Positions 1 through 64,000 of a stretch of 64,000 nucleotides of DNA are shown piece by piece. Position 1 is the first letter of the stretch. The number at the start of each line of letters is the position of its first letter. A model generated the notes under the pieces. It worked only from the letters and a program-made list of their open reading frames with translations. It was not told the origin of the DNA and searched no databases. The translations under genes were made by a program, and so were the position numbers. Source of the stretch: Motilibacter rhizosphaerae (GTDB lineage Bacteria > Actinomycetota > Actinomycetes > Motilibacterales > Motilibacteraceae); NCBI RefSeq assembly GCF_004216915.1, contig NZ_SGXD01000002.1, positions 930,001 to 994,000 of the forward strand, in the 5' to 3' direction.

Positions 1-331
1 GCGCGAACTCGTCGAGCACGAGCCCCGCCCCCACCCCGAAGGCGAGCGCGAGGATGCCGCGCACGTGCCCCGGCTCCGGGACGGTGAAGCCCAGGGCCCC
101 CGTGACGAGCAGCAGCACCACGCCGAAGACCGCGTGGTGGACGTGCACGCCCCCCATCCGCACGTTCCCGAACCACCAGCGCGTCCCGGAGCGGATGAGC
201 CGCGTGCTCGTCCGGATCCCGCCGAAGCCCGCGACCAGCCCGGCGAGCAGGAGGAGGAGCGGCTCCTTGCCGGGGCGGTCGATCTCCCGCTCGTACGCGC
301 GGGCGAGCCAGTCCCAGACGCTGGCGAGCAC
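1..331 (-). CDS. Integral membrane protein, C-terminus off the window
   Basis: The N-terminal 110 residues of a protein that runs off the left edge. It starts at a GTG two codons after the stop of the upstream glycosyltransferase and in the same frame, so the start cannot lie further upstream. A charged N-terminus (about 20 residues) is followed by a hydrophobic segment (about 25-37), a short arginine-rich loop, a His-rich stretch HVHHAVFG that opens a second hydrophobic segment (about 70-85) and a third segment ending at the edge. It looks like a multi-pass membrane protein of unknown function. It is the last gene seen in the surface-polysaccharide operon, but nothing in the visible part shows a role. 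Confidence 0.65.
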   Translation of the reverse strand, partial: MLASVWDWLARAYEREIDRPGKEPLLLLLAGLVAGFGGIRTSTRLIRSGTRWWFGNVRMGGVHVHHAVFGVVLLLVTGALGFTVPEPGHVRGILALAFGVGAGLVLDEFA

Positions 332-334
332 GGC

Positions 335-2044
335 CTAGCCCTGCGCGACGGCGTCGTCCGCCGGCTGCTCCTCCGCGACCGGGCCGTCGGCGCCGGCGGC
401 CAGGCCGACCTCCGCGTCGTCCCCGAGGAACACGTCGGCACGGGCGTAGTCGCGCAGGGCGACGCGCTGCTCCGGGACCGACTCGTCGACGACCTCGGCG
501 GTGTCGGCGAGCGGGCGGCCGAGGACCGCGGCGTAGACCTCGGCGAGGTGGCGGCGCTGGCCCTCCCAGGAGAACTCCGCGCGCAGCGCCGGGTCGGACA
601 CGGCCGCGACGAAGCGCTCCCGCTGGTCCAGCGCCTCGCGGGCGGCGCGGGCGAGGTCGAGCGGGTCCTCAGCGCGGTGCACGGTGCCGAGCCCCCTGGC
701 GGTGACGAACTCCGCCTGGGTGCGCACGTCGCTGACGCAGAGCGGGAGCCCGGCCAGGACGTACTCGAAGAGCTTGTTCGTCATCGCCATCTCGTGGCTG
801 GGGTAGTGCAGGATCGGCACCAGCCCGACGTCGGCGCTCGACAGGAACCCCACGACGTCGCCCGGCGGGACCGGGTCGACGAAGTGGACGCGGTCGGCCA
901 CCCCGAGCTCGGCGGCCTGCTCGCGGAGGCGGTCGACGTAGAGGGTGCGGCTGTGCGGGACGCAGTTGACCGCGAGGTGCACGCCGGGCAGGTGGGGCAG
1001 CGCGGCGATCGCCGTGTCGACGCCCCGGGCCTTCGTGACGCCGCCGCTGTAGACGAGCAGGGGCACCTCGGCGCCGAGCCCGCAGGCGGCGCGCAGCGAG
1101 GGGCCGCCGCGGCGGGCCGCCGCGCTCGCCGACGGGATGTTGAGCACGACGGCGGGGCGCCGCGGGAGCGAGTAGTCCTGCTGCAGCCGGTCGGCGATGG
1201 GCTCGGAGACCGTGATGAGCTGCGCCGCCGAGCGGACGAACTCCGCCTCGAGGTCCGCCCAGGCGGCGACGACCCGTCGGGTGCGCCCGCCGTACTGCGA
1301 CAGGCCGCGGACGTACTCGTGGGCGTCGTAGACCCACGGGACCGTACGCGGCTGCGCGGCCAGCAGCGCCCGGTCGGCCGCGCCCGCGGCGATGCCGACG
1401 ACCTGCACGTCGTGCGCGTGGATGACGTCGGGGGCGAGCAGGTCGAGCACGGGTCCCATGGCGAGCTCGTAGTCGCCGACCTCGGGCAGCGCGCGCCGCC
1501 AGGACGCGGCGACCGGCGTGCGGTGCCAGGCGCCGTCCCAGACCCGCCAGCCCTTGCGCGCGGCGCGGTCGATCTCGCTGCCGGCCTTCGAGCGGGCCTT
1601 CACGACGAACCCGCCGCCGACGACCGCCGCCCGCAGCGCGTAGGCGCGGGCCGCCTCGGGGACGGCCGGTGATCCCGCGGCGCGCGCCGCCTTCAACCGC
1701 CCGGACGCCGCGCGGCCGGAGCGGGCGACCACGCGCACGCGCGACCACGCGGTGAGCCGGGCGTCCCGGTCGGGGTAGCCGACCGGTGGGCGCCAGCGGC
1801 GCAGGGCCTCGCGCCGGGCGCGCCGGGCCTCGCGCAGCCGGTAGTCGACGGGGACGCGGACCACGGTGACGGGTCCGAGCTGCGCGACGCTCGGGCCGGC
1901 GTCGCTGGTGATGCCGAGCACGGTGACCTGAAGGCCGAGCGCGGCCACGGCCAGTGCGGTCTTCTTCACCCGGGTGTCGGTCGCGACGTCGTTGCTGACC
2001 AGCATGACGACGTGCGGGGCCGCTGCCGGTCCCTGCGGAGCCAT
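335..2044 (-). CDS. GT-B glycosyltransferase, family 4-like
   Basis: A 569-residue glycosyltransferase, probably adding a sugar to a lipid-linked cell-surface glycan at the inner face of the membrane. The N-terminal Rossmann half has the usual VSNDVATDTRV opening (about 15-25), HAHD at 209-212 and DAHEY at 240-244. The C-terminal donor half starts at YSGG (332-335) and carries TNKLFEYVLAGLP (422-434), the GT4 region that binds the nucleotide sugar. A basic insert of about 100 residues sits between the first strand and HAHD, and the last 50 residues are acidic and probably disordered. It ends only 3 bp before the membrane protein and lies 12 bp after the oxidoreductase, so the genes are likely cotranscribed. 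Donor and acceptor cannot be read from sequence. Confidence 0.85.
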   Translation of the reverse strand: MAPQGPAAAPHVVMLVSNDVATDTRVKKTALAVAALGLQVTVLGITSDAGPSVAQLGPVTVVRVPVDYRLREARRARREALRRWRPPVGYPDRDARLTAWSRVRVVARSGRAASGRLKAARAAGSPAVPEAARAYALRAAVVGGGFVVKARSKAGSEIDRAARKGWRVWDGAWHRTPVAASWRRALPEVGDYELAMGPVLDLLAPDVIHAHDVQVVGIAAGAADRALLAAQPRTVPWVYDAHEYVRGLSQYGGRTRRVVAAWADLEAEFVRSAAQLITVSEPIADRLQQDYSLPRRPAVVLNIPSASAAARRGGPSLRAACGLGAEVPLLVYSGGVTKARGVDTAIAALPHLPGVHLAVNCVPHSRTLYVDRLREQAAELGVADRVHFVDPVPPGDVVGFLSSADVGLVPILHYPSHEMAMTNKLFEYVLAGLPLCVSDVRTQAEFVTARGLGTVHRAEDPLDLARAAREALDQRERFVAAVSDPALRAEFSWEGQRRHLAEVYAAVLGRPLADTAEVVDESVPEQRVALRDYARADVFLGDDAEVGLAAGADGPVAEEQPADDAVAQG

Positions 2045-2056
2045 GCCGGACCTCGC

Positions 2057-3058
2057 TCAGACCTGGGGGACGGCCACGGTCTCGCCGGTGTCGGCGGACC
2101 GGATGATCGACTCGGCCACGGCGACCGTGGCGAGCCCCTGCCGCATGGTGACGACGCCGGAGACGTCGCGCGAGAGCACCGCGTCGCGGAACGCCGTGTG
2201 CTCGGTGACCAGCGGCTCGGGCTTGGCGATCGCGAAGCGGACCACGTCGCCCTCGCTGACCCCGCGGAACTTCGCGATCGAGTCCCACGCGGTCGGCGTT
2301 GTGCCGTTGGCGAAGAACGTCAGGTCGGCGGTGAGGGTGTCGGCGACGTACGCCCCCTGCTCGCCGGTGACGATCGTCACCCGCTCCTTCATCGGCGAGA
2401 GCCAGTTGACCAGGTGGTTGGTGATCGTGCCGTCGGCGAGCGTGCCGACCGCCGCCACGAGGTCCTCGTGCTCGCGCCCGCTCTGGTGCGCGGTGCGCGC
2501 CGCGACGGAGCGGAACTCCTGCCCGGTGACCCACGCGGTGAGGTCGATGTCGTGGGTCGCGAGGTCCTTCACGACGCCGACGTCGGCGATGCGGTTGGGG
2601 AACGGGCCCTGCCGGCGCGTCGCCACCTGGTAGACCGCGCCGAGCTCGCCGTGCTCGAGCCGGGAGCGCAGGCTCTGCAGCGCGGGGTTGAAGCGCTCGA
2701 TGTGGCCCACGGCGCCGACGAGGTCGGCCTGCTCGAAGGCCGTCGCGATCCGCTTGGCGGCGTCGATGTCGGGAGCGAGGGGCTTCTCCACGAGCGTGTG
2801 CACGCCCGCCTCGGCCAGCGCGAGCGCCACGTCCTCGTGGAAGCGGGTCGGCACGGCCACGACGCAGAGGTCGACGCCGGTCGCGATGAGCTCCTGCACG
2901 CTGCCGAGGACGGCCAGCGGCCCGGCCACGCCGTGGGGGTCGCCGCCCGGGTCCGCGACCGCGACGAGCTCGACGCCCGGCAGCGAGCGCAGCACGCGCG
3001 CGTGGTGCCGGCCCATCATGCCGAGCCCGATGAGCCCGGCGCGGAGCACCGCGGCCAT
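2057..3058 (-). CDS. Gfo/Idh/MocA oxidoreductase, WbpB/WlbA-like
   Basis: A 333-residue NAD(P)-dependent sugar oxidoreductase. The dinucleotide fold opens with GLIGLGMMG (8-16), the family signature EKP is at 91-93, and GHIERFNP (118-125) and the THDID segment near 168-172 supply the usual catalytic Lys/His region. With the aminotransferase and acetyltransferase directly upstream it matches the trio WbpB-WbpE-WbpD, in which this enzyme oxidises C3 of UDP-GlcNAc uronic acid before transamination. The ATG overlaps the aminotransferase stop by one base (TGATG). The substrate is inferred from gene context; other UDP-sugars are possible. Confidence 0.85.
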   Translation of the reverse strand: MAAVLRAGLIGLGMMGRHHARVLRSLPGVELVAVADPGGDPHGVAGPLAVLGSVQELIATGVDLCVVAVPTRFHEDVALALAEAGVHTLVEKPLAPDIDAAKRIATAFEQADLVGAVGHIERFNPALQSLRSRLEHGELGAVYQVATRRQGPFPNRIADVGVVKDLATHDIDLTAWVTGQEFRSVAARTAHQSGREHEDLVAAVGTLADGTITNHLVNWLSPMKERVTIVTGEQGAYVADTLTADLTFFANGTTPTAWDSIAKFRGVSEGDVVRFAIAKPEPLVTEHTAFRDAVLSRDVSGVVTMRQGLATVAVAESIIRSADTGETVAVPQV

Positions 3059-4134
3059 CAGGCGCCGGCCTTCGCGCACGCGTTGACCGCGGCCACGACC
3101 GTCTCGAGGTCGTCCTGCGACAGCGAGGGGTGCACCGGGATCGAGAGCACCTCGCGCGCCGCGCGCTCGGTCTCGGGCAGGTCGAGCTCGAGGCCGAACG
3201 ACGGCAGCCGGTGGTTGGGGATCGGGTAGTAGACGCCGCAGCCGACGCCGTGCTCCTCGCGCAGCGCCTGGGCGAAGCGGTCGCGGTCCCCGGGCACGCG
3301 GATCGTGTACTGGTGGTAGACGTGCGTCGCGCCGTCGGCCACCGGGGGCAGGCCGACGCCCTCGATCGACTCGTCGAAGAACCGCGCGTTGTCCTGCCGC
3401 TGCTTCGTCCAGCCGGCGAGCTTGGTCAGCTGCACCCGGCCGATGGCGGCGTGGATGTTGGTCATGCGGTTGTTGAGCCCCACGAGCTCGTTCTCGTACT
3501 GCTTCTCCATGCCCTGGTTGCGCAGCAGCCGGACGCGGCGGGCGACGTCGCCCTCGCAGGCCACCATGCCGCCCTCGCCGGAGGTCATGTTCTTCGTCGG
3601 GTAGAGGCTGAACATCGCGAACGTCCCGAAGCTGCCGACGGGACGGCCCTGCCACGAGGCGGCGTGCGCCTGCGCGGCGTCCTCGAAGACCATGAGCCCG
3701 TGGCGGTCGGCGACCTCCTGCAGGCGCGTCATGTCGGCCGGGTGGCCGTACAGGTGCACCGGCATGACGCCCTTGGTGCGCGGCGTGACCGCGGCCTCGA
3801 CGGCGGCCGGGTCGAGGCAGAAGGAGCCCGCCTCGATGTCGGCGAAGACCGGGGTCGCGCCGGTCAGCGCGACGCTGTTGGCCGTGGCGGCGAAGGTGAA
3901 CGACGGGACGATGACCTCGTCGCCCGGGCCGATGCCGGCGGCGAGCAGGCCGAGGTGCTGCCCGCTGGTGCCGCTGTTGACCGCGATGCACGTGCGCCCG
4001 CCGACCACCTGGTCGCCGAACTCCTGCTCGAACGCCGCGACCTCGGTGCCCTGGGCGAGCTGCCCCGTGGCCAGCACCCGGTCGACCGCGGCGCGCTCCT
4101 CGTCGCCGATGATCGGCTTGGCTGCGGGGATCAT
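3058..4134 (-). CDS. DegT/DnrJ/EryC1 sugar aminotransferase, WbpE-like
   Basis: A 358-residue PLP-dependent sugar aminotransferase, full length for the family. The phosphate-binding SGT motif is at 54-56, the pyridine-nitrogen aspartate in EDAAQ is D152, and the Schiff-base lysine is K181 in SLYPTKNMTSGEGG. It would transfer an amino group from glutamate to the 3-keto group made by the neighbouring oxidoreductase. The ATG start overlaps the acetyltransferase stop by four bases (ATGA), and its own stop overlaps the oxidoreductase start, so the three are translationally coupled. The assignment to the diacetamido-uronic acid route is from context. Confidence 0.87.
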   Translation of the reverse strand: MIPAAKPIIGDEERAAVDRVLATGQLAQGTEVAAFEQEFGDQVVGGRTCIAVNSGTSGQHLGLLAAGIGPGDEVIVPSFTFAATANSVALTGATPVFADIEAGSFCLDPAAVEAAVTPRTKGVMPVHLYGHPADMTRLQEVADRHGLMVFEDAAQAHAASWQGRPVGSFGTFAMFSLYPTKNMTSGEGGMVACEGDVARRVRLLRNQGMEKQYENELVGLNNRMTNIHAAIGRVQLTKLAGWTKQRQDNARFFDESIEGVGLPPVADGATHVYHQYTIRVPGDRDRFAQALREEHGVGCGVYYPIPNHRLPSFGLELDLPETERAAREVLSIPVHPSLSQDDLETVVAAVNACAKAGA

Positions 4135-4769
4135 GCGCCCTCCTCGGTCTCGCCGGGTCCGTCGGACGTCGCGTCCTCGGACAGTACGCCGTCGTGCTCG
4201 ACGTAGCCCTCGCCCGTGCGCGGGCAGCGCCAGCGCCCCTCGCCCGCCGGCTCGAGGGGCTCGCCGGCCTTCCCGACCCACCGCAGCCGCTTGGCCGGGA
4301 CCCCGGCCACCAGCGCGAAGTCGGGCACGTCCTTCGTCACCACGGCCCCGGCGGCGACGAGCGCCCAGCGCCCGATCGTCACCGGCGCGACGCAGACGCT
4401 GCGGGCCCCGATCGAGGCGCCCTGCCGGACCGTCACGCCGACGGCCTCCCAGTCGTCGCCGCGCTTGAGCGAGCCGTCGGGCGCGACCGAGCGGGGGTAG
4501 TGGTCGTTGGTGAAGACGACGGCGGGCCCGACGAACACGCCGTCCTCGAGCACGGCCGGCTCGTAGACGAGGGCGTAGTTCTGCAGCTTGCAGCGGTCGC
4601 CCAGGCGCACCCCGGACCCGACGTACGCGCCGCGCCCGACGATGCACTCGCGGCCGATCACGGCCCCCTCGCGCACCTGCGCGAGGTGCCACACGCTGCT
4701 GCCCTCGCCGATCTCGGCGCGCTCGTCCACGTCCGCGGACGGCTGGATCCGTACGTTGGTGTGCGGCAT
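4131..4769 (-). CDS. Left-handed beta-helix N-acetyltransferase, WbpD/WlbB-like
   Basis: A 212-residue trimeric hexapeptide-repeat acetyltransferase. Residues from about 10 to 165 consist of repeated [LIV]-G-x4 hexads, with the loop VVFTNDHYPR that is typical of the WbpD/WlbB family and the VAGVPAKRLRWVG ending seen at the end of the helix. A Gly/Glu-rich tail of about 45 residues follows. It would acetylate the 3-amino group of the UDP-uronic acid made by the two downstream genes. It is the first gene of the minus-strand run, 50 bp downstream of the TetR gene that starts at 5410. Confidence in the fold is high, in the exact substrate moderate. Confidence 0.85.
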   Translation of the reverse strand: MPHTNVRIQPSADVDERAEIGEGSSVWHLAQVREGAVIGRECIVGRGAYVGSGVRLGDRCKLQNYALVYEPAVLEDGVFVGPAVVFTNDHYPRSVAPDGSLKRGDDWEAVGVTVRQGASIGARSVCVAPVTIGRWALVAAGAVVTKDVPDFALVAGVPAKRLRWVGKAGEPLEPAGEGRWRCPRTGEGYVEHDGVLSEDATSDGPGETEEGA

Positions 4770-4819
4770 GCGGCGCAGGACTCCTGGGCGCTCGAGCGGA
4801 GGCGGACCGGTCAGCGAGG

Positions 4820-5410
4820 CTAACAGGGCGCGGCCGCCGGAGGACCTCCGCCACGAGGGCGCAGGGCGTCGTGCAGCAGCCGCACCACGCGCTCGCGCAC
4901 CTCCGCGGGGGCACCGGGGGCGCCCGAGGCACCGGAGAGCCCGGCGAGCGCGGGCAGCAGCGCGAGGACGTCGTCGAGGGCCAGGTCCGCCCGCAGCTCG
5001 CCGCGCCGACGACCGTCCTCGACCAGCAGCTCCAGCGCTCCACCCAGCTCGCGCACGACCCGCTCTCCGCCCGGCACGTGCGGCTCCAGCCGCACGGCGA
5101 GGGCGACGTCCCCTCCGTGGGCGAGCTCCTCGAGCAGGCCCAGCAGTCCGCGCGGGGCGCGGCCGGACCAGTCGGGGTGGGCACAGCGCACGGCGGCGGC
5201 GTGCACCGCAGCGGCGGCGGACGCGTGCACCTCCTCCACCATCTGCTCACGCCCGTCCCACCGGGTGTAGAACGCACTCCTCCCCACGCCGGCACGCCGC
5301 ACGACCTCGCGCACCGGTGCCCGCGCGTCCTCGAGCAGTGCCGACCGGGCTGCGCGGACGAGCGCCGCCCGCGTGCTCTCGCCCGTCCATCCCCACGTCT
5401 GCGCAGCCAC
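4820..5410 (-). CDS. TetR-family transcriptional regulator
   Basis: A 196-residue regulator with a short N-terminal helix-turn-helix (about 10-55); VREVVRRAGVGRSAFYTRW is the recognition region of the TetR family. The rest is an Ala/Leu-rich helical ligand-binding domain with no recognisable ligand motif. The start is GTG. It lies on the same strand as the sugar-modification trio and may regulate it, itself, or the divergent glycosyltransferase at 5742. The intergenic palindrome at 5534-5590 is a candidate operator. Confidence 0.8.
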   Translation of the reverse strand: MAAQTWGWTGESTRAALVRAARSALLEDARAPVREVVRRAGVGRSAFYTRWDGREQMVEEVHASAAAAVHAAAVRCAHPDWSGRAPRGLLGLLEELAHGGDVALAVRLEPHVPGGERVVRELGGALELLVEDGRRRGELRADLALDDVLALLPALAGLSGASGAPGAPAEVRERVVRLLHDALRPRGGGPPAAAPC

Positions 5411-5741
5411 TCCGCGACGCTAGGCGTCCCGCTGCGCGGCCGCGCGCGACCGTCCACAGGGCGCACCAGGGGCCCGTCATCCACAGATCCTCGCGAGCCC
5501 GTCGGCTCGCGCTCCGAGCGGCAGCCAGGTCTCTCCCGGGAGCGGAGCGCTCTGCTCCACTACGCCGTACGGAACGCTCCGCTCCCGGGACAGGGCACTT
5601 GCGCCCGGGGCGAGGCGCACTGCCCCCCTGGCGGTCACCGTCCCCCCGCCACGGCGACCTGCACCGGGACCGACGGCCGTCGCCGCTACGCTCGGGCGGC
5701 GGAGCGGGCGAGCAGCCGGCCGGTCGAGCAGGAGGAGCGGG
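5411..5741. other. Divergent intergenic region
   Basis: A 331-bp non-coding stretch between the TetR gene (reading left) and a glycosyltransferase (reading right). It holds a perfect 16-bp inverted repeat (see 5534-5590), a possible -10 box TACGCT at 5687-5692 for the rightward gene, and a good ribosome-binding site GGAGGA at 5731-5736, five bases before its ATG. I see no open frame of convincing composition here. Confidence 0.6.
5534..5590. repeat. Perfect 16-bp inverted repeat
   Basis: The left arm TCCCGGGAGCGGAGCG (5534-5549) and the right arm CGCTCCGCTCCCGGGA (5575-5590) are exact reverse complements separated by 25 bases. It lies in the divergent gap, 124 bp from the TetR start and 152 bp from the glycosyltransferase start. 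It could be a regulator-binding site or an RNA hairpin in the leader of the right-hand transcript. The loop is long for a simple terminator and there is no T-run. Confidence 0.7.
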
Positions 5742-7070
5742 ATGGGGCAGCGGCCGCACGTGCTGTACGTCGCGTGGGGCTTCCCGCCGTGCCGCAGCGG
5801 CGGGACCTACCGCGCGCTCGCGACCGCCAACGCCCTCGCCCGCGGGGGCTTCGACGTGACGGTGCTCACCTGCGAGCGCGAGGTCTTCGAGCGCTACACC
5901 GGCGTCGACGCCTCGCTGGAGCCCGAGGTCGACCCGCGCATCCGCGTCGAGCGGGTGCCCTTCACCTGGCCCGCGCTGGAGCCGGACCTCCGGGAGTGGT
6001 CGCTGCTGCGCGCGGTCTCGCCGCCCGCGTGGTCGCGGCTGCGGCGCACGCTCGACCAGCGCCCGTTCCCGGAGCCGACCTACGGCCCGTGGCGGCCGGT
6101 GATCGAGCAGGCCGCGGAGCGGATCCACCGCGAGCGCCCCGTCGACCTCGTCGTCGCGACGGCCAACCCGCACGTGGCCTTCACCGCGCCGCTCCACCTG
6201 CACGACCGCTTCGGCGTGCCGTTCGTCGCGGACTACCGCGACGCCTGGTCGTTCGACGTCTTCACAGGCAAGGTCCTGCACACGCCGGAGTCCCGCGAGG
6301 GCCGCTGGGAGGAGCGGGTGCTCGCCGGCGCGCGGGAGGTGTGGTTCGTCAACGAGCCCATCCGCGCCCGGCAGGCGGCCGAGCACCCGGAGCACGCGGC
6401 GAAGCTGCACGTGGTCGCCAACGGCTACGACCGCGCCTTCGTCGCGGAGGGGGTCGAGCGGCGGCCCGACCCCGAGGCCGGCCTCGTGCTCGGCTACATC
6501 GGCACGATCTCCCGCCAGGTCCCCGTCACCGAGCTCGTCGAGGGCTGGCGGCTCGCCCGGGAGTCGAGCGAGGTGCTGCGCCGCTCGACGGTCGCCCTGC
6601 ACGGCTACATCGGCCACAACGCGCCGCTCCCCGCGGTGCAGGCGGCGATCGCGGCCGGCGCTGACGCGGGCGTGGACTACCGGGGGCCGGTGCCGAAGGC
6701 GGAGGTCCGGCGGGCGTACGACGGGTTCGACGTGCTCCTGCTCGTGCTCGGCACGGGGACCTACGTCACCTCCGGCAAGGTCTACGAGTACCTCGCCACC
6801 GGGCTGCCGGTGGTCTCCGTGCACGACCCCGGCAACGCCGCGACCGAGGTCGTCCGCGACTACCCGCTGTGGTTCCCGTGCGCCTCGCTCGAGCCGGCCG
6901 ACGTCGCCGCGGCCCTGCGCGCCGCCGCCGACGCCGCGCTGACGGCGAGCGAGGAGGTCCGCCGCCAGTGCGTGGAGTTCGGCCGGCAGTTCACCCGCGA
7001 GGGCCAGCTCGACCCGCGGGTGGCCGCCCTGCTCGCCTCGGTGCAGCAGGAGACGGCGGTGGCGTCGTGA
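5742..7070 (+). CDS. GT-B glycosyltransferase, family 4-like
   Basis: A 442-residue glycosyltransferase. The N-terminal domain begins HVLYVAWGFPPCRSGGTYRA, the PP..GG loop that binds the acceptor side in GT4 enzymes, followed by DYRDAWSFD near 165. The C-terminal half starts at LVLGYIGTISRQVP (about 245) and has VYEYLATGLPVVSVHDPGNAATEVV (about 347-370), the donor-binding E-x7-E-like region. The start ATG has GGAGGA five bases upstream. Its stop overlaps the next gene's GTG by four bases, making a three-gene rightward operon with the hypothetical protein and the GT-C membrane enzyme. Confidence 0.85.
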   Translation: MGQRPHVLYVAWGFPPCRSGGTYRALATANALARGGFDVTVLTCEREVFERYTGVDASLEPEVDPRIRVERVPFTWPALEPDLREWSLLRAVSPPAWSRLRRTLDQRPFPEPTYGPWRPVIEQAAERIHRERPVDLVVATANPHVAFTAPLHLHDRFGVPFVADYRDAWSFDVFTGKVLHTPESREGRWEERVLAGAREVWFVNEPIRARQAAEHPEHAAKLHVVANGYDRAFVAEGVERRPDPEAGLVLGYIGTISRQVPVTELVEGWRLARESSEVLRRSTVALHGYIGHNAPLPAVQAAIAAGADAGVDYRGPVPKAEVRRAYDGFDVLLLVLGTGTYVTSGKVYEYLATGLPVVSVHDPGNAATEVVRDYPLWFPCASLEPADVAAALRAAADAALTASEEVRRQCVEFGRQFTREGQLDPRVAALLASVQQETAVAS

Positions 7071-7651
7071 CGCTGCGCGTCGTGCTCGTCCTCGGCGGAC
7101 CGCGCCTCGCGCGGGGGCCGCTGCTCGAGGCCCTGCAGGGGGTCGCGGCCGCGGGCGCCCGGGCCGACGTCGTCAGCTGGCGCGCCCTGGACGACGAGCT
7201 GCGCGCGGCCATCGCGGCGACCGGCGGTGCCGTCGTGCTGCCGGGCACGGCAGCACCGCTCGCCCCTCCCCGCCCGCCGGGCGGCAGCCTCCCCGCCCTG
7301 CCCGCCGCCGCCGGCCGCGTGCAGGCCGCGCTCGGCTGGCGCTGGCGGCGGCTGCGCAAGCGGCTGACGATGAGCGGGGCCGTACCCAGCGGCGCGACCT
7401 CCCTGCCCGCGCGGTTGCTGGCGCGGGCGACGGGCCAGGTCGTCCCCCCGAGCATCGGGTTCGCCCGGACGGCGGGCTCGTCACCGGAGGCGCGCGCGCT
7501 GCTCGCCCTGGCCGACGTCGCCGTCGCCGTGGACCGGGACGCCGCGCTGACGGTCTGGCGGCTCGCCCGCCGGCGGCCGGACGTCACGGCGGTCAGCGGT
7601 GTCGCCGCCCTGGCTCGGGTGCCGCTCGGGCCGGTCCAGCCCGGGCCGTGA
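7067..7651 (+). CDS. Hypothetical protein in glycan operon
   Basis: A 194-residue protein starting at a GTG that overlaps the upstream stop (GTGA). The first strand RVVLVLGGPRLARG and the next 30 residues resemble the opening of a GT-B glycosyltransferase N-domain, but no donor-binding half follows; the middle is Pro/Ala/Arg-rich and the end is LADVAVAVDRDAALTVWRLARRRPDV. I do not recognise a family. It may be a remnant or accessory half of a glycosyltransferase. Codon use is like its neighbours, so it is likely expressed. Confidence 0.6.
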   Translation: MTLRVVLVLGGPRLARGPLLEALQGVAAAGARADVVSWRALDDELRAAIAATGGAVVLPGTAAPLAPPRPPGGSLPALPAAAGRVQAALGWRWRRLRKRLTMSGAVPSGATSLPARLLARATGQVVPPSIGFARTAGSSPEARALLALADVAVAVDRDAALTVWRLARRRPDVTAVSGVAALARVPLGPVQPGP

Positions 7652-7658
7652 CGCGCGG

Positions 7659-9284
7659 ATGACCACGGTCCTCGCGCAGACCGCCCGGGGCCGGCACGCG
7701 CGCGACCCGCACCCGCAGGGACGACTGCTCGGCCGCGGGGTCGACCTGCTGCTCGTCGTCGTCGCGGTGGCCGTGCACCTGCGGGTGCAGTGGCTGGTGC
7801 GCCCCGCGCCGCACTGGGGCGACGCGAGCGACGTCTACGACTTCGCCCGCTCCTGGCCCGACGTGGGCAGCACCCCGAACCACCACGCCATGCGCATCGG
7901 CTCGCTGCTGCCCGCGCGGCTGGCGATCGACTGGTTCGGCCCCGGGCAGTGGGCGTTCTACGCCTGGCCGGTGGTCACCGGCGCGCTGCTCGTCGCCGCG
8001 ACGTACGTCCTCGCCCGGCTGCTCGGCGGCCGCGCGGTCGCCGTGGCCGCGACGGTCGCCGTCGTCGCGCTGCCCGCGCTCGTCGAGACGAGCAGCGGCG
8101 CGGTGCTCACCTCCTGGCAGCTGCTGCCGGACGTGCCGTGCGCGGCGCTGCTCACCACGACGTACGCCGCGCTGGCCGCCGCCTCGCGCACCCGCCGGCA
8201 GGCCCCGTGGCTCGTGCTCGCGGGGCTCGCGCTGGGCTGGGCGTACCTCTGCCGGGAGTACGCCGTGCTCGCCTTCCCCGCGGTGCTCGGCGCACTGATC
8301 GCGCTGGGGATCCCGTGGCGGCGGTGGCTCTGGGGCGTCGTGCCCGTGCTCGCCTGCTTCGGGCTCGAGCTGTGGAACGACCAGCGGGCGTACGGCAAGC
8401 CGCTCGCGCGCTGGACCGAGGCGGCCGGGCACGGCTCGGACGGCGGCGGCGCGACCACGCGGGCGGACGCCTGGCGCGGGTTCGCGGACGCGATGACGAC
8501 CGTCCCGCGCGGGACGACGGTGGTGGTGCTCACCGTGCTCGCCGTCGCCGGACCGGTGCTGCTGCACCGCCAGCGGCGCGTCGCGCTGGCGCCGGCCCTG
8601 CACGTCGCGTGCTTCTGGCTGGGGCTGACCCTGCTGGGCGGCGTGCTGCACCCGGCGACGCCGTCGCTGCGCATCGGGATCCTGCGCTACTGGCTGCCGC
8701 TCGTCCCGCTCGCCCTGGTCGGCGGTGCGCTGGTGCTGGTCTCGACCGTGCGCTGGCTGGTCTCGTGGCTCCCCCGCCCGGCTGCCAGGGTGGTCGTCGC
8801 GGCCGCCGTGGTCGGCGCCCTGGCGTGGTACGCCGTCCCCGCCTCCGACGACGTCTCGTCCACGACCAGCGAGGACGTCTCCTGGTCCCGGCTGCGCACC
8901 TGGCTGCACGACGAGGAGCCGGACGGCGTGCTGCTCGAGTGCCGGGCGGCGCGCGTGCTCGGGACCTACTACCGCTACGAGCCGCGCGGTGGGGCGACCG
9001 CCTTCGACAGCAGGGTGAGGGCGCTCGGGCACGACTACACCTCCCCCACGACGGCCTCCCAGCTCAAGCAGCAGTGCTTCCGCAGCTACGTCCTCGCGAG
9101 CGCCTTCCCCGGCTTCGACGTGCTCGTCATCACCCCGACCGGCCCGACCGGGCAGAACGGCGTGCCGTTCAGCGACGCGCAGCTGCAGGAGAAGGGCTGG
9201 ACCCGCGCGTGGCGGCAGGCGCCGCTCGACGTCTGGGTCGCGACCGGCTCCGCGCTCGCGCAGCGCCTGCGCCTGCAGCCCTAG
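7659..9284 (+). CDS. GT-C type membrane glycosyltransferase (PMT/ArnT-like)
   Basis: A 541-residue polytopic membrane protein with about nine to eleven hydrophobic segments between residues 25 and 395, then a soluble extracytoplasmic domain of about 140 residues. After the first segment comes a loop with PHWGDASDVYDFARSWP; acidic residues in this first outer loop are catalytic in GT-C enzymes, which use polyprenyl-phosphate sugars. The ATG was chosen because the reading frame upstream of 7659 lies inside the previous gene; it lies 7 bp after that gene's stop. Its TAG is shared with the convergent TetR gene in a single CTAG. Sugar and acceptor are unknown. Confidence 0.72.
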   Translation: MTTVLAQTARGRHARDPHPQGRLLGRGVDLLLVVVAVAVHLRVQWLVRPAPHWGDASDVYDFARSWPDVGSTPNHHAMRIGSLLPARLAIDWFGPGQWAFYAWPVVTGALLVAATYVLARLLGGRAVAVAATVAVVALPALVETSSGAVLTSWQLLPDVPCAALLTTTYAALAAASRTRRQAPWLVLAGLALGWAYLCREYAVLAFPAVLGALIALGIPWRRWLWGVVPVLACFGLELWNDQRAYGKPLARWTEAAGHGSDGGGATTRADAWRGFADAMTTVPRGTTVVVLTVLAVAGPVLLHRQRRVALAPALHVACFWLGLTLLGGVLHPATPSLRIGILRYWLPLVPLALVGGALVLVSTVRWLVSWLPRPAARVVVAAAVVGALAWYAVPASDDVSSTTSEDVSWSRLRTWLHDEEPDGVLLECRAARVLGTYYRYEPRGGATAFDSRVRALGHDYTSPTTASQLKQQCFRSYVLASAFPGFDVLVITPTGPTGQNGVPFSDAQLQEKGWTRAWRQAPLDVWVATGSALAQRLRLQP

Positions 9285-10027
9285 CCGCCCTGCTCCGGCA
9301 CGACGAGCCCCGCCGTCGCCGCGACCCACCGCACCGCCGCGTCGAACCACGTGTCGACGTCGGTCACGGTGCCGACGAGGTGCCCGAACTGCTCCGCGGT
9401 GCAGGCGCCAACCAGGCTGGTCATGAGCACGAGGCTGCGCTCGGGCAGGTCGCCCCACTGCGCCCGCAGCTCCCCCGGGTCCACCCCCTCCCCGACGGCG
9501 GGCGCGGCGACGGCGAGCATCCCCTCCGAGGCCAGGCTCACGGGCAGCGGGGAGGGCAGCTCGGCGAGCGCGCCGGACGCGGCCGCGTCGCCGAGGATGC
9601 GCACCAGCACGAGCGTGCTGCGAACCGCGGGCGCGACGGTCTCGCGGGGGGCGGCGTACCCCGGTACCGGTGAGCCGTAGACCAGGGCGAACTCGTGCGG
9701 GTGTGCTCCGGCCCAGGCCCGGAAGGCGCGGGCGGCGGCGAGCCACCGCTCCCCCGGCGAGCTCCCCCGCTCGCGGGCGGCGGCATCGGCCTGCTCGACC
9801 GCCTCGCCCAGGGCGTCGTACGTCTCGACGATGAGCGCGGTGAGCAGCTCGTCGCGGCTGGCGAAGTAGCGGTAGACCGCCGACGACACCATGCCGACGT
9901 CGCGAGCGACGGCGCGCAGGCTCAGGGCCGCGGCTCCGGAGCTCGCCAGCTGCGCACGGGCCGCGTCGAGGATCGCGGCGGTGAGCTCCGCTCGGACGCG
10001 GGCGCGGGCGGTGACGGGAGCGCTCAT
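9281..10027 (-). CDS. TetR-family regulator with WHG-type C-domain
   Basis: A 248-residue regulator. The helix-turn-helix SLRAVARDVGMVSSAVYRYFASRDELL (about 36-62) is canonical TetR. The C-terminal domain has FRAWAGAHPHEFALVYGSPVPGY, the sequence that defines the WHG-type ligand domain. The ATG at 10027 was preferred to an in-frame start 60 bases upstream because family members begin about 15 residues before the first helix and the longer start would run into the operator. It is divergent from the epimerase gene and probably represses both through the two operators at 10068 and 10120. Confidence 0.85.
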   Translation of the reverse strand: MSAPVTARARVRAELTAAILDAARAQLASSGAAALSLRAVARDVGMVSSAVYRYFASRDELLTALIVETYDALGEAVEQADAAARERGSSPGERWLAAARAFRAWAGAHPHEFALVYGSPVPGYAAPRETVAPAVRSTLVLVRILGDAAASGALAELPSPLPVSLASEGMLAVAAPAVGEGVDPGELRAQWGDLPERSLVLMTSLVGACTAEQFGHLVGTVTDVDTWFDAAVRWVAATAGLVVPEQGG

Positions 10028-10067
10028 GGGCACCAGGGTGCCACATCTGCGAGCACCAGTCGCGGAC

Positions 10068-10082
10068 GAGAGCACCGCTCTT
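10068..10082. promoter_or_regulatory. TetR operator, copy 1
   Basis: GAGAGC-ACC-GCTCTT, a palindrome with 6-bp arms (one mismatch). It sits 41 bp upstream of the TetR start and its right edge overlaps the -35 box TTGACA of the epimerase promoter. The first 14 bases are identical to copy 2. Confidence 0.75.
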
Positions 10083-10109
10083 GACACACCGTCCGACTCC
10101 TGCCACTCT
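10081..10109 (+). promoter_or_regulatory. Promoter of the epimerase gene
   Basis: A consensus -35 TTGACA at 10081-10086, a 17-bp spacer, and a weak -10 CACTCT at 10104-10109. Transcription would start near 10116, between the two operators, so bound repressor would block it. Confidence 0.55.
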
Positions 10110-10119
10110 CGACCCGTCA

Positions 10120-10134
10120 GAGAGCACCGCTCTC
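10120..10134. promoter_or_regulatory. TetR operator, copy 2
   Basis: GAGAGC-ACC-GCTCTC, a perfect palindrome with 6-bp arms. It begins 52 bp after copy 1, close to five helical turns, so two dimers would lie on the same DNA face. It is in the leader of the epimerase message, 21 bp before the ATG. Confidence 0.78.
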
Positions 10135-10155
10135 GTCACGGAACAGGAGTCTCAC

Positions 10156-11097
10156 ATGAGCACCTCGGTCATCCTCGGCAAGGGCCCCGTCGGCAGCGCG
10201 GTCGCCCGCCTGCTCGTCGAGCGCGGCGACCACGTCCGCGTCGTCTCCCGCTCGGGCGGGCGCAGTGAGGGCGGGGTGGAGCACGTGCAGGCCGACGCAG
10301 GCTCCCCGGGCGTGCTCGCCGCGGCGTCCGCCGGTGCGGTCGCGGTCTACAACTGCGCCAACCCGGCCTACCACCGCTGGCCGGTCGACTGGCCGCCGCT
10401 CGCCGCCGCACTGCTGGAGGCCGCCGAGCGCACGGGCGCCGTGCTGGTGACGACCGGCAACCTCTACCCGTACGGGCCGGTGGACGTCCCGATGACCGAG
10501 GCGCTGCCCGACGCCGCGACGGACACCAAGGGCCGGATCCGTGCGGGCATGACCGCGGAGGCGATGGCGCTGCACCGCGCCGGCCGCATCCGGGCGGTGG
10601 AGGTGCGCCCGTCGGACTTCTACGGCCCCGGCGTCGCCGCCAACGGCCACCTCGCCGAGCGGGTCGTGCCCCCGCTGCTGGCCGGCAAGGCGGCGAGCGT
10701 CATCGGTGACCCCGACGTCCGGCACAGCTTCACCTACGTGCCCGACGTCGCCCGCGCGCTGGTCACGGCGGCGGACGAGGAGCGTGCCTGGGGCCGGGTG
10801 TGGCACGTCCCGACGGCGGCGCCCGTCTCCCGCCGGGAGGCCGTGACCGGCCTGGCGGCGGCGGCCGGGGTTCCCGCACCCGCCGTGCGGAGCATGCCGT
10901 GGGGCGTCGTCCGCGCGCTGGGGGTCGTCGCCCCGCGACTGCGCGAGGTGGGGCGGCTGAGCTACCAGTGGGAGCGGCCGTACGTCCTCGACGGCTCGGC
11001 GTTCGAGCGGGAGTTCGGCCTGGCCCCGACCCCGATGGACGAGGGCTTCGTCGCGACCGTCGACTGGTGGCGCGGCCGGGCGAGCGTCAGCGCGTGA
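10156..11097 (+). CDS. NAD-dependent epimerase/dehydratase family protein (atypical SDR)
   Basis: A 313-residue short-chain dehydrogenase-like protein. The nucleotide loop is ILGKGPVGSAVARLL (about 6-20), and HSFTYVPDVARALVTA near 195 is typical of extended SDRs. The usual YxxxK pair is not seen (the region reads GRIRAGMTAEAMALH), as in many atypical SDRs that act as NmrA-like sensors or reductases. The ATG at 10156 has AGGAG six bases upstream. It is divergent from and probably controlled by the TetR gene. It ends inside the convergent glycosyltransferase gene (11-bp overlap). Confidence 0.82.
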   Translation: MSTSVILGKGPVGSAVARLLVERGDHVRVVSRSGGRSEGGVEHVQADAGSPGVLAAASAGAVAVYNCANPAYHRWPVDWPPLAAALLEAAERTGAVLVTTGNLYPYGPVDVPMTEALPDAATDTKGRIRAGMTAEAMALHRAGRIRAVEVRPSDFYGPGVAANGHLAERVVPPLLAGKAASVIGDPDVRHSFTYVPDVARALVTAADEERAWGRVWHVPTAAPVSRREAVTGLAAAAGVPAPAVRSMPWGVVRALGVVAPRLREVGRLSYQWERPYVLDGSAFEREFGLAPTPMDEGFVATVDWWRGRASVSA

Positions 11098-12811
11098 GCC
11101 AGCGCCCGAGGACGCGGGCCGAGACGCGGCCGTCGTGCAGGGCCCGGGCGAACGCCGGGCCCTGCGCGGCCAGCGCGGCCGAGCCGGCACGGTCGGCGAG
11201 GGCGGCGCGGAGCACCTGCTCGACGGTGTCCGGCGTCGTCTCGAGCACCGGCACGGGGAGCGGGAGACGCCGCCGCACCCGGGCGTGGACGTGCCCGAGC
11301 ACGAGGCGTCCGGCGGCCATCGCCTGGATCGAGAGCGTCGCGTAGTTGCCGAGCACGACGTGGTCGATGAGGACGTCGGCCTCGCGCAGCGCGGCCGGCA
11401 CCTCCGGCGGGGGCAGGGTGCCGTAGCGGCGGTACTCCAGCAGCCCCTCGTCCTGCAGCCGGAGCAGCACCGGCTCGATCGCGTCGGTGCCCTTCCAGCG
11501 CGGGTTGGTCGGGGCGTGGACGACGACGGGGACGGCGCGCTCCAGCACGGGCGGCGCCACGGCGAAGTCCTCCTCGGCGACGACGATCGGCAGCCACTCG
11601 GCGAACGGCACGGAGTCGAGCAGGTCGGGGGTCGCGACGAAGACGGGTCCGCCGACACCGCCGAGCAGCCGGACGTTGCGGTCGGAGGTCTCCTGCAGGC
11701 GCGCGACGTCGGCGTGCTCCGGCCCGTACGGCGCGTGCTCGTAGAGCGCTCCTGCCGCGCGCGGCGACCGGACCTCCGAGCCGTGGCAGAGCACGGCGAC
11801 CGAGACGCCCGCGCGGCGCAGCGCGGCGAGGTCGCCGCTGATGACGGAGCCGTTGAGCAGGCCGAGCAGCGGGCGCAGCGACTCGGACAGCGCGTGCGTC
11901 CACGACAGCGGGCGCGGGAGCCACTCGCGCTGCCAGTCGAGCGAGGCCCACTCGTCCTCGGTCGGCGTCACGTCGGCGGGGAACGCGAAGCTCGCCCGCT
12001 GCACCGCGACGACGTCGACCTGCGCACCGAGCTCGCGGCGCACCGACTCGGCCCACGCCCAGCCCTGCCCGGCGAAGTTCGCGGGCCCGATGCCGAGGCG
12101 CACGCCCTCGGCGCGCCGCTCCTCCTCCTCCTCCTCCTCGGGCGCGGGGGCGGCCGGCACCCCGAGCCCGTGCAGTGCTGCGGGCAGGTCGTCGCGCACG
12201 CGCGTGGCGCGTCCGGCCCAGCGCCGCTCGAGCACGGTGAGCACCTCGTCCCGCGCCCCCTCGGCGACGCGCTGCGGCAGCGGCCCCGGCACGTACGCCG
12301 TCGGCAGCCCCAGCCGCGCGGCCACCACGAGCGCGACCGGCCCGGAGGCGAGGAGCGCGGTCGCGCCGAGCGCGGCGACCTCCGGCTCGAGGGCGTCGGC
12401 GTACGCCTCGACCAGGTCGAGCCCCGCGAGCACGTCGGCGCGCGGCAGCTCCTGCTCGCGCGCCCTCTCCATCACTCGGCGCAGGGCCTTGCCCTCGGCG
12501 ACGAGCCGCAGCCGGCGACGGTCGGCGCGCCCCGCACCCCCGGCCTCGAGCTCGCGGCGCTCGGCGTCGAGGACGTAGAGCCGGTCGGCGAGCGCCTTCT
12601 GCTGCTGCGCGGCCGGGCGCGCGGGCGGCGCCGGCGGGGCGACCCGCACCCACCGCTCCCCCGACGCGGTCGTCCCGGCCGCCCGCGAGCCGACGGGCGT
12701 GACGAAGACGGACGCGGTGCCCCAGCCCGCGGCGCGGGCGAGCGCGCGGGCCTCCGCGGCGGTGTCGTCGTAGCCGAGCCGGGCGTCCCAGACGGTCGCG
12801 AGCAGCGTCAC
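11087..12811 (-). CDS. Large two-part glycosyltransferase with poly-Glu linker
   Basis: A 574-residue protein. The first 200 residues (LATVWDARLGYDDTAAEARAL onward) include a long charged helical insert; then a Pro/Glu linker with seven consecutive Glu codons; then a GT-B-like domain from GIGPANFAGQGWAWAESV to the end. The latter has LCHGSEVRSP, VVVHAPTNPRWKGTDAI and IDHVVLGNYATLSIQAMAAGRLVLGH, which resembles the donor-binding end of GT4 enzymes. The start is GTG overlapping the upstream stop (GTGA). It may be a two-domain enzyme or a fusion of an inactive and an active domain. It overlaps the epimerase gene tail to tail. Confidence 0.72.
   Translation of the reverse strand: MTLLATVWDARLGYDDTAAEARALARAAGWGTASVFVTPVGSRAAGTTASGERWVRVAPPAPPARPAAQQQKALADRLYVLDAERRELEAGGAGRADRRRLRLVAEGKALRRVMERAREQELPRADVLAGLDLVEAYADALEPEVAALGATALLASGPVALVVAARLGLPTAYVPGPLPQRVAEGARDEVLTVLERRWAGRATRVRDDLPAALHGLGVPAAPAPEEEEEEERRAEGVRLGIGPANFAGQGWAWAESVRRELGAQVDVVAVQRASFAFPADVTPTEDEWASLDWQREWLPRPLSWTHALSESLRPLLGLLNGSVISGDLAALRRAGVSVAVLCHGSEVRSPRAAGALYEHAPYGPEHADVARLQETSDRNVRLLGGVGGPVFVATPDLLDSVPFAEWLPIVVAEEDFAVAPPVLERAVPVVVHAPTNPRWKGTDAIEPVLLRLQDEGLLEYRRYGTLPPPEVPAALREADVLIDHVVLGNYATLSIQAMAAGRLVLGHVHARVRRRLPLPVPVLETTPDTVEQVLRAALADRAGSAALAAQGPAFARALHDGRVSARVLGRWLTR
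12119..12139. repeat. Trinucleotide microsatellite (CTC/GAG x7)
   Basis: Seven perfect CTC units (GAG on the coding strand) in the linker of the two-part glycosyltransferase, encoding seven glutamates. Slippage would change linker length by whole residues, not cause frameshifts. Confidence 0.85.
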
Positions 12812-13905
12812 GCGGGGCCCCTCCCGGCGAGCCGGGCGATCGCGCCGGCGAGGTCGTCGTACGCCGAGGGACCGTACAGGTTCGCCTGCGCCCAGCGGAG
12901 CGCGGCACCCCGCAGCTCGTCGAGCTCTGGGGGGTCGGCCGACCAGCGCTGGAGCGCCGCGGAGAGCTCGGCAGCCGAACCCACCAGCACGCCGGCGCCC
13001 GACTCCTCGACGAGCGCCGCGGTCCGCGGCAGCGGGGTGGCAGCGACGGCGAGGCCGCAGCCGAGGAACTCGTAGAGCTTGGTCGGCACGGCATCGCGGA
13101 AGGCCGGGGTGTCCTCGAGCAGGACGAGCCCGCACCACGCGCCGGCCGCGAGCGCCCACGCCTCGCGCGGCGGCATCCGGCCGTGGAGGCGCAGCCGCTC
13201 CCCCAGCCGGTCCTCCCAGCCGGCGAGCTCGTCGCGGTCGGCGGCGGCGACGGGCCCGACGAGGTCGAGCGTCCAGTCGTCGGTGGCCGCGACGGCCTCG
13301 ACCATGGCGAACAGCCCCCGCGAGCGGCGCAGGTCGCCGACGTGCAGGGCACGTGGGCGCTCCTCCCGCGGCGCGGGCGCGGGGAGGTAGCCGCCGTCGG
13401 GCAGGTTGCGCACCACCCGCCGGTCGCGCGCCTCCAGCGGCGGTACGTGGCCGTCGGCCACCACGGTCACGTCCGCGCGGCGGGCCAGCGCGGTCGCGGC
13501 GGCGACGACCCCCTGCGCGACCCGTCCGACGAGCCCGCGCGCCCAGCTCCGGTCGGCGAGCAGCCGGGCGTAGTCCTCGTGCACGTCGACGACGAGCCGA
13601 CGGCGGCGGACGAGCCGGGCGAGGGCGGCCGAGGGCACCGGGTCGGGGTCGACCAGGAGCAGCACGCGCCCGCGTGCCCGCCAGGGCAGCAGCGCGGCGT
13701 CGAGCGCCCGGCGGACCAGTGAGCCGCGCGGGTGCGCCACGACGGAGACCAGCCCGGGCGGCGCGTCGGCCGCGTCGCCGAGCCCGCGCAGCTCGACCGC
13801 GAGACCGGCGCGCACGAGTGCCGCGCACAGCCGGTGCAACCGCGCGTCGGCGACGTCGTGGCCGGAGCTGACGAGCGAGACGTCGACCACGCTGACCTGG
13901 ACCAC
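12808..13905 (-). CDS. GT-B glycosyltransferase, family 4-like
   Basis: A 365-residue glycosyltransferase with a GTG start. Features include VDVHEDYARLLADRSWARG (about 103-121), comparable with the D-HEY region of the other transferases here, the donor-domain start LHVGDLRRSRGLFAMVEA (about 188-205) and VPTKLYEFLGCGLAVAATPLP (about 272-292). Its stop overlaps the next transferase's GTG. It lies 6 bp after the ABC ATPase gene, so export and assembly genes form one transcript. The donor sugar is unknown. Confidence 0.82.
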   Translation of the reverse strand: MVQVSVVDVSLVSSGHDVADARLHRLCAALVRAGLAVELRGLGDAADAPPGLVSVVAHPRGSLVRRALDAALLPWRARGRVLLLVDPDPVPSAALARLVRRRRLVVDVHEDYARLLADRSWARGLVGRVAQGVVAAATALARRADVTVVADGHVPPLEARDRRVVRNLPDGGYLPAPAPREERPRALHVGDLRRSRGLFAMVEAVAATDDWTLDLVGPVAAADRDELAGWEDRLGERLRLHGRMPPREAWALAAGAWCGLVLLEDTPAFRDAVPTKLYEFLGCGLAVAATPLPRTAALVEESGAGVLVGSAAELSAALQRWSADPPELDELRGAALRWAQANLYGPSAYDDLAGAIARLAGRGPA

Positions 13906-13911
13906 GTGCGG

Positions 13912-14769
13912 CTAGAGGTCCTCGTCGGAGACCACGGAGCCCTGCACGCCCATGAACTCCTCGTACGCTCGCACGATGTGCCCCGGCTGGCCCCACTTCA
14001 TGAGCTTGCCCTCGTGCAGCCAGATCGCCTCGTTGCACAGCTTGCGGATGCTCGCCAGGCCGTGCGTGACGAGCAGCACGGTGCGCGAGGTGTCCTCCAC
14101 GACCAGCTCGTTCATCTTCGCCTCGGCGCGCTGCTTGAACTTCGCGTCGCCCGCTGAGAGCGCCTCGTCGACGATGAGGACGTCGGGCTCCATGTGGACG
14201 GCGACCGCGAACGCCACGCGCGAGTACTGGCCCGACGAGTACGTCCGCATCGGCCGCTCGAGGATCGGCATCGGCACGCCGGTGAAGTCGGCGATCTCCT
14301 CGAACCGGCGCTCGATCTCCTGCCGGCTCAGACCCGCAGCGAGCCCGCCCAGCAGGATGTTCTCGCGCCCGGAGAGCTGGCCGTTGAAGCCGACGCCGAG
14401 CGCGAGCAGCGTGGACACGCGGCCGCGGACGGTGATCCGCCCCTTGGTGGGCGGCAGGATCCCGGCGACCGCGCGCATCAGCGTGGACTTGCCGGCGCCG
14501 TTGGCCCCGACGACGCCGAGGACCGCGCCGGGCATGACGTTGACCGAGACGCCCTTGAGCGCCTCGACCTCGTAGACCTCGCGCCCGCGGCGCTGGCGCA
14601 GGTCGGCGGCGAGCCGCTGCTTGAGGTCCTGCCGAGGCAGCCGGGCCTTCTCCGCGCGGGTCAGCTGGGGGCGCTCGACCGCCACGCGGTACGTGATCGA
14701 GAGGTCCTCGATCGAGATGGCCGGGGCGTGCGTCGTCCGGCGCGCCTGGAGGTCAGAGACGGAAAGCAA
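13912..14769 (-). CDS. Polysaccharide ABC exporter, ATP-binding subunit (Wzt/TagH-like)
   Basis: A 285-residue ATPase that would power export of a lipid-linked glycan. The Walker A motif GANGAGKST is at 88-96, the signature YSSGQ at 177-181, Walker B VLIVDEALSAGD at 197-208 and the switch histidine H236. The long segment before Walker A and the QLSGRENI sequence are characteristic of O-antigen/teichoic-acid exporters. There is no C-terminal carbohydrate-binding domain, so polymer recognition is not of the chain-cap type. The start is uncertain: a TTG at 14769 overlaps the permease stop by 17 bases and no ATG or GTG fits well. Confidence 0.87.
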   Translation of the reverse strand: MLSVSDLQARRTTHAPAISIEDLSITYRVAVERPQLTRAEKARLPRQDLKQRLAADLRQRRGREVYEVEALKGVSVNVMPGAVLGVVGANGAGKSTLMRAVAGILPPTKGRITVRGRVSTLLALGVGFNGQLSGRENILLGGLAAGLSRQEIERRFEEIADFTGVPMPILERPMRTYSSGQYSRVAFAVAVHMEPDVLIVDEALSAGDAKFKQRAEAKMNELVVEDTSRTVLLVTHGLASIRKLCNEAIWLHEGKLMKWGQPGHIVRAYEEFMGVQGSVVSDEDL

Positions 14770-15661
14770 ACTCGCGCTCCCGGGAGACGAAGAAGAACCA
14801 GCCGACGAGGAAGGCGCCCACCGCCCAGAGCGTGCCGCCCACCCACCAGGTCAGCGGCTCAACGGTGCCCTGGACGAGCAGCTCGCTCCAGCAGGCCATG
14901 ATCCAGAACAGCGGGTTGATGGGGTGGGTCCAGCCCGGGAAGTGGCTGACCTGCAGGAGGACCGGCGAGAGGTAGAGCCAGATCCGCGTGGCGTAGGGCA
15001 GGAACGCCGAGGTGTCCCGCACGAAGACCTGCAGCGTCGAGAAGAACAGCGCGAGGCCCGCGCCGAGCAGCGTCATCTGCACGACGCTCACCAGTGCGAG
15101 GAGGAGGTGGGGCCCGATCGGGCGCCCGGCGATGACGTGGACGACGGCGTACACCAGCAGGGTGGGGAGGAAGCGCCAGAACGCCACGAGCGTCGAGGCC
15201 AGCGGGAGCAGCACGCGGGGGAAGGCCGTGTTGATGAGCAGCTTCCCGGCCTTGGTCACCGACTTCGTGCCCTGGTTCATCGCGCCGGTCACGAAGTAGT
15301 AGGCGAACAGCCCGGCGAGCAGGTGGGCGAAGTAGGTGGGCCCCTGGCCCTGGTGGACGTGCTCGACGACCCTGTGCCCGTCGACGACGACGGTCTTGGT
15401 GACCGTGCGCGTCGAGAGGACGTTGACCAGGATGAAGTAGACCGAGCCCAGCAGCAGCGGGTTCAGCACCAGCCACACCTGCCCGAGCACCGTGTCCACG
15501 TTCTGCGTGTGCAGCTCGGACCGGGCGTACTCGACGGCGAACTCGCGCCGCTTCCAGAGGTCGCGGAGGTACTTGCGCTGGGGCGGGACGCCGACCTTGT
15601 GCGGTTCGTAGACGTGCACCTCGGCGGAGGTCTCCACCCGCGGTTCGGCGACCTGAGCCAT
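14753..15661 (-). CDS. Polysaccharide ABC exporter, permease subunit (Wzm/TagG-like)
   Basis: A 302-residue ABC-2 type permease with six hydrophobic segments from about residue 65 to 292. The amphipathic start LRDLWKRREFAVEYARSEL followed by LGQVWLVLNPLLLGSVYF is the hallmark of this exporter family. A hydrophilic insert (about 90-110) follows the first membrane segment and is longer than usual. It pairs with the ATPase at 13912; the coupling overlap and shared strand support a two-gene transporter that moves the glycan across the membrane before LCP ligation. Confidence 0.88.
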   Translation of the reverse strand: MAQVAEPRVETSAEVHVYEPHKVGVPPQRKYLRDLWKRREFAVEYARSELHTQNVDTVLGQVWLVLNPLLLGSVYFILVNVLSTRTVTKTVVVDGHRVVEHVHQGQGPTYFAHLLAGLFAYYFVTGAMNQGTKSVTKAGKLLINTAFPRVLLPLASTLVAFWRFLPTLLVYAVVHVIAGRPIGPHLLLALVSVVQMTLLGAGLALFFSTLQVFVRDTSAFLPYATRIWLYLSPVLLQVSHFPGWTHPINPLFWIMACWSELLVQGTVEPLTWWVGGTLWAVGAFLVGWFFFVSREREFAFRL

Positions 15662-15702
15662 GGGGCGGGTTCCTCCTCGTGGACTGCGTGCAGCCGCCGA
15701 GT

Positions 15703-16863
15703 CTACTGGGAGCGCCGGGTCGCCAGGCGCTCGTAGACGCCGAGCAGCGTCGCGCCGTCGACCTCCCAGGACAGCTCCGCCTGGGCCGCGCGCACGTTGG
15801 CGCACAGCTCGGGCCAGCGCTCGACGGCCTCGCGGACGGCGCGGGCGAGGCCGCGGGCGTCGCCCGGCGCGTACAGCGTCCCGAGGTCGTGCGCGCGGAC
15901 GACCTTCGCCAGCTCCTCGACGTCGGTCGCGACGACGGGGGCGCCGACGCGGACGGCGCTGAACAGCTTGTTGGGGAGCGCGACGCGGTGGTTCGGCCAG
16001 CGGGCCGAGTGCGTGACGAGGGCGAGCCCCTGGCTCGCGAGCAGCGCCTCGGCCTCGGGCAGCGGCACCGAGGGACGGACCTCGACACGACCGGGCTCGT
16101 ACGCCGCCAGCCAGGTCGGGTCGGCCGGGCCGATCGCGGTGAACCGCAGCTCCGGCACCTCGCGGGAGGCCGCGGCGATGGCCTCGAGCTCGCGGTACGG
16201 CGCCATACGGCCCGAGTAGACCGCCCCCACGGGCCTCTCGGGCAGCGCGGGCGGCCCCTCGAGCCCCGGGAACGTGTTGCGGACGACGTCGACGGAGTCC
16301 CAGCCGAACCGGCCCCGCAGGAGGCGCGCGACGCCGTCGCCCACCGTGATGACGGCGTCGGCGCGGGCGCCGAGCGCGGCCTCCGCGGCGATGGCGCGGC
16401 GGGCCGCCAGCGGGGTGGGCCGCGAGGTGCGGGGACGGCCGGACCAGAACTCGTGGCTGTCGTAGACGAGCTGCGCACGGCGGCGGTCGGCGAGCCGGGC
16501 GCCCAGCTCCAGGGTGTTGAAGTCGTGCGCGTGGACGACGTCGGCGGGGACCTCGCCCGCCACGCGCTCCGCGTCGGCCGTCCAGCGGGCCAGCACGCTG
16601 GCGTTGTGCCGCGGGAGCAGCGCCCACCGGGCGGCGCGCAGGTGCAGGGGCAGCACCCGGGGGGTCGCCGGGGCGTCGGGCCGCTTGAGCCCGCTGCCGC
16701 CGCTCGCCGACAGCACCGTGACGCCGGCAGGCCGCTCCCACCCGGCCGGGACGTCGCGCCCGACGACGGTGACCTCGTGCCCCGCGGCGGCGAGCGTCGT
16801 CGCCTCGCGGACCACGCGCGAGTCGCCCGCCACGTCGGACGTGACGAGCATGAGGACCCGCAT
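15703..16863 (-). CDS. GT-B glycosyltransferase, family 4-like
   Basis: A 386-residue glycosyltransferase starting MRVLMLVTSDVAGDSRVVREA, the same opening as the transferase at 335. HAHDFNTLELG is near 111-121, YDSHEFWSGR near 135-144, VYSGRMAPYRELEAI near 214-228 and NKLFSAVRVGAPVVATDV near 299-316. The start overlaps the stop of the upstream GT2 gene by one base. The similarity to the 335-2044 protein suggests an old duplication. Its sugar specificity cannot be inferred. Confidence 0.85.
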   Translation of the reverse strand: MRVLMLVTSDVAGDSRVVREATTLAAAGHEVTVVGRDVPAGWERPAGVTVLSASGGSGLKRPDAPATPRVLPLHLRAARWALLPRHNASVLARWTADAERVAGEVPADVVHAHDFNTLELGARLADRRRAQLVYDSHEFWSGRPRTSRPTPLAARRAIAAEAALGARADAVITVGDGVARLLRGRFGWDSVDVVRNTFPGLEGPPALPERPVGAVYSGRMAPYRELEAIAAASREVPELRFTAIGPADPTWLAAYEPGRVEVRPSVPLPEAEALLASQGLALVTHSARWPNHRVALPNKLFSAVRVGAPVVATDVEELAKVVRAHDLGTLYAPGDARGLARAVREAVERWPELCANVRAAQAELSWEVDGATLLGVYERLATRRSQ

Positions 16864-17915
16864 CAGGCCGCGCCCGGGTCCGCGACGAGCCCGGGCAGCT
16901 GCGGGTGCAGCGGCACCAGCGAGCGCGGGCTGGACAGGAAGCCCGCTCCCCAGGCGAGGTGCATCGTCGCGTAGACCGCGGGCAGCAGGACCGCGGCGCG
17001 GGGTGGCAGGCCCCTGGCGGTGAGCGCGGTCCCGGCGAGCAGGGCGAGCCCGTAGCCCGCCGGCAGCACGAACCCGGCGGGGTGCACGGCGACGCCGACC
17101 ACGGTGCCGGCGGCCACCGCGACGACGACCACCGGTGCCGCGAGGTAGCGCAGCGAGACAGTCCCCTGGTGGCGGCGCATGACGACGCGGCGCCAACGGC
17201 CGTAGTGGAAGTACTGGCGGGCGAGGCGGCGCAGGTCGGGCCGTGGGCGGTAGGACACGCGCAGCCGCGGCGAGAACCAGACGAGGCCGCCGCCCTCGCG
17301 GATGCGGTGGTTGAGCTCCCAGTCCTGCGCCCGCGAGAACGACTCGTCGTAGCCGCCGAGCCGCTCCAGCGTCGCGCGCCGGAAGACCCCGAGGTAGACC
17401 GTGTCGGCCGGGCCGGCCTCGCCGCCGGTGTGGAAGCGCGCGCCGCCCACGCCGAACCAGCTCGTCATCGCCCGCGCGACGGCCTGCTCGAAGGCCGACT
17501 CGCCCTCGGCGGCCATGATCCCGCCGACGTTGTCGGCGCCCGTCGACTCCAGCAGCTCGACGGCCGTCCGCACGTAGTCCGGGCCGAGCATCCCGTGGCC
17601 GTCGACGCGCACGACGATCCCGTGACGGGCGGCCCGGATCCCCGCGTTGAGCGCGGCGGGCGTGCGGCCGGTGGGGTTGCGGACCGTGCTCACCCGCGGG
17701 TCCTGCGCCGCGAGCTCGGCGGCGATCTGGTCGGTGCGGTCCTTCGACGGGCCGAGCGCGAGCACCAGCTCCAGCTCGCCGGGGTAGCCCTGCTCGAGCA
17801 CGTGCCGGACGGCGGTGCGGAGGTGCCGCTCCTCGTCGAGCACCGGCATGACCACGGAGACGGCGGGCCAGGGGGCGGTCCGCCCGGCGGGCGGGGTCGT
17901 CTCGGTCGAGTCCAT
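16863..17915 (-). CDS. GT2-family glycosyltransferase with C-terminal membrane segments
   Basis: A 350-residue GT-A fold transferase. The N-terminal VSVVMPVLDEERHLRTAV binds the nucleotide; RVDGHGMLGPDYV around 125 replaces the DxD with DGH, as in the exopolysaccharide ExoA/succinoglycan-like branch; AQDWELNHRIREGG (about 220) is the acceptor/catalytic motif. Two or three hydrophobic segments after residue 265 anchor it in the membrane. A possible -10 TACGGT lies at 17926-17931 on this strand, 10 bases before the ATG. It is the first gene of the leftward glycan operon. Confidence 0.83.
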   Translation of the reverse strand: MDSTETTPPAGRTAPWPAVSVVMPVLDEERHLRTAVRHVLEQGYPGELELVLALGPSKDRTDQIAAELAAQDPRVSTVRNPTGRTPAALNAGIRAARHGIVVRVDGHGMLGPDYVRTAVELLESTGADNVGGIMAAEGESAFEQAVARAMTSWFGVGGARFHTGGEAGPADTVYLGVFRRATLERLGGYDESFSRAQDWELNHRIREGGGLVWFSPRLRVSYRPRPDLRRLARQYFHYGRWRRVVMRRHQGTVSLRYLAAPVVVVAVAAGTVVGVAVHPAGFVLPAGYGLALLAGTALTARGLPPRAAVLLPAVYATMHLAWGAGFLSSPRSLVPLHPQLPGLVADPGAA

Positions 17916-18161
17916 GGCGGAGGCCACCGTACCGGTCGGGGCTGGGCGCCCCGCCTCCCCGCGGGCCCGGCGCGCCGCTCCCGGGGACGGCGGCGACCGG
18001 CCCGTACCCTGACGAACGGTGCGGATCCTCAACCCGGAGGAACCGTCGGTCGAAACGTCCGTGCCCGCTCGTTCGTCGGTCTTCCGGACCTGCGAACCAG
18101 CCCGACATCGACACGTGAGCACGACGACGTGGCACGACACCGCCCGGAGGAACCCCACCCG

Positions 18162-19694
18162 ATGCCCGTGCCTCCCGACGCCCCCAGCAGCGCCGCCCCC
18201 CTCGGCCCCCGTCCTCCCCTCCCTCCGGAGCTGGACCCCCGCGGGGTGCGCCCGGCGCCGCGCCGCCGGCGGCGGGGACGGTGGATCGCGGGCGGGCTCG
18301 CGGCGGCGGTGCTGGTCACCAGCGGCGGGATCTACGGCGCGGACCGCTTCCTCAACAGCAGGATCACGCGCATCGACCCGTTCCACTCGGTCACCGGGGC
18401 CGTGCTCGCCCAGCCGGCGAAGGTCAACGAGTCGGCGACGAACATCCTGCTCGTCGGCTCCGACAGCCGCCAGGGCATGAGCCGCAAGGACGAGGCCCGC
18501 CTCCACGTCGGCAGCACGGCCAGCGCGGAGGGCCAGCGCGCCGACACGATGATGCTGCTCCACATCGGGCCGGGCTCGAAGAAGGCCGTGCTCATCAGCT
18601 TCCCGCGCGACTCCTACGTCGAGATCCCCGCCCACACGAGCTCCGCCGGCACGCCCGTCGCGGCGCACAAGGCGAAGATCAACGACGCATACGCCGAGGG
18701 CGGCCCCGCGCTCGCCATCGAGACGGTCGCCCAGGTCACGGGCATCCACATCGACCACTACGTCGAGATCAACTTCCTCGGCTTCGAGCGCATGGTCAAC
18801 GCGCTGGGCGGCGTCACGGTCTGCGCCCCCCGCAACCTGGTCGACAAGGACTCCGGGCTCGACATGACGAAGGGCGTCCACAAGATCGACGGCGAGGTGG
18901 CGCTGAAGTACGCCCGCGCCCGCCACATCGACTCGGACTTCGGCCGCATCGGGCGCCAGCAGGCGCTGCTCGCCTCGCTCTTGCGCCAGACGGAGTCGGC
19001 GGGCACGCTGGCGAACCCGCTCAAGGTGACGCGCCTGGTCGACGCGCTGCTCTCCTCCGTCACGGTCGACAAGGGCCTGTCGCAGGGCGACATGCTGGGA
19101 CTGGCCCAGCGGCTCAAGGGACTCTCGGCGAGCAGGGTCACCTTCGCGAAGATCCCCGTGACGGACGACCGCTACGACCCGCCCGGTCCGGTCTCGTTCG
19201 CCGTGCTCTGGGACCCGGTGAAGTCGGCCGAGCTGTTCCAGGCCGTCCGTGACGACCAGCCGCTCGCGCCGGAGACGTCGTCCTCCGCGTCGCCGCACAC
19301 CGTGTCGGCCGGGGTGACGACCGCGCCGTCGAAGGTGCGCGTGCAGGTGCTGAACGGCGCCGGCGTCCCGGGGCTCGCGAAGAAGGCCGCCGCCGACCTC
19401 GCCCAGGTCGGGTTCCAGGTCGCCGGCACGGGCAACGCCGCTCGGACCGCCGCGACCGCCCCGGTCATCCGGTACGACCCGCGCTGGTCGGTCTCGCTGC
19501 AGACGCTCCAGGCCTCGCTGCCGGGCGCCACGGCCCAGGCGGTGACGGGGCTCGGCGGCACGTTCCAGGTCGTCGTCCCCGCTGGCTGGTCCGGCGCGCG
19601 GAAGGTGACCGCCGCGGCCGCGACAGCCGCGCCGACGCCGTCCTCGACCGCCAGCGTCGAGACGAAGTCGGCCGCCGACACCACCTGCGCGTGA
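18162..19694 (+). CDS. LCP family protein with LytR C-terminal domain
   Basis: A 510-residue membrane-anchored phosphotransferase that transfers a lipid-linked glycopolymer onto peptidoglycan. After a Pro/Arg-rich cytoplasmic tail there is one membrane helix (about 41-58). The LCP catalytic domain runs from about 94 to 345 with NILLVGSDSRQ (101-103 is DSR), RADTMMLL, FPRDSYV, KINDAYAEGG, and the arginine-rich block KYARARHIDSDFGRIGRQQ that binds pyrophosphate. A LytR_C domain (KVRVQVLNGAGVPGLA onward, about 391-480) and a Ser/Thr/Ala tail follow. GGAGG lies 11 bases before the ATG. It overlaps the next LCP gene by four bases. Confidence 0.9.
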   Translation: MPVPPDAPSSAAPLGPRPPLPPELDPRGVRPAPRRRRRGRWIAGGLAAAVLVTSGGIYGADRFLNSRITRIDPFHSVTGAVLAQPAKVNESATNILLVGSDSRQGMSRKDEARLHVGSTASAEGQRADTMMLLHIGPGSKKAVLISFPRDSYVEIPAHTSSAGTPVAAHKAKINDAYAEGGPALAIETVAQVTGIHIDHYVEINFLGFERMVNALGGVTVCAPRNLVDKDSGLDMTKGVHKIDGEVALKYARARHIDSDFGRIGRQQALLASLLRQTESAGTLANPLKVTRLVDALLSSVTVDKGLSQGDMLGLAQRLKGLSASRVTFAKIPVTDDRYDPPGPVSFAVLWDPVKSAELFQAVRDDQPLAPETSSSASPHTVSAGVTTAPSKVRVQVLNGAGVPGLAKKAAADLAQVGFQVAGTGNAARTAATAPVIRYDPRWSVSLQTLQASLPGATAQAVTGLGGTFQVVVPAGWSGARKVTAAAATAAPTPSSTASVETKSAADTTCA

Positions 19695-20803
19695 GCGACT
19701 GGCCCGAGGGCTGGGACCGCCCGCCGGACGTCCCACCCCGCGCCCCGGAGCTGCAGCCGCAGCAGCCGCGGACCACCGTCCTGCCGGCGCACCTCGACCC
19801 CCGCGCCCCGGCACCGCCCCCACGTCCGACGGCGCGCCCGCGCCGCTCCCCCCGCCTCCCCCGCGTGCGCGTCCTGCGCTGGGTGCGGCCGCGGCGCGTC
19901 CTGGCGCTCGTCGTGCTCGTCGTCGTCCTGCTGGCGGCGAACCTCGTCGCGGTCGGTGTCTGGACCGCGACGCACCTCCAGCACCTCGACGCGCTGCCGC
20001 CAGCCGCGGGCCGGCCGCACGACGGCAGCGACTCGGTCTGGCTGCTGGTCGGCTCCGACAGCCGCAGCTCGCTGACGCGGGCGCAGCGCGCCGCGCTGCA
20101 CACCGGCACCGCCGAGGGGCAGCGCACCGACACGATCCTGCTGCTCGCGGTCCCCCGCACCGGCAAGCCGGTGCTCGTGAGCCTCCCCCGCGACTCGTGG
20201 GTGACGATCCCGGGCCACGGCAAGGACAAGCTCAACGCGGCCTACGCGTACGGCGGGGCGCAGCTGCTCGTCCGCACCGTCGAGGGGGCGACCGGCGTCC
20301 ACGTCGACCACGTCGCGGAGGTGGGCTTCCTCGGCATCGTCGACCTCACCGACGCGGTCGGGGGCGTGCCGGTGTGCGTGCCGCGCGCGATGCAGGACGC
20401 GAAGTCCGGGCTGGACGTCGCCAAGGGGTGCCAGACGTTCGACGGGAAGACCGCCCTCGCGTACGTCCGGGCGCGCTACTCCGACCCGAAGGGCGACCTC
20501 GGCCGGGTCGAGCGGCAGCGGGCCTACCTGCGCGCGCTGCTCGGCAAGGCCGTCTCGTGGAGCCTGCTGCTGCGCCCCGACCGGCAGTGGCGGCTCGCAC
20601 GGGGCGGCACCTCCGCCGTCGCGGTCGACGGCGCCGGCCCCGTGGAGCTCGCCCGGCTCGTCCGCGCCGTCCGGCAGGTCGGGGGTCCGGGCACCGAGGC
20701 CACGGTGCCGGTGAGCACGACCGCGCTGCGCACGAGCAGGGGCGTCGCCGTCGCCTGGGACGCGGCCGCCGCGAAGGCGCTCTTCGCGCAGCTCGCGCGC
20801 TAG
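19691..20803 (+). CDS. LCP family glycopolymer ligase
   Basis: A 370-residue LCP protein. A 68-residue Pro/Arg-rich cytoplasmic tail precedes one membrane helix (about 70-91); the catalytic domain has VWLLVGSDSRSS (DSR at 123-125), RTDTILLL, LPRDSWVTIP, KLNAAYAYGG and AYVRARYSDPKGDLGRVERQR. Unlike the upstream paralogue it has no LytR_C domain. The start GTG overlaps the previous stop. The pair next to the glycan locus suggests attachment of that polymer to the wall. Its TAG is shared with the convergent GGDEF/EAL gene (CTAG). Confidence 0.9.
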   Translation: MSDWPEGWDRPPDVPPRAPELQPQQPRTTVLPAHLDPRAPAPPPRPTARPRRSPRLPRVRVLRWVRPRRVLALVVLVVVLLAANLVAVGVWTATHLQHLDALPPAAGRPHDGSDSVWLLVGSDSRSSLTRAQRAALHTGTAEGQRTDTILLLAVPRTGKPVLVSLPRDSWVTIPGHGKDKLNAAYAYGGAQLLVRTVEGATGVHVDHVAEVGFLGIVDLTDAVGGVPVCVPRAMQDAKSGLDVAKGCQTFDGKTALAYVRARYSDPKGDLGRVERQRAYLRALLGKAVSWSLLLRPDRQWRLARGGTSAVAVDGAGPVELARLVRAVRQVGGPGTEATVPVSTTALRTSRGVAVAWDAAAAKALFAQLAR

Positions 20804-22995
20804 CCCCGGCCGGCGGGCTCGGGCGCCAGCACAGGGCGCTCGAGGAGCAGCCGCTCGAGGGCCCCGACCTCCATCGCCGGGGCGAAGAGCCACCCCTGCG
20901 CCAGCGGACAGCCGAGCTCGAGCAGCGTGGCGCGCTGCGCGGGCGTCTCGACGCCCTCGGCCACGACCTCGAGCCCCAGGGCCGAGCCCAGGCCCACCAC
21001 GGCGCCCACGATCGCCTCGTCCTCCGCGGAGGCGCCGAGGCCCGCGACGAAGGACGTGTCGACCTTGAGCTCGGTCACCGGGAGCCGCTTGAGGTAGCGC
21101 AGGCTCGAGTAGCCGGTGCCGATGTCGTCGATCGCGATCCCGATGCCGCGCGAGCGCACGAGGTCCAGCGTGCCGAGCAGCTCCGGCGCGTCCTCGACGA
21201 GGACGCTCTCGGTCACCTCCAGGCAGAGCCGGCCGCCCGGCAGCTCCGCGGCGGCGAGGGCCTCGTCGACCTCCCCCACGAAGCCCGGGTCGAGCAGCTG
21301 GCGGGCCGACACGTTCACCGAGACGCGGAGGTCGAGCCCGGCACGGACCAGCCGCGCCGTGTCCTGGCAGGCGACGTGGAGCACCTGGTGGCCCAGCCGG
21401 CCGACCAGCCCCGTCGCCTCTGCCACGGGGACGAACTCCGAGGGCGGGACGGGGTCCGCGGGGTCGCTCCAGCGCACCAGGGCCTCCAGGCCGACGACGC
21501 GGCCCTGCGCCACGTCGACCTGCGGCTGGTAGTGCACGCGCAGGCCGCCAGGCGAGCCGTTCGGCCGGTCCAGCGCCGTGCGCAGGGCCTGCTCGAGCTG
21601 CCAGCGGCGCTCCTCCGCCGCGCGCATGGCCTGGGCGAACAGCCGCACCCGACCGTGGTCGTCCCGCTTGGCCTGGTACATCGCGGTGTCGGCGTCGCGG
21701 AGGAGGTCCCTGGCGGCTGCGGCGCGGTCCTGGTCCCGGCTCGGCCGGGTCGTCGCCACCCCGAGGCTGAGCGAGGGGCGCAGCTCCGCCCCCTGCAGGA
21801 CGAGGGGCGCGGTCGCGGCGGCCAGCAGCCGCTTGGCTACGACGACGGCCTCGTCCGGTGAGCGCAGCTCCTGGCAGAGCACGACGAACTCGTCGCCGCC
21901 GAGCCGGGCGACGGTGTCCCCCGCCCGGGCGGCCGCGCGCAGCCGCCGGCCGAGCGCGACCAGCAGCTCGTCGCCGACGACGTGGCCGAGCTGGTCGTTG
22001 ACCGGCTTGAGGCGGTCGACGTCGCAGAAGACCAGGCCCACGGAGTAGCCCGAGCGGGCGGCGCTCTCCAGCGCCAGCTCCGTGCGGTCCTGCAGCAGCG
22101 CGCGGTTCGGCAGCCCGGTCAGCGGGTCGTGCAGCGCGCGCTCGCGCTGGCTGCGGTCGAGCCGGTCGCGGTCCAGGGCCAGGGCCGCGACCTCGGCGAG
22201 CAGGACGAGGTGGCGCTGCTCGTCGCTGGTCGGCCCCTCCTCGTGCAGCTGGTAGCAGCACAGGACGCCACCGACCGTGCCGTCGCGGCGGTCCAGCGGC
22301 TGGCACCACGCCGTACCGATCCCCACGCGCGCCGCGAGCTCGGCGAAGCGGCCGAACCCGCCGGGGTCGCTCCTGCGCACCTGCACGGGTGCCCCGAGCT
22401 CGGCCGCGCGGCCGACCGCCCCGCCGTCCGGCCCCACCGGGAGCCGCGCCGCCGCCCGGCGCATCTCGTCCTCAGCACCCTCCGAGGCCACGAGGTGGAG
22501 CAGGCCGGTGTCCTCGTCGAGCACCCAGACCATGGCGATCGCGCCGGCCAGCGTGCGGACCGCGAGCTCGGCGACCCCGTCGAGCGTCTCCTCCAGCGGC
22601 GTCGCCGCCGCCACGACGGCGCTGAGCAGCGTCGCCTGCCCCGCCAGGAGGTCGGCGGTGCGGCGGGCGGCCGTCGTGTCCCTCGTGAGGATGGCGTGCT
22701 GGCCGCCGGACGGGAAGATGCGGCTCTCCAACCAGCGCCCGATGCGCGGGTAGTACGCCTCGGTCTCGGTCGGCTCCCCGGTCGCTACTGCCCGGTGGTG
22801 CGCCTCCCAGAAGCGCTCCGCGTCGGGCGGAACGAGCTCCTCGAGCAGGAGCCCGAGCGACTCCTCGGGCGTACGGCCGAAGATGGCGCACAGCGACGCG
22901 TTGACGAACACGACCCGCCAGTCGCCGTCGAAGACGGCGACGCCGTCGGTGACGGCGTCCATGGCCGGCTGGAGGCGCTCGAGCTCACCCGTCAT
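20800..22995 (-). CDS. PAS-GAF-GGDEF-EAL c-di-GMP turnover protein
   Basis: A 731-residue cytosolic signalling protein with no membrane segment. A PAS domain (about 5-115, AVTDGVAVFDGDWRVVFVNASLCAIFGRTPEES) is followed by a GAF domain (about 145-290), a diguanylate cyclase domain with intact GGDEF at 366-370, and a phosphodiesterase domain with intact LEAL (E504), NVSARQL, EVTES, DDIGTGYSSL, KVDTSF and EGVET residues. Both activities look possible. The ATG at 22995 has GGAAGGGTGA upstream; an alternative ATG lies nine codons earlier at 23022. Confidence 0.92.
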   Translation of the reverse strand: MTGELERLQPAMDAVTDGVAVFDGDWRVVFVNASLCAIFGRTPEESLGLLLEELVPPDAERFWEAHHRAVATGEPTETEAYYPRIGRWLESRIFPSGGQHAILTRDTTAARRTADLLAGQATLLSAVVAAATPLEETLDGVAELAVRTLAGAIAMVWVLDEDTGLLHLVASEGAEDEMRRAAARLPVGPDGGAVGRAAELGAPVQVRRSDPGGFGRFAELAARVGIGTAWCQPLDRRDGTVGGVLCCYQLHEEGPTSDEQRHLVLLAEVAALALDRDRLDRSQRERALHDPLTGLPNRALLQDRTELALESAARSGYSVGLVFCDVDRLKPVNDQLGHVVGDELLVALGRRLRAAARAGDTVARLGGDEFVVLCQELRSPDEAVVVAKRLLAAATAPLVLQGAELRPSLSLGVATTRPSRDQDRAAAARDLLRDADTAMYQAKRDDHGRVRLFAQAMRAAEERRWQLEQALRTALDRPNGSPGGLRVHYQPQVDVAQGRVVGLEALVRWSDPADPVPPSEFVPVAEATGLVGRLGHQVLHVACQDTARLVRAGLDLRVSVNVSARQLLDPGFVGEVDEALAAAELPGGRLCLEVTESVLVEDAPELLGTLDLVRSRGIGIAIDDIGTGYSSLRYLKRLPVTELKVDTSFVAGLGASAEDEAIVGAVVGLGSALGLEVVAEGVETPAQRATLLELGCPLAQGWLFAPAMEVGALERLLLERPVLAPEPAGRG

Positions 22996-23073
22996 GCGGT
23001 CACCCTTCCCCAGCGACAGCATGCTCCTCCCCCGGCCGGGGGAGCCAGCACCGGGACGGGGTAGGCAGGGGGC

Positions 23074-23493
23074 GTGAGCAGCTACGGCGACGACGAGACG
23101 ATCGGCCGCATCCTGGCGGAGACGAGCACGTGGGCGGTGGTCGGCCTGTCGACCGACACGTCGCGCGCGGCGTACGGGGTGGCGCGGTTCCTGCAGCAGC
23201 AGGGCAAGCGCATCGTGCCGGTGCACCCGCGGGCGGAGACCGTGCACGGGGAGCAGGGCTACCGCACGCTCGCGGAGGTGCCCTTCCCCGTCGACGTCGT
23301 CGACGTCTTCGTGCGCAGCTCCGGCGCCGGCGCGGTCGCCGACGACGCGGTGCGCATCGGCGCGAAGGCCGTGTGGTTCCAGCTCGGCGTGGTCGACGAG
23401 GCGGCGTACGACCGGGTGCGGGCCGTCGGCACCGCGATGGTGATGGACCGCTGCCCCGCGATCGAGTGGCCGCGGCTCGGGCCGGTCGCCTGA
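23074..23493 (+). CDS. CoA-binding domain protein (YccU-like)
   Basis: A 139-residue single Rossmann-fold protein with GTG start. The sequence WAVVGLSTDTSRAAYGVARFLQQQG (about 21-45), VPVHPRAETVHGEQGYRTLAEVP and DRCPAIEWPRL at the end match the CoA-binding domain of succinyl-CoA synthetase alpha as found in the stand-alone YccU family. It has no catalytic His, so it probably only binds CoA or acyl-CoA. It stands alone between the divergent GGDEF/EAL gene and a small repeat. Confidence 0.85.
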   Translation: MSSYGDDETIGRILAETSTWAVVGLSTDTSRAAYGVARFLQQQGKRIVPVHPRAETVHGEQGYRTLAEVPFPVDVVDVFVRSSGAGAVADDAVRIGAKAVWFQLGVVDEAAYDRVRAVGTAMVMDRCPAIEWPRLGPVA

Positions 23494-23503
23494 GCCGACG
23501 TGC

Positions 23504-23547
23504 CTGATGTCCTGACGTCCCTGACGTCCCTGACGTCCCTGACGTGC
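23504..23547. repeat. 9-bp tandem repeat CTGACGTCC
   Basis: Three exact copies of CTGACGTCC at 23512-23520, 23521-23529 and 23530-23538, a variant CTGACGTGC at 23539-23547 and a degenerate CTGATGTC before them at 23504. Each contains the palindrome GACGTC. It lies between a stop at 23493 and the next gene's start at 23601. Confidence 0.85.
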
Positions 23548-23600
23548 CAGGATGCCCGCGGGCAGGCCGCGCGGGGGCGCGGCCCCAGGGGGAGGTCGCC

Positions 23601-23921
23601 GTGGCTGTCGAGGTCCGCACCAGGTGGCTGCTGGGAGGGCTGGCCGCTCTGGTCGCGGCGCTGGTCGTCGCCGTCGGCGTGCTGGCGCACCAGGTCAGCG
23701 ACCTGCGCGACGAGGTGGCCGCACAGCCGACGCCGGTCGTGCAGGGGGGCGGGATCCGCGAGGTCGGTCCCGACCAGCTCGACCCTCGGCTCTGCGCCTT
23801 GCTCGAGCGGTTCGCGCTCGCCGACCGCATCGACGTGCGCAACGACCTCGGAGCGGACGATGCGGATATCTCGGACTGCGACGTCGCCGCGGAGAAGGTG
23901 TGGCTGGCGCGGAAGCAGTGA
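23601..23921 (+). CDS. Small single-pass membrane protein
   Basis: A 106-residue protein. The GTG at 23601 was chosen over an earlier in-frame start because GGGGGAGG lies five to eight bases before it. Residues about 8-28 (WLLGGLAALVAALVVAVGVLA) form a membrane helix, followed by a short coiled segment and an acidic extracytoplasmic domain ending in VAAEKVWLARKQ. The C-terminal domain contains two cysteines. I do not recognise the family. Its stop overlaps the next gene's GTG, so the two are cotranscribed. Confidence 0.65.
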   Translation: MAVEVRTRWLLGGLAALVAALVVAVGVLAHQVSDLRDEVAAQPTPVVQGGGIREVGPDQLDPRLCALLERFALADRIDVRNDLGADDADISDCDVAAEKVWLARKQ

Positions 23922-24646
23922 CAGCCGACCGGCTCGACCTGCTGGCGCACCACGGCTGGCCGGCGCTCGAGGTCGTGGAGCGGGACGGGTGGCTGCTGCG
24001 CTTCGCCGGCGGCGTGACGCAGCGCGCGAACTCCGCACTGCCGCTGACCGTCCCGCGCGCCGGGGTGCCGCGCGCGCTCGAGGCGGTGGTCGAGGCGTAC
24101 GCCGCCCGCGGGTTGCCGCCGCTCGTCCAGGTCAGCGGAGCGTCGCCCTCCGGCCTGGCCGACGAGCTCTCGTCGCAGGGGTGGAGCCCCGGGGACGTGG
24201 CGGTCGCCGAGGTGGCGGACGTGGCGCTCGTGGCGGCGGAGGCTGCCGGGGTCGAGCTCTCCGCGGTGCCGTCGCAGGAGTGGCTGGACCTCTGGTGGTC
24301 CGTCGACGGGCGCGGCGGGGACGCCGAGCTGGAGGTCGCCCGGCGCATCCTCACCGGCTGCCCGTCCGTCTACGCGCTCGCGCGCGACGGGGGCGGCCCG
24401 GTGGCAGTCGGTCGGCTCGCGCTGGTCGAGGGGTGGGGCGGGGCCTACTGCCTCGCCGTCCGCTCCGGCGCTCGCCGGCAGGGGCACGGTACGCGGGTCC
24501 TCCGCGCGCTCGCCGCCGCCGGACGCGACGCCGGGGCAGAGCGGCTGTGGCTGCAGGTGCTCGAGCACAACGCGCCGGCGCGGGCGGCGTACGAGCGGCT
24601 CGGCTTCGCGCCCGTCGACAGCTACCGGTACTGGCGGCTCGGCTGA
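23918..24646 (+). CDS. GNAT family N-acetyltransferase
   Basis: A 242-residue acetyltransferase with GTG start overlapping the previous stop. The C-terminal half is a GNAT fold: AYCLAVRSGARRQGHGTRVLRAL is the acetyl-CoA pyrophosphate loop (R/Q-x-x-G-x-G), and LWLQVLEHNAPARAAYERLGF is the usual closing helix. The N-terminal half (LDLLAHHGWPALEVVERDGWLLRFAGG) matches a degenerate GNAT half found in many actinobacterial two-lobed acetyltransferases. The substrate is unknown. Confidence 0.85.
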   Translation: MTADRLDLLAHHGWPALEVVERDGWLLRFAGGVTQRANSALPLTVPRAGVPRALEAVVEAYAARGLPPLVQVSGASPSGLADELSSQGWSPGDVAVAEVADVALVAAEAAGVELSAVPSQEWLDLWWSVDGRGGDAELEVARRILTGCPSVYALARDGGGPVAVGRLALVEGWGGAYCLAVRSGARRQGHGTRVLRALAAAGRDAGAERLWLQVLEHNAPARAAYERLGFAPVDSYRYWRLG

Positions 24647-24735
24647 TCGCACCGCTGGCCCCGTCCGGGCTGGTGCCGGCGGGGCTGGGCGTGCTGCTGC
24701 GCTGGTCCTGCTCGTGCTCGGTGTGGGGCCTGGTG

Positions 24736-26220
24736 TCAGGCGGCGCAGGGTTGGGGTTCTGGTCGCGCTTCGTAGACCCTGCCCAAGGGGGTGCGGTGGG
24801 CGATGGTGCCGTCGGGGAGTGGTGTGGTGGTCCATCCCCACCAGGTCTTGAGGTTGTGGTGGAGCCGGCATCTGGGGCAGAGGTTGCGGCAGGTGGTGTG
24901 CCCGCCGCCGGGGTCGTCGGGCTCGTCGTGGTTGTACGGCACCGTGTGGTCGACGTCGCAGCGGCTCGCGGGGACCGAGCACGTCGGGTGCCCGCAGTGC
25001 AACCACAGTCCGATCACGTGCGCGCGTTGCGCGGCGGTGGGCTGGTAGCGCAGCTTGTGGAGGTCGAGGAGCCGGCCGTCGGGGTCGGTGATGGCGAGCT
25101 GCCAGGTCCCGTCGGAGGCGAGGAGGCGGCCGAGGTCGGCGGGGATCGGCCCGTGGCCCACGAGGTGGGCGGGGTCCTCGGCGAGGCCGAGGAGGGTGGC
25201 GGCGGAGATCTGCACCTGCACCGCGACCGGGGCGGCCGTCCTGGCAAGGGCGGGCAGGAAGTCGCCGTCTGCGCTCGGGTCGAGCAGCACGGAGCAGACC
25301 GCGACGAGCGCGTCCGCGCGTGAGCCGGCTCGAGCGGCGAACCCGCCGTCGGCGGTGGGCAGGTCGCGGGCGATGCGGTCGAGCGCCCCGCAGACGACCT
25401 GCGCTTCGTCGGCGGTGAGCAGGGCGCGGATCTCGGCCATCCCGTCCGGGAGCGGGGTGATCCGGACGGCGCGCTGCTGGACGGCGTCGGCGTGCCGCTC
25501 CGCCGCCCCGCGCGGGTCGAGCTTCGCCACCGCGCGACGGACGTCGCGGCGCAGCTCGCTGACCGTCCGCTCCGGGGCGCGGCGCAGCACGACTGCCTCC
25601 AGCGCGGGGATGTCCTCGTCGGCGAGGACGGACGCTTCGTCCACGATGACGCGGGCGTGCGCGGGGGAGACGTGGCCCTCAGCGAGCAGCCACCGCGTAC
25701 CCGGGTGCCGGCTCGTCAGCAGCACTGCGCCCTCGACCATCGCCGCGGTCCCGCGCTCGGTCATCCGCAGCGCGAGCGCCATCTCCGCCCGCGCGGACGC
25801 CTCCGCACCACCGCCCCGCGCGGCACCGGGGACGGTCTCCGCTGTCGCGGTCGCGATCTGCCCGTAGGCCGCTGCGACCGCGGTCGCCTTGAGCGCAGCG
25901 ACCGCGCTCTCCAGCCGCGCGCAGGCCTGCACGATCGCGAGCCGCGCGTCGCCAAGGACCACTGACTCGGCTCTGGCCGAGGTGAGCCCCTCACCCCCCG
26001 CCGACGTCGAGGGCAGAGCCGGTTCGCCGGCCAGTGCCCACGCCCGCAGCAGGCCCTCGTCGCGACTCAGCTGCTGCACCAGCGACAGCAGCATCGGCCC
26101 CGCCGCGACCTGCTCCAACGCCTGCGCGAACGGCAGCCCCGGTTCGGGCAGGGCGACGACCCCGGGCACGGGGCGGACGGGCAACCCGTCACCCCGCTCA
26201 AGACCGTCGTTCGAACGCAT
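24736..26220 (-). CDS. HNH endonuclease with DUF222 (13E12-type) domain, LexA-controlled
   Basis: A 494-residue protein. Residues about 50-370 form the helical DUF222 region found in the mycobacterial 13E12 repeat family; the C-terminal HNH nuclease has CDVDHTVPYNHDEPDDPGGGH and LCPRCRLHHNLKTWWGW with paired cysteines (HCGHPTCSVP and LCPRC) likely binding zinc. The active-site DH and HH/N residues are present. The ATG lies inside a perfect LexA box (26210-26227) and six bases after a -10 box, so it is predicted to be a leaderless, DNA-damage-induced gene. Its biological role is not established for the family. Copies of TGCATGATCACGG lie 92-230 bp upstream. Confidence 0.9.
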   Translation of the reverse strand: MRSNDGLERGDGLPVRPVPGVVALPEPGLPFAQALEQVAAGPMLLSLVQQLSRDEGLLRAWALAGEPALPSTSAGGEGLTSARAESVVLGDARLAIVQACARLESAVAALKATAVAAAYGQIATATAETVPGAARGGGAEASARAEMALALRMTERGTAAMVEGAVLLTSRHPGTRWLLAEGHVSPAHARVIVDEASVLADEDIPALEAVVLRRAPERTVSELRRDVRRAVAKLDPRGAAERHADAVQQRAVRITPLPDGMAEIRALLTADEAQVVCGALDRIARDLPTADGGFAARAGSRADALVAVCSVLLDPSADGDFLPALARTAAPVAVQVQISAATLLGLAEDPAHLVGHGPIPADLGRLLASDGTWQLAITDPDGRLLDLHKLRYQPTAAQRAHVIGLWLHCGHPTCSVPASRCDVDHTVPYNHDEPDDPGGGHTTCRNLCPRCRLHHNLKTWWGWTTTPLPDGTIAHRTPLGRVYEARPEPQPCAA

Positions 26221-26227
26221 GTTCGAA
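26210..26227. promoter_or_regulatory. LexA (SOS) box over the HNH start codon
   Basis: TTCGAAC-GCAT-GTTCGAA, a perfect palindrome that contains the actinobacterial/Bacillus LexA consensus TCGAAC-N4-GTTCGA without mismatch. The spacer GCAT includes the start codon of the minus-strand gene (ATG at 26220-26218). The box touches the last base of the -10. Confidence 0.88.
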
Positions 26228-26255
26228 TCATACGCCTCGGAAGAAGATAGGACAA
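26227..26255 (-). promoter_or_regulatory. Promoter of the HNH gene
   Basis: Reading leftward: -35 TTGTCC at 26255-26250, exactly 17 bp, then -10 TATGAT at 26232-26227. The predicted start of transcription, six or seven bases on, is the A of the ATG, so the message would be leaderless and LexA would cover both start sites. Confidence 0.75.
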
Positions 26256-26311
26256 GAGCCCGTGGCGGCGGACGTAGCTCGCTCGCGGCTCCCCACCATG
26301 TCCGAGGACGC

Positions 26312-26449
26312 GCAAGATCACGGGAATCGGGATGCCGATCCACCGACCACCCACGCTCAACTTGTGCATGATCACGGGAGGTGGAGGGGCGGACCTGGGC
26401 GCGGGGCCGACCCCACCGCCGGACAGCCCCACGACGTGCATGATCACGG
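26312..26449 (+). repeat. Three copies of the TGCATGATCACGG element
   Basis: Copies at 26312-26324 (GCAAGATCACGGG, degenerate), 26365-26377 and 26437-26449 (exact), all in the same orientation, in the 299-bp gap between the HNH gene start and the PPOX gene stop. A second short direct repeat, GGACGTCCGA-T/G-GTCG, lies just beyond at 26462 and 26482. No gene is seen in this gap. Confidence 0.8.
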
Positions 26450-26519
26450 CGTAGGAGAGGGCGGACGTCCGATGTCGAGGGTGGACGTCCGAGGTCGCCG
26501 GCCCACGGCCTGCCATCGG

Positions 26520-26963
26520 CTAGGACCGGTGGCGCACCTCCACCCCGCGCCCGGGGTGCCACGAGGTGATGCGGAGGCCGCCGTCGAGGTCCGTGACGAC
26601 GACCTCCGTCAGCTCGACGACGAACACGTGGGCCCCGCCCTCGTGTTCCCCCGGCAGCTCGCGAGCGACCCCGGCGACCTTCGCCTCGCCCGGCCAGTCC
26701 GCGCCGCCCTCCCCTGCCGGGTCGACGGTCGGGCTGTGCACTGCCACGCGCGGGTCGCGCTGCAGGTCGCGGGCCTTGAGCGCGCCCGACATGGAGCCCA
26801 GCACGAGGCCGCGCTCGTCGAACTCGACCTCGGTCCCGCTGATGCGCGGCGAGCCGTCCGCGCGCAGCGTCGCCATGGTCGCGTGCTTGCGCACCGCGAA
26901 GCGCTCGCGCGCCGCCGCTGCCAGCGCGGGCTCCGCGGCGGCGAACTCCGTCCACGTGGTCAT
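26520..26963 (-). CDS. PPOX-class FMN/F420-binding protein
   Basis: A 147-residue split-barrel flavin or F420-binding protein of the pyridoxamine-phosphate-oxidase-like class. MATLRADGSPRISGTEVEF (about 38-56) is the first barrel hairpin, KARDLQRDPRVAVHSP (about 71-86) the cofactor phosphate region, and the end TDLDGGLRITSWHPGRGV is typical. The ATG at 26963 was preferred to a start 24 bases upstream because a -10 box (TACCCT, 26976-26971) lies seven bases before it. The reaction is not predictable. Confidence 0.8.
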   Translation of the reverse strand: MTTWTEFAAAEPALAAAARERFAVRKHATMATLRADGSPRISGTEVEFDERGLVLGSMSGALKARDLQRDPRVAVHSPTVDPAGEGGADWPGEAKVAGVARELPGEHEGGAHVFVVELTEVVVTDLDGGLRITSWHPGRGVEVRHRS

Positions 26964-26970
26964 GCCCGGA

Positions 26971-26976
26971 AGGGTA
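26971..26976 (-). promoter_or_regulatory. -10 box, leaderless PPOX gene
   Basis: TACCCT on the minus strand, seven bases before the ATG. No clear -35 is seen. The spacing predicts a transcript that begins at or next to the start codon. Confidence 0.5.
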
Positions 26977-27013
26977 GGGACCGGCACCGACAGCCGATCG
27001 CACCGCTACGGTC

Positions 27014-27832
27014 ATGATCATCCCGATGCGGAAGGCGGCCCAGGTGCCCAAGCGGATCCTCGTCCTCGTGACCGTCGTCGGCCTGGGGTCCGCGGGAGCA
27101 GGCGCCGCCGGCGCCGCAGCGGCGACCCGCCGGCCCACGCTGAGCGGTGTCTGCGTCAACGCCGCCACCAGGGCTGTCACCGCGCCGCGCACGGTGACCC
27201 GGAAGACGACCGCATGCCCGAAGGGCAGCACGCTCTACGGCTTCCCCGTCCAGACGAGCGCGGGGGAACCCGGGCTCCCCGGGCCGGCGGGCGCGACGGG
27301 CGCGCAGGGACCAGCGGGCCCGCAAGGACCAGCGGGGCCGGCAGGAGCGACCGGCGCCACGGGCGCCACCGGGCCCGCGGGGCCGGCCGGCGCCACGGGG
27401 CCCAAGGGGGCCACCGGCCCCGCGGGACCCGTCGACGTCTCCAGCTGGTCGAGCGACCCGTCGACGTTCGCGAAGTACGTGGAGGGCGCCGACGTTCCGC
27501 TGGCTGCCGGCGACTACACCGTCGCCGCGAGCGCGCAGGCCTACAACACGACAGCGGTGGCGGCCGGCGGCGGCAGCTACTGCTCGTTGAGCCGCATCAC
27601 GCGGAGCTCGGGCGGCGGGACCAGCGACTACGAGTTCGGCCGCGCGTACATCGCGAACGTGCCCCAGCAGAACTGGGGGAGCGCCTCGGTCACCCTCCCC
27701 CTGCATGTGACGACGGCCCTGTCGATCCGGGTCACCTGCTACTCGCCGGTGCTCACATGGTCGTCCGTGACCCTCACCGCCACGCGGGTCGGCACGCTGC
27801 ACGCCACCGGGACGGTCGCGACCCTGCCGTGA
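27014..27832 (+). CDS. Secreted collagen-like (Gly-X-Y) protein
   Basis: A 272-residue exported protein. A signal peptide covers about residues 1-37 (positively charged start, hydrophobic stretch [24 protein letters not shown]). A short Cys-containing segment is followed by about 18 uninterrupted Gly-X-Y triplets (residues 84-139, rich in GPAGATG and GPK), then a 133-residue beta-rich C-terminal domain with two cysteines that may be a trimerising or ligand-binding head. Bacterial collagen-like proteins form triple helices at the cell surface. Two ATGs (27014, 27026) are possible; neither has a good ribosome site. It stands alone and convergent with purE. Confidence 0.85.
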
Positions 27833-27850
27833 AGTGCGGGCCCGACCCGC

Positions 27851-28351
27851 TCACTCCGACGCGCGCGACTCCCGCAGCGCCTGCCCCTTCGAGCGCGCCA
27901 GCGCCTCGAGCGAGTCCTGGAACTCCACGACGCGGTCCCGCAGATCGGCGTCCGCGGCGGCCAGGATCCGCACCGCCAGCAGGCCCGCGTTGCGCGCCCC
28001 GCCGATGGACACGGTCGCGACGGGGATGCCCGCGGGCATCTGCACGATCGAGAGCAGCGAGTCCATGCCGTCGAGGTGCTTGAGCGGCACGGGCACGCCG
28101 ATGACCGGCAGCGGGGTGACGGACGCGAGCATGCCCGGCAGGTGGGCGGCGCCGCCCGCCCCGGCGATGATGACGCGGAGCCCGCGGCCGGCCGCGGAGG
28201 ACCCGTACTCGATCATCGCCCGCGGCATGCGGTGGGCCGAGACGACGTCGACCTCGTGCTCGACGCCGAACTCCTCGAGCGCCTCCGCGGCCGCCGACAT
28301 GGTCGGCCAGTCGGAGTCGGACCCCATCACGATGCCGACGAGCGCGCTCAC
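27851..28351 (-). CDS. purE: N5-carboxyaminoimidazole ribonucleotide mutase
   Basis: A 166-residue class I PurE that moves the carboxyl group of N5-CAIR to C4 in purine synthesis. The N-terminal [13 protein letters not shown] (about 6-18) with the catalytic serine, [11 protein letters not shown] (about 37-47, catalytic His) and [14 protein letters not shown] (about 61-74) are diagnostic. The GTG start overlaps the purK stop by four bases, giving the common purK-purE operon. Confidence 0.95.
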
Positions 28352-29505
28352 TCCAGCACCTCCCCCATGAAGTACGCGCTGGCGTGGCGCGTGCGGTCGA
28401 GCAGGTCGTCGAGGTCGGCGCCGAGGGCGGTCACGTGGCCGACCTTGCGGCCGGCGCGGACCTCCTTGCCGTACATGTGCACGTGCAGCCCGGGGTCGCG
28501 GGCGAGGACGTGGCGGTAGGGCTCGTACATGTCGGGGTGGTCGCCGCCCAGCACGTTGCACATGACGGCGAGCGGCGCGAGCCGCGCGGGCGAGCCGAGC
28601 GGCAGGTCGAGCACCGCGCGCAGGTGCTGCTCGAACTGGGAGGTGACCGCACCCTCGATCGTCCAGTGGCCGGAGTTGTGCGGGCGCATGGCGAGCTCGT
28701 TGACGAGGACGCGCCCGTCGGCGGTCTCGAAGAGCTCCACCGCGAGCATGCCGACGACGCCCAGCAGCCCGGCGATCCGCAGCGCGATGTCCTGCGCGGC
28801 GACCGCAGCGTCCTCGGACAGCCCGGGCGCGGGCGCGACGACCTCGCGGCAGATGCCGCCGCGCTGCACCGTCTGCACGACCGGGTACGCCGCGGCCTGC
28901 CCCGACGGCGAGCGCGCGACCTGCGCCGACAGCTCGCGGGTGAAGTCGACGCGCTCCTCGGCGAGGCACGCGACGCCCTGCTCGGCGAGCCCGGCGAGCA
29001 CGGGCCCGGCCTCCTCGACCGCGCCGACGACCCAGACCCCGCGACCGTCGTAGCCGCCACGCGCGGCCTTCAGCACGACCGGCCAGGCACCGTCGGCGAA
29101 CGCCTCGACCTCCGCCGTGCTCGTGACGACCGCCCAGCGCGGGCAGGGCAGCCCGGCGGCCGACAGCCGCTCGCGCATGACCGCCTTGTCCTGCGCGTGG
29201 AGCAGGGCCTCGGGCCCGGGGCGTACGGCCACGCCGGCGTCGACCAGCGCCCGCAGCGACGCCGGCGGCACGTGCTCGTGCTCGAAGGTCACGACGTCGC
29301 ACCCCTCGGCGAAGCGCAGCAGCGCCTCGACGTCGGAGGGCGAGCCCAGCACGACGTCCGGCACGACCTGCGCGGCGCTCTCGTCGGCGACCGAGGCGAG
29401 CAGCCGCAGCCGCACACCGAGCGCGGCCGCCGGGGCGGCGCTCATGCGCGCGAGCTGCCCGGCGCCGACGATGCCGACGGTGGGGAATCCGGGGGCGAGG
29501 GGCAC
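28348..29505 (-). CDS. purK: N5-carboxyaminoimidazole ribonucleotide synthase
   Basis: A 385-residue ATP-grasp enzyme that carboxylates AIR with ATP and bicarbonate. [11 protein letters not shown] (about 11-21) is the PreATP-grasp signature; [29 protein letters not shown] (about 145-160) and the C-terminal [29 protein letters not shown] (substrate site) are intact. GTG start, with a TACGCT -10 box six bases upstream (leaderless). It is followed by purE. Confidence 0.95.
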
Positions 29506-29511
29506 GGCGGG

Positions 29512-29517
29512 AGCGTA
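29512..29517 (-). promoter_or_regulatory. -10 box, leaderless purK
   Basis: TACGCT on the minus strand, six bases before the GTG start of purK. No -35 match was recognised. Confidence 0.55.
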
Positions 29518-29556
29518 CCGAGGCGTCCTGGTGCGGGCCGCGAGCAGGTCCGCCGC

Positions 29557-29562
29557 TACCCT
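29557..29562 (+). promoter_or_regulatory. -10 box, leaderless gtrA-like gene
   Basis: TACCCT six bases before the GTG at 29569. It belongs to the gene divergent from purK; the two -10 boxes are 40 bp apart. Confidence 0.5.
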
Positions 29563-29568
29563 CGACCG

Positions 29569-30108
29569 GTGCCAACGCCCGGAAGCGCCGACGACGGCGG
29601 CCCTACCAGCCCGGCGTCGATCCGGTCCCGCTCACCGCTGGCGCGGATCTACTACTCGCTGGGGCACGCGGTCCGCGAGCTGCTGAAGTTCGGGGTCGTG
29701 GGCGCCGGTGGCGTCGTCATCGACGTGGGCCTGTCCAACTGGCTCTACTCCGTGATGCCCCACAAGCAGCTGACCGCCAAGGGCATCGCCGTGCTCGTGG
29801 CGATCACCTTCAACTACGTCGGCAACCGCCAGTGGACCTTCCGGCACCGCACCCGCAGCCAGATCCACCGCGAGTACGCCGCGTTCTTCGGCATCAGCCT
29901 CGTCGGCCTGCTCATCACGCTGGCCTGCGTGGCGTTCACCCGCTACGTCCTCGGCTACGAGGGCCGGCTGGCGTTCAACGTCTCCGGCAACGTCGTCGGC
30001 CTCGCGCTCTCGACGGTGTTCCGGTTCTGGGCGTACCGCCGCTTCGTCTTCCCCGTCATCGAGCAGGCCGAGCGCGAGGAGGAGGCGGGCCTCCCCCACG
30101 AGGCCTGA
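29569..30108 (+). CDS. GtrA family membrane protein
   Basis: A 179-residue protein with four membrane helices (about 40-60, 70-90, 105-125 and 140-160). [23 protein letters not shown] and [12 protein letters not shown] are the GtrA signatures. Family members flip polyprenyl-linked sugars or support wall-glycan decoration (for example the mycobacterial arabinogalactan/LAM-related GtrA protein). A Ser/Pro-rich cytoplasmic start and a Glu-rich tail are present. It is adjacent to purK, not to a transferase, so its partner is unknown. Confidence 0.88.
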
Positions 30109-30140
30109 CGCTGCCCGGGAGCACGCGGGCGCCGCTCGGC

Positions 30141-30926
30141 TCAGCGCAGGTGCGTGACGTCACCGGCGCTGAAGCTCCGGCCGCCGACCACGAGGCCCCC
30201 CTGGTCGTCCACGGCGTCCGCGACGCCCTCGACCACCTCGCCGCCGGGGAGCTCGAGGCTCACGTGCCGGCCGAGGGTCCCGCAGCGCTCGGCGTACGCG
30301 GCGGCCAGTCCGCTCGCCGCGGGGTCGCCGCCGGCCTCCTCCAGGGCGCGCAGCCGCCGGTCCAGCTCGACGAGCAGCGCACCGAGCACCGGGCCGCGCT
30401 CCGCCCGCTCGGCCCCGGCGAGCAGCAGCGACGTCGCGTCCGGCACGGGCAGCTCGTCCTCGCGCATGGTCGTGTTGAGCCCGATCCCGAGCACGACGCC
30501 GTCCGGCTGCACGACCTCGGCGAGCAGGCCACCCAGCTTGCGGTCCCCGACGCGCACGTCGTTCGGCCACTTGAGCTCCGCACGGACGCCCACCGCCGCC
30601 ACCGCGTCGACGGCCGCGACGCCAGCGAGCAGCGGCAGCCACCCCCACCGCTCGACGGGCAGCGCGGGACGGACCAGCACGGACACCGCGAGGCTCGAGC
30701 CGGCGGGCGCCTCCCACTGGCGGCCGAGCCGCCCCCTGCCGCCCGTCTGCAGGTCGGCGACGAGGACGGTGCGGTCCGGCGCGCCCTCCCGGGCCAGCGC
30801 GGCGAGGTCGTCGTTGGTCGAGCCGGTCGCGGGCAGGACGCGCAGGCCGAAGCCCCCGACCCCCGCCTGCTCCAGCGCGCCGGCCACCGCGGCGAGGTCC
30901 ACGGCGGGATGGGTGTCCTTGCTCAC
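30141..30926 (-). CDS. birA: Biotin--[acetyl-CoA-carboxylase] ligase
   Basis: A 261-residue group I biotin protein ligase without the N-terminal DNA-binding domain. [11 protein letters not shown] (about 34-44), [16 protein letters not shown] (about 61-76, biotinyl-AMP loop) and [17 protein letters not shown] (about 119-135, catalytic Lys) are intact, followed by a small C-terminal SH3-like domain. It attaches biotin to the carboxylase alpha chain encoded at 37153. It is divergent from the beta subunit gene with overlapping -10 boxes, which suggests common control. Confidence 0.94.
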
Positions 30927-30931
30927 GCGGC

Positions 30932-30938
30932 TACGCTA
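30932..30938. promoter_or_regulatory. Overlapping divergent -10 boxes, birA and carboxylase beta
   Basis: The seven bases TACGCTA hold TACGCT on the plus strand (30932-30937, nine bases before the beta subunit ATG) and TAGCGT on the minus strand (30938-30933, six bases before the birA GTG). Polymerase cannot use both at once. The birA message would be leaderless. Confidence 0.55.
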
Positions 30939-30946
30939 GGCCACCT

Positions 30947-32554
30947 ATGACCCAGTCCGCAGAGCTCCCTGCCCCCGCTGAGCCCGCCGGTCCCGACCCG
31001 CACACGACCGCGGGCAGGCTCGCCGACCTCGAGGCGCGGCGCGCGCAGGTCGCCGAGGCCGCGGTGCTCGCCGAGCGCGGGCAGCACGCGCGCGGCAAGC
31101 TCTCCGCCCGCGAGCGCATCGCGCTCCTCCTCGACGAGGGCAGCTTCGTCGAGCTCGACGAGCTCGCCCGCCACCGGTCCACGGACTTCGGGCTCGAGCG
31201 CAAGCGCCCCTACGGCGACGGCGCCGTCACGGGCTACGGCACCGTCGACGGGCGTCCGGTCTACGTCTACAGCCAGGACTTCACCGCGTTCGGCGGCAGC
31301 CTCGGCGAGCGGCACGGGCAGAAGATCGTCAAGCTGCTCGACCTCGCCCTCAAGACCGGCGCCCCGGTCGTCGGCCTCAACGACGGCGGCGGCGCGCGCA
31401 TCCAGGAGGGCGTCAACGCGCTCGCGCTGTTCGGCGAGATCTTCAGCCGCAACGTGGCCGCGTCCGGTGTCATCCCGCAGATCTCGGTGATCCTCGGCCC
31501 GTGCGCCGGCGGCGCCGTCTACTCCCCCGCGCTCACCGACTTCACCGTCATGGTCGAGGGCACCTCGCACATGTTCATCACCGGCCCCGACGTCATCAAG
31601 ACGGTGACCGGCGAGGAGGTGGGCTTCGAGGAGCTGGGCGGGGCGCGTACGCACAACACCACGTCGGGCAACTCGCACTACCTCGCCCACAGCGAGGAGG
31701 ACGCGCTCGACTACGTCCGCGCGCTGCTCTCGTTCCTGCCGAGCAACAACCTCGAGGACGTCCCCGACTACGGCACCGTCGTCGACCTCGACCCCTCCGA
31801 GCACGACCTCGAGCTCGACACCCTGATCCCCGACTCGCCCAACGTGCCGTACGACATGCGCACGGTGATCGAGGCGGTCGTCGACGACGGCGAGCTCGTG
31901 GAGGTGCAGCCGCTGTTCGCGCCCAACGTGCTCGTCGGCTTCGGGCGCGTCGAAGGCCGCACCGTCGGGATCGTCGCGAACCAGCCGATGCACTTCGCCG
32001 GCACCCTCGACATCGACGCCTCGGAGAAGGCCGCGCGCTTCGTGCGCACCTGCGACGCGTTCGGCATCCCGATCCTCACCTTCGTCGACGTCCCGGGCTT
32101 CCTCCCCGGCACCGCGCAGGAGTGGGACGGCATCATCCGCCGCGGCGCGAAGCTCATCTACGCGTACGCCGAGGCCACCGTCCCGAAGCTCACGGTCATC
32201 ACGCGCAAGGCCTACGGCGGCGCGTACCTCGTCATGGGCTCGAAGCACCTGCGCGCCGACCTCAACCTCGCCTGGCCCACCGCGCAGATCGCCGTCATGG
32301 GCGCGCAGGGCGCGGTCAACATCCTCCACCGGCGCACTCTGGCCGGCGCCGAGGACGTCGAGGGCGAGCGGGCGCGGCTGGTCGAGGAGTACGAGGACAC
32401 CTTCGCCAACCCGTACGTCGCGGCGGAGCGCGGCCACGTCGACGCGGTCATCGCCCCCTCGGAGACGCGGGCGGCCATCACCCGCGCGCTGCGCCTGCTG
32501 CGGACGAAGCGCGAGTCGATGCCGCCCAAGAAGCACGGGAACATCCCGCTGTGA
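30947..32554 (+). CDS. Acyl-CoA carboxylase beta subunit (PccB/AccD5-like)
   Basis: A 535-residue carboxyltransferase that moves CO2 from carboxybiotin to acetyl- or propionyl-CoA. Two crotonase-like halves are present: [17 protein letters not shown] with the downstream [17 protein letters not shown] oxyanion loop in the first, and [56 protein letters not shown] in the second. It is full length for the actinobacterial family. The stop overlaps the GTG of the epsilon subunit. The alpha subunit is 4.6 kb downstream. Confidence 0.94.
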
Positions 32555-32781
32555 GCGAGCTCTCGGAGGTCTCCGCGGCCTCCCCCGTCGAAGTCGTCCG
32601 CGGCACGGCCGAGCCCGAGGAGGTGGCGGCGCTCGTCGCCGTCCTCGTCGCGCGCAGCGCGGCGGCACCCGCGGCCGCGGCCGAGCGCCACGCCCGGCCC
32701 TCGGGCTGGAGCGACCGCTCGCGCGCGCTGCGCCGCCCGCTGCACCCCGGCCCCGGCGCGTGGCAGTCCGCGCTCCGCTGA
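32551..32781 (+). CDS. Acyl-CoA carboxylase epsilon subunit
   Basis: A 76-residue protein starting at a GTG that overlaps the beta subunit stop. [23 protein letters not shown] and the ending [21 protein letters not shown] match the small AccE/PccE epsilon subunit that stabilises the actinobacterial carboxylase. The last seven codons (WQSALR and the stop) are encoded by the first unit of a 21-bp tandem repeat, so the C-terminus was probably fixed by that repeat. Confidence 0.85.
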
Positions 32782-32818
32782 GGGCAGTCCGCGCTCCGCT
32801 GAGGGCAGTCCGCGCTCC
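32762..32818. repeat. 21-bp tandem repeat at the epsilon subunit stop
   Basis: Units at 32762-32782, 32783-32803 and a partial one at 32804-32818. Unit 1 and unit 2 are identical; the third stops after 15 bases. Each full unit carries the same in-frame TGA, the first being the real stop of the epsilon gene. Confidence 0.9.
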
Positions 32819-32842
32819 ACGCGAGCACGCGGGACCAGGGGC

Positions 32843-33583
32843 TCAGCCCCCGCCCGACTGGTTGACGTCGACGTGCGGCAGCCGGCGCATCGCGAGCCCC
32901 GTCCCGACGGCGATCACCGCGACCAGCACGACCACCGCGCCGGTCACGCCCACCGACGGGACCTTGAACGGGATCTGGTCGGGGTCCCAGACCGCGCCCA
33001 CCAGCCGGCGGCCGTACGCGCCGATGGAGAGGTTGCGCAGCGACTTCACGAACGCCGCGAACGACGTCTCCCAGACGACGACGTACCCGAGGCCGATGAG
33101 CAGCGCGCGCTGGGTCAGCAGCGAGAGCAGCACGAACAGCGCGCAGTAGGCGCCCGAGGTCAGCACGAGCATCGCGAGCAGGCTCCCCCAGACCTCCCCG
33201 GCGCTGAAGCCGGCGCGCGAGCCGAGCACCCCGCAGCCGACGACGGCGGGGAGGGCGACGAGCACGGTCGCGATCCACGCCGCCACCACCCGGGCGCCGA
33301 CGATCCGCCAGCGCGGCGTGGACGTCGCCGCCAGCAGCGGGAACGTCCCGCCGTCGCGCTCGTCGTCGAAGGCGTTGACCCCGAGGACCAGCGCGACCAG
33401 CGCGACCACGAGGGCGACGAGGAGGTTCGCGCCGAGGTCGGGGTAGACGTCGGCCAGCTTGTCCTGCGAGACCGCGAAGGCGAGGACGACGCAGACCACC
33501 GCCATGACGAGGGGCAGCAGCGCGAGCGCGAGCGTCCGGGTGCGGAGCAGCAGGGCGCGCAGGCCCAGCTCGAGCATGCTCAC
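32843..33583 (-). CDS. ABC-2 type exporter permease
   Basis: A 246-residue membrane protein with six hydrophobic segments (for example LALALLPLVMAVVCVVLAFAV, LLVALVVALVALVLGVNAF, and a final one near 222-238). FDDERDGGTFPLLAATSTPRWRIVGARVVAAW is the amphipathic loop typical of ABC-2 permeases. The GTG at 33583 overlaps the stop of the ATPase gene; an ATG two codons later is an alternative. It is the last gene of a four-gene operon and pairs with the ATPase at 33580. Confidence 0.82.
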   Translation of the reverse strand: MSMLELGLRALLLRTRTLALALLPLVMAVVCVVLAFAVSQDKLADVYPDLGANLLVALVVALVALVLGVNAFDDERDGGTFPLLAATSTPRWRIVGARVVAAWIATVLVALPAVVGCGVLGSRAGFSAGEVWGSLLAMLVLTSGAYCALFVLLSLLTQRALLIGLGYVVVWETSFAAFVKSLRNLSIGAYGRRLVGAVWDPDQIPFKVPSVGVTGAVVVLVAVIAVGTGLAMRRLPHVDVNQSGGG

Positions 33584-34530
33584 CGCCCCACCCCCCGCGC
33601 CGAGGAGGTGAGCGCCGAGAAGACGCTCTCGAGGTCCTCGCCCTGGGGCTCGACCCGGTGGACCAGCACGTCGAGCTCGCGGGCGAGGCGGGGCAGCCGT
33701 CCGGCGAGCGCCAGGGCCTGCAGGGTCTGCACGACGAGCACGTCCTCCTCGATCTCGACGCCGTGGACGACGCCCTCGGCGAGCAGCCGGCCGCCCAGCT
33801 CGCGGGCGGCGGGCGTGCGGATGCGGATGCTGCGCGGCCGGTCGGTCATGAGGTCGCGGATGCCCGCGCCGGTCCCCTCGGCCACGAGCCGGCCGTTGAC
33901 GACCACGAGCAGCCGGTCGGCCATCCGCTCGACCTCGGTCAGCACGTGCGAGGAGACGAGGACCGTGCGGCCCTCGCCGCCCAGCCGGCGGATGAGCTCG
34001 ACGTCGGCCCGCCGCTGCGCGGGGTCCAGGCCGTTGAGCGGCTCGTCCAGGATGAGCACCTGCGGGTCGTGGGCGAGGGCCTGGGCCAGCTTGACCCGCT
34101 GGCGCATGCCCTTGGAGAAGCCGTTGACCTTGCGGTCGGCGGAGCCCGTGAGCCCGACCCGCTCGAGGGCGGTCACCGCGGCGGCGGCCGGGTCCTTGAC
34201 GCGACGCTGGCTCGCCAGCATCTCCACGGTCTGGCGCGCGGTGAGGAAGGGCCACAGCCCGTCGCCGTCGGGGACGACGCCGAGCTGCTCGTGGACCGAC
34301 GGGTCGGTGCGCGGGTCCTTGCCGAGCACGCGCACGCTGCCCTGGCTCGGCCCGGTGTAGCCCGCGAGCAGCGACAGGCTCGTCGACTTCCCGGCGCCGT
34401 TGTGGCCGAGCAGGCCGGTGACGCCCGGGCGCAGCGCGAACGAGACGTCGGAGAGGGCGACGGTGTCGCCGTACCACTTGCTGACGTGGGAGAACTCGAC
34501 CGGCGAGCTGGAGGTCGTCGGCGTGCTCAC
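33580..34530 (-). CDS. ABC exporter ATP-binding protein
   Basis: A 316-residue ATPase with GTG start. Walker A GHNGAGKST is at 42-50; FSKGMRQRVKLAQAL is the signature; VLILDEPLNGLDP is Walker B; VSSHVLTEVERM carries the switch His. After the nucleotide-binding domain come about 90 residues of the kind found in CcmA/NatA-like exporters. The start overlaps the stop of the permease gene upstream and its stop overlaps the next permease start. The substrate is unknown. Confidence 0.9.
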   Translation of the reverse strand: MSTPTTSSSPVEFSHVSKWYGDTVALSDVSFALRPGVTGLLGHNGAGKSTSLSLLAGYTGPSQGSVRVLGKDPRTDPSVHEQLGVVPDGDGLWPFLTARQTVEMLASQRRVKDPAAAAVTALERVGLTGSADRKVNGFSKGMRQRVKLAQALAHDPQVLILDEPLNGLDPAQRRADVELIRRLGGEGRTVLVSSHVLTEVERMADRLLVVVNGRLVAEGTGAGIRDLMTDRPRSIRIRTPAARELGGRLLAEGVVHGVEIEEDVLVVQTLQALALAGRLPRLARELDVLVHRVEPQGEDLESVFSALTSSARGVGR

Positions 34531-35408
34531 GCCCCGGCCCCCTTCCGGTAGCGCAGCACGAGCACGGTGCTGCTGACGCCAACGACGAGCAGCCACGCGA
34601 TCCACAGCGCCGGCGAGGAGGGCGCGAGGTCACCCCCGTCAGTGCCGTGCAGCACCGGCCGGGCCAGCCAGATCGGGACCCGCACGAGGATCAGCGCGAG
34701 GCAGTCGCGGGACCCGGTGATGCCGAAGAGGACGCCGCCGAGCACGGCGGGGACGAGGATGAAGGCGACGTAGCCGGCGAGCGCGAAGGTGCGCTTCGGG
34801 GTGAGGGAACCGAGCGCCAGCGCCGCGAGCCCGTGGAAGAGCACCAGCAGCAGCGCGCCGAGCAGGACGCGCGGCACGTCGAGGACGTGGTGCTGGACGT
34901 AGGACACCGGGTGCGCCGCCGTCAGCACGGCCCCGAGGAACTCGAGCAGCAGCGGGCCCGCGGTCACCAGCAGCAGCAGCGACAGGGCTGCCAGCACCTT
35001 GGCGACGAGGTACTCCGCCGGCGAGAGCGCGGTGGAGAAGTAGAGCGACAGCACGCGGTCGCGCCGCTCCCGGGTGAGCATGTTCGGGATGGTGCTGGCG
35101 GTGTAGGCGAGCAGCAGCGTGGTCCCGATGATGCCGAGCATCGAGTAGTACGAGAGCAGGCCCGTCGGGCTCGTCGACGTCGTCCGCAGGATCAGCGGGA
35201 CGCCGACGACGACGACGGCCGGCGCGTACGCCGCCGCCACGAGGATGAACGGCCACACCTTCGCCCCCGCGCTGCGCCGGATCCCCAGCGAGCGCAGGGC
35301 CGAGGAGCGCGCGAGCGCGACGACCGCGGTCCACCGCGGCCGCGGCTCGCCCTCCCAGCGGCTGTAGCGGACGTCGTGGATGACCGCTTCGGGGCTGGTG
35401 CTCGTCAT
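34527..35408 (-). CDS. ABC-2 type exporter permease
   Basis: A 293-residue permease. An arginine-rich cytoplasmic start (RYSRWEGEPRPRWTAV) precedes six or so membrane helices, with TRERRDRVLSLYFSTALSPAEYLVAKVLAAL as the ABC-2 coupling loop. It pairs with the ATPase upstream (35405). Start ATG overlaps that ATPase's stop. A Ser/Pro-rich loop (about 262-272) separates the last two helices. It resembles permeases often found near carboxylase genes in actinobacteria, but I can assign no substrate. Confidence 0.83.
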   Translation of the reverse strand: MTSTSPEAVIHDVRYSRWEGEPRPRWTAVVALARSSALRSLGIRRSAGAKVWPFILVAAAYAPAVVVVGVPLILRTTSTSPTGLLSYYSMLGIIGTTLLLAYTASTIPNMLTRERRDRVLSLYFSTALSPAEYLVAKVLAALSLLLLVTAGPLLLEFLGAVLTAAHPVSYVQHHVLDVPRVLLGALLLVLFHGLAALALGSLTPKRTFALAGYVAFILVPAVLGGVLFGITGSRDCLALILVRVPIWLARPVLHGTDGGDLAPSSPALWIAWLLVVGVSSTVLVLRYRKGAGA

Positions 35409-36346
35409 GCCCTCACCTCCGGTGCCGGGGCGTGCTCGCCCATGGCGGCCACCACCGCGTCCTCGAGCTGGTCGCCCTCGTCGACGAGGCGCAGGAGGCC
35501 CACGCCGAGCTCGGCCGCGGTGTCGCGGACGAGCGCGAGGACGCGGTCGTCGGCGTACGTGATCCCGATGTCGCCCTCCCGGGTCGGCCAGGTGGGGACG
35601 CCGCGGGCGTTGAGCGCGCCGGCGAAGGCCCCGACGTCGCCCGTGACGCGCAGCGCGACGGGGCCGGTGCGCGGTCCGCTCTCCACCGGCTGCTGGGCCG
35701 CGAGCCGCCCGGAGCTCAGCACGACCACCTCGTCGCAGGTCGACTCGACGTCGTCCAGCAGGTGCGAGCTCACCAGCACCGCCATGCCGAGCTCGCGGGA
35801 GAGCCGGCGCACGATCGCGAGCATCTCCCGGCGCCCGGCCGGGTCCAGCCCGCTCGTCGGCTCGTCGAGCACGACGAGGTCGGGGCCGTGCACGAGCGCC
35901 TGCGCGAGCTTGGTGCGCTGCCGCATGCCCAGGCTGTACGTGTCGATGGAGCGCCGCCGCTCCTCCTCGAGCCCGACCGCGAAGAGCACCTCGGAGGCGC
36001 GGCGCCGGGCGTCGCGGCGGCTGAGCCCGCGCAGCTGCGCGATGTGCACGCAGAGGTCCTGCGCGGACATGTCGGTCGGCAGGCAGTCGTGCTCCGGCAT
36101 GTAGCCGACCCGCCGGCGCACGGCCGCGCGGTCGGTCGCCGCGTCGATGCCGAGGACGCGCACCGTGCCCGCGTCGGGCGCCAGCAGGCCGAGCGCGACC
36201 TTCATCAGCGTCGACTTCCCGGCGCCGTTGGCCCCGAGCAGGCCGGTCGCCGGCGCGCTGATCGTCACGGTGACGTCGGAGAGGGCCTGGACCGACTCGA
36301 AGGTCTTGGTGACGCCCTCGCAGACGAGCGCCGCCCCCGGGCTCAC
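35405..36346 (-). CDS. ABC exporter ATP-binding protein
   Basis: A 313-residue ATPase with GTG start. Walker A GANGAGKST (38-46), signature SLGMRQ (138-143), Walker B DLVVLDEP (156-163) and SSHLLDDVESTCDEV with the switch His. It is the first gene of the operon 36346-32843, whose four genes overlap by four bases each and encode two ATPase-permease pairs. Either they are two exporters or one heteromeric exporter. Confidence 0.9.
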   Translation of the reverse strand: MSPGAALVCEGVTKTFESVQALSDVTVTISAPATGLLGANGAGKSTLMKVALGLLAPDAGTVRVLGIDAATDRAAVRRRVGYMPEHDCLPTDMSAQDLCVHIAQLRGLSRRDARRRASEVLFAVGLEEERRRSIDTYSLGMRQRTKLAQALVHGPDLVVLDEPTSGLDPAGRREMLAIVRRLSRELGMAVLVSSHLLDDVESTCDEVVVLSSGRLAAQQPVESGPRTGPVALRVTGDVGAFAGALNARGVPTWPTREGDIGITYADDRVLALVRDTAAELGVGLLRLVDEGDQLEDAVVAAMGEHAPAPEVRA

Positions 36347-36502
36347 GGGTGCGCTCCCGGTGTGGTCGTCCCCCGTGACGCTGTGGCTGTCCTGTGCACG
36401 TCGGCCACCCTAGGGGCGCGGCACCCCGCTCCGGGAGGACGAGGCCCGCCGCTCTTGGCTCCCTCTCAGGAACTGCCGGCTGGTCCTCAGGGAGCCGTCG
36501 CC

Positions 36503-36508
36503 TACCGT
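36503..36508 (+). promoter_or_regulatory. -10 box, leaderless maf
   Basis: TACCGT six bases before the GTG at 36515. The spacing predicts a leaderless message. Confidence 0.5.
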
Positions 36509-36514
36509 GCTCCC

Positions 36515-37111
36515 GTGGCCGTCCCCCCGCTCGTGCTCGCCTCCGCCTCCCCCGCCCGGCTGCAGACGCTGCGCAGCGCCGGGCTCGACCCGGAGGTCCT
36601 CGTGAGCGGCGTCGACGAGACGCAGGTGACCGGCCCGCCGCCCGAGCTCGCCCTGGAGCTCGCCCGGCGCAAGGCGCGCGCCGTCGCCGCCCTGCGGCCC
36701 GACGCCCTCGTCGTCGGCTGCGACTCCGTGCTCGAGCTCGACGGCCGGGCGCTCGGCAAGCCGCGCGACGCCGACGACGCGCGGGCGCGCTGGCGGGAGA
36801 TGCGCGGGCGCTCGGGCGTGCTGCACACGGGGCACTGCGCCGTCCTCGGCGGCCGGGAGCTCGCCCGCGGGGCCGCCACGACCGTGCACTTCGCGCAGGT
36901 GAGCGACGAGGAGGTCGAGGCGTACGTCGCCACCGGCGAGCCGCTCGCCGTCGCCGGCGCGTTCACCGTCGACGGGCTCGGCGGGGCGTTCGTCACCGGC
37001 GTCGAGGGCGACCCGCACAACGTCGTCGGCATCAGCCTGCCGCTGCTGCGCGTGCTGCTCGGCGAGCTCGGGGTGGCGTGGCCGTCGCTGTGGCGCCGCG
37101 CCCACGGCTAG
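36515..37111 (+). CDS. maf: Maf family nucleoside triphosphate pyrophosphatase
   Basis: A 198-residue house-cleaning pyrophosphatase that hydrolyses non-canonical or pyrimidine nucleoside triphosphates. [19 protein letters not shown] (about 6-24) is the Maf signature, with [25 protein letters not shown] (catalytic D) and [38 protein letters not shown] intact. GTG start. It is followed 41 bp later by the carboxylase alpha gene, an arrangement common in actinobacteria. Confidence 0.9.
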
Positions 37112-37152
37112 GGTGTCCGTCTGCCAGTCCCCGACCTGACAGGAGCCCCTGC

Positions 37153-38919
37153 GTGCGCAAGGTCCTCATCGCCAACCGCGGGGAGATCGCCGTGCGCGTC
37201 GCCCGCGCCTGCCGCGACGCGGGCCTGCAGAGCGTGGCGGTCTACGCGGTCCCGGACCAGAACGCCACGCACGCGCGGATCGCGGACGAGGCGTACAGCC
37301 TGCAGGGCAGCACCCCGGGCGACAGCTACCTCGACATGGCCAAGCTGCTCGACGTCGCCCAGAAGAGCGGCGCCGACGCGGTCCACCCGGGCTACGGCTT
37401 CCTGTCGGAGAACGCGGAGTTCGCCGAGGCGGTCATCGCCGCCGGCCTGACGTGGATCGGCCCGCCGCCCGAGGCCATCCGCGCCCTCGGCGACAAGGTC
37501 ACCGCGCGCCACATCGCCGAGGAGGTCGGCGCGCCGCTCGTGCCCGGCACCCCGGACCCGGTGCCCAACGCCGCGGCGGTCGTCGACTTCGCGCGCGCCA
37601 ACGGCCTGCCGATCGCCATCAAGGCGGCGTACGGCGGTGGCGGGCGCGGCATGAAGGTCGCCCGCACGATGGAGGAGATCCCCGACCTCTACGACTCCGC
37701 GGTCCGCGAGGCCGTGACGGCGTTCGGGCGCGGCGAGTGCTTCGTCGAGCGCTACCTCGACCGCCCGCGCCACGTGGAGACGCAGTGCCTCGCCGACGCG
37801 TACGGCGACGTCGTGGTGGTGAGCACCCGCGACTGCTCGCTGCAGCGCCGCCACCAGAAGGTCGTGGAGGAGGCGCCGGCGCCGTTCCTCACCGCCGAGC
37901 AGAACGCCACGCTCTACTCCGCCTCGAAGGCGATCCTGCGCAAGGCGGGCTACGTCGGCGCCGGCACCTGCGAGTTCCTCGTCGGGACCGACGGCACCAT
38001 CTCGTTCCTCGAGGTCAACACCCGCCTGCAGGTCGAGCACCCGGTCTCCGAGGAGGTCGCGGGCATCGACCTCGTGCTCGAGCAGTTCCGCCTCGCGCAG
38101 GGCGAGCCGCTCGGCTACGACGACCCGCCGGTCCGCGGGCACTCCATCGAGTTCCGCGTCAACGGCGAGGACCCCTCGAAGGGCTGGCTGCCGGCTCCTG
38201 GCCGCATCACCCGCTGGCGCCCGCCGAGCGGGCCCGGCGTGCGGCTCGACTCCGGCGTCGCCAAGGACTCCGAGGTCGGCGGCGCGTTCGACTCGCTGCT
38301 GTGCAAGCTCATCGTCACCGGTGCCACCCGCCCGCAGGCCATCGCCCGCGCCCGGCGCGCGCTCGCGGAGTTCCAGATCGAGGGCCTCCCCACAGCGCTG
38401 CCGTTCCACCGCGCGGTGCTCGAGGCGGCGGACTTCACCGACGAGCCGTTCCGCGTGCACACGCGCTGGATCGAGACCGAGGCGCACCTCGACCTCGACC
38501 ACTACGCCGGCCCGCACGTGTCGCCCGAGGGCGTCGGCGACCGCGAGCACGTCGTCGTCGAGGTCGGCGGCAAGCGGCTCGAGGTCGTCATCCCCGAGTG
38601 GCTGACCGCCGGCGCGGCGCAGGTCGGGTCCGCCGCCGGGAAGGTACGGCGCCCCACCCGGCGCGGCGGAGGGGCGAGCGCCCCGGCGATCGGCGGGGAC
38701 GCGCTGACGGCGCCGATGCAGGGCACCATCGTCAAGGTCGCGGTCGAGGAGGGCCAGCAGGTCGCCGAGGGCGACCTCGTCGTGGTCCTGGAGGCCATGA
38801 AGATGGAGCAGCCGCTGACCGCGCCCAAGGCCGGCGTCGTCACCGGGCTCACCGCCGCGGTCGGCGACACGCTCGCGAGCGGCGCCCGCATCTGCGAGAT
38901 CAAGGACCCGTCCGCCTGA
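37153..38919 (+). CDS. Acyl-CoA carboxylase alpha subunit (biotin carboxylase + BCCP)
   Basis: A 588-residue biotin-dependent carboxylase chain. The biotin carboxylase domain begins [18 protein letters not shown], has the ATP-grasp glycine loop [14 protein letters not shown] (about 157-170), and [16 protein letters not shown] near 292-307 (catalytic E, N, R). A BCCP domain ends the protein with [10 protein letters not shown]; the biotin lysine is K550. GTG start with AGGAG seven bases upstream. It acts with the beta and epsilon subunits at 30947 and 32551, and is modified by BirA (30141). Confidence 0.95.
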
Positions 38920-39012
38920 CGCACCCGTCGCACCCGCCCGCCCACGGGGCTGCCGGGCTGGACATCGTGGTCTAGCCTGCTGGGACGTCGAGGACGACGA
39001 CCGGGGGGAGCC

Positions 39013-42000
39013 GTGGCTGCACGACCCGATCCCCTCGTGCTGGGGGTGCTGACCCCGCTGCTGTCCGGCGGCTTCTTCGGCGGGATCATCGCCGGCGCCA
39101 GCCGCGCGGCCGCGCGCGCCGGGGGCAGCGTGCTCGGGGTGCAGACGCTCGACGCCCACCCCGGCGACGTGAGCACCAGCGACACGCGCTTCACCGCCAG
39201 GATGGGCTGGGACACGGTCAGCGGCTTCCTCGTGGTCACCACTGCGGTCGACGACGACTACCTCGAGGCGCTCAGCGCCGCCGGACGCCCGTACGTCCTG
39301 GTGGGACGCGCGCCCGGCGCCACCCCCGCCCCCTGGGTCTCCGCGGACAACGCGGGCGGCGCCCGGCTCGCCGTCGAGCACCTGCTCGCCCACGGGCACC
39401 GGCAGCTCGCCTTCGTCGGCGAGCTCGACCAGGCGGACGTGGCCGAGCGCTACGCGGCCTTCCGCGCCGCGCTGGACGCCGCCGGGGTCCCGCACGACCC
39501 CGCGCTCGCGGTCGACGTCCCCAACATGATGGAGAGCGGCGGCGCCGTCGGCGCCCGCGCCCTGCTCGCCGCCGGGCTGCCGGCCACGGCGGTCGTCACC
39601 GGCAACGACTACGGCGCGATCGGCCTGGTCGAGACCCTGCTCGGCGCCGGCGTGCGGGTGCCGGAGGACGTCGCGGTCGTGGGGTTCGACGACACCACGG
39701 TCGGGGCCTCGCTGCAGCCGCCGCTCAGCTCGGCGCGGCAGGACTTCGTCGCGCTGGGCGAGGTGGCCGCCGACCTGCTGGTCGCGCAGGCCGCGGGGGT
39801 GGTGGAGGCCGGCGCGCCCGTCCGCCACGTCCTGCCCACCGTGCTGCGCACCCGCGAGTCCTGCGGCTGCGGCCGGGCCGTGCTGACGGCCCCCGCCACC
39901 CCGGTCGTCCAGGGCACGGCGGAGGGCCCGGGCAGCGCCCGCGCTGCCAGCCGGTCGGGCAGCGCCCGCGCTGCCAGCGGGCCGGGCAGCACCCGCGCTG
40001 CCAGCGGGTCGGGCAGCGCCCGCGCTGCCGAGGACCTCGGCGCCGACGAGCTCGTCGCCGAGCTCGTCGCGCACGGGAGCGAGCCGCGCACCGCCCAGCT
40101 CGTCGTCGCCCAGCTGCTCGCGCGGCTGCGCGCCGCCGTGGAGGGCCGGCCCGATCACGCGGGGCTGCTCGCGTCCGCCGCCCGGCTGCAGCCCGACCAG
40201 CCCCGCTGGGAGACCTCGGCCGTCCTGCTCGCGGCGGCGCAGGCCTTCGCGCGCGCGATGGTCGAGGAGCTGCCGGAGGAGCGCCGCGCCGCGGCCGGGG
40301 CGGCGACCGACGCGGTGGTCCTGGAGCTCGCCGGCGCGCTGACGCGGGCCCAGCTCGACGGCGAGGTCCAGCGGACCGCGACCGTCACGTCCGCCCTGCG
40401 CAGCGAGTACGACATCACCCTCGAGCTCCTGCGCGGGGACCAGGAGGGGGTCTCGCTCGGCTGGCTGGCGCGGACCCCTGCGCGCAGCGCCCTGCTCGCC
40501 CGGTGGACCCAGGTCCCGGGGGAGCTCGACGTCGTCGGCGGCTACGAGCGCAGCGGGCGCGCCGGCCGCGGGGGCCAGCACGCGCCGCACGGCGCGCCGC
40601 CGCGTACCCGGGTGGGGGTGGTGCGGACGGAGGAGTTCCCGCCCGCCGAGCTGCACCTGCTCGTCGCCGGCCAGCCCGGGCAGATGGTCGCCGCGCTCCC
40701 CCTGCACGGGCGGGAGCGCGACTGGGGCGTGCTCGCCGTCGTCGGCCCGGTCGAGAGCACGACCGTCACCGGCCGCGAGGGCTACCACGCCTGGGCGTCG
40801 CTGCTCGGGCTCGCGCACGACCGGGCCGCTCTGGTCGCCGGGCTGCGCGAGAGCGAGGAGCGCTACGCGCTGGCGATGCGCGCGGCCAACGACGGGCTGT
40901 GGGACTGGGACCTCGCGAGCGGGCGCGTCTTCTACTCCGAGCGGTGGGCGGCCATGCTCGGTCGGCGGCCCGAGGAGCTCACCTGCACACCTGCGGACTG
41001 GCTCGAGCTGGTGCACGAGGACGACGCCCCCGCGCTGGAGGCGGTGCTCGACCAGTGCCGGCTCGGTCTGGTGGACACCTTCGAGGTCGAGCAGCGGGTG
41101 CGCACCGGCGACGGGGAGCAGCGCTGGATGCTCTGCCGCGCCCTCGCCGTGCCCGGGGGCGGGCTCCCGGCGACCCGGCTGGTCGGGGCCATGAGCGACG
41201 TGACCGAGCGCCGGCAGCTCGAGGACGAGCTGCGCCAGGCCGCGCTGTACGACACGGTGACCGGCCTGCCGAACAAGGCGCTGTTCCTCGACCGGCTGTC
41301 GCTGGCGATGAGCAGCGCGCGCCGCCGCCGGCAGGACGGCGGGTTCGCCGTGCTCTTCCTCGACCTCGACGGCTTCAAGGTCATCAACGACAGCCTCGGG
41401 CACATGGTGGGCGACGCGCTGCTCGTCCGCGTCGCCGAGCGGCTGCGCGGGCCGCTGCGCGAGACCGACACCGCCGCGCGCTTCGGCGGTGACGAGTTCG
41501 CGGTCCTGCTGTCCGGGGTCGAGGACGCCGACGGCGTCGCCACCGTCGTGAGCCGCCTGCAGGAGGCGCTCGAGGCGCCGTACGAGGTCGACGGGCACCT
41601 GGTGAGCGTGACCGCGAGCCTCGGCGTCACGCTCGGTCCCGGGCGCTACGAGCGGCCGGAGGACCTGCTGCGCGACGCGGACATCGCGATGTACTCGGCC
41701 AAGGCCCGCGAGCGCGGCTCCTGGGCGGTGTTCGCGCCCTCGATGCACGCCACCGCCGTCGACCGCCTGCGCACGGAGACCGAGCTGCGCACGGGCATCG
41801 AGCGCGGGCAGCTGCGCCTCGCGTACCAGCCGATCGTCGACCTGCGCGACGGCGGGGTCGTCGGCAGCGAGGCGCTGGCGCGGTGGGGGCACCCGGAGCG
41901 CGGGCTCGTGCCGCCGTCGGGCTTCCTCGCGGTGGCCGAGGAGACGGGGCTCATCATCCCGCTGGGGCGGATGCTCGTGCAGGAGGCGGCCGCGCAGGTC

Positions 42001-42552
42001 GCGGCCTGGCACCGCGAGGGGCGGGTGCGGCCCGGCTTCCGGGTCAGCATCAACGTCTCGAACCGGGAGTTCTGGCAGGGGGCGTACCCCGCCCGGCTGC
42101 TGGAGGCGCTCGAGGCCGCGCAGGTCGACCCGGGCTGGGTGGCGATCGAGATCACCGAGACGGTGATCATGCACTCGGCGGAGCAGGCGCTGCCGGTGCT
42201 CTCCCGGCTCAAGCAGGCCGGCCTGCGGCTGCACGTCGACGACTTCGGGACGGGCTACTCCTCCCTGGAGACGCTGCACCGCTTCCCCGTCGACGCGCTG
42301 AAGATCGACCGCTCGTTCGTCGCCCGGCTCGACCTCGACGAGCGCAGCACCGAGCTCGTGCGGACCATCGTCACCATGGGCCGCAACCTCGGCGTCGAGG
42401 TCATCGCCGAGGGCATCGAGACCGCGCGCCAGGCCGAGCGGCTGGTCGAGATGGGGTGCGAGTACGGCCAGGGCTACCTGTGGGCCCAGCCGCTGCCGGC
42501 CGCGGAGTTCGCCGCGCTGCTGGCCGGCGAGCCGCTGCCGGGCGTGCCGTGA
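39013..42552 (+). CDS. LacI-type sensor fused to PAS-GGDEF-EAL
   Basis: A 1179-residue signalling protein with GTG start. Residues 1-290 form a periplasmic-binding-protein-like domain of the LacI/GalR sort (TPLLSGGFFGGIIAGASRAA, WVSADNAGGARLAVEHLLAHGHRQLAFVG, DVAVVGFDDTTVGASLQPPLS) without any DNA-binding headpiece and without a signal peptide, so it is a cytosolic sugar-sensor fold. A 9-residue tandem repeat (307-339) and a helical middle region lead to a PAS domain (about 615-735), a diguanylate cyclase with GGDEF at 825-829, and an EAL domain with catalytic E953, NVSNREF, EITET, DDFGTGYSSL and EGIET. Both output domains look active. Confidence 0.92.
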   Translation: MAARPDPLVLGVLTPLLSGGFFGGIIAGASRAAARAGGSVLGVQTLDAHPGDVSTSDTRFTARMGWDTVSGFLVVTTAVDDDYLEALSAAGRPYVLVGRAPGATPAPWVSADNAGGARLAVEHLLAHGHRQLAFVGELDQADVAERYAAFRAALDAAGVPHDPALAVDVPNMMESGGAVGARALLAAGLPATAVVTGNDYGAIGLVETLLGAGVRVPEDVAVVGFDDTTVGASLQPPLSSARQDFVALGEVAADLLVAQAAGVVEAGAPVRHVLPTVLRTRESCGCGRAVLTAPATPVVQGTAEGPGSARAASRSGSARAASGPGSTRAASGSGSARAAEDLGADELVAELVAHGSEPRTAQLVVAQLLARLRAAVEGRPDHAGLLASAARLQPDQPRWETSAVLLAAAQAFARAMVEELPEERRAAAGAATDAVVLELAGALTRAQLDGEVQRTATVTSALRSEYDITLELLRGDQEGVSLGWLARTPARSALLARWTQVPGELDVVGGYERSGRAGRGGQHAPHGAPPRTRVGVVRTEEFPPAELHLLVAGQPGQMVAALPLHGRERDWGVLAVVGPVESTTVTGREGYHAWASLLGLAHDRAALVAGLRESEERYALAMRAANDGLWDWDLASGRVFYSERWAAMLGRRPEELTCTPADWLELVHEDDAPALEAVLDQCRLGLVDTFEVEQRVRTGDGEQRWMLCRALAVPGGGLPATRLVGAMSDVTERRQLEDELRQAALYDTVTGLPNKALFLDRLSLAMSSARRRRQDGGFAVLFLDLDGFKVINDSLGHMVGDALLVRVAERLRGPLRETDTAARFGGDEFAVLLSGVEDADGVATVVSRLQEALEAPYEVDGHLVSVTASLGVTLGPGRYERPEDLLRDADIAMYSAKARERGSWAVFAPSMHATAVDRLRTETELRTGIERGQLRLAYQPIVDLRDGGVVGSEALARWGHPERGLVPPSGFLAVAEETGLIIPLGRMLVQEAAAQVAAWHREGRVRPGFRVSINVSNREFWQGAYPARLLEALEAAQVDPGWVAIEITETVIMHSAEQALPVLSRLKQAGLRLHVDDFGTGYSSLETLHRFPVDALKIDRSFVARLDLDERSTELVRTIVTMGRNLGVEVIAEGIETARQAERLVEMGCEYGQGYLWAQPLPAAEFAALLAGEPLPGVP
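39931..40029. repeat. 27-bp in-frame tandem repeat
   Basis: Four units beginning at 39931, 39958, 39985 and 40012 (the last partial), encoding GSARAASRS, GSARAASGP, GSTRAASGS and GSARAA. It lies between the sensor domain and the helical region of the GGDEF/EAL protein and likely forms a flexible linker. Confidence 0.9.
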
Positions 42553-42573
42553 GCAGCGCTGCTGGGGCCGGGC

Positions 42574-43947
42574 TCAGGCGCGGAGGTGCAGCCGGTGCGC
42601 CGCCTCCGCGATCGAGCCCGACAGCGACGGGTAGACCGTGAACGCGTGCGAGACCTGGTCCACCGTGAGCCGCTGCGCCACCGCGAGGGCGAGCACGTGG
42701 ACGAGCTCGGAGGCGCGCGGCGCCACGATGGTGCCGCCCAGCACGAGCCGGCTCTCGGTGCGGCAGGTGATCTTGACGAAGCCGTCGGCGAGGCCCTGCA
42801 TCTTGGCGCGCGGGTTGCCCTTGAGCGGGAGGGTGTACGTCGTGGCGAGGATCCCCGCCTCGTCGGCCGCCGCCTGGGACCACCCGACGGTCGCGATCTC
42901 GGGGTCCGTGAAGACGTTGGCCGACACCTCGCGCAGCGCCAGCGGCGAGACCGCCTCGCCGAGCGCGTGCCACACGGCGATGCGCCCCTGCATGGCCGCG
43001 ACCGAGGCGAGCATGAGCACGCCGGTGCAGTCGCCGGCGGCGTAGACGCCGCGCGCGGAGGTGCGCGAGACCTTGTCGACCTCGACGAACCCGCCGCGCC
43101 CGAGGGTGACGCCGGCCTCCTCGAGGCCGATGCCGGCGGTGTTGGGGATCGAGCCGACGGCGAGCAGGCAGTGGGTGCCCTCGACGGTGCGGCCGTCCTC
43201 GAGGCTGACGACCACGCCGTCCGCCGTGCGCTGCACGCCCGTCGCGCGCGAGCGCCCCAGCACGGTCATGCCACGGCGCTGGAACACGTGCTCGAGCACC
43301 TCGGCGGCGTCGCTGTCCTCGCCGGGCAGCACCCGGTCGCGGCTGGAGACGAGCGTCACCTGCGAGCCGAGGGCGTTGTACGCCGAGGCGAACTCCGCGC
43401 CCGTCACGCCGGAGCCGACGACGACGAGGCGCTCGGGCAGCTCCTCGAGGTCGTAGAGCTGCTCCCAGGTGAGGATGCGCTCCCCGTCGGGCTGGGCCTC
43501 GGGGAGCACGCGGGGGTGGGCGCCGGTGGAGACGAGCACCGCGTCGGCGTCGAAGCGCGCGCCGTCGGCGAGCACCGTCGCAGGGCCGTCGAGGGTGCCG
43601 CGGCCGTCGACGAGCCGGACGCCCTCGGTCTCCAGGCGCCGGGCGATGTCGTCGGACTGCGCACCCGCGAGGTGCCTGATCCGCTTGTTGACGGCGCCGA
43701 GGTCCACGCTCGCCGGGCCGCTGGTCCGCACGCCGAGGTCGTTGGACTCGTTCGCGAGCGTCACCACCTCCGCGACGGCGATGAGGGTCTTCGACGGCAC
43801 GCAGTCGGTGAGCACCGCGGAGCCGCCGAGCCCGTCACTGACGAGCGTCACGTCGGCGCCGAGGCGCGCCGCGACGAGGGCGGCCTCGTAGCCGCCGGGG
43901 CCGCCACCGAGGATGACCATGCGCTGGGGGTTCGCCACGTACCCCAT
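42574..43947 (-). CDS. lpdA: NAD(P)H-quinone dehydrogenase, LpdA-type
   Basis: A 457-residue flavoprotein disulfide-reductase-like enzyme. FAD loop VILGGGPGGYEAALVAARLG (about 11-30), NAD(P) loop VVVGSGVTGAEFASAY, and GVYAAGDCTG near 305-314 are intact. At the position of the redox-active CxxxxC it reads GGSAVLTDCVPSK, so only one cysteine remains and it cannot be a dihydrolipoamide dehydrogenase; the mycobacterial LpdA (Rv3303c) shows the same loss and reduces quinones. The C-terminal dimer domain ends SHAFTVYPSLSGSIAEAAHRLHLRA. Confidence 0.9.
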   Translation of the reverse strand: MGYVANPQRMVILGGGPGGYEAALVAARLGADVTLVSDGLGGSAVLTDCVPSKTLIAVAEVVTLANESNDLGVRTSGPASVDLGAVNKRIRHLAGAQSDDIARRLETEGVRLVDGRGTLDGPATVLADGARFDADAVLVSTGAHPRVLPEAQPDGERILTWEQLYDLEELPERLVVVGSGVTGAEFASAYNALGSQVTLVSSRDRVLPGEDSDAAEVLEHVFQRRGMTVLGRSRATGVQRTADGVVVSLEDGRTVEGTHCLLAVGSIPNTAGIGLEEAGVTLGRGGFVEVDKVSRTSARGVYAAGDCTGVLMLASVAAMQGRIAVWHALGEAVSPLALREVSANVFTDPEIATVGWSQAAADEAGILATTYTLPLKGNPRAKMQGLADGFVKITCRTESRLVLGGTIVAPRASELVHVLALAVAQRLTVDQVSHAFTVYPSLSGSIAEAAHRLHLRA

Positions 43948-43993
43948 TCTGCCCGTTGCGCGCGGTAGCGGCCCAGGGCCGAGGAGGCGCGGA

Positions 43994-43999
43994 TACGAT
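43994..43999 (+). promoter_or_regulatory. -10 box upstream of the cyclotransferase gene
   Basis: TACGAT eight bases before the GTG at 44008, giving a leader of zero to two bases. Confidence 0.45.
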
Positions 44000-44007
44000 C
44001 AGCGCCC

Positions 44008-44484
44008 GTGCCCCTCTACGCCGCGTACGGCAGCAACCTGGACCCGCGCCGCATGGTGCGGCGGGCCCCCCACTCCCCGATCCGCGGCACCGGCTGGCTC
44101 GTCGGCTGGAGGCTGACCTTCGGCGGCGAGAACCTCTCCTGGGAGGGCGCGTTCGCCACGGTGGTCGAGGCGCCGGAGGACCCCGACGCGCACGTCTTCG
44201 TCCTGCTCTACGACGTCCCCGCCGAGGACGAGCCCGGGCTCGACGAGTGGGAGGACGGCGGCACGGGGCTGTTCCGCAAGGTGCGGGTGCGCGTGCACAC
44301 CCTCGACGGCGACGTCACCGCCTGGCTCTACGTGCTCGACGCGTACGAGGGCGGCCTGCCGAGCGCGCGCTACATCGGGATGCTGGCCGACGCCGCCGAG
44401 GCCGCGGGGGCGCCGGGCGACTACGTCGACGAGCTGCGCGCCCGCCCGTGCCTGTCGACCGGCCCGGGGGTGCCCGATGCCTGA
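44008..44484 (+). CDS. Gamma-glutamylcyclotransferase-like protein
   Basis: A 158-residue AIG2/GGCT-fold protein with GTG start. YAAYGSNLDPRRM at the N-terminus is the substrate-binding YGSN loop, followed by GWRLTFGGENLSWEGAFATVVEAPED and ending in YIGMLADAAEAAGAPGDYVDELRA, all typical of the family. It probably releases 5-oxoproline from gamma-glutamyl compounds. Its end overlaps the next GNAT gene by eight bases. Confidence 0.85.
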   Translation: MPLYAAYGSNLDPRRMVRRAPHSPIRGTGWLVGWRLTFGGENLSWEGAFATVVEAPEDPDAHVFVLLYDVPAEDEPGLDEWEDGGTGLFRKVRVRVHTLDGDVTAWLYVLDAYEGGLPSARYIGMLADAAEAAGAPGDYVDELRARPCLSTGPGVPDA

Positions 44485-44980
44485 GCAGTCCCCGGACCGG
44501 CTGCCGGTCGAGGTCCGCGCGCTCGAGGCCGGCGACCGTGCCGGCTGGGACGTCGTCTGGGGCGCGTACCTCGAGCACTACCTCCAGGACCTCGCCCCCG
44601 CGCTGTCGGACCTGCTGTGGGCGCGGCTGACGGGCGGCCCCGAGGAGCGGCACCCGCAGATGGGCGGGCTCGGGGCGTTCCTCCCCGCCCCCGCCGGCGC
44701 TGCGGACCGGCTGGTCGGGATCGCCCACTGGATCGTCTCCCCGAGCACGTGGGACGCCCGGCTGGACTGCTACCTCGAGGACCTCGCCGTCGCCCCGGAC
44801 GTCCGCGGCAGGGGCGTGGGCCGCGCGCTCATCGAGGCGCTCGACGGGGTCGGGCGCGAGCGCGGCTGGCGCCGGCTGCACTGGATCACCGACGAGACGA
44901 ACTACCGCGCCCGCACGCTGTACGACCGGGTCGGGTCGCGCACGGCCTACGTCCAGTACGAGCGCAGGCTCGATCCCTAG
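44477..44980 (+). CDS. GNAT family N-acetyltransferase
   Basis: A 167-residue acetyltransferase. [36 protein letters not shown] is the acetyl-CoA loop (R-G-R-G-V-G), and [30 protein letters not shown] the closing helix and strand. It is translated from an ATG inside the cyclotransferase gene. Its TAG is shared with the convergent chemoreceptor gene in a CTAG. The acceptor is unknown. Confidence 0.87.
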
Positions 44981-46587
44981 AGCACGAACCCGGCGACGAG
45001 GGCGGAGAGCTCGTCGCTGAGCGAGCGGAGCTCCTCGGCCGCCTCGCGGGTCCCGCCGACGCCGCTGCGGGTGACCTCCGCGGCCCGGGAGACCGACTCG
45101 GCGGTGCCACGGACGGCCTCCGCACCGGTGCGCACGCCGGCGGCCGAGCGGCCCATCTCGTCGGCGGTGACCGCCTGGGCGCCGACGGCGGAGGAGATGC
45201 TCTCCTGCAGCCCGCTGATCTGCCCGATCACGCCGCTGATCCGCTCGATCGCCGTGCTGGCGCCGCGGGTGTCCTGCTGGATCGCGGTCACGCGTGCGGC
45301 GATGTCCTCGGTGGCCCGGCCGGTCTGCTGGGCGAGCTCCTTGACCTCGTTGGCGACGACGGCGAAGCCCTTGCCCGCGTCACCGGCCCGGGCGGCCTCG
45401 ATCGTCGCGTTGAGCGCGAGCAGGTTGGTCTGCTCGGCGATCGCGGTGATGAGCTGCAGGACCTGCGAGATCTGGGCGGAGCTCTGCTCGAGCCGGTCCA
45501 TCGACTCGGTGGCGGCCGCGGAGTCGGTGACGCCGCCGGCGGCCACGACCCGGGCGCTCGAGGCGTCCTCGGCGATGCCGGCTATGCCGCCGCTGAGCTG
45601 CGCGGCGCCGGAGGCCAGGACCTCGAGCTCCGCGGCGATGCCCTCGACCGCGGCGCCCGCCGTACGGCTCTGCTCGCTGGTGTGGTCGGCGGAGGAGGCG
45701 ATGGTGGACGACGCGTCGTCCAGGCGGTGGGACGCGGCCGCGACGGCCTCGGTCGTGCGGCGCAGCGCGGAGATCGCGCGGGCGGTCGCCTCGGTCGAGC
45801 GGTCGACGGACGCCGCCATCGCGCCCAGCTCGTCGTCGCTGTCGACCCCGCAGCGGACGCTGAGGTCACCGGCCTCGGTGGCGGCGACCGTCGCCTTGAT
45901 CCGGCGCAGCGCGCCGAGCACGCGCGACGAGACGAGCAGCGCGCAGGCGCTGCTCGCCAGCAGGCCGAGCAGCGCGATGAGCACGAGCAGCAGGCGGGCC
46001 CGGTCGGTGCTCTGCTGGGCTGCGTCGGCGCGCACCCGGGCGTACGCGATCTCGGCCTCGACCAGGTCGTCGAGCGGGACGGCGAACGCGTCGTTGGCCT
46101 TGGCGAGCGGGCCGCGCACGGCGTCGGAGGCCTGGATCCAGTGGTTCTGCTGCGCCTGGCCGACGACCTGCTGGTCGCGGACCTGCCGCCAGGCCCTCAT
46201 CGTCGCGATCGACGAGGCGAGCAGGTCGCGGCGGTGGGCGTCGAGCTCCGCGTCGTGGGCGTACGCCGTGAGGGAGCCGTCGAGCGAGGCGTCCGAGTCC
46301 TTCATGTCGGCCAGCGCCGCGGCCCGGTCGGACGGCGCCGCGTCGAGGAAGGCGTAGACGGCGACGCGGCTGTCGCCGAGCGCGTCGCGGACCCGCGTCA
46401 GGTCGGCCATCGCGACCGTGGAGCGCGCGTAGAGGTCGTGCGTCGTGCGGGCCGAGGAGGTCAGCCCCTGCAGGCCCCCGGCGAGCACGAGGCCGGCGGC
46501 GACGGTGGCGACGGTGGCCGGCGCGAGCAGCTTGACGCGCAGCGGCCGGTCGTCGACGAGCCGGGCGAGGGTGGCGCTGACAGGCAC
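44977..46587 (-). CDS. Methyl-accepting chemotaxis protein
   Basis: A 536-residue transmembrane chemoreceptor. A first helix (about 18-44) and a second (about 198-220) enclose a four-helix-bundle sensor of about 150 residues; a HAMP domain follows ([38 protein letters not shown]). The signalling domain holds the hairpin core [37 protein letters not shown]. There is no CheR-tethering pentapeptide at the C-terminus. GTG start with GGAG eight bases upstream. It implies a flagellar or twitching chemotaxis pathway encoded elsewhere. Confidence 0.92.
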
Positions 46588-46668
46588 GTGTCACTCCAGG
46601 TCAGAGAGGTCCTGCCTCTCCTTCGGCCGGGTGACGACGGACCGTAGCGGCCGTCCGGGTGGAGGTGG

Positions 46669-47253
46669 TCACGGGTGGAGCAGGGCGAGCTCCTCGGCGA
46701 CCTCCACGCCCGCGTCGCGCAGCACGACCAGCGCGGCGTCCGTCGTCGCGGCGGACACGCCCGCGGTCAGCGGCAGCAGCACGCGCGTGCGCAGCCCGGC
46801 GGCGACGGCGTCGAGCGCGGTCGCGCGCACGCAGTGGTCGGTCGCGATCCCGACGACGTCCACCTCGTCGACGCCGTGCCGGCCGAGCCAGCGGGCGAGC
46901 GGTTCGCCCTCCGGGGTGACCGCCTCGAAGCCGGAGTACGCCGCGGCCCGCTCCCCCTTGCGCACCGCGACGTCGGCGGGGAACCCCTCGCCGAGCCCCG
47001 GGTGCAGCTCGGCGCCCGGCGTCCCGGCGACGCAGTGGACCGGCCACGTCGTCACGTAGTCCGGCTCCGCGGCGAAGTGGCTCCCCGGGTCGACGTGCCA
47101 GTCCTGGGTGGTGACGACGGCGGCGTACGCGGCGCGGGCGGCCCGCGCGTAGTCCCCGACCGCGGTGGCGACGGCCGCGCCGCCGGTGACCGGGAGCGAG
47201 CCGCCCTCGGTGAAGTCGTTCTGGACGTCGACGACGATCAGCGCGCGGGTCAT
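46669..47253 (-). CDS. pncA: Nicotinamidase
   Basis: A 194-residue isochorismatase-fold amidase that converts nicotinamide to nicotinate in NAD salvage. The catalytic triad is D9 (VVDVQNDF), K99 (VRKG) and C141 (TDHCVRATAL). Metal ligands D51, H53 and H59 (TQDWHVDPGSHF) are in place. It is a single gene between the chemoreceptor and a small disordered protein. Confidence 0.93.
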   Translation of the reverse strand: MTRALIVVDVQNDFTEGGSLPVTGGAAVATAVGDYARAARAAYAAVVTTQDWHVDPGSHFAAEPDYVTTWPVHCVAGTPGAELHPGLGEGFPADVAVRKGERAAAYSGFEAVTPEGEPLARWLGRHGVDEVDVVGIATDHCVRATALDAVAAGLRTRVLLPLTAGVSAATTDAALVVLRDAGVEVAEELALLHP

Positions 47254-47304
47254 GGCCCGAGCGTCGCACAGGCCCGGCGGGTCAGCGCGGGGGCGGCAGC
47301 GCGC

Positions 47305-47502
47305 TCAGGTCAGCGAGGTGCCCGGCCCGTCCTCGGTCGGCTGCTCCTTGAGCGCCTGCTCGCGCGCCGGGTCGTCGTGCACGAGCGGCCCGCCCTCGCG
47401 CAGCGCGGACTCCAGCTGCTCGGCGTCGTCCTGCGGGGGCGTCTCCCCCGCGCGCAGGCTGTCGGCGCGGGGGTCGGTCTGGTCGGGCGTGCTCTCGGTC
47501 AT
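47305..47502 (-). CDS. Small acidic, probably disordered protein
   Basis: A 65-residue protein rich in Asp, Glu, Pro, Gln and Ser, with no hydrophobic core, no cysteine and no recognisable domain. The ATG at 47502 has no clear ribosome site. Such short actinobacterial proteins are commonly annotated but without a known role. Codon bias is consistent with coding, and the region is otherwise empty. Confidence 0.5.
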   Translation of the reverse strand: MTESTPDQTDPRADSLRAGETPPQDDAEQLESALREGGPLVHDDPAREQALKEQPTEDGPGTSLT

Positions 47503-47533
47503 GGCGAGCGGCCTACCCGGGATCGGCACGGGC

Positions 47534-48136
47534 TCAACCGGGGAGCACCACGAACCCCATGGCCTCGGCGAGCGTCACGGCCTGCGCCTCGTCGACCGTC
47601 GCCCCGGCGACGCGGGCGCGCGTCGGGTCGAGCGCGCTGAGGTCCGAGCCGCGCAGGTCGGCGCCCGAGAGGTCGGCGCCCTCCAGCGACGCCCCCGAGA
47701 GGTCGCAGCGGGTGAGGGTCGCCCCCGCGGCGCGGACGTCGACGAGGTCGGCCTCCCGCAGCCGCAGGTCCTCGAACCGCGCCCCGCGCAGGTCCGCCGC
47801 GCGCAGGGTGACGAAGGACCAGTCCCCGCCGAGCGCGGCCAGCAGCTCGAAGCTGCAGCCGCTGAACGTGCTGCCGGTGAGCTTGCACCGCTCCCAGCGC
47901 GAGTCGAAGAACGTGCACCGCGAGAACGTGCAGCGCAGGAACGCCGCGTCCGTGTGGACCGAGCAGTTGAAGGCCACGCCGCGGAACGTGCAGTCCTCGA
48001 AGGTCGAGCCCTCGTCCACCAGCTCGGAGAGGTCCACGTCGTAGAACGTCGTGGCCTCGAACGACTCCCCGCGCAGGTCCCGGCCGTCCCAGTCGGCCTG
48101 CCGCACCTCGCGCGCCGTGCCGGTCTCCCGCGCCAT
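47534..48136 (-). CDS. Pentapeptide repeat protein
   Basis: A 200-residue right-handed quadrilateral beta-helix protein. From about residue 20 to 180 it follows A(D/N)LxX-type pentads such as DLRGE, CTFRG, CTFSR, CSFEL, ADLRG, ADLSG and SDLSA, with many cysteines at the central position. Pentapeptide proteins of this shape mimic B-DNA and some (MfpA, Qnr) protect gyrase, but the role here is unknown. The ATG has a TAGGCT -10 box seven bases upstream; it is divergent from PNP with overlapping promoters. Confidence 0.88.
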   Translation of the reverse strand: MARETGTAREVRQADWDGRDLRGESFEATTFYDVDLSELVDEGSTFEDCTFRGVAFNCSVHTDAAFLRCTFSRCTFFDSRWERCKLTGSTFSGCSFELLAALGGDWSFVTLRAADLRGARFEDLRLREADLVDVRAAGATLTRCDLSGASLEGADLSGADLRGSDLSALDPTRARVAGATVDEAQAVTLAEAMGFVVLPG

Positions 48137-48143
48137 GCCGGCG

Positions 48144-48153
48144 AGCCTAGAGT
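48144..48153. promoter_or_regulatory. Overlapping divergent -10 boxes, pentapeptide gene and PNP
   Basis: AGCCTAGAGT contains TAGGCT on the minus strand (48149-48144, seven bases before the ATG at 48136) and TAGAGT on the plus strand (48148-48153, seven bases before the GTG at 48161). Only 24 bp separate the two start codons, so both transcripts would be leaderless and mutually exclusive. Confidence 0.55.
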
Positions 48154-48160
48154 GCGGGAC

Positions 48161-48976
48161 GTGACTCCCGACACCGACCCGTACGCTGCTGCCCTGACCG
48201 CCGCCGACCGCCTGCGCGAGCTCGCGGGCGTCGGGTCGGTCGACGTCGCCCTCGTGCTCGGCTCCGGCTGGGTGCCCGCCGTCGACGGCATCGCGGAGCG
48301 CCACGGCGAGCAGGTGGCCGACCTCGCCGTCACCGACCTGCCCGGGTTCGCGCCGCCCGCGGTGGCCGGCCACGCCGGGCGGATCCGCGTGCTGCGCGTC
48401 GGGGACAAGCACGTGATGGCGTTCCTGGGGCGCACCCACCTCTACGAGGGGCGCGGCGTCGAGGCGGTCGTGCACGGCGTGCGCACCGCGACCGCGGCCG
48501 GCGCGCGCACCGTCGTGCTGACGAACGGCTGCGGCGGACTGCGGCCGACGTACAGGCCGGGGCAGCCGGTGCTCATCCGCGACCACATCAACCTCACCGC
48601 GACCTCGCCGCTGCGGGGGGCGCGGTTCGTCGACCTCACCGACCTCTACAGCAGCCGGCTGCGACGGCTCGCCCAGGAGCTGGACCCGTCGCTGGAGGAG
48701 GGCGTCTACGTGCAGTTCCCCGGGCCGCACTACGAGACGCCCGCGGAGATCGGCATGGTCCGCGCGATCGGCGGGGACCTGGTCGGCATGTCCACGACCC
48801 TGGAGGCCATCGCCGCGCGCGAGGCCGGAGCCGAGGTGCTCGGCATCTCCCTCGTCACCAACCTCGCGGCCGGCATGACGGGCGAACCCCTCGACCACCA
48901 GGAGGTCCTGGCCGCCGGCAACGCTGCTGCCGGACGGATGGGCGGGCTGCTGGGCGACCTGGTGGCGGCGCTGTGA
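48161..48976 (+). CDS. Purine nucleoside phosphorylase (trimeric type)
   Basis: A 271-residue phosphorylase of the PNP/MTAP family that splits purine nucleosides into base and ribose-1-phosphate. VALVLGSGWVPAVDGIAERHG is the phosphate loop, GRTHLYEGRG (about 88-97) the second phosphate site, TNGCGGLRPTYRPGQPVLIRDHINL follows, FPGPHYETPAEIGMVRAIGGDLVGMST carries the base-binding Glu region, and SLVTNLAAGM the purine-site Asn. GTG start. It overlaps the phosphosugar mutase gene, which can process the released pentose phosphate. Confidence 0.92.
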   Translation: MTPDTDPYAAALTAADRLRELAGVGSVDVALVLGSGWVPAVDGIAERHGEQVADLAVTDLPGFAPPAVAGHAGRIRVLRVGDKHVMAFLGRTHLYEGRGVEAVVHGVRTATAAGARTVVLTNGCGGLRPTYRPGQPVLIRDHINLTATSPLRGARFVDLTDLYSSRLRRLAQELDPSLEEGVYVQFPGPHYETPAEIGMVRAIGGDLVGMSTTLEAIAAREAGAEVLGISLVTNLAAGMTGEPLDHQEVLAAGNAAAGRMGGLLGDLVAAL

Positions 48977-50763
48977 GCGAGCGCGAGGTCCCGCCGCCGA
49001 CCTCCGACGAGGCGATGGCGGGGACGCAGCAGCCGGTGCCGTACGGCCTCCGCGACGAGGGCACCACGGGCGGCGTGGGGCCGGACGAGTCGGTCGCGCT
49101 GACCCCCAACCCGACGCCGCGCGGCGCGCAGGCCACCACGCGGCAGGCGCACGAGCACCGGCAGTCCGCCGACACCGTGGAGGTGCTGGACGTGGCGCGG
49201 GCCTGGCTCGCCGAGGACCCCGACCCCGCCACGCGGGACGAGCTGCAGCAGCTGCTCGCGGCTGAGGACCCGGTCGTCGCCCTCGGCGACCGCTTCACCG
49301 GCCGGCTGGAGTTCGGCACGGCGGGGTTGCGCGGCGCGGTCGGCGCAGGTCCGAACCGGATGAACCGCCTGGTGGTGGCGAGGACGACGGCGGGGCTCGC
49401 GGCGTACCTGAAGGCGCGGGGCGGCGGCCTGCTCGTCATCGGCTACGACGCGCGCCGCGGCTCGGCGGAGTTCGCGCGCGAGGCGGCGGAGGTCGCCGCC
49501 GGCGCGGGGCTGTCGGTGCAGGTGCTGCCGCGCCCGCTGCCGACGCCGGTGCTGGCCTTCGCGGTGCGCCACCTCGGCGCCGCGGCCGGCGTCATGGTGA
49601 CGGCGTCGCACAACCCCGCCGCCGACAACGGCTACAAGGTCTACCTCGGCGACGGCTCGCAGATCGTCCCGCCCGCCGACCGCGAGATCAGCGAGGAGAT
49701 CGAGCGCACCGGCCCGTACGCGACGCTGCCGCGCAGCGACCGGGCCGAGGTGCTGGGCGACGAGGTGCTCGCGGCGTACGTCGCGCGGGCGGTGTCGGTG
49801 CTCGACCCGGCCTCCCCGCGGGAGGTGCGCGCGGTCTACACCCCGCTGCACGGCGTGGGCGGAGCCGTGGCGCAGGACGTGCTGGCAGCAGCGGGTTTCC
49901 CTGCTCCCGTCGTCGTGCCCGAGCAGGCCGAGCCGGACGCGGCGTTCCCGACGGTGCCGTTCCCGAACCCGGAGGAGCCGGGCGCGCTCGACCTCGCCCT
50001 CGCGCTGGCGCAGCGGGAGCAGGCGGACGTGGTCATCGCGAACGACCCCGACGCGGACCGGCTCGCCGTCGCCTTCCCGTCCGCCTCCGGATGGAGGGCG
50101 CTCACCGGTGACGAGCTCGGCGGGCTGCTCGCCTGGCACCTGCTGAGGCGGGGCAGGCTCGACGGCGGCACCGTCGCCGCGTCGCTGGTCTCGTCGTCGC
50201 TGCTGTCGCGGATCGCGGCTGCGTCCGGGGTGGGGTTCGCCCAGACGCTCACGGGGTTCAAGTGGATCTCCCGGGTCCCGGGGCTGCGCTACGGCTACGA
50301 GGAGGCGCTCGGCTACTGCGTCGACCCGGACGGCGTGCGGGACAAGGACGGGCTCACCGCGATGCTCGTGGCGCTCGAGCTGGTCGCCTCGCTGCGGGCC
50401 GAGGGGCGCGGGGTGCAGGAGGTCCTGGACGAGCTGGCCCGCGACTACGGCCGGCACGAGACCAGTCAGGTGTCGCTGCGGTTCTCCGACGTGGCAGCGA
50501 TCCCTGCGCTCGTGTCGCGGCTGCGGACCTCGCCACCGGAGGAGGTCGCCGGTCGCGCGGTGCTGCGCGTCGACGACCTCGCCGAGGGCCTCGACGGGCT
50601 GCCGCCCACCGACGGCCTCCGCCTCGACCTCGAGGGCGGGGCACGAGTCATCGTCCGGCCGTCGGGCACCGAGCCGAAGGTCAAGGCGTACCTCGAGGTC
50701 GTGGGCGGCGAGCCGGGCGCGGTCGTCGAGCTGGCGGACGGGGTGCGCGCGCTGCTGGGGTAG
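48973..50763 (+). CDS. Phosphosugar mutase (phosphopentomutase/phosphomannomutase family)
   Basis: A 596-residue alpha-D-phosphohexomutase-family enzyme. The phosphoserine loop is TASHNP with S212; the metal loop is DPDADR near 357-362; the sugar-specificity segment is GYEEALGY; the C-terminal phosphate-binding loop RPSGTEPKVKAY is present. The GTG overlaps the PNP stop, but residues 1-70 (Pro/Thr/Gln-rich) precede the normal family start (VARAWLAEDPDPATRDEL), so translation may begin at a later GTG near 49180. Adjacent to PNP it probably interconverts ribose/deoxyribose 1- and 5-phosphates. Confidence 0.88.
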   Translation: MSEREVPPPTSDEAMAGTQQPVPYGLRDEGTTGGVGPDESVALTPNPTPRGAQATTRQAHEHRQSADTVEVLDVARAWLAEDPDPATRDELQQLLAAEDPVVALGDRFTGRLEFGTAGLRGAVGAGPNRMNRLVVARTTAGLAAYLKARGGGLLVIGYDARRGSAEFAREAAEVAAGAGLSVQVLPRPLPTPVLAFAVRHLGAAAGVMVTASHNPAADNGYKVYLGDGSQIVPPADREISEEIERTGPYATLPRSDRAEVLGDEVLAAYVARAVSVLDPASPREVRAVYTPLHGVGGAVAQDVLAAAGFPAPVVVPEQAEPDAAFPTVPFPNPEEPGALDLALALAQREQADVVIANDPDADRLAVAFPSASGWRALTGDELGGLLAWHLLRRGRLDGGTVAASLVSSSLLSRIAAASGVGFAQTLTGFKWISRVPGLRYGYEEALGYCVDPDGVRDKDGLTAMLVALELVASLRAEGRGVQEVLDELARDYGRHETSQVSLRFSDVAAIPALVSRLRTSPPEEVAGRAVLRVDDLAEGLDGLPPTDGLRLDLEGGARVIVRPSGTEPKVKAYLEVVGGEPGAVVELADGVRALLG

Positions 50764-50798
50764 GGCACGCGCGGACGCCGCGCCGGCTCGGCCCCCGG

Positions 50799-52112
50799 TC
50801 ACCAGAAGGTCCTGGTGGTGCCGGGGTTGCGGTCGCTCGCGTGGGTCGCTGGTACGGGTTCGCTTCCGTCGGGTGGTCGCCAGCGGAATCGGCCGGGTCT
50901 GTCGGGGTCGGGTTCGAGCTGCCAGCCTCCTTGGTGGAGGAGGTGGTGGTGGCGGCTGCAGAGCAGGCACATGTTGGTGATGTCGGTCGGGCCGCCGTCG
51001 GACCAGTGGATGACGTGGTGGGCTTGGACTCTGCGGTTGCGGCAGCCGGGGGCGATGCAGCCTCCGTCGCGTACCCACAGTGCTCTCAGTTGGGCTCTGG
51101 TGGCGAGGCGGGCCTCCCGGCCGAGGCCGAGCGGGACGCCGGGAGCGACCGTGACGGACAGGCCACCGAGGTTGACGGCACCATCCGTCCCCGCGCGCTC
51201 GTCGTTCGCAGCAGCAGCGCGGGCGTGCGGACTGAGCGTCGCGGTCAGCAGGACGCTCACGTCCGCGGTGCAGGTGAGGTAGCGGAGCTCCTCGGCGGTG
51301 AACGCCGTCCCGAGGATCGCGGCGATGCCGGTGTGCCCGTCGCCGGGCTGCAGCTCGTCGCGCAGCGTCGGGAGGTCGACGACGAGGGTGGTGTCGAGGC
51401 GCAGGCTGGTGACCCCGGGCTGGGAGCCGAGGTGGGTCTGGACGATCTCGATGAGGGCGTCGGCCTGGCGTTGGGCGGCGGTGCGCGGGTCGACCTGCTG
51501 GCCGGGTTCGGGGTTGGGCTGGGATCCGGCGCGGATCGCCTTCTGGACCAGCATGCCGTGCGCGCGGTCGAGCCGTCCGGTGATGATGACGGTGCCGTCC
51601 ATGCCGGTGGAGAGCAGCAGGTAGCGGCTGTCGTGGATGCGCTGCGCCTTCTCCTCGCGTGACTCGTCGGCGCCGACCGCCTCCTCCACCCGAGCGACCC
51701 CGGCCCGGACGTCCGCCGGCGCAGCGGCCTTCGCCAGCGGCACGAGCATCTCCTCCGCTTCGAGCATCACGGCTGCGCCGAGCCGCTTGTGCCCGGCCGC
51801 CAGCTCGTCGACGTGCCGCACGCTGATCTCACCCGCGACGAGCGCGTGCGCTGTCTGCGGGAGGTCGCGCAAGGCTCGCGCCGCCGTGACCGCTCGGCGG
51901 GCGTCGAGCGCGTCCATGCGGGTGTGGTGCCGGAGCCACGCCTGCGCGGTGACCTGGTTGTCGATGACGAACTCACCGGCGGCGTCGAACTCCGCGAGGT
52001 CGGTGAGGAACTCGGCCTGCAGCCGGGCGATCGCCGCGTGCTTCTCGAGCAGCGCGACCCCGCGCGCCGACCCGGACCTGGGGTCGCGCGACGGGCTGCT
52101 GCTCGAGCTCAT
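50799..52112 (-). CDS. HNH endonuclease with DUF222 (13E12-type) domain
   Basis: A 437-residue relative of the HNH protein at 24736. A DUF222 region (about 20-320; WLRHHTRMDALDARRAVTAARALRDLP near 60-86) precedes an HNH nuclease of the form RDGGCIAPGCRNRRVQAHHVIHWSDGGPTDITNMCLLCSRHHHLLHQGGW, with the Cys pairs and the catalytic HH/N/H residues present. The ATG at 52112 is six bases after TACGTT (52124-52119), so the message could be leaderless. No LexA box is seen. A TGCATGATCACGG element lies 139 bp upstream. Confidence 0.9.
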   Translation of the reverse strand: MSSSSSPSRDPRSGSARGVALLEKHAAIARLQAEFLTDLAEFDAAGEFVIDNQVTAQAWLRHHTRMDALDARRAVTAARALRDLPQTAHALVAGEISVRHVDELAAGHKRLGAAVMLEAEEMLVPLAKAAAPADVRAGVARVEEAVGADESREEKAQRIHDSRYLLLSTGMDGTVIITGRLDRAHGMLVQKAIRAGSQPNPEPGQQVDPRTAAQRQADALIEIVQTHLGSQPGVTSLRLDTTLVVDLPTLRDELQPGDGHTGIAAILGTAFTAEELRYLTCTADVSVLLTATLSPHARAAAANDERAGTDGAVNLGGLSVTVAPGVPLGLGREARLATRAQLRALWVRDGGCIAPGCRNRRVQAHHVIHWSDGGPTDITNMCLLCSRHHHLLHQGGWQLEPDPDRPGRFRWRPPDGSEPVPATHASDRNPGTTRTFW

Positions 52113-52118
52113 GCCGAC

Positions 52119-52124
52119 AACGTA
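52119..52124 (-). promoter_or_regulatory. -10 box, leaderless second HNH gene
   Basis: TACGTT on the minus strand, six bases before the ATG; no convincing -35. Confidence 0.45.
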
Positions 52125-52197
52125 CAAGCCACCACTGACAGAGTCGGGGCAGCAGAACCGGCTGCCGTACAGCCACTTCTCGGCCACCCGCAGTGAT

Positions 52198-52228
52198 CCC
52201 ATTTGATCGGGGACCTCGATCAAATGGG
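52198..52228. repeat. AT-rich 11-bp hairpin
   Basis: CCCATTTGATC (52198-52208) and GATCAAATGGG (52218-52228) are exact reverse complements with a 9-base loop. It is in the 307-bp gap upstream of the second HNH gene and is much more AT-rich than the surroundings. It may be a terminator for the GNAT gene on the minus strand or part of a mobile repeat. Confidence 0.8.
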
Positions 52229-52250
52229 GGTGCCCCGCGGCCCCAAGAAC

Positions 52251-52263
52251 TGCATGATCACGG
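52251..52263 (+). repeat. TGCATGATCACGG element upstream of the second HNH gene
   Basis: One exact copy, preceded by GGCCCCAAGAAC, the same flank seen in inverse in the array at 59457-59580. The remainder of the 52113-52419 gap shows no gene; a further TGATCA lies at 52390. Confidence 0.85.
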
Positions 52264-52419
52264 GGAGGTGGGAGTGGGCGGCCCACACGAACTGACTGCC
52301 GGCAGCACGCAATTCCAGCCCTCCGACCACCACCTGGTGCGGTCCGCCACCACTCCGTGCTGCTCGACCCCCAACTCGATCGGGCAGCCTGATCAACTTC
52401 ACGCCCGAGCGGCCCGGCG

Positions 52420-52926
52420 TCAGTCCGCCCGCACCCGCGCGTAGCCGACCAGGTCGTGCCAGCGCCCGCCGCGCCACTGCGCCCCGCGCAGCACGCCCTC
52501 GCGGCGGAAGCCCGCCTTCTCCAGCGCGCGCTGCTCGGCGAGGTTCTCGACGTCGGTCGAGGCCTCGACGCGGCCCGCGTCCGTCGTGGCGAACAGCATG
52601 TCGGCCAGCAGGCGCTGGGCGGTCGTGCCGACGCCGCGGCCGTGGAAGTCGCGGTCGAGCTCGATGCCGATGTTCCACGCGCGGGACTGCGGGTTCGGCC
52701 CGTACGCGACGGCCTGCCAGGAGACCGAGCCCGCGACGCGCCCCGCCTCCTCGACCACGAGGAAGCCGGTGCGCGGGTCACCCGCGACCCGGGCGAGCAG
52801 GTCCGCGTGCGACAGCGGCGGGAGGCCGAAGTCGGCGAACTCGCTGCGGCGAGCGGTGTCCCGCGCCCACCCGTCGAGGACGGGGATGTCCTCGTCGACC
52901 AGCGCCCGCAGCCGTACGCGGCTCAC
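52420..52926 (-). CDS. GNAT family N-acetyltransferase (RimJ/RimL-like)
   Basis: A 168-residue acetyltransferase with GTG start. WNIGIELDRDFHGRGVGTTAQRLLADMLF is the acetyl-CoA loop and strand; RVEASTDVENLAEQRALEKAGFRREGVLRGAQWRGGRWHDLVGYARVR is the family ending found in enzymes acetylating protein N-termini or small amines. The start overlaps the stop of the PH-domain gene upstream, so they share a transcript. Confidence 0.87.
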   Translation of the reverse strand: MSRVRLRALVDEDIPVLDGWARDTARRSEFADFGLPPLSHADLLARVAGDPRTGFLVVEEAGRVAGSVSWQAVAYGPNPQSRAWNIGIELDRDFHGRGVGTTAQRLLADMLFATTDAGRVEASTDVENLAEQRALEKAGFRREGVLRGAQWRGGRWHDLVGYARVRAD

Positions 52927-53462
52927 GCCAGCGACACCGCGACGATGCCGGCGACGAGCAGCACGCCCGGCACCAGCACCTCCCACGCCCACCGCACGTG
53001 CGCACCGCCCTCGGGGTCGCGGCCGCCGAGCCCGCGCTCCCACCGCGTCGCGAGCGACGCGGCGATGGAGCTCTCGGGCACCTGCGGCAGCTCGCCCCGG
53101 CGGGAGCGGCGCGGGCGGCCCCGGGGGGCGGCCGCGAAGGCGGTGTAGCGGCGGGTGGTCGTGCGCACGTCGAGGCTCCAGCGGCCCCCGACTGCGGTCA
53201 CCGCGGTCCAGGGGACCCGCACCTCGCGCAGCGGGTTCACGAGCGTCACGCCCGCGTCGTCGGCGCGGATCTCCGGGCGCCACCACAGGGCGAGAGCGGC
53301 GTCGGCCAGCAGCCCCAGACTGAGGGTGGCGATCGCCGCCGACGGCCAGGTGCCGCGGCGCAGCACATCTGCCAGCAGCAGCAGGCAGACGACCCAGCAG
53401 CCGATGGCGACGGGACGCGAGGTGACGGGCCGGAAGACCTCGGGGACCCCGCTCTGCGTCAC
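52923..53462 (-). CDS. PH-domain membrane protein
   Basis: A 179-residue membrane protein with GTG start. Two helices near the N-terminus (about 19-33 and 40-58) are followed by a small beta-domain (WWRPEIRADDAGVTLVNPLREVRVPWTAVTAVG), which resembles bacterial PH-like domains common in actinobacteria, an arginine-rich loop and a final membrane helix (about 158-177). Function unknown; usually single-copy membrane proteins of this type sit near unrelated genes. Confidence 0.72.
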   Translation of the reverse strand: MTQSGVPEVFRPVTSRPVAIGCWVVCLLLLADVLRRGTWPSAAIATLSLGLLADAALALWWRPEIRADDAGVTLVNPLREVRVPWTAVTAVGGRWSLDVRTTTRRYTAFAAAPRGRPRRSRRGELPQVPESSIAASLATRWERGLGGRDPEGGAHVRWAWEVLVPGVLLVAGIVAVSLA

Positions 53463-53519
53463 CCCGCCATCCTGCCCCACGCCCCCGCTCCGGCGTACGC
53501 AGCGGGCAGCCCGCGGGCG

Positions 53520-53525
53520 TACGGT
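53520..53525 (+). promoter_or_regulatory. -10 box, leaderless deoC
   Basis: TACGGT six bases before the GTG at 53532. Confidence 0.5.
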
Positions 53526-53531
53526 GTGGGC

Positions 53532-54485
53532 GTGCCCCTGCTCCCGGACGCCGACGCCCTGGACGCTGCGACCGGCAGCGCCTCCGGGCTCCGCCGCTTC
53601 CTCCTGGGCCTCCCCGGGGTCGACCAGGTCGGCGCCGAGGCCCGGGCGAGCGCGCTCGCGGCCCGGTCGGTCAAGGCCGACGCGAAGCGCCAGGCCCTCG
53701 ACCTCGCCGTCTCCTGCATCGACTTGACGACGCTCGAGGGCGCCGACTCCCCCGGCAAGGTCCGCTCGCTCTGCGCGAAGGCCCGCGTGCCCGACGCGAG
53801 CGACCCGACCTGCCCGCGCCCGGCGGCGGTCTGCATCTACGGCGACCTCGTGCCGGTGGCCGTCGAGGCCCTCAAGGGCACGGGCATCGCGGTGGCCGCG
53901 GTGGCGACGGCGTTCCCCAGCGGCCGCGCCTCGCTCGAGGTCAAGCTCGCCGACGTGCGCGACGCCGTCGCGGCGGGCGCCGACGAGATCGACATGGTGA
54001 TCGACCGCGGCGCCTTCCTCGCCGGCCAGTACGCCCAGGTGCTCGACGAGGTCCGCGCGGTCAAGGAGGCCTGCGGGCGTGCGCACCTCAAGGTCATCCT
54101 CGAGACCGGCGAGCTCGCCACCCTCGACAACGTCCGCCGCGCCTCCTGGCTCGCGATGATGGGCGGCGCCGACTTCATCAAGACCAGCACCGGCAAGATC
54201 TCCCCGGCAGCGACGCTCCCGGTCGCGCTCGTCATGCTCGAGGCGGTCCGCGACTGGTACGCCGCCACCGGCCACCGCATCGGCTTCAAGCCCGCCGGCG
54301 GGATCAGGACGAGCAAGGACGCCATCAAGCACCTCGTGCTCGTGCACGAGACGGTCGGCGACGACTGGCTCGACCCCTCGCTCTACCGCATCGGCGCCTC
54401 GACCCTGCTCAACGACATCCTGCTGCAGCGGCAGAAGATGGCGTCCGGCCGCTACGCCGGCCGCGACTACGTGACCGGAGCCTGA
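53532..54485 (+). CDS. deoC: Deoxyribose-phosphate aldolase
   Basis: A 317-residue class I aldolase that splits 2-deoxyribose-5-phosphate into acetaldehyde and glyceraldehyde-3-phosphate. CIDLTTLEG, DEIDMVIDRGAFLAGQY (catalytic Asp), KVILETGEL, ADFIKTSTGK (Schiff-base lysine) and IGFKPAGGIRTSKDA (second catalytic lysine) are intact. The N-terminal 55 residues are an extension relative to the E. coli enzyme. It starts an operon with two aldehyde dehydrogenase genes, which would oxidise the acetaldehyde. Confidence 0.93.
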   Translation: MPLLPDADALDAATGSASGLRRFLLGLPGVDQVGAEARASALAARSVKADAKRQALDLAVSCIDLTTLEGADSPGKVRSLCAKARVPDASDPTCPRPAAVCIYGDLVPVAVEALKGTGIAVAAVATAFPSGRASLEVKLADVRDAVAAGADEIDMVIDRGAFLAGQYAQVLDEVRAVKEACGRAHLKVILETGELATLDNVRRASWLAMMGGADFIKTSTGKISPAATLPVALVMLEAVRDWYAATGHRIGFKPAGGIRTSKDAIKHLVLVHETVGDDWLDPSLYRIGASTLLNDILLQRQKMASGRYAGRDYVTGA

Positions 54486-54486
54486 C

Positions 54487-55920
54487 GTGGTGACCTTCGA
54501 CTACGCCCCCGCGCCCGAGTCGACGGCGGTCGTCGACATCGCACCGTCCTACGGCCTATTCATCGGCGGGGACTTCGTGGAGTCCTTGGACGGCAGCGTC
54601 TTCGACACGGTGAACCCCGCTACGGAGGAGGTGCTCTCCAAGGTCACCCAGGCGGGGACGGCTGACGTCGACCGCGCCGTGCGCGCCGCGCGCGCGGCGT
54701 ACGAGGGCGTGTGGTCGCACCTCCCCGGACGCGAGCGCGGGAAGTACCTCTTCCGCATCGCCCGGATCCTGCAGGAGCGCGCGCGGGAATTCGCCGTCCT
54801 CGAGTCGATCGACAACGGCAAGCCCATCAAGGAGTCGCGCGACGTCGACATCCCCTTGGCAGCAGCGCACTTCTTCTACCACGCGGGCTGGGCGGACAAG
54901 CTGTCCTACGCCGGCCACGGCCCGGCACCGAAGCCGCTCGGCGTCGTCGGGCAGGTCATCCCGTGGAACTTCCCGCTGCTCATGCTGGCCTGGAAGATCG
55001 CCCCGGCCCTCGCGTGCGGCAACACCGTCGTGCTGAAGCCCGCGGAGACGACTCCCCTGACAGCACTGCTCTTCGCCGACGTCTGCCGCCAGGCCGACCT
55101 CCCGGCGGGCGTGGTCAACATCATCACCGGTGACGGCGACACCGGGCGCGCCCTCGTCGAGCACCCGGGCATCGACAAGGTCGCGTTCACCGGCTCGACC
55201 GAGGTCGGCAAGGCCATCGCCCGCGCGGTCGCCGGCACGCCCAAGCGCGTCACCCTCGAGCTGGGCGGCAAGGCGGCCAACATCGTCTTCGACGACGCGC
55301 CCATCGACCAGGCGGTCGAGGGCATCGTCAACGGCATCTTCTTCAACCAGGGCCACGTCTGCTGCGCGGGCAGCCGCCTGCTCGTGCAGGAGTCGGTCGC
55401 CGAGGAGGTGCTCGTCGCACTGCGCCGCAGGCTGCTGACCCTGCGGGTGGGCGACCCCCTCGACAAGAACACCGACGTGGGCGCCATCAACTCCGCCGCT
55501 CAGCTCAGCCGCATCTGCGAGATCAGCGACAGCGGCGACGCCGAGGGCGCGGTCCGCTGGTCGCCACCGTTCTCCCAGCCGGACAAGGGGTTCTGGTTCC
55601 CCCCGACTGTCTTCACCGAGGTCGCGCCGGCGCACCGCATCGCGCGCGAGGAGGTCTTCGGCCCCGTGCTCGCGGTGCTCACGTTCCGCACGCCGGACGA
55701 GGCCATCGAGAAGGCCAACAACACGCCCTACGGCCTCTCGGCCGGGGTGTGGACCGAGAAGGGCTCGCGCATCCTCTGGGCCGCCGACCGGCTCCGCGCC
55801 GGCGTCGTCTGGGCCAACACCTTCAACCGCTTCGACCCGACGTCGCCCTTCGGCGGCTTCAAGGAGTCCGGCTGGGGCCGCGAGGGCGGCCGCCACGGGC
55901 TGGAGGGCTACCTGCGATGA
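54487..55920 (+). CDS. Aldehyde dehydrogenase
   Basis: A 477-residue NAD(P)-dependent aldehyde dehydrogenase, full length. GQVIPWNFPLLMLAWKIAPALACGNTVVLKPAETTPLTAL holds the oxyanion Asn and the cofactor Lys; FTGSTEVGKAI is the Rossmann loop; LELGGKAANIVF the general-base Glu; and FNQGHVCCAGSRLLV the catalytic Cys. GTG start, one base after the deoC stop codon. It probably converts acetaldehyde from DeoC to acetate. Confidence 0.92.
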   Translation: MVTFDYAPAPESTAVVDIAPSYGLFIGGDFVESLDGSVFDTVNPATEEVLSKVTQAGTADVDRAVRAARAAYEGVWSHLPGRERGKYLFRIARILQERAREFAVLESIDNGKPIKESRDVDIPLAAAHFFYHAGWADKLSYAGHGPAPKPLGVVGQVIPWNFPLLMLAWKIAPALACGNTVVLKPAETTPLTALLFADVCRQADLPAGVVNIITGDGDTGRALVEHPGIDKVAFTGSTEVGKAIARAVAGTPKRVTLELGGKAANIVFDDAPIDQAVEGIVNGIFFNQGHVCCAGSRLLVQESVAEEVLVALRRRLLTLRVGDPLDKNTDVGAINSAAQLSRICEISDSGDAEGAVRWSPPFSQPDKGFWFPPTVFTEVAPAHRIAREEVFGPVLAVLTFRTPDEAIEKANNTPYGLSAGVWTEKGSRILWAADRLRAGVVWANTFNRFDPTSPFGGFKESGWGREGGRHGLEGYLR

Positions 55921-56807
55921 GCGACCCCGTCCACGGATCCCAGCAGCACCAGCGGCTCGGCGTGCGCAAGACCTACAAGCTCTACGTCGGCGGCGCGTTC
56001 CCCCGCAGCGAGTCCGGCCGCAGCTACGAGGTCACCACGCCCGACGGGCACTTCCTCGCGAACGCCGGGCTCGCTTCCCGCAAGGACGCCCGCGACGCGG
56101 TGACCGCCGCCCACGCGGCGCTGCCGAAGTGGTCCGCCGCCACGGCCTACAATCGCGGGCAGGTGCTCTACCGCGTCGCCGAGGTCCTCGAGGGCCGGCG
56201 CGGCCAGTTCGTGCACACGGTCTCCGCCTCCGAGGGCATCCCGCTCGACCGCGCGGAGTCCGTCGTCGACGCCGCCATCGACCGCTGGGTCTGGTACGCC
56301 GGTTGGACCGACAAGCTCGCCCAGGTCCTCGGCACCGTGAACCCCGTGGCCGGCCCGTACTTCGACTTCTCGCTGCCGCAGCCCTCCGGGGTCGTGGCCG
56401 TCGTCGCACCGCAGGAGTCCTCGCTGCTGGGGCTCGTCAGCGTCATCGCCCCCGTCCTCGTCGGTGGCGGGACCGTCGTCGCCCTGGCGAGCGAGCGGCG
56501 CCCGCTGCCCGCGGTCGACCTGGCCGAGGTGCTCGCGACCTCCGACGTGCCGGGCGGTGTCGTGAACCTCCTCACCGGGCGCACCTCCGAGGTCGCGCCC
56601 TGGCTCGCCTCCCACATGGACGTCGCGGGGATCGACCTCACCGGCGCGGCCCCGGGTGCCGTCGCCGACCTCGAGCGCGCGGCCGCGGACAACCTCAAGC
56701 GCGTACGCCGTCCCGACCCCGCCGAGGACCTCGCGGCGGAGCCGGGGCTCGGGCGGATGAGCGCCTGGCTCGAGACGAAGACGGTCTGGCACCCCGTCGG
56801 GACCTAG
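55917..56807 (+). CDS. Truncated aldehyde dehydrogenase homologue without catalytic domain
   Basis: A 296-residue protein whose ATG overlaps the previous stop. It aligns with the N-terminal NAD-binding part of aldehyde dehydrogenases (KTYKLYVGGAFPRSESGRSYEVTTPDG, PSGVVAVVAPQESSLLGLVSVIAPVLVGGGTVVALASERRPL, LATSDVPGGVVNLLTG) but ends before the catalytic Cys segment. Asn of PWNF is replaced (APQES) and the LKPAE lysine is lost. It has no frameshift and normal codon use, so it looks like a maintained pseudoenzyme, perhaps a partner subunit of the full-length enzyme. Confidence 0.85.
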   Translation: MSDPVHGSQQHQRLGVRKTYKLYVGGAFPRSESGRSYEVTTPDGHFLANAGLASRKDARDAVTAAHAALPKWSAATAYNRGQVLYRVAEVLEGRRGQFVHTVSASEGIPLDRAESVVDAAIDRWVWYAGWTDKLAQVLGTVNPVAGPYFDFSLPQPSGVVAVVAPQESSLLGLVSVIAPVLVGGGTVVALASERRPLPAVDLAEVLATSDVPGGVVNLLTGRTSEVAPWLASHMDVAGIDLTGAAPGAVADLERAAADNLKRVRRPDPAEDLAAEPGLGRMSAWLETKTVWHPVGT

Positions 56808-56880
56808 TCGCTCCGGTCTCCTGGGCGAGCCGCTCCGCCGACCACGTCGCCCGCGGCACGCGGTCCGGCATCTGAGACAG

Positions 56881-56908
56881 CCGGTCCTCGCCCGGGCGGG
56901 AGGACCGG
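56881..56908. repeat. Hairpin before the winged-helix gene
   Basis: CCGGTCCTC (56881-56889) and GAGGACCGG (56900-56908) are exact reverse complements, with GC-rich bases between them that could extend pairing. It lies 22 bases before the GTG at 56930; it could terminate the aldehyde dehydrogenase transcript or be an operator. Confidence 0.7.
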
Positions 56909-56929
56909 TCAGCGGGGCAGAGTCCTTGC

Positions 56930-57256
56930 GTGGCAACCGAGACCGTGGCCCGACCAGTCCTCACCCACGAGCACCCCGAGGTGGTCGCCGACCGGGCCAC
57001 CCGCGTCGTCACGGTCGCGGGGCGCGCGGTCCCCGACCTCACCTACCTCGAGTTCGAGCTCCTCGCCCACCTGCTCGAGCACACCGGGCTCGTCCTCACC
57101 CGTACCCAGCTGATGTGGGCGGTGTGGGGCTACGACGTTCCCGGTGGCGGGCGCACGGTGGACGTCCACGTGAGCCGCCTGCGCCGCAAGCTGGGCGAGC
57201 CGGTGCGCAGCTCGCTGGTGACGATCCGCCGCGTGGGGTACGTCTACCGCGGCTAG
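56930..57256 (+). CDS. Stand-alone OmpR/PhoB-type winged-helix protein
   Basis: A 108-residue protein with GTG start consisting almost entirely of a Trans_reg_C winged helix: LTYLEFELLAHLLEHTGLVLTRTQLMWAVWGYDVPGGGRTVDVHVSRLRRKLGEPVRSSLVTIRRVGYVYRG. There is no receiver domain before it, only about 20 N-terminal residues. Such a protein can bind DNA but cannot be phosphorylated in the usual way. No sensor kinase gene is adjacent. Its targets may include its own upstream hairpin. Confidence 0.85.
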   Translation: MATETVARPVLTHEHPEVVADRATRVVTVAGRAVPDLTYLEFELLAHLLEHTGLVLTRTQLMWAVWGYDVPGGGRTVDVHVSRLRRKLGEPVRSSLVTIRRVGYVYRG

Positions 57257-57265
57257 CGCCGCTGC

Positions 57266-58738
57266 TCACGGCGCCCGCGAGCCGCGCTCCCGCTCCTGCT
57301 CGACGACGGCCTCGCGGTCCGCCAGCCGCGCCAGGCCGGCGAGCGGCTGGCGCATCCGCACGTTCCCCGCGAGGCGCTCGGCGTTGCGGTCGAGGAAGGC
57401 CCAGTAGCCCGCGGTGTACGGGCAGGCGCCGTGGCCGAGCCGCACCTTCGGCGAGTACGCGCAACCGCCGCAGTAGTCGCTCATCCGGTCGATGTACGCC
57501 CCGCCCGCGGCGTACGGCTTGGTGGCCATGAGCCCGCCGTCCGCGTGCTGCGACATGCCGATGACGTTGGCGACCATCACCCACGCGTACCCGTCGACGA
57601 AGCACTCGTGGAACCACGCGGTCAGCTCCTGCGGGCTCCAGCCGCGCTGCAGCGCGTAGCCGCCGAGCACCATGAGCCGCGGGATGTGGTGCACCCACCC
57701 TCGGTCGCGCACGCCGGCGAGGACGTCGCGCAGGCAGGCCGCCTCCACCGCGTCGGCGTCGAGGTCGCGGAACCACTGCGGCAGCGGTTCGTACGCCTCG
57801 AGGGCGTTGCGGTCGGGGTAGTCCTCGTCGAAGTGCCAGTAGGTGTGGAAGACGTAGTCGCGCCAGCCGACGAGCTGGCGGACGTAGCCCTCGACGCTCG
57901 GGAGCGGCGCCTCCCCCCGCCGGTACGCCCGCTCCGCCGAGCGCGCGCACTCGACCGGGTGCAGCAGCCCGAGGTTCATCGCCGGCGAGAGCAGCGAGTG
58001 CGCCATCCACTCGTCGGCGCGCAGCATCGCGTCCTCGACGGGACCGAAGGACGCCAGCCGCTGCGTGACGAAGACCCGCAGCGCCTCGACCGCCTCGGCG
58101 CGGGTGACGGGGAAGACGCGTGGTCCGTCCCGGCCGACGAACGAGACGACGCCGTCGCGCTCCCAGCGGTCGAGGTCGGCGCGCACCTCGGCGTCGATCT
58201 CGTCCTCCTCGGCGAGCCACGGCGGCGCGAGGTCGAGCCGGTCCGTACGCGGTGGTGCCTCGCGGTTCTCGGCGTCGTAGTTCCACCGCCCGCCGACCGG
58301 GCCGTCGGGCTCCATGAGGAGCCCGAGCCGCGTACGGGCGTCGCGGTAGAACTGCTCCATCCGCAGGGTGGTCCGGCCCTGCGCCCACCGCTCGAACTCC
58401 GCGCGCGTGGTCGCGAAGCCGCGCTCCGGCAGGACGTCGACCCCCGGCAGCGACTCCACCAGCCGCAGCGCGCCGCGGGTCGTGGGGGCGCAGACGGACA
58501 CCGGCTCCCCGAGCGCCTCGAGCACGCGCCGGTAGCCGCCCTCGGTCCTCACGAACCTCGCCTGCTCGCCGAGCTCCGCCGCGCGGTGGCGCAGCGCGCT
58601 CAGCACGAGGTGGGCCTTCTGCCGGTGGAAGCGGCGCCGCGCGAAGACGGCCCGCGACTCCACGAGCAGCACGGGCTGATCGTCCGCGTCGAGGAAGTGC
58701 GGGCCGAGCTGGTCGGCGAACAGCCACCGGCGCTCCAT
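57266..58738 (-). CDS. Iron-sulfur bacterial cryptochrome/photolyase (PhrB-like)
   Basis: A 490-residue FAD-dependent photolyase of the FeS-BCP class, which includes the (6-4) photolyase PhrB. The N-terminal alpha/beta domain starts RRWLFADQLGPHFL; the C-terminal half has WRDYVFHTYWHFDEDYPDRNALE, HHIPRLMVLGGYALQRGWSPQEL and MVANVIGMSQHADGG. Cysteines 335, 423, 426 and 439 have spacings of 88, 3 and 13, the same as the four [4Fe-4S] ligands of Agrobacterium PhrB. It would repair UV (6-4) lesions with light. It ends 10 bp from the winged-helix gene. Confidence 0.92.
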   Translation of the reverse strand: MERRWLFADQLGPHFLDADDQPVLLVESRAVFARRRFHRQKAHLVLSALRHRAAELGEQARFVRTEGGYRRVLEALGEPVSVCAPTTRGALRLVESLPGVDVLPERGFATTRAEFERWAQGRTTLRMEQFYRDARTRLGLLMEPDGPVGGRWNYDAENREAPPRTDRLDLAPPWLAEEDEIDAEVRADLDRWERDGVVSFVGRDGPRVFPVTRAEAVEALRVFVTQRLASFGPVEDAMLRADEWMAHSLLSPAMNLGLLHPVECARSAERAYRRGEAPLPSVEGYVRQLVGWRDYVFHTYWHFDEDYPDRNALEAYEPLPQWFRDLDADAVEAACLRDVLAGVRDRGWVHHIPRLMVLGGYALQRGWSPQELTAWFHECFVDGYAWVMVANVIGMSQHADGGLMATKPYAAGGAYIDRMSDYCGGCAYSPKVRLGHGACPYTAGYWAFLDRNAERLAGNVRMRQPLAGLARLADREAVVEQERERGSRAP

Positions 58739-58890
58739 CCGGGCATCCTCGCCCGGATCGGGCGCTCCCGCAGGTCGGAGCGGCCGACGGCTCTTGACGA
58801 GGTGGCCGGCGCCCGCGAGGCTGGAGGGTACTGCCGGGTAGGCGATGACGCGCTGCCCGGACGACGGACTGGACGACGAAGGAGTCGTGC

Positions 58891-59448
58891 ATGGCGTTCT
58901 GGCGCAGGTCCCGCGGGCCCTCCTCCTCCCTGCCCTCCCCCGCCCCGGTCGAGCGGTGGTCGCCGCTCGCCGCGCTGGCGCTCGAGCTCGGGCAGGCCGT
59001 GGCCCTGCAGGAGGCGGCGGAGCGCGTCGTCCAGGGGTGCGCCGCACCCGGCCCGGTCGAGCCGCACTGGGCCGAGGAGGGTGGACCGGTCGTGACCGAG
59101 CTGCTCGCCGTGGCCACGCGCATCGGCGACCTGCAGGTCGCCGAGGTCGACGCGGAGCTCAAGGAGGACGGCTGCTACCTCGTGCACATGCACCAGGCCG
59201 CGGTCGACCGGGCAGTCCGCCTCGTCCGGGCCGCGGCAGGGGACGAGGGGGCCGACCGCGAGCGTCGCCAGCTCCAGGGGCTGGAGGTGCCGGCCGCCGA
59301 GGGCGTCGAGGCGCCCGGCCCGCAGCTGCGCCACCTGCACACCGAGGTCCTCGGGCTGCTGGCCGCTGCGGGTCGTACGGCGACCGCGCCGACGGTCGGG
59401 ACCGCCGGCCGGGCCACCGGCGGCGTGCCCGTCACCCATCCGGCCTAG
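58891..59448 (+). CDS. Hypothetical protein next to photolyase
   Basis: A 185-residue protein, mostly alpha-helical by composition, with AAGxxAxxL-like Ala/Leu/Glu runs, no signal peptide and no membrane helix. AAGEL-type helices around 35-130 and a low-complexity Ala/Gly/Pro tail are visible. GAAGGAG lies seven bases before the ATG, so it is probably translated. I do not recognise a family. It is divergent from the photolyase gene and followed by the repeat array. Confidence 0.65.
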   Translation: MAFWRRSRGPSSSLPSPAPVERWSPLAALALELGQAVALQEAAERVVQGCAAPGPVEPHWAEEGGPVVTELLAVATRIGDLQVAEVDAELKEDGCYLVHMHQAAVDRAVRLVRAAAGDEGADRERRQLQGLEVPAAEGVEAPGPQLRHLHTEVLGLLAAAGRTATAPTVGTAGRATGGVPVTHPA

Positions 59449-59456
59449 CGCCCTTG

Positions 59457-59893
59457 GGGTGGTCATGCAGATCCCGGGGCCCCGCCCCTTGCCGTGATCA
59501 TGCACATCTTGGGGCCCCGCCCCTGCGGTGATCATGCACACCTTGGGCCCCCTCCCCCGCCGTGATCATGCAGATCCTGGGGCCAGGTCGTGCATGATCA
59601 CGGGGACGGCGGGAGCGGACGGAGAACTCTCTGCGCCCAGGTTGCGCATGATCACGGGGACTTCACCCGGCGGAGCTCGCTGCGGTTCGTCCCGCCCAAC
59701 AGGTGCATGATCACGGCACAGACGGGCGTGCCGCCCCGTACGCCACACCCGCCCAAGTTGTGCATGATCACGGCAGATGACGAGCCCGGCCGCGTACGGC
59801 TCCCCCGCCCAGGTTGTGCATGATCACGGGGGGACGGCGCAGACGGGCGGGCCGCCCCGTACGGATCCCCGCCCAGGATCTGCATGATCACGG
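59457..59893. repeat. Array of about ten TGCATGATCACGG elements with an orientation switch
   Basis: Four copies point left (CCGTGATCATGCA: 59457-59469 degenerate, 59492-59504, 59526-59538, 59560-59572), about 34 bp apart. Six copies point right (TGCATGATCACGG: 59591-59603, 59645-59657 with one change, 59704-59716, 59761-59773, 59817-59829, 59881-59893), 54-64 bp apart. Right-hand units share a second conserved part, CGCCCA-A/G-GTTG before the core and a GACGGGCG-GCCGCCCCGTACG-like middle. No protein-coding composition is seen; stop-interrupted short frames arise from the repeats. Confidence 0.88.
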
Positions 59894-59918
59894 GGGAGGG
59901 GGGCCCGTCCACGCCGGA

Positions 59919-59944
59919 GGCCCCGGAGCGTCAGCTCCGGGGCC
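59919..59944. terminator. Perfect 11-bp hairpin at the VOC gene stop
   Basis: GGCCCCGGAGC (59919-59929) and GCTCCGGGGCC (59934-59944) pair exactly around a four-base loop GTCA. The stop codon of the minus-strand VOC gene (59931-59933) is in the loop. A factor-independent terminator without a T-run, as often seen in high-GC genomes. Confidence 0.7.
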
Positions 59945-60302
59945 CCAGCACGCAGAACTCGTTGCCCTCGACGTCAGCGAGCACGACCCAGGTCTCGTCG
60001 CCGCGTTGCCCGACGTCGGCCCGGGTCGCGCCGAGCCCGAGCAGGCGCTCGACCTCCCCGTCCCGGGTCGAGCCCGGCTCGGGCGCGACGTCGAGGTGGA
60101 TCCGCACCTTGCCCTGCTTCGGCTCGCTCACCGGCACGAAGGCCAGCTCGGGCATCCCCGGAGCAGGCGGCTCGAGGTCGTAGTAGATCTCGCCGTCCTC
60201 GTCGTAGCGGCGGACCGGCCAGCCGAGCACCGCCGACCAGAACTCCGCCACCCGCAAGGGGTCGGCGCAGTCGACGACGACCTCGGCCAGCCGGACGCCC
60301 AC
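59931..60302 (-). CDS. VOC-superfamily (glyoxalase/bleomycin-resistance fold) protein
   Basis: A 123-residue vicinal-oxygen-chelate protein with GTG start. VRLAEVVVDCADPLRVAEFWSAVLGWPV and KVRIHLDVAPEP are the two halves of the fold; the ending DETWVVLADVEGNEFCVL is characteristic of the actinobacterial glyoxalase-like family of unknown function. It lies 5 bp after the DUF4142 gene on the same strand and ends in the hairpin at 59919. Confidence 0.8.
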   Translation of the reverse strand: MGVRLAEVVVDCADPLRVAEFWSAVLGWPVRRYDEDGEIYYDLEPPAPGMPELAFVPVSEPKQGKVRIHLDVAPEPGSTRDGEVERLLGLGATRADVGQRGDETWVVLADVEGNEFCVLGPRS

Positions 60303-60307
60303 GGCCG

Positions 60308-60865
60308 TCAGGACGCCGGCGGCGCGATGACGACGTAGGTGGCAGCCAGGCCGAGGTAGTGCTTCTTCACGACCGGGAGCGTCATGCGCTCGAGGTTGAG
60401 CACACCGGAGTCGCGCGAGACCAGGCGCGCCTTGCCCGTCGCGATGTAGACCGCCCGGTGGCCGGAGAGCTGGAAGCGGACCCAGTTGCGGTCCCACGTG
60501 ATGCCGGACGGCGCGTCGGCCAGCTCAGCCGTGCGCTTCGCCGCGTCGGCGGGGGGCGTCGTGGGGAGCGTGACGCCGCGCGCCTTGGCGAGCGAGCGGA
60601 CCATGGCGATGTGCTTGGTGTGGTCCATGACGAACATCTTGCCGAGACCCGCGACCGCAGCTGTCGTGGCCTTGCTCTCGGCGAGCTTGCCCGCGGAGAT
60701 CTCCGCGAGGTCGTACGCCGCGGCGGCCTTGAGCCAGGCCGCGTCCGTGGCCTTCGCCTGGGCGGCTGTGGCCTGGGTGGAGACCTCGGCAGCGGAGGCG
60801 GCGGCGGGTGCGGCGGCGAGCACGGCGGCGGTGGCGAGAGCGGGGACGAGCGTACGAGCCTTCAC
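60308..60865 (-). CDS. Exported DUF4142-type protein
   Basis: A 185-residue protein with a signal peptide (about 1-24, KARTLVPALATAAVLAAAPAAASA). The mature part has WLKAAAAYDLAEISAGKLAESKATTAAVAGLGKMFVMDHTKHIAMVRSLAKARGV, the helical ferritin-like DUF4142 pattern that includes a conserved DH..H motif, and a further 65 residues. The GTG was chosen because GAGGAGG lies six bases upstream and the protein then begins directly with the signal peptide. Function unknown in the family. Confidence 0.8.
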   Translation of the reverse strand: MKARTLVPALATAAVLAAAPAAASAAEVSTQATAAQAKATDAAWLKAAAAYDLAEISAGKLAESKATTAAVAGLGKMFVMDHTKHIAMVRSLAKARGVTLPTTPPADAAKRTAELADAPSGITWDRNWVRFQLSGHRAVYIATGKARLVSRDSGVLNLERMTLPVVKKHYLGLAATYVVIAPPAS

Positions 60866-61001
60866 AAGGGCCTCCTCGGGGCGCTGAGCCCCTCGACGAT
60901 GGGCGGGCGACTCCTGTCGCTTGCCGGACGAACAAGGTTCGACGCGCTTGAGGTCCCCGGTCACTGAACCGGACAAACCACCACGAGCAGATCCTCGCCG
61001 C

Positions 61002-62087
61002 TCAGGCTCCCAGCGCGGCGTACGCCGGCTTGATCCGCTGCTCGATGACCGCCAGCCGCTCGTCGAAGGGGATGAAGGCGCTCTTCATCGCGTTGACCGT
61101 GAGCCAGCGCAGGTCCGCCCACCCGTAGCCGAACGCGTCGACGAGCAGCCCCATCTCCCGCGACAGGCTGGTGCGGCTCATCAGCCGGTTGTCCGTGTTG
61201 ACCGTGACGCGGAAGCCGAGCTCGCGCAGCAGCCCCAGCGGGTGCTCCTCGATGGAGGTGACCGCGCCGGTCTGCAGGTTGGACGACGGGCACATCTCCA
61301 GCGGCACCCGCATGTCCCGGACGTACGCCGCGAGCCGTCCCAGCCGCGGCGTCCCGTCCGCCGCGACCGTGATGTCGTCGACGATGCGCACGCCGTGGCC
61401 CAGCCGGTCCGCGCCGCACCACTGCAGCGCCTCCCAGATGCTCGGCAGCCCGAAGGCCTCGCCGGCGTGGATGGTGAAGTGCGCGTTCTCCCGCCGGAGG
61501 TACTCGAAGGCGTCGAGGTGGCGCGTGGGCGGGAACCCCGCCTCGGCGCCGGCGATGTCGAAGCCGACGACGCCGGCGTCGCGGTAGCGCACGGCGAGCT
61601 CGGCGATCTCGCTGCTGCGCGCCGCGTGCCGCATGGCGGTGAGCAGGGCGGCCATCCGGATCTCCCGCCCCCGGGCCGCCGCCGCGGCGCTGCCCTCCGC
61701 GAAGCCCTCGAGCACCGCCTCGACGACCGCGGGCAGCGCCAGGCCGCGCTCGACGTGCAGCTCGGGCGCGAAGCGCACCTCGGCGTAGACCACGCCGTCG
61801 TCGGCGAGGTCCTCGGCGCACTCGCGCGCGACGCGGCGGATCGCCGGCACCGTCTGCATGACCCCGACGGTGTGGACGAAGGTCTCGAGGTAGCGCTCCA
61901 GCGAACCGGAGGTCGACGCTCGCTCGAACCACGCGGCGAGCGCGCCCACCTCGCTCTCGGGGAGGCCCTCGTAGCCGGTCTCCCGGGCGAGCTCGAGGAC
62001 CGTTGCCGGCCGCAGCCCACCGTCGAGGTGGTCGTGGAGCAGGACCTTGGGGACCGCCCGCAGCTGCTCGGGGGTCGGCGCGGTCAT
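61002..62087 (-). CDS. add: Adenosine deaminase
   Basis: A 361-residue zinc enzyme that converts adenosine to inosine. [18 protein letters not shown] (HxH metal ligands), [19 protein letters not shown] (metal His and catalytic Glu), DRLGHGVRI (catalytic His) and [10 protein letters not shown] (metal Asp) are intact. It overlaps the cupin gene by four bases (ATGA) and ends the operon cdd-deoA-cupin-add. Confidence 0.95.
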
Positions 62088-62446
62088 GCGTCCTCGTCCT
62101 CGCGGTTGACGAGGTCGGGCCCGAAGGCCGGCAGGCAGACCGCGACGTACTCGGCGCCCTCGTCGCCCACGAGGTAGCGGATGCGCTCGCCGGCGCGGGT
62201 CAGCACCGCCTGGCCCGCCGGCACGTGCAGCACGCCGTCCGCGTGCTCCACCCGCACCTCTCCCGCGAGCACGACCGTCACCTCGTCGAACTCCGGCGTC
62301 TGCGCGGGCTCGGACCAGCCCGCGGGCGCCTTCATGTGGGCGACGGAGACCTCGGCCGTGCCGGTGGAGGCGCGGCCGACGTACTCGTCGATCTGCTTGC
62401 CGCCGGGGACGGGGATGCGGGCGGGAGCGGGCACGAGGGTCGGCAT
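62084..62446 (-). CDS. Small cupin-domain protein
   Basis: A 120-residue single-domain cupin. [49 protein letters not shown] includes the two-motif barrel, with E instead of the usual His pair at the metal-site region. ATG start with a TACGCT -10 box six bases upstream (62458-62453), so it has its own leaderless promoter although it lies in the deoA-add run. The ligand is unknown; a nucleoside-related role is only context-based. Confidence 0.78.
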
Positions 62447-62452
62447 GGCGCC

Positions 62453-62458
62453 AGCGTA
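62453..62458 (-). promoter_or_regulatory. -10 box, leaderless cupin-add transcript
   Basis: TACGCT on the minus strand, six bases before the cupin ATG. Confidence 0.5.
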
Positions 62459-62471
62459 GGCCGCACGCACC

Positions 62472-63777
<1,306 letters not shown>

Positions 63778-63785
<8 letters not shown>

Positions 63786-64000
63786 GTCGGCTCGCCTCCC
63801 ACTCGGCCCGCAGGTCCGCGTCGTCGAAACCGTGCGGCAGCAGGCCGTCCACGGTCGTCTCCCCCGACTCGAGCAGCACCGCGCAGTCGCGCCCACCGTG
63901 CTCGAGCAGCAGCTGCCGGCAGCGACCGCACGGCGAGAGCAGCTGGCCGTGGCCGCCGACCGCGACGACCGCGCGCAGCCGCCCGCCGCCGGTGGCCAGC
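63778..64000 (-). CDS. cdd: Cytidine deaminase, N-terminus off the window
   Basis: The C-terminal 73 residues of a zinc-dependent cytidine deaminase. The segment SPCGRCRQLLLE is the second zinc-binding motif (PCxxC with the following RQ), and VVAVGGHGQLL and the tail TVDGLLPHGFDDADLRAEWEASRRG fit the family. The start is beyond the right edge. Its stop overlaps the thymidine phosphorylase start, so the two are cotranscribed. Confidence 0.88.

Follow-up and report, generated by a model that had tools for sequence, protein, structure and literature searches.

LexA/SOS control of 13E12/DUF222 HNH genes is already known from Mycobacterium tuberculosis, where HNH genes of the 13E12 family are members of the LexA regulon and a role in repair has been proposed for the proteins (PMC4181829). 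In that organism, mitomycin C switches on five putative HNH endonuclease genes in a RecA-dependent manner (PMC8151990), and two LexA-boxed HNH genes rise 29- and 22-fold with moxifloxacin (Rv3074 and Rv3776; PMC7911356). The operator of Streptomyces venezuelae, tCGAAC-N4-GNNCGa, belongs to a response that is graded by differing LexA affinities; the accessible part of that report mentions neither an HNH gene nor a leaderless start-codon overlap (PMC9380542). The lexA gene of M. tuberculosis is an SOS gene whose translation start is also its transcription start, but in the part of the account available to us its operator is not placed on the start codon (PMC2897130). HNH nucleases of stressed or damaged cells are represented by MSMEG_1275 of M. 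smegmatis, reported to be lethal (PMC9416677), and by Ref of phage P1 (PMC4713147), which we use as analogies only; they may show how such an enzyme could kill the cell or act in connection with RecA.

Here we analyze a DUF222-HNH gene of Motilibacter rhizosphaerae that lies in a window of 64,000 nucleotides, by which we mean the whole stretch of DNA that was analyzed and to which coordinates without a contig prefix refer. Its control region resembles the M. tuberculosis system in the operator consensus, TCGAAC-N4-GTTCGA, and in its association with a family of HNH genes that are under LexA and damage-induced there. It differs in that all exact operators of the genome are found at DUF222 genes and none at lexA or recA, in that there are about 18 boxed copies, and in that the operator contains the start codon. 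The refined M. tuberculosis motif (RYWTGTTCGA; MKWMTCGAAMRYWTGTTCGA in PMC4181829) is compatible with such an arrangement, having WTG at +8, the equivalent place in the spacer, and part of its extra specificity may stem not from contacts with LexA but from targets that are leaderless and begin there. We consider it likely, with a probability of roughly 0.88, that the site is a leaderless promoter under LexA repression and serves a putative nuclease gene of the DUF222-HNH (13E12-type) family.

Putative operator, promoter and start codon of the focal gene

The focal gene belongs to a subfamily that we call A and occupies 24736..26220 on the minus strand (494 aa plus stop). Its predicted LexA operator (SOS box) is the 18-bp palindrome TTCGAACGCATGTTCGAA at 26210-26227 on the minus strand, which has zero mismatches, is the sole exact match in the window and contains an exact TCGAAC-N4-GTTCGA core at 26211-26226; 100 shuffles gave a mean of 0.5 matches even with three mismatches permitted. 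In the gene sense it reads TTCGAAC-ATGC-GTTCGAA, and the match is invariant in 17/17 copies in the genome. The spacer holds the start codon (ATG, 26220-26218, minus strand), in frame with the DUF222 protein encoded at 24739-26220. A scan of 24500-26500 returned a single promoter-like site (mean in shuffles, 0.0), which is on the minus strand and consists of the -35 element TTGTCC (26250..26255) and, 17 bp away, the -10 element TATGAT (26227..26232). The original prediction of a perfect LexA-type box with the ATG in its spacer, preceded by TTGTCC-17 bp-TATGAT, is thus confirmed at 26210-26255.

In leaderless genes a distance of 6-8 nt between the -10 element and the start codon makes +1 and the start codon coincide. 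Six bases separate TATGAT from the ATG here, as in every A copy; if transcription starts 7 nt past the -10, the first transcribed base is the A of the ATG, which puts the predicted transcription start at 26220. The operator touches the -10 and covers +1, so that bound LexA would be expected to block initiation. It is nevertheless conceivable, although unlikely, that LexA binds the site but that the gene is not leaderless, either because transcription starts further upstream or because translation starts at a downstream codon. Such an arrangement would accommodate the open frame, which extends upstream beyond the focal ATG, and the sister species, in which the start lies 24-35 nt past the box in four of the five DUF222 genes that have one; the start-codon layout is therefore favoured rather than fixed. 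However, the sole promoter-like site sets +1 at the ATG, the 6-nt distance from the -10 to an NTG triplet is kept in all A copies, the NTG itself is retained in all 17 exact boxes, and identity among the copies begins at the box and continues through the coding part, with unrelated DNA upstream. We therefore retain the leaderless reading, for which the conserved operator, -10, -35 and start codon and their recurrence in other families of the class provide comparative support, as the original prediction of a leaderless LexA-controlled gene had proposed.

The focal protein scores 67.1 bits against PF02720 (curated cut-off 24.4; E = 2e-18). In an alignment of 16 relatives, H425, N446 and H455 of its C-terminal HNH-like stretch (residues 409-461; 24838..24996, minus strand) fit the H-N-H pattern, at a level below Pfam reporting. 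The second DUF222-HNH gene of the window passes PF01844 with 25.5 bits (cut-off 21.4). The HNH label stands on a Pfam score for this paralogue and on the alignment for the focal protein, which Pfam leaves unscored. Searches of PHROGs and NCBIfam gave no match to the focal protein, and no solved structure matched it significantly by sequence or fold, the structure model being of moderate confidence (pLDDT 74, pTM 0.54). A search for named relatives returned one weak Mycolicibacterium match only, and no encoded relatives were found in viral contigs. The box pattern is present in many viral contigs.

Perfect boxes and the DUF222 family

The 4.3-Mb genome contains exactly 17 TCGAAC-N4-GTTCGA sites and 27 DUF222 genes, and all 17 sites, that of the focal gene included, are found at the starts of DUF222 (13E12-type) genes and in the gene sense. 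The spacer opens with ATG in 15 of these boxes and with TTG and CTG in one each. Two of the boxed copies look damaged: at C1:62969 the ATG of the box is out of frame with the remainder of the gene, and C1:1048938 combines the CTG with a frameshift. An 18th boxed gene, C1:336346, belongs to subfamily B and has the one-mismatch box CCGAACACATGTTCGA, where the in-frame ATG is shifted by two bases, is still within the spacer and opens a frame of 432 aa.

The boxed genes fall into subfamily A (about 495 aa), with ten close copies that include the window gene and are ~90% identical in protein, plus one divergent member, and subfamily B (about 425 aa, seven copies). The nine unboxed genes comprise the eight copies of subfamily C (about 423 aa) and one singleton. 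In a tree that leaves out the damaged copy C1:1048938, long branches separate A from B, and the box label is explained by one change. The window paralogue (50802..52112, minus strand; PF02720 and PF01844; DUF222 match 51222-52049, start near 52112) is a member of C and has no box within three mismatches near its start. It had been noted that, of the two paralogues in the window, just one carries the box; this is correct, and it extends to the whole genome, where A and B are boxed and C is not. The subfamily-C starts L039, L041, L042, L035, L047, L050 and L051 have a common upstream sequence, about CTGTCAGTGGTGGCTTGTACGTTGTCGGC-ATG, which suggests that these genes are governed by a conserved promoter or control element of their own, distinct from the box.

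The identity of the palindrome can be judged from its occurrence elsewhere in the genome. One-mismatch versions lie upstream of the single lexA gene (TCGAACAGATGTTTGA) and of recA (TCGAACACGTGTTCGC), and for this reason the palindrome fits a LexA operator. Two further genes, L077 (C3:388787) and L078 (C5:268689), start with an ATG inside a one-mismatch box. From their sequences we take these to be an AlkB-like and a radical-SAM gene, respectively, and presumably SOS genes, so that the operator-on-start layout would extend beyond the DUF222 genes. The palindrome is identical to the SOS box described for mycobacteria (PMC4181829) and close to the Streptomyces operator consensus (PMC9380542). Since all exact copies in the genome accompany DUF222 genes, the palindrome could also be a site at which the DUF222 proteins regulate their own genes or a target on which they act, travelling with the family, and not a LexA site. 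We consider this very unlikely in view of the near-perfect versions at lexA, recA and the two other genes, the match to the mycobacterial motif, the nine DUF222 genes here that have no box, and the related genomes, in which about two thirds of the exact boxes are unlinked to any listed DUF222 gene.

Conservation, related genomes and genomic setting

Across the box and the gene, the DNA of the close A copies is 83-87% identical to that of the window copy, and each has TTG, 17 bp, TANNAT, 6 nt and NTG (10/10). Among the ten A copies, the mean pairwise identity is 0.28 in the upstream DNA (-160 to -60), 0.82 in the -35 element, 0.36 in the spacer between the -35 and -10 elements, 0.74 in the -10 element and 0.93 in the start codon, and it reaches 1.00 in both the noncoding 5' half-site and the 3' half-site. 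This footprint is the one expected of a LexA-repressed leaderless promoter. A and B, though separated by long branches, have the box in common. The unrelated upstream DNA may have arisen because a sharply delimited unit was copied, or because gene conversion affected the coding part. Although protein identity among the ten copies is about 90%, it is extremely unlikely that recent gene copying, and not selection, made their boxes identical, because the invariant noncoding half-site adjoins unrelated DNA where copying predicts equally conserved neutral flanks, because fourfold-degenerate sites are only 0.75 identical (0.41 expected at saturation), and because the box is also found in B and in other families of the class; we accordingly rejected recent duplication as its cause.

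Perfect boxes occur in 17 of 20 related genomes, and the per-genome totals sum to 99. Among the DUF222 matches listed for these relatives, at least 33 perfect boxes, in nine genomes, precede a same-strand DUF222 match by 59-563 bp. An in-frame start codon is present in the spacer of 19 of the 33 listed linked genes, from eight genomes of eight families. When only ATG is considered, 17 of the 19 sense ATGs in these 33 boxes share the frame of the gene (p = 6e-7 for an expectation of one third). The antisense strand of the box often contains an ATG as well (26 versus 19 sense), which indicates that the ATG is partly a by-product of the spacer preference of the operator; we therefore rejected the presence of an ATG in the box as meaningful by itself and regard only its frame and spacing as informative. 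The start codons adopt two registers, TCGAAC-ATG (M-R/C/S-S) and TCGAACNN-ATG (M-F-E/D), and in the latter a TAGAAT often overlaps the box by one base.

The segment that carries the focal gene is variable, since the genes that flank it (23074-23493 and from about 27865), which we take to be a CoA-binding gene and purE, respectively, are only 33 bp apart in the sister genome. A gene for a collagen-repeat protein (PF01391; 27014-27832) adjoins the focal gene in this segment, which is absent from the sister genome. Upstream of the focal gene are three copies of GTGATCATGCA (26311..26447, minus strand; two exact, one with two mismatches), whose membership in the system is uncertain. The same sequence is also found in the window at 42163, 52251 and 59459-59891. 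It is a dispersed repeat with 328 exact copies in the genome, often in inverted pairs 31 bp apart, and none in the sister species; the family relative G003 has 45 copies of the GTGATCATGCA 11-mer, arranged in direct arrays whose period is 22 bp (e.g., G003:C2:138714-138812). On contig C1 of the focal genome, 8/10 DUF222 genes, boxed and unboxed, are preceded by the repeat in their own orientation, compared to 0.37 expected from shifted positions, a control that ignores gene and intergenic structure, and we treat the association as a lead. The genome has no match to the REP-associated Y1 transposase (PF01797) that would mark GTGATCATGCA as a REP/RAYT element, and the other genomes revealed no shared repeat upstream of DUF222 genes apart from repeats at two loci of one genome.

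A model for repression and release

The observed anatomy, its conservation, the linkage to DUF222 genes and the presence of the same motif at lexA and recA provide the frame for a model in which binding, repression, the order of induction and nuclease activity are predicted. The operator begins where the -10 ends and reaches into codon 4, its 5' half-site being promoter DNA and its 3' half-site lying in codons 2-4 (ATG CGT TCG AAC). A LexA dimer on this operator would keep RNA polymerase off the -10/+1 region; RecA-driven cleavage of LexA would then permit transcription from the A of the ATG, and the mRNA would be translated immediately, without a leader. The focal gene would accordingly be strongly repressed until DNA damage. 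Because all 17 perfect sites sit on the starts of a single family, the whole nuclease set is probably kept off together until then.

The operator is perfect here and imperfect at lexA and recA, which suggests late release: we predict that the boxed genes are among the most tightly held and last released SOS genes, with late induction upon heavy damage. Late release of boxed nucleases is in line with M. tuberculosis, where the moxifloxacin dose at which two LexA-boxed HNH genes peak exceeds that for recA and lexA (PMC7911356), and the original statement that some mycobacterial 13E12 genes are SOS-regulated agrees with the LexA regulon of that organism (PMC4181829). A further extension, which we consider doubtful, is that ~17 nuclease genes are released together as the last SOS step and act genome-wide, perhaps at GTGATCATGCA repeats, either in damage-induced genome cutting or self-destruction, or in spread and gene conversion of the family itself.

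As far as the literature was searched, two features are new: the operator on the start codon as a repeated design, although prior mention of this layout is possible, and a genome in which one expanded nuclease family holds every perfect operator. Operator and start codon are fused in either of two registers, M-R/C/S-S or M-F-E/D, and the design recurs in several families of the class. It may thus provide a signature for SOS-controlled leaderless genes, namely an MFE/MFD or MRS/MCS start right after a -10 and TCGAAC, and it leads to the testable prediction that the boxed DUF222 nucleases belong to the SOS genes that are derepressed last.
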